A stretch of 22,649 nucleotides of DNA from a virus. Below, in pieces: positions 1 through 22,649 of this stretch. Made by a program: the position numbers and the translations under genes. The notes beneath the pieces were generated by a model that was not told the origin of the DNA, did no database searches, and was given only the letters and a program-made list of their open reading frames with translations. Positions within the stretch are counted from its first letter, which is position 1, and every line of letters starts with the position of its first letter. The stretch is taken from positions 1-22,649 of the IMG/VR virus record IMGVR_UViG_3300042448_001973; one strand, written 5' to 3'.

Positions 1-453
1 AGCAGTGGTTCGTCTGGAACTTCTGGTGGTACAGGTTCATCTGGCACTTCTGGTAGCAGTGGTTCGTCTGGAACTTCTGGTGGTACAGGTTCATCTGGCA
101 CTTCTGGTAGCAGTGGTTCGTCTGGAACTTCTGGTGGTACAGGTTCATCTGGTACTTCTGGTAGCAGTGGTTCGTCTGGAACTTCTGGTGGTACAGGTTC
201 ATCTGGCACTTCTGGTAGCAGTGGTTCGTCTGGAACTTCTGGTGGTACAGGTTCATCTGGTACTTCTGGCAGCAGTGGTTCGTCTGGAACTTCTGGTGGT
301 ACAGGTTCATCTGGTACTTCTGGCAGCAGTGGTTCGTCTGGAACGTCTGGTGGTACAGGTTCATCTGGAACTTCTGGTAGCAGTGGTTCGTCTGGAACTT
401 CTGGTGGTACAGGTTCATCTGGTACTTCTGGCAGCAGTGGTTCGTCTGGAACT
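1..453 (+). repeat. 54-bp tandem coding repeat, eight full copies plus a partial ninth
   Basis: Copies start at 1, 55, 109, 163, 217, 271, 325 and 379. A ninth begins at 433 and decays after about 453 into related Gly-X-Y codons. Each copy begins AGCAGTGGTTCGTCTGG and encodes an identical 18-residue unit. Copies differ only at third codon positions: GGC, GGT or GGA before one ACT, GGT or GGC in the last codon, and one ACG for ACT in the seventh copy. The array may extend left of the window. Repeats like this change copy number by recombination or polymerase slippage, which would change stalk length in 18-residue steps. Confidence 0.95.
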
Positions 454-933
454 AGTGGTTCTTCAGGAACTAGTGGATCTGGAGTTTCGGGTGGAACAGT
501 TAATACAATTGCAAAATATTCTGGAGCAAACTCTTTGACTACATCATCTATTACTGATGATGGAACTGTAGTTACTACTACTAATGCATTTCAATTAGAA
601 GGAATTAGAGAAACTTTTTCATCCGTATCTCCATCGACAGGTGTTGTAACAGTTGACTTGAATAATGAAACTGTTGTAAGACTAACTTTAAATGCAAGCG
701 TTACAAGTTGGACGATAAGTAATTTAACTGCTGGTAAAATTAGCAGTTTTACTCTCATTACAGTTCCAAACGGATCTGTATACACAATAACTTGGACATT
801 TGGAGGTGTTGCTGTTAAGTGGGCAGGTGGTACAGCACCAACATTAACGACAACAAATGGTAAATTTGATGTATTTAGTTTTATATACGATGGTACTAAC
901 TGGTACGGTTTTAATGGAGGGCAAAATTTCTAA
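1..933 (+). CDS. Collagen-like tail fibre protein, 5' partial
   Basis: The reading frame is open from base 1 and ends at TAA 931-933, giving 310 residues of a protein that starts outside the window. Residues 1 to about 165 are uninterrupted Gly-X-Y triplets (GSS, GTS, GGT) without proline, typical of collagen-like stalks in phage fibres, which fold as trimers. From about residue 167 the sequence changes to a beta-rich tip (NTIAKYSG, then ITDDGT) and ends in DGTNWYGFNGGQNF, a style of ending I associate with phage tail-fibre C-terminal domains. The likely role is a trimeric host-contact fibre on the virion surface. This frame is chosen because all differences between the DNA repeats are silent in it. 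The gene is 5 bp upstream of a second adhesin gene and near a fibre chaperone-like gene, so these are probably one fibre module. The receptor is unknown. Confidence 0.85.
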   Translation, partial: SSGSSGTSGGTGSSGTSGSSGSSGTSGGTGSSGTSGSSGSSGTSGGTGSSGTSGSSGSSGTSGGTGSSGTSGSSGSSGTSGGTGSSGTSGSSGSSGTSGGTGSSGTSGSSGSSGTSGGTGSSGTSGSSGSSGTSGGTGSSGTSGSSGSSGTSGSSGTSGSGVSGGTVNTIAKYSGANSLTTSSITDDGTVVTTTNAFQLEGIRETFSSVSPSTGVVTVDLNNETVVRLTLNASVTSWTISNLTAGKISSFTLITVPNGSVYTITWTFGGVAVKWAGGTAPTLTTTNGKFDVFSFIYDGTNWYGFNGGQNF

Positions 934-938
934 TTTTT

Positions 939-1907
939 ATGGCGACAAAAGGAGCAGGTAGATCCCCATTAATTAGAGTAAAATCATCAGGCGGTGGTGG
1001 GCTATTTTCATTTAGTAGCTTTACATTCACAAACGCTAGTGTTTCAGGGAGTGCAGGTCCATCATATAGTACTTATCAATCTGTATATGATACTGCTGCT
1101 AATCCATGGCTAACTAACACTGCTTATTTTAATTGTTTAACAGATGGTTATCAATTATTTACTATACCTCAAACTGGCACATATAGAATTACTGCTCAGG
1201 GTGCAGCTGGTGGAGCAGCAACAGCTTATTCTGGTTATGGGTATGCGGCTTATATACAGGCAACATTTGCGCTAACTCAAGGGGCTAAATATTTATTTAT
1301 TGTTGGTCAGAAAGGAAGTACTGTCACAAGTCCTTGCAGTTCTCCTGTAGGATCTGGTGGTGGTGGTTCCTTTTTTATATCTCAAGGAGGTTCAGTGTTA
1401 TTAGCAGTAGGTGGTGGTGGTGGAGGTTCTTCTACTAGTGCTAATGGAAACCAAAATGCTTCTCTTAGTAACACCGGAAATAATGGGTCCGCAGGAGGTG
1501 CTGTAGGTGGAACTGGTGGAACTAATGCAAATGGTGGAAATATATCCAATATAGGTTGTGTAGGTGGAGGGGGCGGTGGAGGTGGAATAAGTTCTGCTGG
1601 GGGTAACGCATCCAGTGGTGGTTTTGGTGGTAAATCTTATGGTTTTGGTTTCAATGGGGGAGATCCATCCGCAGCCGGTGGTGCGTATGGTGGTTTTGGT
1701 GGTGGTGGTGGCTCATCCTTCTATTGTGGTGCTGGTGGTGGTGGTTATTCAGGTGGTGGTGGTGGTAGTGTTAATACATGTTCCTGCGCTGCTTTAGGGT
1801 GCGGTGGTGGTGGTGGATCTTTTCTTAACTTTGCAGCAACATTAATAGATCAATCTGCTGCATATAATTGGCTATATGATGGCAGCATTTTACTCGAAAA
1901 ACTATAA
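939..1907 (+). CDS. Glycine-rich adhesin with ALK/LTK-like glycine-rich domain
   Basis: A 322-residue protein. After a short N-terminal segment and a GGGG run near residue 20, residues about 85-320 follow the pattern of the glycine-rich family best known from ALK/LTK receptors and also found in phage tail proteins: TGTYRITAQGAAGG, then a hydrophobic strand ending LFIVGQKG, then GGGGSFF and VLLAVGGGGGG, and many poly-glycine runs to the C-terminus. Runs of this kind can pack as polyglycine-II helices, as in gp38-type receptor-recognition tips. Seven cysteines are spread over the protein, three in a TCSCAALGC cluster, which is unusual for a phage fibre. The start is 5 bp after the collagen-like gene. 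The only Shine-Dalgarno-like GGAGGG (916-921) is 17 bases upstream, too far for normal spacing. Probably a receptor-binding tip working with the neighbouring fibre. Confidence 0.75.
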   Translation: MATKGAGRSPLIRVKSSGGGGLFSFSSFTFTNASVSGSAGPSYSTYQSVYDTAANPWLTNTAYFNCLTDGYQLFTIPQTGTYRITAQGAAGGAATAYSGYGYAAYIQATFALTQGAKYLFIVGQKGSTVTSPCSSPVGSGGGGSFFISQGGSVLLAVGGGGGGSSTSANGNQNASLSNTGNNGSAGGAVGGTGGTNANGGNISNIGCVGGGGGGGGISSAGGNASSGGFGGKSYGFGFNGGDPSAAGGAYGGFGGGGGSSFYCGAGGGGYSGGGGGSVNTCSCAALGCGGGGGSFLNFAATLIDQSAAYNWLYDGSILLEKL

Positions 1908-1932
1908 AATAATTAATAATTTTTAAAAAACT

Positions 1933-2424
1933 ATGAAAGTAGCAAAAATAATAAATAATGAATTTCTAATTCAAAGTATATACGAAATGTTTCCTAATAT
2001 ATCTTTTCCAGATATTGGTGTGCCAGATTTATTCTTAGAAGAAAATAGTTTATATAGAGTTATTGATTCAATATCTTATAACCCAGAAACACAAATATTT
2101 CGCTTGCTTGAAAAACCATTATTAATAGACAATACTGTTTACACTGTTGAGATAATTGCAAAAACAACTGAAGAAATCAAATCAGAAAAGCTTTTAAAAG
2201 TTAGAAAGTTTCGCGACGATCTTTTAAACATATCTGATATTTATGTTACTATTGATAGGTGGGAAACATATTCGGAAGATAAAAAAAATGCTTGGAGACA
2301 GTATAGACAGGATTTAAGAGATTTACCTCAGACAATTCAAGATTTAGATAATATAAATTGGCCGATAAAACCAGGTACAAACAACAATCAGACAATTCAG
2401 GATTTAATTAATATAAATAGCTAA
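1933..2424 (+). CDS. Tail fibre assembly chaperone-like protein
   Basis: A 163-residue protein. The C-terminal half has W108 followed by AWRQYRQDLRDLP and then INWPIKP, which matches the W...YR..LRDLP...WP signature of phage tail-fibre assembly chaperones (the Phage_TAC family next to many adhesin genes). The N-terminal half looks like the usual variable, adhesin-matching part. It sits directly after two adhesin genes, the normal place for a chaperone that helps fibre tips fold and trimerise, so it probably acts in the cytoplasm and is not in the virion. Family members often stop soon after the WP motif; this one continues 15 residues with a repeat of QTIQDL..IN. The start has no Shine-Dalgarno sequence (leader TTTTTAAAAAACT). 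The following 62 bases (2425-2486) show no convincing promoter or terminator. Confidence 0.7.
   Translation: MKVAKIINNEFLIQSIYEMFPNISFPDIGVPDLFLEENSLYRVIDSISYNPETQIFRLLEKPLLIDNTVYTVEIIAKTTEEIKSEKLLKVRKFRDDLLNISDIYVTIDRWETYSEDKKNAWRQYRQDLRDLPQTIQDLDNINWPIKPGTNNNQTIQDLININS
2329..2421 (+). repeat. Two diverged 33-bp direct repeats at the 3' end of the chaperone-like gene
   Basis: CAGACAATTCAAGATTTA at 2329 recurs as CAGACAATTCAGGATTTA at 2389, 60 bases later and in the same frame. The repeats encode QTIQDLDNINW and QTIQDLININS, and the second is followed directly by the stop codon. This looks like a local 60-bp duplication that lengthened the protein past its conserved WP motif. Confidence 0.8.
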
Positions 2425-2486
2425 TAAAACTAGAGATTGCAAACGAAATAGTTCGAAAAATGAATAAAAAAGTGTAAGTATAATAT

Positions 2487-2999
2487 ATGGTAACTTACAG
2501 CGTACATGATTTAGCTGACGAAATATTCGCAAATGAATTTGATTATGATAGCGGATATGCTCAGTTTTATTATATTTCAGGTTGGCTTGCTAATAATGTT
2601 GGTTTATTAAATACTAAAATATATAGCCAGTATTCTGTACAAGATTCTAATTTCATACCAACAGGAGCTTTTCAGCAAGAAGAAAGAGCAATATATAAAC
2701 AAATGTATTTATACGAGTTTTATACAAAAAAGACTCGTCAGGTATTGAGAGGAATTGATAGTTCGGTTGATTTCGTAACTTTGCGCGAAGGAGATAGTAT
2801 GATTACTCGTACAAATAAAAATGAATTAGCCAAAACATATCGTGGACTTGCAAATGATGCAAGAGAAGAAATGGAAAGGTTAGTTACAAGTTATAATATT
2901 TATCAAGCCGTTCCTGTGCAAGTAGCTGGTGAAGATGGTTCGCCAATATATACTGGGTCTGGATATTTTTATTATCCGTATGGATATGGAAATCCATAA
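2487..2999 (+). CDS. Small structural protein, possibly head-tail connector/adaptor
   Basis: A 170-residue protein with no signal peptide or membrane segment. The N-terminal part (DLADEIFANEF, then FYYISGWLANNVG) and the middle (EERAIYKQMYLYEFYTKK) look helical, followed by REGDSMITRTNKNELAKTYR and a second helix DAREEMERLVTSY. The C-terminus is rich in Tyr, Gly and Pro. A small, helical, non-enzymatic protein near neck genes fits a gp6-type head-tail adaptor, but I do not recognise a definite signature, so this is inference from composition and location. It lies alone on the plus strand, 62 bases after the fibre chaperone-like gene and converging on the tail tube gene, with a shared terminator between them. 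ATG 2487 has no Shine-Dalgarno sequence. It may equally be an accessory virion protein of the fibre module. Confidence 0.4.
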   Translation: MVTYSVHDLADEIFANEFDYDSGYAQFYYISGWLANNVGLLNTKIYSQYSVQDSNFIPTGAFQQEERAIYKQMYLYEFYTKKTRQVLRGIDSSVDFVTLREGDSMITRTNKNELAKTYRGLANDAREEMERLVTSYNIYQAVPVQVAGEDGSPIYTGSGYFYYPYGYGNP

Positions 3000-3001
3000 A
3001 T

Positions 3002-3034
3002 AAAAAAACCCCAGTCTTTCGACTGGGGTTTTTT
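3002..3034. terminator. Bidirectional intrinsic terminator between convergent genes
   Basis: A perfect 8-bp GC-rich stem, CCCCAGTC (3009-3016) and GACTGGGG (3021-3028), encloses the tetraloop TTTC. Seven A's precede it and six T's follow it, so RNA from either strand ends in a U-tract. Read from the minus strand, the loop is GAAA, a stable GNRA tetraloop. It lies between the stop of the plus-strand gene at 2999 and the stop of the minus-strand tail tube gene at 3046, the right place to end both transcripts. Confidence 0.95.
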
Positions 3035-3045
3035 GTTAGTTATTT

Positions 3046-4344
3046 TTAGTAATTCTTTCCAGTGCCAAGCTTATAGTAGTTATTAAGAACACCACTTGTT
3101 AGCGCAGCGCCTGTTGTATAAGAACCACTCATGAAGATACCGTTGTTTGTATCATTAGCTCCACCGATTTGAACACTATAAGTCAAATCGACAGTTTGGT
3201 TTCCACCAATATCAGTTGAGAAGTTTTCAGAACTCAAAATAGCACCTTTAATTTGATATACTATTTTTGGAGTAACTGTTCCGCCAACATCAGCGCATTG
3301 ATTTAGAGTTACAGTAAAGTTTTTCTTATCAGCAGCGCCGCAAAGCTGATCAAAGATATCAGCTTCTTGTAGTTCATTAACAATAGCGTTAATAGTTATA
3401 TCCATATTTAATGGAACTTCTAAAACGCGAGCGAAACCGAATACATTTCCAAGTCTTTGAAGAACTGTTCTAGTTAGAGGAATAGTAAAAGCAAAACTTT
3501 GAATATGAGCTTTATTTCCAGCTTCATCTAGTTCAGTAAATCCATCGTTAACTGGTAAAGAAAGAACAATATCACCAGGACGGAGAGCAGAAACCGAACT
3601 TACTCCTGTTGTATTATTTCCAGTACCGATAACATATCCTCTATTATCTCCTGTTAAACGAGTTGCTGGGGTTTGAGTATAATCTATTGCAGGAGATCTT
3701 CCAGTTAAAACAGTTGAGCCATTATCAAGTAATTGAGTTTTATTTACATCACTCTTTATATTGAAAGCTTCAACAGTTACACTGGCTGTTGGAATGTTTC
3801 CAACAGAAGCGTCTAGACTATATTCTGTAACAAATCCATTGCCTACAGCAATAACAGAATTACTAGCGCTAGATAAATTAGCACCTACAACATCCTCACC
3901 TTCATCTACGGTTATGATATAATAATTATTACCTTGAGTATCTATCATTAAACCAGAAATGGCACTAGCATTACTAACGCATTGAAGATCAGCGGTTGAA
4001 CTTCTTCCAGAAAAATTGAATCCCATCAATCTTTCATTTAAGCCATCAGTAACATAATAACTGAAATCCAAGCCTACTGTTGGAGTATCATTTACAATAC
4101 TATCAATACGAGCTAGTTGACCTAGTTCGTTGATGTCTTGACGATTAATTGTAAAATTGAAATTACAATTTTGTACTCTGTCAAGTTTATAAAGAAGGCT
4201 TATACCGCTGGCTAATTGGCCAGTTGTATAAGCTGATGTAGCTACTGCGTTTTCAGCTATTGTAGCGCCACTGACTTGAATACCAGTGCTGTTTGGAGCT
4301 ATGTATAAAGCCTGACTTTGATAAATTACGCGATTTCTTGCCAT
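3046..4344 (-). CDS. Major tail (tail tube) protein with duplicated tube domain
   Basis: A 432-residue protein and the last gene of the minus-strand operon. Residues about 57-101 have NFTINRQDINELGQL, then P88, then GLDFSYYVTDG, similar to tail tube proteins as I know them. A second copy starts at residue 281: I281-Q, F286 and TRTVLQRLG align without gaps to V57-Q, F62 and NRQDINELG at an offset of 224 residues. A doubled tube domain and this length resemble the T5 tube protein pb6, which forms trimeric rings, against about 150-250 residues for single-domain tubes. The insert between copies (about 110-270) may be a surface-exposed domain. Three genes upstream look like neck and tail completion proteins, in the usual siphovirus order. 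The 58-base leader (4345-4402) holds no promoter I can defend. Role inferred; no sheath gene is seen. Confidence 0.6.
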   Translation of the reverse strand: MARNRVIYQSQALYIAPNSTGIQVSGATIAENAVATSAYTTGQLASGISLLYKLDRVQNCNFNFTINRQDINELGQLARIDSIVNDTPTVGLDFSYYVTDGLNERLMGFNFSGRSSTADLQCVSNASAISGLMIDTQGNNYYIITVDEGEDVVGANLSSASNSVIAVGNGFVTEYSLDASVGNIPTASVTVEAFNIKSDVNKTQLLDNGSTVLTGRSPAIDYTQTPATRLTGDNRGYVIGTGNNTTGVSSVSALRPGDIVLSLPVNDGFTELDEAGNKAHIQSFAFTIPLTRTVLQRLGNVFGFARVLEVPLNMDITINAIVNELQEADIFDQLCGAADKKNFTVTLNQCADVGGTVTPKIVYQIKGAILSSENFSTDIGGNQTVDLTYSVQIGGANDTNNGIFMSGSYTTGAALTSGVLNNYYKLGTGKNY

Positions 4345-4402
4345 ATTTTTTTATTTGTTAAAATGTTAATTATTTTTACAGTGTATGGGCTATTTTGTGA
4401 AA

Positions 4403-5263
4403 TTATAATCTTGGGTATCTAATGTTGCCTATATTCCAATCGATAAATCCAATATGAAGAATTGGATTAAGTTCTTTTACAACATCATCTTTTATTTTAG
4501 ATGTTGTTACGTCATATATGTAGCATTTTTTATCTGTATGTTGTTTGTTGACATCAATATAATTATAACCAGTAGGATACAATCCCGTCTTTAAATTATT
4601 ATATTCACCCAATGGGTGATTAGTCATTGGTATGATATTGAAATTAGTGTTATATGTGTCGGCAAATGCGCTTAGAACACCGTCTAATTGATAAAGATTT
4701 TCTGCAAACACAACCGCTTTCATTCGTACTCTTGTTTCGTCTTCACCACCAAGCGCAAATCCATTATTATCTATATTTTCTATTGATATAAATGCACAAG
4801 GTGTAACTGGATTATATGGAGGCACATATGTTTCACTAACTGTGAATCTACTATTAGTAACATATTTTCCTTCGATTATTAAATTATCTTCAGGCTGATC
4901 TGTTATGTAACTATTTATTTCTTTTACAGTATATGTACCAGTTATATTTAGATTTTTAGAAACTCCACTATTAAAAACTATGCGCCCATTGTCGAAATCA
5001 ATATACATGCCGCTCGTTCCAGTTGGTACAAAAGAATTATTAATTAAAAATCCAGAAGGTATAGAAATTCCTGCTACACTATTGTCATATGCCCATTGTT
5101 TATATGGACTACCATAAACAACTTTATTATCGCCAAGTCGCGCATCAGTATAATTATATAATTTTGTAGTATATGTTTGAAAAGCTTCAGCTTTTCTCAT
5201 TAAATGATTATCAAACCATAAGAAAAAACTATTTGTTATATTATGTGAAAATGCTGGGATCAT
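4403..5263 (-). CDS. Tail completion/terminator-like structural protein
   Basis: A 286-residue protein. It begins NITNSFFLWFDNHLM, has SPYKQWAYDNSVAG near residue 55, a beta-rich stretch with IDFDNGRIVFNSG, and a well-ordered core FISIENIDNNGFALGG followed by ETRVRMKAVVFAENLYQLDG around residues 160-195. I recognise no enzyme motif. Its place between neck-type genes and the tube gene is where siphoviruses encode the tail terminator or tail completion protein that caps the tube and joins it to the head, and a beta core with a long helix fits, but it is longer than most terminators (about 130-200 residues). Its ATG overlaps the previous stop as ATGA, so translation is probably coupled. Function is inferred mainly from gene order. 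Confidence 0.45.
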   Translation of the reverse strand: MIPAFSHNITNSFFLWFDNHLMRKAEAFQTYTTKLYNYTDARLGDNKVVYGSPYKQWAYDNSVAGISIPSGFLINNSFVPTGTSGMYIDFDNGRIVFNSGVSKNLNITGTYTVKEINSYITDQPEDNLIIEGKYVTNSRFTVSETYVPPYNPVTPCAFISIENIDNNGFALGGEDETRVRMKAVVFAENLYQLDGVLSAFADTYNTNFNIIPMTNHPLGEYNNLKTGLYPTGYNYIDVNKQHTDKKCYIYDVTTSKIKDDVVKELNPILHIGFIDWNIGNIRYPRL

Positions 5264-5859
5264 AAAATTGTATCCTTAGATAAATCTTGAATTTTTTTTG
5301 TGTATGAATTTATAAGATATGATATGTATTTTGTATTCTTAAATCTAACTCCATTTCTTATGGGTGTTTGAGATTGAATGCCTAATCCAGATCTGCTATT
5401 CTTAGTTTTTTTAATATAATATCCCAATCCTGATATTCCTAATTCTATGCCTTGTGACCAACTGCGTCCAGTTGCCCAAGGCATGGGAGTCACTTTAAAA
5501 ATATCTTTGGCAGTTGGAAATTCAACAGAGAAGACCAATTCGCCTTTACTATTTGTAGTATGTTTTAAATTAATTTTTTTTAATTCTTCACGAATAGGAT
5601 TTAGTGGATTGTCGCCACTTTCAAATCCTATAAATGAATAAAGATTTGTAACACCATCAAGCGTATTGGAAATATTGCTGGCAGTTATTCCGCCATTTAT
5701 TTCTTGCGTGACAGGATGGTTTTCAAACTCTTCAATAATTTCTTGTTTAATTTTTTCAATTTGTTTTTGAAGTTGTGAATAAACATATTGTATATAATTG
5801 TTTTGTTTCACTAACTGTTCGGCAATTTGATTTAGATCTGCTGAATCAAGTTTTGTCAT
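5260..5859 (-). CDS. Neck-type structural protein with N-terminal coiled coil
   Basis: A 199-residue protein. Residues about 10-50 form a likely coiled coil (QLVKQNNYIQYVYSQLQKQ and following charged heptads), then EFENHPVTQEI and the Gly/Ser-rich ASNISNTLDG, then a globular part with TPMPWATGRSW and a basic C-terminal segment RNGVRFKNTKYISYLINSY. It has no membrane segment or enzyme motif. Position two of four in an operon that ends with the tube protein fits a neck protein of the HK97 gp10 type, but I cannot see the classic gp10 signature. It starts 2 bases after the upstream gene and overlaps the next by 4 bases, so all three are made from one message. Another possible role is a tail-tube chaperone or connector subunit. 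Confidence 0.45.
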   Translation of the reverse strand: MTKLDSADLNQIAEQLVKQNNYIQYVYSQLQKQIEKIKQEIIEEFENHPVTQEINGGITASNISNTLDGVTNLYSFIGFESGDNPLNPIREELKKINLKHTTNSKGELVFSVEFPTAKDIFKVTPMPWATGRSWSQGIELGISGLGYYIKKTKNSRSGLGIQSQTPIRNGVRFKNTKYISYLINSYTKKIQDLSKDTIL

Positions 5860-5861
5860 TT

Positions 5862-6317
5862 TTAGGGATCAGGTTTGAGATATAATGTATAATATTGTAC
5901 ATCAAATAAGCCATGAGGTCTAAATGTAGAATTAAGAACATATCTTTTACCGTCAACATCAAAACGGCGAGCGTCTTTGACGTAATCATAAGCGTCTTGA
6001 TCGATCTTTAATCTTACAGTTCCAACTACAGCTTCTAGTTTTATTTGAGAATTTAATCCTTGTTCACTCCAATATTTTTTACCAACGTCATCTTGATATT
6101 GAATTCTTGCTTTGAATGTTTTATAAACAGGTGTATTTATTATTGAAGTAGTTTGACCAGCGGTCTTATACAGCGGATTATAATTAGGGTCCGTTATGAT
6201 AACAACTGTAGAGGCTTCTTTAAAAACAGTTATTTCACGGGCAAAAGTTTCATGTATATCATCAAAGACAGCCGCCAAAGCTGCTTTTTCAGTAGAAGTT
6301 AATAAACTAGTTCCCAT
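5862..6317 (-). CDS. Head-closure/neck-like protein, first gene of the minus-strand operon
   Basis: A 151-residue protein. An N-terminal helix (TEKAALAAVFDDIHETFAR) leads into beta strands (ITVFKEASTVVIITDPNYNP, then VYKTFKARIQYQDD) and a C-terminal RRFDVDGKRYVLNSTFRPHG, ending in strands. Size, beta content and the strands around FDVDGKRYVL resemble small head-closure or stopper proteins of siphoviruses (SPP1 gp16 type), which bind the connector and hold DNA in before tail joining. This is fold-level reasoning, not a recognised signature. It is the first gene of the operon that ends at the tube gene and faces the chaperone-tape measure operon across 40 bp. Its leader can be no longer than about 40 nt if the promoter lies in that gap, and it has no Shine-Dalgarno sequence. 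Confidence 0.45.
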   Translation of the reverse strand: MGTSLLTSTEKAALAAVFDDIHETFAREITVFKEASTVVIITDPNYNPLYKTAGQTTSIINTPVYKTFKARIQYQDDVGKKYWSEQGLNSQIKLEAVVGTVRLKIDQDAYDYVKDARRFDVDGKRYVLNSTFRPHGLFDVQYYTLYLKPDP

Positions 6318-6357
6318 AATTAGAATTTAAACACATTAAAAATACAATATTATAAAT
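6318..6357. promoter_or_regulatory. Divergent intergenic region with possible overlapping promoters
   Basis: These 40 bp separate two divergent operons and are almost pure A/T. TACAAT at 6343-6348 could be a plus-strand -10 box, with TTAGAA (6320-6325) 17 bp upstream. TATAAT read on the minus strand at 6353-6348 could be a -10 box for the neck/tube operon, with only a poor -35 (TGTAAA). The plus-strand option would leave a leader of only a few bases. In sequence this AT-rich, such matches arise by chance; the firm point is that any local promoters must overlap or lie inside the flanking genes. Confidence 0.25.
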
Positions 6358-7116
6358 ATGTCTAAGTACATTTACACATTTAATATCGAAAAGGTCGCAA
6401 AAATTACAGAAAAAAGACAAGAAAAGTATACTGATGAAAACGGTGTTGAAAAAGAGCGCACTATTTCAGAAATGGTAGATAAGACAATTCCTGTTGAAAT
6501 TTTAATAAAACAACCAAATAGAAAGCAAATTCAAGAAGCTGAAATGGTGTTTTCTATCGAAATGAGTAAATGTATCAAGCAAGGCGTATTAACGAAAGCG
6601 ATGTTGCTTAATAAATATAGTGATACAGGTGGGTTAGTAAATCAAAAAGATTCAGACGAACTGAACGCTGGATATGAAAAATATGGTCAACTTCAAATTG
6701 AGATAGTAAATCTTAACTTGAAGCCTGAATCGGAAAGAACTCAAGAAGATAAAGATTTAATATCATTAAAACAATCTGAATTGATAGATGTAAGAAGAGA
6801 AATCGTAGAAAGAGAAACTAGTTATTTAAATCTTTTTAATCACACAGCAGATACAAAAGCACAAAATAGATCAATTCTATGGTATGTTTTAAGTTTAAGT
6901 TTTTATAAAGATCCAAGTAAGAATCAAGTTGATTATCTTCCAATATTTCCTGGAAAAACTCTAGAAGAAAAAGAAGAATATCTTTATTCTTTAGAGGAAA
7001 AGGAAGATGAGATATACACTAAGACTTATAATAAATTAGCTAGTATTATTAGTTTTTGGTTCTTTACTGGCAAGATCGATAAGGAAGAATTTGATAAGAT
7101 TCTTGCTGGACAATAA
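6358..7116 (+). CDS. Probable tail assembly chaperone, upstream member
   Basis: A 252-residue, highly charged protein with no membrane segment. An N-terminal beta part (YIYTFNIEKVAKI, then IPVEILIKQPNRKQI) leads into long helices beginning EAEMVFSIEMSKCIKQG. A further helical stretch is rich in Glu and Lys, and the C-terminal region contains YNKLASIISFWFFTGKID. It is the first of two genes immediately before the tape measure gene, the standard position of the gpG/gpGT-type chaperones that hold the tape measure protein soluble while the tube polymerises. Chaperones diverge fast, so position and composition are the main evidence. The stop shares one base with the next start (TAATG, 7114-7118), suggesting reinitiation by the same ribosome and not the frameshift fusion common in this position. 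It starts with ATG 6358 and has no Shine-Dalgarno sequence. Confidence 0.55.
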   Translation: MSKYIYTFNIEKVAKITEKRQEKYTDENGVEKERTISEMVDKTIPVEILIKQPNRKQIQEAEMVFSIEMSKCIKQGVLTKAMLLNKYSDTGGLVNQKDSDELNAGYEKYGQLQIEIVNLNLKPESERTQEDKDLISLKQSELIDVRREIVERETSYLNLFNHTADTKAQNRSILWYVLSLSFYKDPSKNQVDYLPIFPGKTLEEKEEYLYSLEEKEDEIYTKTYNKLASIISFWFFTGKIDKEEFDKILAGQ

Positions 7117-8102
7117 TGGATTACACTTTAGATTATAAAAAAAGTTTCAGAGATATTTGCCAAGGCTACACCTTAATAAATTGTAGCTTTGGCAAATTAT
7201 ATTTTAAACATATAAATATTTCTGATCAAGTTTTACTTGATGAGTCAAAAGAGGATTATTTAAAAGAAGCTAAAAATCGTGGTATACCAACTATTGAAGA
7301 GTCTTTAATAAATTTAAAAGAAGAAGGTTATTGGACAGATGTTGATGAGAGAGCCATAAAACAAGAAGAAGTTTTTTTACATAAGATTACCGAGCAGAAA
7401 AAAAACACTTATCTTAAATCTCAAATAGATATATTAAATAAACAGCTAAACGACTCTTTGCTTAAAATAAATGAATTAAAAAATAAAAGAAATTCTTATC
7501 TTGGTAATACTTGCGAACATTACGCCGAACAAAGGGTAACTGAAGAGTTTCTTAAATTTACAATATATAAAGATAAAAATTTAGATACACTTTTTTATCT
7601 AGAAGAAGAGTTTGATAATATAAATTCAGATAACTTATCTGAACTTATTAAAATATATAATTCAATATTAAATAATTTTTCTGATTCTAAAATTCAGAAA
7701 TTAGTTTTAGAAGATTTTTTTAGTTATTACATGCCATATTGTGAAGATCCTATACATTTTTATGGAAAACCTATTATAAATCTTACATATAATCAGTTGC
7801 GTTTAATATTATATGCAAGATATTTTAAGAATATATTGTCTACAAATGATAAGATTCCAGAAAATTATAAGAAAGATCCAGATAAGTTAATAGATTATGT
7901 AAATGCAAATGAAAAAGCTAAAGAAAAAATGCAACAAAAAGATAATCAAGCTACATCTATTGTTGGAGCTACAAAAGAAGATTATAAATACATTAATATG
8001 GATAAAGGAAATACAAAAAATGTAAGTTTGGCCGAAGAAGCTAAAAAGAAAGGTGGCAGTTTAGATATGAAGGATTTAATGAAATTAATGGGTGTTGAGT
8101 AA
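7116..8102 (+). CDS. Probable tail assembly chaperone, downstream member
   Basis: A 328-residue protein. After an N-terminal YTLINCSFGKLYFKHI, residues about 85-125 form a coiled coil (QIDILNKQLNDSLLKINELK). A helical core with many Tyr and Phe follows (FFSYYMPYCEDPIHFYG). The C-terminus is lysine-rich and ends KKKGGSLDMKDLMKLMG, a short tail that could bind a partner. It sits between the upstream chaperone-like gene (TAATG overlap) and the tape measure gene (23-base gap), where the T-domain partner of gpG-type chaperones is expected. It lies in the -1 frame relative to its neighbour, but stop codons at 7092-7097 in that frame and the lack of a slippery heptamer argue for its own start codon. 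I recognise no family signature in the body; the role is inferred from synteny. Confidence 0.5.
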   Translation: MDYTLDYKKSFRDICQGYTLINCSFGKLYFKHINISDQVLLDESKEDYLKEAKNRGIPTIEESLINLKEEGYWTDVDERAIKQEEVFLHKITEQKKNTYLKSQIDILNKQLNDSLLKINELKNKRNSYLGNTCEHYAEQRVTEEFLKFTIYKDKNLDTLFYLEEEFDNINSDNLSELIKIYNSILNNFSDSKIQKLVLEDFFSYYMPYCEDPIHFYGKPIINLTYNQLRLILYARYFKNILSTNDKIPENYKKDPDKLIDYVNANEKAKEKMQQKDNQATSIVGATKEDYKYINMDKGNTKNVSLAEEAKKKGGSLDMKDLMKLMGVE

Positions 8103-8125
8103 AATTAAGTGTAATTATTTGATAT

Positions 8126-11100
8126 ATGTCAGTACAGATTAACGTCCAAGCGAGTCAATCGGCATTAGCTCAGAGCATATCGCAAGGTGTGGCGGCATAT
8201 AATGCTAGATTTGCAAGCCAAAATCAATTAAATTTACAGATTAATCCCAGAAGTTTTTCTCAACCTTTAGGCAGAATAACTAGTGATTTAGCTGATTTTG
8301 AATCTGCATTGAAAGCTTCTAATGCTCGCGTACTTGCATTCGGAGCTTCTACTGCTGTATTAGGTGGTGCAGTAAAGACTTTTAAAGAATTAGCTAATAT
8401 AACTATTGAAATTGAAAAATCTCTAACAGATGTTAATCGTGTTTTAGGTTTATCAACTTCAGGATTGCAAAAATTCTCAAGTGAATTGTTCACTATATCT
8501 AAACAAACAGCTTCGTCTTTTGACGATGCTACAAAAGCTGCTTTAGAATTTTCTCGTCAAGGTTTAAATACAGAAGAAACATTAAAAAGAACTGCTGATG
8601 CTTTAACTCTAGTTCGTTTAACTGGAATAAGTTCTAGACAAGCCGTTGAAGATTTGACTTCTACAATCAATGGATTTTCTAAAGCTGGATTAACAACAGC
8701 TCAAGTTGTTAATAAATTAGCAGCAGTTGAACAAGATTTCGCAGTATCAGCAAGCGATTTAACTGAAGCTTTGTCAAGAACAGGTCAAGCAGCCCAAGAA
8801 GCTGGAGTTGATTTCGATCAACTAAATGCTTTGGTTACAACCGCTCAACAAAGTACAGCAAGAGGTGGCGCTGTAATTGGTAACGCATTAAAAACAATTT
8901 TTACTCGTCTACAAAGAACTGATACTCTAGATCAGTTAGAAAAATTTAATATTATTGTTCGCGATGTCGAGGGTAATATTTTACCAGCCGTTCAAATTTT
9001 ACAAAATTTTGCTAATAAATATAATGATCTTGCTGACGCTCAACGCGCTCAATTATCAGAACAAGTAGCTGGTGTTTATCAAGTTAACATTCTTAAAGGA
9101 ATTGTTAATGATTTAACAAATACTCAAGGAACTTATACAAAAGCATTAGAAAGAGGAGCTAAAGCTTCAAATGAAGCTGATTTGGCAAATCAAAAATTAA
9201 ATAAAACTCTAAGCGCACTCGCTACTCAAACAGGTTTAGGTTTACAGCAATTAGCTAATAATGTAGGTAAAGTAACGTTTGCTCCAATATTTGAAGCTAT
9301 AGTATCTCCAGTAAATGATGCCGTAAAATATATAAATGACACTTTAGAGGGAGAAGGTCCGGGGTCTATTTTTGCTAATGGTTTATTAAAAGGTATTCGC
9401 AATGTAATTACTGGACCGGGATTGGCTATTGCATTTGCAGTTATTGCTAAAGTCGCTAAAAATACATTTGAAGATGCTACAAAAGCTTTGCCAGCTATTT
9501 TAGGTTTAACAACAGAAGCTCAAAAAAGAGCGAATATTGAAAAATCAATATTATCAATTCTTCAGGGTCAAAGCCAGTTATCAATGGCTCTTCAAGGACA
9601 ACAAGGTAACGAAATTGCACAAGCGCAAACATTATTAAATTTTGCAAAATTACAAACAGCACAGTATCAACAACAATTACAATTAGCTCAACAATTAGCT
9701 CCGTTATTGTCTGCTCAAGGAGCAACCGTTGGAGCTAGAGGCATTCAAGTAGGGCCAAGAATAAAAGCTGGTGGTCATATTCCAGCATTTGCTGAAATGT
9801 CTGAAAGAATGGGTGCAGCCATGGGTGGTTACAAGGCTGGTAAGGTTATAAAAGCTCCAAGCTCAGTAGGAGCTAACACTTACATGAATACAGCGGAGGA
9901 AACAAAATATGTTTCTGGTTTTAATCAACCATTTATTAATCCTCCTGCTGGATCAAAAGCTGGTCGCGCACACAGAAAAAATTCTATAAATAAAACTGGT
10001 ATTGATCCATATATGTATGGTGGATTTATACCTAATTTTGCAACTAAAAAAGATCAAATTTTGTTTAATAAACGAATTGGAAGAGCTTTTGAAGATAAAG
10101 TCGGTATGGATATTGGAATGTCTCCTTCGTTCAATAAGCCTATAGATTTTATAAGCGTACCTAAAGTTCCATCTGATCCAGCTAAAGAGTATAATAAAAA
10201 TTTTTATTCATCACAAACATTTGCAGATGCTTATAGTGGCACCGGACATAATGCAGCGACTAATATTGGAAAAGTAATAAGACATCTTAATTTGAATTAT
10301 GGTAATATACTTAAAAATCCATATTCAGATGATTATTTTTTTGATGGAAAAGATTTAATTTTAGATCCTAATTTTACTGAAATAATAGGAAAAGGAAAAG
10401 ATCAGCCGATTGCTATTGCTAGTAGTAGAGCATCAAGTTTAGCTCCTGATTCTAAATCTGTATTTTTGCAAGGCTTAAACAAAAAGCAACAAACAAAAGC
10501 TTTAAAACAAAGAATTATAATGGAGTTTGCCAAAGATAAGGTAAATGTTGATTACGATAAATTTAATGGTTTTATTCCTAATTTTGCTGTACCAATGAGT
10601 ACTGCAAGAATTCCTTGGTTTAAAAAATATTCTAGTAAATATAAAGATATTGCTGGTGATACAGATCTTTTCAAAATGGGAGATTTTCCTACTTATGGAA
10701 AAGGTTTAAATCACGAATACGCTAAAAAAGGTAATGCCAATATGCTTTCTTATTTGCATGAAGACTTTGTTAGATCTGCATTAAATATAGCTTTAGGTTC
10801 AAAAAAGGTAATAAGACCATCAGAAGTTGGGTTTAAAAATAAACCTATAGGTGATATAGCAAATAGTAATGATTTTGATTTATTATATAAAATTGCTGAT
10901 GGTTCATACAGCATGTTGGAGTTGAAGCAAGATTTCAAAAATATTTCTGGATCAATTAGTGGATTCATGAATGCTAAACTTGAAAATCTTAAAAAAGAAA
11001 ATCCAGAATTGGCAAAAAAAGTAAGTTCGATGATAGCGGTATCAAATATGCCTAAATTTATTGATCCTACTGGTAAAAATCCAGCAGGACAATTTAGTGA

Positions 11101-14100
11101 ATTTGAAATGGCCGCTGCATCAATTGTTAAAGATAAATATTCAAATGTTAATCCTACAATAAGCGCAAAACTCACAAAAGTTACAGACGGTTTATTAAGA
11201 AGATACGAAGCTAAGAAAAATACTGTATATGGTGGTTTTATACCTAACTTTGCTTATGAACAAGCGGTAATGGGTCTTGAACAAAGTATGAGTGGTAATA
11301 AAGCTATTCTTGATACTAAGTCTGGACCTTTTCCATTTATTAGAAATAGCAGTCAGCCAAATTTTGCTTCTGCTATCTCAGACCATGGTGGTTTAAAAAA
11401 TGCTTTGAATGATTCAATGCGTAATCAAGAAGCCGCTGGATTAATGAGCAAAGGGTTTGTCCCAAATTTTGCGACTTTAAATGCTAAACAATCTTTAGGT
11501 ATGGATTTTGGAGCTTTAACTGGTTCAGAACAACAATTATTTGTTGAATTGAATAAAGCTCTTTCTAGATTAACAAGAGATATAAATTTATCAGCACAAG
11601 AGCAGGCGATGTTGCAAAATACAGTTCAACAAAATGCTCAAGCTTTACAACAAAGCACTAAATCAAGTACGATAGTTGCAGAGGCAAATAATGGTTTAAT
11701 TAAAGCTACTCAGCAAAATCAAAATGCACAGAAAAAAGCTGCTGCTGCATCCGCAGCTTCCGCAGCAGCGGCACTAAAGCCAATGCCTTCAAGATCTGTT
11801 AATCCTGCTTCTATAAATCCGAATACAATTTCAGCAAATCGTGGGGGTTTGATGAATTCATTATCATCAATGACTAATAAATTATCTGGAAACGTTGGTT
11901 TTCAGATAGCGGTTCCAATGATTGCTGGACAGTTAGAATCAATTATTGCACAAGGTAGAGATAGATCTGAAATGAGTTATGGTCAAAGATTGGGATCAAC
12001 TGGTGTTAGCGCAGCTTTAACTGGAGCTAGTACTGGAGCATTGATAGGCAGTATAATTCCAGGATTTGGAACAGCATTAGGCGCAGCAGTTGGGGCAGCG
12101 GTTGGATTTGGTGGAGCCATGATTAACGCAAGATCTAATGTTGATGATTTTGCAAAATCAATTCAGAATGCAACTCAAAAAGATAAAGAAGCTGAAAATG
12201 CAGTACAAGGTTATACAAGTTCTTTAAAAAAACTTGAAGAAGGCGGATTGACTCCAAAAGAACGAGAAAAAACAGAAAAAGAAAGACAAAAATATTTATT
12301 AAAAATACCTGCCGCTATAAAAGCAGGAATAAATCCAAACGCTTCATCCGCTGAAGTTGAAAAAACTTTAGAAGACCTTCAGATATCAAACGATAAAAGA
12401 GAAAAAGTAAGAAATTTACAAGTTCTTGCATCGTCCGATTTAACTAAAGATCAATTTGATACAGCAAGACAAACAATAGCTGAATTATCATTAGTAGATA
12501 AAAGATTTAAAAATATAGCTGACGCTATAACTTCATCACAGACTGGTGAAGAAAGGGCTGCATTTTTAGCAAAAGGTGGGGGTTTAGAGCAACAATTATC
12601 TAGATCAGAAACTTTTAAATCTTTAAAACCAGAAGAACAAAAACAAGTTATTGAAGGATTTAGAAATGCTTTTGCTGAAAATACACAAGGAACTATAAGA
12701 GCTTCTAAGTTAGGAACTAGTATGCAAGATGCCAGACAAGTTGCAGAAGAAATCAAAAGAACTGCTCCTAATAATAGTGCAAAAAAATCGGCTTCAGATA
12801 TATATTTAGAAATAGATAAATTTTTAAATTCTACAGCTATCACTCTTAGACAAACATTAGCTGAAGAAGAATTCGCTGATAAGTTCAATGAATTAAAAAC
12901 AACATTTGAAAATTCTTTAGTAGAAGGTTTAATTTCTCCTGTAAAATCAATTACAGCACAAACAGAATTAAAAAAGAGTAATTTACAAAACGCTTATAAT
13001 AGAGAAATAAAAACAGCTAACTTAGATTTTACAACAAAATTCGCTGATCAGATAAGAAGTACTCCTGTATTGGGAAGCAATCCAACAGTAATTCAAAAAT
13101 TAAAAGATTTTACGAATAAAGAAGGTGGAGCGACTACAGCGGAACTAGAGCAGTTTATAAACGAAGCTCCATTAATGACCATTCCACCAGATACATTGCA
13201 AAAAATAATGAAAATGATATCTGATCAAAAAGCTCTTGAAAAAGATAAAGCAGATAATTTGTCTAGAGAAAAAAAGAATCTTGATGAAAGTGGTCGCCAA
13301 GCGATTTTAAGAGAAGAGCTATCTCGATCTGCAAATATTAGAGCTTCTCAAATGGGTTCTGCACAGATGGAAAGAAACATTATACTATCTGGAAGACAAA
13401 CAACTTCTGAAATTCAACAAGCAAGAGAAGATAGATATTTAAACGATGTTTCGAATTTTTATAACATGGGTATGCAGAGACAATCAGAGCTTCGCATTGG
13501 TTATAGAGAAACTGCGACTGCAAGAAATATTCAAACGTTTAATGCAAATCAATTAGAAACAGCTAATACAAATGTTTTAGATGCTGAAAGGCTTCGTATA
13601 ACAAATGAAATAGCAACCGCTAATGCTGCTAATAATAAACAATTAGCAGATTCATTAAGAAAATCTCCATTATTGAATCAGACTAATTTAGAAAATCTTG
13701 AAACATTACAACAAACAATATCTGAACAAGAAAAATATGTAAAATCATTGAATGGTCAAGGTGAGCAATTTACTGCTGCAAATAATTCTTTAACTCAGTT
13801 GAAACGAATTCAGGCAGATATAATAAATAATACCAAAAGAGAAACAGAATTGCTAAAAATAAGAAATGAAGAAGAAAGAAAACGAGTTCGTGATGCTAAA
13901 TCTTTTTCTGTTGGATTGAGTGCTGGTTTTGATGATATAAATAAAGAAAGAGAAACTTTTGCAAATGACTTTGGACAAAAAATTCCAGGTTTATTTAGAG
14001 ATGGTTTGGTTGGAGCTATGGATGCTGCTCTTAATAAAGCTGATGATCTTGAATCGGCTTTGATGGGAGTAGCTGCTTCTTTCTTAAGAGAAATACAAGG

Positions 14101-15424
14101 AATGATGTTGCGCAATATTGCTAATAATATAGTAGGAAGTATTGGAAGCTCTTTTTCATTTGGTCAACCTAAATCAGCAATTGAAGCGGGACAGCAAAGA
14201 GGCGGATTCATTCGCGCTCAAAAAGGAATGTATATCAGCGGCGGAAGAACTGGAGACAAGAATCCTGCATTGCTTGAAGATGGCGAATACGTATTAAATA
14301 GAAATGCTGTCAAATCTCTTGGTGGTCCAAGAGCTATTGATCAATTAAATTTTAATGCATTTCCACGTTTTGCCACAGGTGGAGATCCCGGTTCAATGTC
14401 AGCTTCTGTAAATATGGATGCTCCATTTGAAAGATTAAGCATGTATGGACGCGAACAAAGTCCAGAGTTCCAAAATTATTTAGAAAAAATTAGAGAAGAA
14501 GAAGCTGCTAAAGAAAAGAAACGTGCAGAAAGAAAAGCTTTATTAAACCAATTTATTGGAACATTAATTAGTACTGGTGTATCGATGGGCATATCTTCTG
14601 CTGTTAGCGCTGCTAAAAATAGTTCAATGGCAAATGCAAATTTGAAGGGCGCAACAGGATCTATGTCTAATGGAACAACAACACAAGTAACAAATTTTGC
14701 TGATGCTAAATCTTTGATTGACAGTGGCGGTTCAATTACATTAGCAAATGGTTCTGTTTTAACAAAATCTAATTTTGCTGATGGTTTTTCAAGATCAACA
14801 TTTAATGAAGTTGCTGCAACTAGATTTTCTCAGTCTGGAATAAGAATTAATTCAGGAAATTTATTTAGAAAATCTTCAGCTACTTTAATGGGTAAAGATT
14901 ATGCTAATCAAGCTGTTAAAGAAAATTTTACAAATCCTGCTGCTGCTTTTAGTCGTTCACAATCTATATATGAATTCACGCCTTATAAAGGAAAACAACA
15001 AGGTGGTGCAATCGGTTTTAATCAAGGTGGATTTTTACCATATGGTTCACGTTTAACTGATAGTATTCCAGCTTATTTAACGGGTGGCGAATATGTTGTA
15101 AATAGTAGAGCAGTTAGAAAATATGGTGTTGGTGGATTAAATAAAATAAATTCTGGCGTAGCAAGATTCCAAGATGGAGGAATGGTTGATACTGAAACAA
15201 GCTCTCCGTCTAACACTTCAAATACTTCTAATAATAATGTTTCTATAAATATTACTGTTAATGCAAGTAGTGGTAAAGTTGGAGATCAAGAATCAGATTC
15301 TAATAACGAAGGAACAGAGGGAAATGCTAAAGAATTAAGTAATAGAATTAAAGCTGTTGTTCTTGATGTTATAACAACCGAACAAAGAACTGGCGGATTA
15401 TTAGATTCAACTAAGAAACGATAA
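8126..15424 (+). CDS. Tape measure protein with embedded nuclease-like domains
   Basis: A 2432-residue protein that spans the tail lumen, sets tail length and exits ahead of the DNA. Residues about 60-330 resemble the TP901-type tape measure domain (AFGASTAVLGGAVKTFKELA, then TARGGAVIGNALKTIFTRLQ). A hydrophobic stretch lies near 420-445. Residues 550-1116 carry six GFIPNFA-like motifs separated by globular inserts, one with a PD-(D/E)XK signature. Gln-rich helices follow, then a glycine-zipper hydrophobic segment at about 1293-1333 that could enter a membrane, then about 700 residues of charged helix. Near 2000 a lambda-like stretch (ESALMGVAASFLREIQ) leads to two copies of a Gly-rich GEYV-type motif at 2053 and 2321. 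At about 0.15 nm per helical residue the upper limit is near 365 nm, less with folded inserts. The stop overlaps the next start as TAATG. Confidence 0.9.
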   Translation: MSVQINVQASQSALAQSISQGVAAYNARFASQNQLNLQINPRSFSQPLGRITSDLADFESALKASNARVLAFGASTAVLGGAVKTFKELANITIEIEKSLTDVNRVLGLSTSGLQKFSSELFTISKQTASSFDDATKAALEFSRQGLNTEETLKRTADALTLVRLTGISSRQAVEDLTSTINGFSKAGLTTAQVVNKLAAVEQDFAVSASDLTEALSRTGQAAQEAGVDFDQLNALVTTAQQSTARGGAVIGNALKTIFTRLQRTDTLDQLEKFNIIVRDVEGNILPAVQILQNFANKYNDLADAQRAQLSEQVAGVYQVNILKGIVNDLTNTQGTYTKALERGAKASNEADLANQKLNKTLSALATQTGLGLQQLANNVGKVTFAPIFEAIVSPVNDAVKYINDTLEGEGPGSIFANGLLKGIRNVITGPGLAIAFAVIAKVAKNTFEDATKALPAILGLTTEAQKRANIEKSILSILQGQSQLSMALQGQQGNEIAQAQTLLNFAKLQTAQYQQQLQLAQQLAPLLSAQGATVGARGIQVGPRIKAGGHIPAFAEMSERMGAAMGGYKAGKVIKAPSSVGANTYMNTAEETKYVSGFNQPFINPPAGSKAGRAHRKNSINKTGIDPYMYGGFIPNFATKKDQILFNKRIGRAFEDKVGMDIGMSPSFNKPIDFISVPKVPSDPAKEYNKNFYSSQTFADAYSGTGHNAATNIGKVIRHLNLNYGNILKNPYSDDYFFDGKDLILDPNFTEIIGKGKDQPIAIASSRASSLAPDSKSVFLQGLNKKQQTKALKQRIIMEFAKDKVNVDYDKFNGFIPNFAVPMSTARIPWFKKYSSKYKDIAGDTDLFKMGDFPTYGKGLNHEYAKKGNANMLSYLHEDFVRSALNIALGSKKVIRPSEVGFKNKPIGDIANSNDFDLLYKIADGSYSMLELKQDFKNISGSISGFMNAKLENLKKENPELAKKVSSMIAVSNMPKFIDPTGKNPAGQFSEFEMAAASIVKDKYSNVNPTISAKLTKVTDGLLRRYEAKKNTVYGGFIPNFAYEQAVMGLEQSMSGNKAILDTKSGPFPFIRNSSQPNFASAISDHGGLKNALNDSMRNQEAAGLMSKGFVPNFATLNAKQSLGMDFGALTGSEQQLFVELNKALSRLTRDINLSAQEQAMLQNTVQQNAQALQQSTKSSTIVAEANNGLIKATQQNQNAQKKAAAASAASAAAALKPMPSRSVNPASINPNTISANRGGLMNSLSSMTNKLSGNVGFQIAVPMIAGQLESIIAQGRDRSEMSYGQRLGSTGVSAALTGASTGALIGSIIPGFGTALGAAVGAAVGFGGAMINARSNVDDFAKSIQNATQKDKEAENAVQGYTSSLKKLEEGGLTPKEREKTEKERQKYLLKIPAAIKAGINPNASSAEVEKTLEDLQISNDKREKVRNLQVLASSDLTKDQFDTARQTIAELSLVDKRFKNIADAITSSQTGEERAAFLAKGGGLEQQLSRSETFKSLKPEEQKQVIEGFRNAFAENTQGTIRASKLGTSMQDARQVAEEIKRTAPNNSAKKSASDIYLEIDKFLNSTAITLRQTLAEEEFADKFNELKTTFENSLVEGLISPVKSITAQTELKKSNLQNAYNREIKTANLDFTTKFADQIRSTPVLGSNPTVIQKLKDFTNKEGGATTAELEQFINEAPLMTIPPDTLQKIMKMISDQKALEKDKADNLSREKKNLDESGRQAILREELSRSANIRASQMGSAQMERNIILSGRQTTSEIQQAREDRYLNDVSNFYNMGMQRQSELRIGYRETATARNIQTFNANQLETANTNVLDAERLRITNEIATANAANNKQLADSLRKSPLLNQTNLENLETLQQTISEQEKYVKSLNGQGEQFTAANNSLTQLKRIQADIINNTKRETELLKIRNEEERKRVRDAKSFSVGLSAGFDDINKERETFANDFGQKIPGLFRDGLVGAMDAALNKADDLESALMGVAASFLREIQGMMLRNIANNIVGSIGSSFSFGQPKSAIEAGQQRGGFIRAQKGMYISGGRTGDKNPALLEDGEYVLNRNAVKSLGGPRAIDQLNFNAFPRFATGGDPGSMSASVNMDAPFERLSMYGREQSPEFQNYLEKIREEEAAKEKKRAERKALLNQFIGTLISTGVSMGISSAVSAAKNSSMANANLKGATGSMSNGTTTQVTNFADAKSLIDSGGSITLANGSVLTKSNFADGFSRSTFNEVAATRFSQSGIRINSGNLFRKSSATLMGKDYANQAVKENFTNPAAAFSRSQSIYEFTPYKGKQQGGAIGFNQGGFLPYGSRLTDSIPAYLTGGEYVVNSRAVRKYGVGGLNKINSGVARFQDGGMVDTETSSPSNTSNTSNNNVSINITVNASSGKVGDQESDSNNEGTEGNAKELSNRIKAVVLDVITTEQRTGGLLDSTKKR
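10043..10567 (+). other. Tape measure insert 1, possible decayed PD-(D/E)XK domain (residues 640-814)
   Basis: This 175-residue insert lies between two GFIPNFA copies. It opens with a helix GRAFEDKVGMDIG containing E656, followed by a strand with IDF (D674), and then FADAYSG at 699-705. That is the order of a restriction-endonuclease fold (helix Glu, strand Asp, then Asp/Glu-x-Lys), but where a lysine would be expected after D701 there is Tyr703. It may therefore be an inactive relative of insert 2, or an unrelated domain. The rest of the insert has no motif I recognise. Confidence 0.35.
10589..11233 (+). other. Tape measure insert 2, PD-(D/E)XK nuclease-like domain (residues 822-1036)
   Basis: This 215-residue insert lies between two GFIPNFA copies. 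A helix with LHEDFVRSALNIA (E879) is followed by GDIANSNDFDLLYKIADG and SMLELKQDF. D918, 13 residues, then E932-x-K934 match the PD-(D/E)XK active site, with E879 as the helix-1 glutamate. Predicted order is helix, strand, hairpin, strand, as in nucleases of this fold. All key residues are present, so it could be active. The target is unknown; a domain delivered with the tape measure could cut host DNA or a defence plasmid, or act on phage DNA ends. Confidence 0.6.
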
Positions 15425-16398
15425 TGAAATTCTCACAAGCTCAATATGATCAAACAGTTTACATTGGTGGTCGTAAATTAGATTATGTCACCGATGTAGA
15501 TGGATCATATTCTAATACAGTAAGACCTATTAATATAATGGGTCAAGGGACTATTAAAAATGTTGTAGCTTCTATACCTCAAGGAGATTTTTCGATAACA
15601 AGAACAATGATTGCAGAAGATTTTATGCGTCAATATACGGGTATTGATTCTTTTATAAGAGGATCTATAAATTATTCAGATAAAGTTTTTGGTTTTGAGT
15701 TGGGAAGTTTAACTTCTTATTCTTATTCTGTAAATTATGGTGAAGCTCCTGTTGCTAACTATGGTATAACTGTATATGGCGATATTGGTAGTGGTTTATA
15801 TATAGATAGTACAAATACAACAATGCTTGGTGATGCATCATCATTAAATGCTATTGGTTACAATACTGATAATCCAGCAGTTGTGCCTCTTCCAAGTACA
15901 ATAAGTATCACATGTGATGGTAGTACTACGAATAGAGTGGTAAGCTTTGATTTATCTACTCAAATAAATAAACATGAGATTTGGCGCACAAATTCAACCT
16001 CTCCATTTCAAATTAAAACTAAATGGCCCATTGAAGTTTTAACAAATATAACAATGGAAATTGATGACTATGAATTAAGAAGACAATCTGATGCTTTAAG
16101 AACTAATGCTTTTAATGTTTTTTCTATTAATATTAATGGAATCGTTTATGAAGATTCTGAACTGCTAACAGAAGATGGCGTGTCGATAACAACTGAAGCT
16201 GGAGTTCCTTTATTATTTAAACAGAAAAATGAGGTTGATCCTAGCACTAATCAGATTTTTAATTTTAACAGTTCTAATACAAGATTAATTTCTGAACAAT
16301 TTACTAGCACGGTAGATGATGTAGCTATTGTTAAACTAACATATTTAACATATTTAAATAAAACATATCCATCATACGTTGGAAATTATTTAGAATAG
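15424..16398 (+). CDS. Distal tail protein, paralogue of the 509-aa protein downstream
   Basis: A 324-residue, beta-rich protein directly after the tape measure gene, where siphoviruses encode the distal tail protein that joins tube to tip. It has two halves. The first ends with LTSYSYSVNYGEAPV and ITVYGD (about residues 96-120). The second has VVSFDLSTQINKHEIW, then PIEVLTNITMEIDDYE. The same pattern recurs at nearly the same position in the 509-residue protein at 18399 (LTSLSFSVKPFEPIPV, FVFYHG, from residue 93), so the two are probably duplicates with a tube-like beta-sandwich fold. It starts by one-base overlap with the tape measure stop, which suggests coupled translation. A 31-base gap follows with a weak AAGGTG. 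Function is inferred from position and fold-like pattern. Confidence 0.5.
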   Translation: MKFSQAQYDQTVYIGGRKLDYVTDVDGSYSNTVRPINIMGQGTIKNVVASIPQGDFSITRTMIAEDFMRQYTGIDSFIRGSINYSDKVFGFELGSLTSYSYSVNYGEAPVANYGITVYGDIGSGLYIDSTNTTMLGDASSLNAIGYNTDNPAVVPLPSTISITCDGSTTNRVVSFDLSTQINKHEIWRTNSTSPFQIKTKWPIEVLTNITMEIDDYELRRQSDALRTNAFNVFSININGIVYEDSELLTEDGVSITTEAGVPLLFKQKNEVDPSTNQIFNFNSSNTRLISEQFTSTVDDVAIVKLTYLTYLNKTYPSYVGNYLE

Positions 16399-16429
16399 TT
16401 TTTATAATAATAAAGGTGTAATATAAAAT

Positions 16430-18397
16430 ATGGGCGATAAAATATCAGCATTACCAGAATCTTCGACGATTGCATCGACAGATGTATTGTTGAAATCAAA
16501 TGCCGCAGGTTCGACAGAAATTATTACATTTGATAATTTTCAAACTAATTTTAATTTTCTTAGAACCACTGGTTCTAATACGATGCAAATCGGTGTTTCT
16601 GATTATTCTTTACCAGTAATTAGAATACCATCAAATAATAAATATGTAGGTGTCGGTGGAGGATCGAATTTTGTTCCTTCTTCTATTTTGCATATTAGTG
16701 GTTATGCTGGACAAAATGCTATTTTGACAATACAGTCGGCCTCTGGATATACAGGTTATCTTAAATTAGCTGATAATAATTATCCTTGGTATTTAGGAAA
16801 CGTTCCTAGTGGAAAATTTTTTATTAGTGGCGATTCTGCTAATATCTATTATCCATCTATAAATATTGATACTGATGGTCGTATGTTGATCACAGATGGT
16901 AGTCAATATTCTGTTGCTAATGTTGAATCAGATATTAATATGCAATTTTTTGCCAAAACTGGTTTAAGAATGTCTTTTGATAACAATGTTATTAGTAATG
17001 ATATAGATTTTGATTATAGTGGTATTCAGAGCAGTAAAAATTTATATATAAATTATTATCAAGATGGTAATATAACAAGTGGTACTTTCTTTGGTTTAAG
17101 TGGTGCTGTTTTTACTGATCATGATAATGGTTTGACAAGAATTGGAAATAATGATGATAGATCTCCTGATGCTAGATTGATGGTTACGAATGATACTACA
17201 AATGGTACAACATATAAAACAGTTTTAATTGAAGATGTAACTAGTCCTAATTTACATTGGAGAAAAATAGGTTCTTCAACTACTGTTTCTGCTACATTTG
17301 ATCCAAGTACTAGTCAGTTATATTGGGGTAGAAATAAATCACCTGGAGCAATTAGTTCTTCAGATCCAATTATATTTGATTTATCTAACAGAAGAATAGG
17401 TGTAGGTGTTGATCCAAGCGCATCAATTGATATTTCAGGAGCAAGTAGTACATTATTTACAAGATATCAGTCTGCCAGCGAAACAATGGTAATAAAATAC
17501 CAAATTAATTCAGAAGTTGGTAGTGCTTTTAATGAAATTTTTACTACATACTCATCTGGCGCTAACAATAACATGATTGTTGGCTATAAATTTCAAGGTG
17601 ATAATATCTATGGAGATAGCAATGGATTAGGTGTGTTCTTTTGGCAAACAGGCACTTCTTCTAACGTCTATAATTCTTCAAGAAATGTAGCAACAATATC
17701 TGATCATGGCGATTTAGATATAAATAGATATTATAGTACAAATAATAAATATTGTCAGGGAAAATTCATACAAACTCATAGAGCTACATCTTCTGATGCA
17801 TATGATCCTGTATATTTACATTTAGATAATATTAATTATAATCATCAAAATTCTGGTAGTTTAAGTTATCATACTTTATGTCAACTAGGAGGAATTATTG
17901 AAGGCGTGGATTTTACTTGTAAATTAAATCCTACTATAACAAATGGAACAGGTTATTTAGTTTTTAATAGATTTAATGACTTGATAATGACTGAAGTAGG
18001 AGGAATAGATTATGTAAGCGGAACTCCAAGAACCACATCAGTTGGTACAAAAACATTTTTTCAATTATGGGATGCCGCTAACAATATAAATAAAGATCCT
18101 CAAGATATTGATTTATCTACATTTGTTTATGTATCTGGTGCTATTACGGGTCAAGATTTTTTCAATCTTAAAGCTAGAAGATCAAATACTACTGATGGTC
18201 AAAAATTCTATGGCGCTAGTATAAATACTTTAGAATTTAATAAATTTGATAATATTGGATGGGTTGCTTATGCAGTTACAGGTGCAACTTCAAGCGATGT
18301 GGTTCATTTAGATGGCGCTAAAAATTTAAATACAATAGTTAGTTATTTTGTTGAATCAGACACTTCAACTGAAGTAGGCACATACATCCAACAATAA
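16430..18397 (+). CDS. Tail fibre / receptor-binding protein
   Basis: A 655-residue protein. The N-terminus KISALPESSTIASTD, then VLLKSNAAGSTEIITFDNF, is a common opening of phage fibre proteins, often a virion-attachment segment. Two copies of a fibre-shaft motif follow: VGVGGGSN...SSILHISG around residues 72-92 and RIGVGVDPSASIDISG around 322-338. The rest is Ser, Asn, Thr and Tyr-rich beta structure typical of trimeric shafts and tips, with no catalytic motif I can identify. It has no membrane segment or signal. It lies between two paralogous distal tail genes, so the fibre is probably mounted on the tail tip. It is the only start in this part of the window with a Shine-Dalgarno-like sequence (AAAGGTG, about 11 bases upstream). 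It ends 1 base before the next start. Receptor unknown. Confidence 0.65.
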   Translation: MGDKISALPESSTIASTDVLLKSNAAGSTEIITFDNFQTNFNFLRTTGSNTMQIGVSDYSLPVIRIPSNNKYVGVGGGSNFVPSSILHISGYAGQNAILTIQSASGYTGYLKLADNNYPWYLGNVPSGKFFISGDSANIYYPSINIDTDGRMLITDGSQYSVANVESDINMQFFAKTGLRMSFDNNVISNDIDFDYSGIQSSKNLYINYYQDGNITSGTFFGLSGAVFTDHDNGLTRIGNNDDRSPDARLMVTNDTTNGTTYKTVLIEDVTSPNLHWRKIGSSTTVSATFDPSTSQLYWGRNKSPGAISSSDPIIFDLSNRRIGVGVDPSASIDISGASSTLFTRYQSASETMVIKYQINSEVGSAFNEIFTTYSSGANNNMIVGYKFQGDNIYGDSNGLGVFFWQTGTSSNVYNSSRNVATISDHGDLDINRYYSTNNKYCQGKFIQTHRATSSDAYDPVYLHLDNINYNHQNSGSLSYHTLCQLGGIIEGVDFTCKLNPTITNGTGYLVFNRFNDLIMTEVGGIDYVSGTPRTTSVGTKTFFQLWDAANNINKDPQDIDLSTFVYVSGAITGQDFFNLKARRSNTTDGQKFYGASINTLEFNKFDNIGWVAYAVTGATSSDVVHLDGAKNLNTIVSYFVESDTSTEVGTYIQQ

Positions 18398-18398
18398 A

Positions 18399-19928
18399 AT
18401 GGCAAATTTTCTTACATTTGAAGAAAATCAAGTTTTAATAAATAATAATCTATTTCCAGCGAATAATATTAGTTTGCAATTAAATGCAAATACAGTTCCT
18501 GTAAAAGATGTTTATGGTAATTTGCTTTATTATTCTCCAACAGGCCCAATTCAGGGGACTGTAGGATTAAATTTTTTTCTAACTGGTGCTATACCTAGTT
18601 ATCTTAGATTGGAAAATCAAGATGAAACTCCAGTCAAAATTGCTTTTAATAGATTACTGATACCAGATTGTTATTTAACAAGTTTGAGTTTTTCAGTAAA
18701 ACCATTTGAGCCGATTCCGGTAAGAGCAGAATTTGTATTTTATCATGGAGTTAAAGCTTTAAATACTAATCCTTTAATATTAAATAATAAATCTACGAAT
18801 ATACCAGCAAATGGTGTCGCGTATGCAAATAATTTATTTACTTCAGGATTAAATACGTTGAATGGTATGTCTAGTTATATCTTAACTGACAATAGATCGT
18901 CTTATATTGAAAATGCTGCTGATTTTGTTGTAACTGATTTTGATTATCAATTTTCTGTAGAGCGTGTTCCAGTTTTAAGAGTTGGAGATACGTTTCCTTT
19001 GCGAGTAGCTATGAAAGAAGCCAATGGTGAGTTTAGTATAACTACTAATAATATTGATGGATATCTTGATATTCATGGAAATACTGCTGAATTTTCTGCT
19101 GTATTAAGAGATAATACAAACTTGAATATTAATGATACTATAAATTTAACTGGTATAATAATAGATCAAAATTATGAAATAAGTGATGATAATTATGGAT
19201 TAAGTAAAATAAAAATGACTCAAGCACTTAATAGAAAACGCTCACCAGTTACTATACCTATGGAAGTTAGCAATCCAAATATAATTGCACCTCCTACAGT
19301 TAATCCGGTCAATCCTATTGTAATTCCGGGATCTGTTGTAATATCTGTACCAATTGTTGAAGAACAAAAACCAAATCTAAAAGATCCAGAGGTAAGTACT
19401 GGTACTACTACAGCACCAGAGACTGATGAAGATGAATATTATTACTATGTCGTTCTATTTGATTTAGTTATATATAGTTTAAATCCAAATTATAGATCCA
19501 TAATAACAGAAACTTTACCCAATTCTCCATCTTTAAAATCTTTTAGCGAAAATAATTTAACTTATAAATTTAATTTAATTCAATTCCCTGTTAATAAAAT
19601 TAAATTAATTGGTCGTCAAAATGAAGATGGTGAATTTTCAACAGTTTGGTTTGAAAAGAAAAATCAATTAGGATGTTCATTCAAAGTTAACAAAAATTTT
19701 AAAGATAATTTTAATGCGACCAGTTTCTATTCTAATTATTCTTCGAATTTAGCATTCAGATTTTCTTTTAAAGCTGAAGATAATCAAACTTTATTGAAGG
19801 AATATTTATTTAGTGATTTGTTTGATTGGTTAGGGGAAACATCTAATGGAAGTGGAACTGAAAAAAATCCTTATTTAATAAAAGCAGGTAATGTTGGTTT
19901 TGCTGGAGTTGGTAATCAAAATTTATGA
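18399..19928 (+). CDS. Distal tail protein with proline-rich linker and extra C-terminal domain
   Basis: A 509-residue protein. Residues about 1-280 resemble the distal protein at 15424: LTSLSFSVKPFEPIPV and FVFYHG from residue 93, then FDYQFSVERVPVLRVGD and FPLRVAMKEANGEFSIT near 190-225. A flexible Pro/Val/Asn-rich linker follows (about 290-325), then an acidic stretch and YYYYVVLFDLVIYSLN. A C-terminal beta domain of about 160 residues contains VNKIKLIGRQNEDGEFSTVW. So one copy of the duplicated core has gained a linked domain, a layout typical of proteins that hold a fibre or side appendage. The gene starts 1 base after the fibre gene and overlaps the next by ATGA. Exact role unknown; candidates are a second distal tail ring or a baseplate hub partner. 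Confidence 0.5.
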   Translation: MANFLTFEENQVLINNNLFPANNISLQLNANTVPVKDVYGNLLYYSPTGPIQGTVGLNFFLTGAIPSYLRLENQDETPVKIAFNRLLIPDCYLTSLSFSVKPFEPIPVRAEFVFYHGVKALNTNPLILNNKSTNIPANGVAYANNLFTSGLNTLNGMSSYILTDNRSSYIENAADFVVTDFDYQFSVERVPVLRVGDTFPLRVAMKEANGEFSITTNNIDGYLDIHGNTAEFSAVLRDNTNLNINDTINLTGIIIDQNYEISDDNYGLSKIKMTQALNRKRSPVTIPMEVSNPNIIAPPTVNPVNPIVIPGSVVISVPIVEEQKPNLKDPEVSTGTTTAPETDEDEYYYYVVLFDLVIYSLNPNYRSIITETLPNSPSLKSFSENNLTYKFNLIQFPVNKIKLIGRQNEDGEFSTVWFEKKNQLGCSFKVNKNFKDNFNATSFYSNYSSNLAFRFSFKAEDNQTLLKEYLFSDLFDWLGETSNGSGTEKNPYLIKAGNVGFAGVGNQNL

Positions 19929-22649
19929 AAGCTGTAAACGATTATAGAATATTAATGCCGAATGTCCCGTATTACGAGACAGGAATTGCATTTAATGAGT
20001 ATGAAATTGTTTATTATACTGGTATAAATGCTGGTACTTATACGGATAATACAAAAACACCGCCAATAACTGAAACTGTAATAAATCCAGTATTAGGAAA
20101 AACTGGATACTATTATTTAAAAAATGAAAAATATAATGTTTCTGGAGACAATAAGTTTTGGACAAGACCAGATAGCGTTTTAAATGGCGATTCATTATCT
20201 AGCTGGTGGGTTCAAAATTTCTTTTTTATTCCTACTTATGGATCTTCAGTCCAATTTAATGCGAACTATTATGAAAATATGTTTGAAGATCAATACAGAT
20301 ATGTATTGGGCAAAAGCGAAAATGTAATTCAAGTATCGGCAACGTTAAGTTTTCAAGGAGTTACTGATAATGAAGCTCGCGCATTAAATCATTTTTATCA
20401 AAATTATTTTACAAAAAGTGGTTTAGCAAATGGTCAAGGAATGCAACCTATTGAAATGAGTTTATTTTATCCTCATGATAAAGTCAGACCATTTTACTTA
20501 AAATCTATAAATAATGATTTAGAAAATGTTGATTTTAATAATATTACTTTAGAAGTTGAATCACCATTTATTTCTTTAACATCGTGGAAAGAAAAATTAA
20601 TTTCTTTTAAGACATCTGAAAATAATTATTATGATACATTGCAATATTCAAAACATGATTATGTTTTTGAATATAAATCAAATAATAGTTCTGAAGGATT
20701 TTTTTATTGTTCTGGAGACAGTATTTTAGGAGTAAGTCCATATTCAGATGGCGTTGAAAATTTATGGACTCAAAAATTTTATTTTTCACCAGACCTTATT
20801 GAGACTTTAAATTTTGAATCTTCAATGTATAAAAATGATTTAGGTAATTTTTACTTAAATCAATCTGTTGGTATAAATCCTAACTTTTTTGATCTTCAAT
20901 TAAGCTTTAATAATAGAAACGATAAAGAAGCGAAAGCTATATTGCACTTTTTAGAAAATCATAATGGTTTAGAGTTATTTGAATATGACATGTTTCCTCC
21001 ATATACAGGAACAAGAGCTTTTTTCTGTCCCGAATGGAATCATACATATAATTTTGCTGATAATCACACAATCAAAGCCAGATTAATTGAATCTAAATTC
21101 AATTATATAATTGATGATCAATTTGATACCGCTTTAAATCCAAGTGGAATTAATTTTGGATTTGTTCCACTAGGTTTTTCTAAAAAACAAATAGTAAAAA
21201 TTAAAAATAACGAATATAAACCTGTTACTTTTACTATTAGTTCTGATATTTTTGATCCAAATTCAGTACAAAATACAGATGTAAATTTTGTTCATCAATT
21301 AGATAATGAGTCTCAAATTCAAACTGCTAAAGGTGGCGGTTATGCTAATTATACAATAGATTGCGATCTTGAAACTTCTAATGAAGGTATTTTTGCTAGT
21401 ACATATTTTAAATATACAGGAGCATATCAATTTGTACAAGAAAAAGAAAATGATGGTATAATTGCGGATAATGAATTAAAATTAAATTATTCAGGAGAGT
21501 TTTATGATTATGGAGAAACAATCAATACTGCTTTTTTAAGTGGATTAAAAAATTGTGTTGCTAGTCCGTATTATGATTTTTCTATAAATCAACTTTGTTT
21601 AAAAACAAAATTTGTTATACCTCAAAGTGGATACTATTATAATAATTTTTCTGGAAGATTATCGACTACTAGTGGTTCGTTTGTTGCAAATCAATATACA
21701 GGATCTTCTAAAGGTGTGGTATTAAATAATACAAACGATTTATACGAAATTGGTGTTCCGAATGAAACTGCTTTTGAAATGAATTTTACTGGTATTTCTT
21801 TAGGAGTTGATTATTTTTTAAGAGTTAGTGGTTTAAATACAAACTATTTAGGACTAAATAGTAGTCCTTATGTTTTTGCATCTGGAGTAGATAGAATAAC
21901 GGATCAAATTACTAATCAACAAGTTATTTCAGGATTAACTGTTAATAATTTAGCAAACTTTAATATAAATCCTCCTGTTATCAGACTTGATGGAAGTGTA
22001 GAAACTTTTTATATAAAAAATGATAGAGCTAGTTATTTTGATTTGTATAAATTTGTAGAAACAAATGCCAGATTTGGAAGTGCTTTTTCTTTATATTCTG
22101 GCGTTAAAATATATTTTGATAATTCGTATTATGGGCCTTTAATAGCCGATTCTGATTTAAGTGTTTATAATACAGGTTCTTTTATTATAACAGGAAATTA
22201 TTCAATGATGCCATCAGGTGTAACTTTGAATTTTACAAAGACTAATGTAATAGGAAAAGGTGGAAATGTTTGCGATATTAAAGATATTGATAATCCAGTT
22301 TATTCAGGTAAAAACGCTTTTTATATTCATTGCAGTGGAATAATTAATATTAATAAAGATTATGATTCTATTTTTGCGGCAGGTGGTGGTGCTGGTGATA
22401 ATATTGAATTAGGTGATGTTGTAAAATATGAATCAAATAAATACACAACTTTAAAAGATGATTTTTCTACAACTTCTAATGTCACTCAATTTAACACTTT
22501 GAAACTTCATTTTAACAAAGCAAATACAATTTTAAATAAAGATCAGACTTCTGCTCAAGGATCATCTATTTTATATGATTTTTTTGATCCTACAAGAAAA
22601 CCAATTCCTTATAAAGTTTTTGGAGGTGCTGGCGGGGGGCTTGGCAAAG
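19925..22649 (+). CDS. Large minor tail/tip protein with two gpM-like domains, 3' partial
   Basis: ATG 19925 overlaps the previous stop as ATGA and the frame stays open to the window end (908 residues seen). Two domains of the lambda gpM/DUF2460 style follow each other: TLSFQGVTDNEARALNHFYQ near residue 148, and LQLSFNNRNDKEAKAILHFL near 333, the latter followed by GTRAFFCPEWNHTYNFADN, characteristic of that family. Next is an Ig/ASH-like strand (NFGFVPLGFSKKQIVKIKN, about 405-430), then about 350 residues of beta structure. The last part, GKGGNVCDIKDI, FAAGGGAGD and VFGGAGGGLGK, resembles the glycine-rich tip of gpJ-type or gp38-type host-specificity proteins. The fusion of tip-joining domains with a glycine-rich end suggests one polypeptide linking the distal tail to receptor recognition. 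The terminal domain is outside the window. Confidence 0.65.
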   Translation, partial: MKAVNDYRILMPNVPYYETGIAFNEYEIVYYTGINAGTYTDNTKTPPITETVINPVLGKTGYYYLKNEKYNVSGDNKFWTRPDSVLNGDSLSSWWVQNFFFIPTYGSSVQFNANYYENMFEDQYRYVLGKSENVIQVSATLSFQGVTDNEARALNHFYQNYFTKSGLANGQGMQPIEMSLFYPHDKVRPFYLKSINNDLENVDFNNITLEVESPFISLTSWKEKLISFKTSENNYYDTLQYSKHDYVFEYKSNNSSEGFFYCSGDSILGVSPYSDGVENLWTQKFYFSPDLIETLNFESSMYKNDLGNFYLNQSVGINPNFFDLQLSFNNRNDKEAKAILHFLENHNGLELFEYDMFPPYTGTRAFFCPEWNHTYNFADNHTIKARLIESKFNYIIDDQFDTALNPSGINFGFVPLGFSKKQIVKIKNNEYKPVTFTISSDIFDPNSVQNTDVNFVHQLDNESQIQTAKGGGYANYTIDCDLETSNEGIFASTYFKYTGAYQFVQEKENDGIIADNELKLNYSGEFYDYGETINTAFLSGLKNCVASPYYDFSINQLCLKTKFVIPQSGYYYNNFSGRLSTTSGSFVANQYTGSSKGVVLNNTNDLYEIGVPNETAFEMNFTGISLGVDYFLRVSGLNTNYLGLNSSPYVFASGVDRITDQITNQQVISGLTVNNLANFNINPPVIRLDGSVETFYIKNDRASYFDLYKFVETNARFGSAFSLYSGVKIYFDNSYYGPLIADSDLSVYNTGSFIITGNYSMMPSGVTLNFTKTNVIGKGGNVCDIKDIDNPVYSGKNAFYIHCSGIININKDYDSIFAAGGGAGDNIELGDVVKYESNKYTTLKDDFSTTSNVTQFNTLKLHFNKANTILNKDQTSAQGSSILYDFFDPTRKPIPYKVFGGAGGGLGK

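Follow-up and report, generated by a model that had tools for sequence, protein, structure and literature searches.

The window, by which we mean the whole stretch of 22,649 nucleotides analysed from the virus record IMGVR_UViG_3300042448_001973, contains a long open reading frame (ORF) whose product is, judging from its homologies, a tape measure protein (TMP). The Pfam profile PhageMin_Tail matched this product with 95.9 bits (cut-off 33.2; E = 3.9e-27), ten PHROG families for 'tail length tape measure' matched with E-values of 8e-9 or better, and PHROG 4211 gave an E-value of 5.7e-46. In the Pfam as well as in the PHROG searches the homology to tape measures was located in the N-terminal region. 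Tape measure proteins act as rulers, as DNA conduits and at times as cell-wall cutters; they normally form part of the virion and are injected into the bacterium before the DNA.

Further downstream, the TMP is divided by copies of the motif GFIPNFA and variants of it. The interval 10589-11233 is precisely that between the GFIPNFA copies at TMP 815-821 and 1037-1043, and translation of the ORF confirmed that it encodes residues 822-1036, with E879, D918 and E932-x-K934 at the places given in the original prediction of a PD-(D/E)XK nuclease at this site. The GFIPNFA borders and the exchangeable-cassette nature of the domain had not been mentioned in that prediction.

The neighbouring cassette at 10043-10567 contains GRAFE and PIDF, whereas inspection of its sequence revealed no recognisable (D/E)xK, and searches against Pfam and PHROG gave no match; it is possibly a decayed or a different nuclease. 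The TMP of the window carries one convincing effector domain (residues 822-1036) and this doubtful one, whereas several clear ones were found in relatives. Neither RNA families nor tRNA genes were found when the window was screened for them.

Positions of the features discussed in the text, in window coordinates
Feature	Position	Strand	Basis
Tape measure protein gene, carrier of the cassette array, 2,432 aa	8126..15424	+	ORF, Pfam, PHROG
GHIPAFA, variant motif, TMP 550	9773..9793	+	motif scan
Short conserved linker cassette, motifs 550 to 633	9794..10021	+	common to many TMPs
GFIPNFA motif, TMP 633	10022..10042	+	alignments end at 639-643
Second cassette, TMP 640-814, swapped in relatives	10043..10567	+	homologues in L109, L224
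GFIPNFA motif, TMP 815, left border of nuclease cassette	10568..10588	+	alignments break here
Probable PD-(D/E)XK nuclease cassette, TMP residues 822-1036	10589..11233	+	conserved residues, AF2 model, structural neighbours, dN/dS
Codon of E879, helix 1 glutamate, invariant	10760..10762	+	27-sequence alignment
Codon of D918, motif aspartate, invariant	10877..10879	+	27-sequence alignment
Codons of E932-L933-K934, (D/E)XK motif	10919..10927	+	K invariant, 932 = E/D/Q
GFIPNFA motif, TMP 1037, right border of nuclease cassette	11234..11254	+	DNA alignments to L009, L004 break here
Short conserved linker cassette, motifs 1037 to 1110	11255..11452	+	common to many TMPs
GFVPNFA, variant motif, TMP 1110	11453..11473	+	motif scan

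Conservation and predicted fold of residues 822-1036

A first scan of viral contigs for the domain gave eleven loci with 85-100% identity. Profile-based scans led to further subfamilies at about 27-56% identity, every one of them within tape measure ORFs. An alignment of 27 sequences from several subfamilies (A7; 27-88% identity to the window) was employed for the study of conservation. Among the 51 aspartate, glutamate and lysine positions of the domain, only E879, D918 and K934 (domain positions 58, 97 and 113) are invariant in A7, and picking exactly these three amounts to one choice in 20,825. Position 932 (domain position 111) is occupied by glutamate in 21 sequences, by aspartate in five and by glutamine in one (L229, 'QAK'); QxK likewise occurs in enzymes of the Mrr type within the PD-(D/E)XK group. 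Thirteen residues separate D918 from E932 in the window, and the distance from D to K varies from 11 to 16 residues across A7. The domain thus has the aspartate and, on the strand after it, the (D/E)xK that characterise PD-(D/E)XK proteins. The residue pattern is more than chance, and no free variation of the key residues was seen among the homologues.

Values of dN/dS for the cassette were 0.15-0.20 when compared to the window and 0.085-0.23 between relatives, and such values, around 0.1-0.2, indicate purifying selection on the protein. A non-catalytic nuclease fold, kept for binding or as a spacer for tail length, would be in line with the length variation that tape measures tolerate (2,328 to 3,487 amino acids in the TMPs of relatives). 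A spacer, however, would not keep the catalytic residues alone invariant while the rest of the domain falls to about 30% identity, and we regard this explanation as very unlikely.

AlphaFold applied to the domain without an alignment reached a pLDDT of only 37, and a run based on A7 (27 rows) was used instead. Its best model had a pLDDT of 79.5 and a pTM of 0.81, whereas confidence was lower in the remaining four (pLDDT 49 to 74). In domain numbering, the best model comprises a helix (50-69), strands 74-75, 98-101 and 107-113, a second helix (123-137) and a strand at 145-152. This is the alpha-beta-beta-beta-alpha-beta order of the PD-(D/E)XK core by which the nuclease fold was to be recognised, with a first strand of two residues only. 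E879 lies in helix 50-69, as would be expected for the glutamate of the first core helix, D918 directly precedes strand 98-101, and E932 and K934 are both found within strand 107-113. The spatial closeness envisaged for D918, E932 and K934 is suggested by the DSSP register of the model: if the hairpin is regular, D918 would stand opposite E932 and K934 would be on the same face as E932.

In a Foldseek search of this model against the PDB, the best E-value was 0.039 and the top rows were arenavirus and bunyavirus endonucleases, AvaII, EcoO109I, HincII, RecU and VRR_NUC. The best rows obtained with VIA-align (Z 4 to 5.1) included bunyavirus endonucleases, FAN1, AvaII, McrBC, VRR_NUC, Card1, Hjc and Kpn2I; the exceptions were two unrelated rows (Rep15) and a few without assignment. 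About 45 of the top 50 structural rows are PD-(D/E)XK proteins by our assignment, each match being weak: with a Foldseek E-value of 0.04 and a Z of at most 5.1, they fall short of what the tool takes as a trustworthy match. A search of a library of viral structures gave neighbours of the same kind as in the VIA-align list. The argument for a nuclease fold comes from the agreement of these lists and from the conservation of the residues. None of the Pfam, PHROGs, NCBIfam and PADLOC profiles recognised the domain above threshold, and a sequence search of the PDB with the domain returned no family.

With matches this weak and no family to which the domain could be assigned, one might suspect an accidental likeness, that is, a helical TMP segment with a chance D...ExK. 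The conservation pattern, the presence of strands in the model and the dominance of one fold in the match lists all argue against it, as does the frequency of the same signature in other cassettes (see below), and we consider it highly improbable. For residues 822-1036, a PD-(D/E)XK fold, as modelled, and its active site are well supported.

A different question is which nucleic acid such a fold would cut. The top structural rows are the endonucleases of La Crosse virus, Ebinur Lake virus, LCMV and SFTSV, which serve viral RNA cap-snatching, and the domain could accordingly be an RNase effector that cuts host tRNA, mRNA or defence RNA after entry. However, Z-values within 1 of each other amount to a tie, so that the DNA-cutting enzymes AvaII, McrBC, FAN1 and Hjc are equally near, and the substrate is not readable from the fold. 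We therefore judge an RNase effector to be unlikely.

Exchange of cassettes at the GFIPNFA motif

A pattern scan for GFIPNFA yielded at least 119 stretches, and most of those listed are long ORFs in which the motif occurs at least twice. The cassettes between motifs differ in number, order and kind from one TMP to another. When TMP residues 500-1250 were aligned with the other TMPs, 143 of 172 internal alignment breaks were located within 10 amino acids of a motif, compared to 18% expected, though the breaks are not independent of each other and a binomial test therefore exaggerates how significant this is.

The same borders are apparent at the DNA level. Relative L009 is 86.7% identical to the window in DNA over TMP 814-1043 and 93.7% identical over 1037-2433, and about 0.8 kb of other cassettes is inserted exactly at the motif, between two copies. 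In L004, 88.5% DNA identity over 815-1044 is followed by a 1.3-kb insert. L040 shares 87% DNA identity with the window over TMP 1-639, and its nuclease cassette is only distantly related, with about 30% protein identity and the motif 'LDFK'. Cassettes are thus inserted or replaced at the GFIPNFA motif, also at the DNA level.

Codon use at GFIPNFA is close to background, with the proline and glycine codons somewhat shifted. A DNA-level recombination signal, which had been considered as the cause of GFIPNFA conservation, is disfavoured by this near-background codon use, and it is mainly the peptide that appears to be under selection.

A PD-(D/E)XK-like pattern was detected in 39 of 113 non-redundant cassettes, 13-fold more than in 100 shuffles (mean 3.0, maximum 9), and in 4 of 1,135 other ORFs, an enrichment which is descriptive because the pattern was partly shaped after the cassette consensus had been viewed. 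At this frequency, nuclease-like cassettes are common in these TMPs, and the notion that a nuclease would be much less expected in a tape measure does not apply to them. Twenty-three 'GxxFE' cassettes show no variation at G, F, E, D or K, and two positions ahead of the lysine they have D or E. Comparison of the domain profile A7 with the 'GxxFE' cassette profile A10 gave no significant alignment. Common descent of the two groups is not claimed and they may represent separate lineages.

Other cassettes were recognised by Pfam as SNase (1.9e-9), GNAT acetyltransferase (4.1e-7), a cytidylyltransferase-related region (6.1e-8), GHKL ATPase (3.7e-5) and AAA_30. By eye, some cassettes resemble ADP-ribosyltransferases, HAD phosphatases or protein kinases; where these resemblances were tested, Pfam gave no support for them.

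The diversity of cassettes bears on a further explanation, in which an active PD-(D/E)XK nuclease would act on the genome or tail of the phage itself, for instance by trimming DNA ends or junctions at entry. Resolvases and end-processing nucleases do occur among PD-(D/E)XK enzymes, Hjc and RecU are among the structural neighbours, and the tape measure sits in the path of the DNA. In related TMPs, however, the same place holds unrelated SNase, GNAT, GHKL or AAA domains, which is ill-suited to a fixed step of entry, and a role in the phage's own genome processing seems improbable to us.

Proposed role of the cassette and comparison with known systems

The reading that we prefer, and consider likely, is that residues 822-1036 constitute an exchangeable nuclease cassette of the PD-(D/E)XK fold, placed within the central, GFIPNFA-bounded array of the TMP, which would be delivered at entry and cut nucleic acid in the host. 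The borders of the cassette, its exchange at the motifs, the retention of the E, D and (E/D)xK residues and purifying selection can be read directly from the sequences compared here, whereas for activity, substrate and delivery of the predicted nuclease we infer the following course. The cassette would travel in the tail in an unfolded state or bound by chaperones, exit together with the tape measure when infection begins, and regain its fold in the host cell. A folded globular domain does not fit the narrow tail tube, and for this reason refolding after ejection is assumed. The predicted nuclease would then cut nucleic acid in the host by means of a metal ion bound at D918, E932 and K934, the likeliest target being the DNA of the host or foreign DNA residing in it, whether chromosome, plasmids, prophages or competing phages. 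Frequent replacement of cassettes would be the expected outcome of an arms race with host defences or rivals. No means of protecting the phage's own DNA from the predicted nuclease was found.

More tentatively, and with rather less than even confidence, we propose that in a large clade of uncultured phages the TMP is a rack for interchangeable enzyme cassettes, about a third of them PD-(D/E)XK-like nucleases, and that the cassettes refold in the host after threading through the tail. The GFIPNFA motifs could be joints at the protein level (hinge, docking or cleavage sites), at which cassettes would be swapped by recombination.

Neither the domain nor its subfamilies or the linkers had a match in cultured phages (50,697 phage records), and the terminase, present on a near-identical contig, shares only about 25% identity with those of cultured phages. 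In three related cultured phages GFIPNFA was not found: neither the Lysinibacillus phage LC76P1 and Bacillus phage Staley tape measures nor any long ORF of Microcystis phage MaeS contained it. The sole genome match was a 3,960-base contig in a proteobacterial MAG (L224), of which the bin assignment is possibly wrong. The papers searched, from sources other than subscription journals and bioRxiv, contained nothing relevant on GFIPNFA or on a nuclease in a tape measure.

With members of the PD-(D/E)XK superfamily such as AvaII, McrC, VRR_NUC, Hjc and the cap-snatching endonucleases of bunyaviruses and arenaviruses, the domain has in common the glutamate in helix 1, the aspartate, (E/D/Q)xK and the order of the core. 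In contrast to them, it is embedded in a TMP, and its sequence could not be related to any family that is curated or has a solved structure.

Enzymes on tape measures have been described for mycobacteriophage TM4, whose tape measure possesses a cell-wall-cutting domain (PMC1796659). In both cases an enzyme on the TMP would be used at entry, but peptidoglycan is cut by TM4-type tape measures and nucleic acid is predicted as the target here. The tape measure protein of lambda, gpH, is placed at the inner membrane during injection (PMC13190303). A survey of phage protein mosaicism found a mosaic signal in tape measures, with genuine recent cases unconfirmed (PMC10684548); the window together with L009 and L040 bears on this question, as clean cassette insertion and replacement are seen in the DNA.

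Tape-measure-related effectors with an exchangeable domain, Sle1 and Tme, are known from contractile injection systems (PMC13277306). They resemble the present case in the tape-measure-like carrier, the exchangeable domain and ejection by a phage-tail-like machine. They differ in that the machines are bacterial and the domain is a single C-terminal one, with no nuclease mentioned, whereas here an internal array is carried by a phage.

By analogy, the nearest functional parallel to the TMP cassettes is provided by the polyvalent proteins of phages and conjugative elements, which combine several unrelated enzyme domains in one long polypeptide and presumably reach the host together with the DNA (PMC5512222). 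GNAT and ART domains occur there, and GNAT-like cassettes were found here. Tape measures do not appear in the main text of that survey, whereas here the carrier is the ruler of tail length, a constant peptide borders the cassettes, and predicted nucleases of the PD-(D/E)XK type predominate. If a nuclease indeed resides within an exchangeable enzyme array, the tail itself would be a device for effector delivery which may carry a variable collection of enzymes into the host cell, and phage tails would thereby be linked to contractile injection systems and to polyvalent proteins.

Cassettes of the window and related tape measures

In the window, the tape measure cassette adjoining the probable nuclease cassette carries the motifs GRAFEDKV and PIDF and lacks a clear (D/E)xK; from its sequence, this may be a PD-(D/E)XK domain that has decayed or been altered. 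Homologues of this cassette are found on contigs L109 and L224. The latter, a contig of 3,960 bases, carries a tape measure fragment that holds at least four cassettes, one of them with a P-loop (GPAGSGKTT), and lies in the proteobacterial MAG WB5_3A_111, possibly as a phage contig placed in the wrong bin. Two cassettes of related tape measures (L096 and L110) look like staphylococcal-nuclease domains from their sequences, and across the set of cassettes the top E-value for Pfam SNase was 1.9e-9.

Cassettes and a terminase neighbour
Feature	Location	Strand	Characteristics
GHKL-type ATPase domain in tape measure cassette	L035:5042-6748	minus	HATPase_c_3, 3.7e-5
SNase-like tape measure cassette	L096:9909-10436		KDGDT start
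SNase-like tape measure cassette	L110:8760-9341	minus	KDGDT start
Cassette adjoining nuclease cassette, residues 640-814	window 10043-10567		GRAFEDKV, PIDF
319-aa protein	L230:2015-2974	minus	VDTREQDP, DRKSE; adjoins terminase gene

Genes outside the tape measure

The window starts with long in-frame SSGSSGTSGG(T) amino-acid repeats (1-933), which the contig end cuts short and which probably belong to a tail fibre or some different surface protein. At 3046-6317, four minus-strand genes are flanked by plus-strand structural genes, and none of the four matched a PHROG family at E < 0.1. On the near-identical contig L230, the product encoded beside the terminase gene looks, by eye from its motifs, like an ERCC4-type nuclease.
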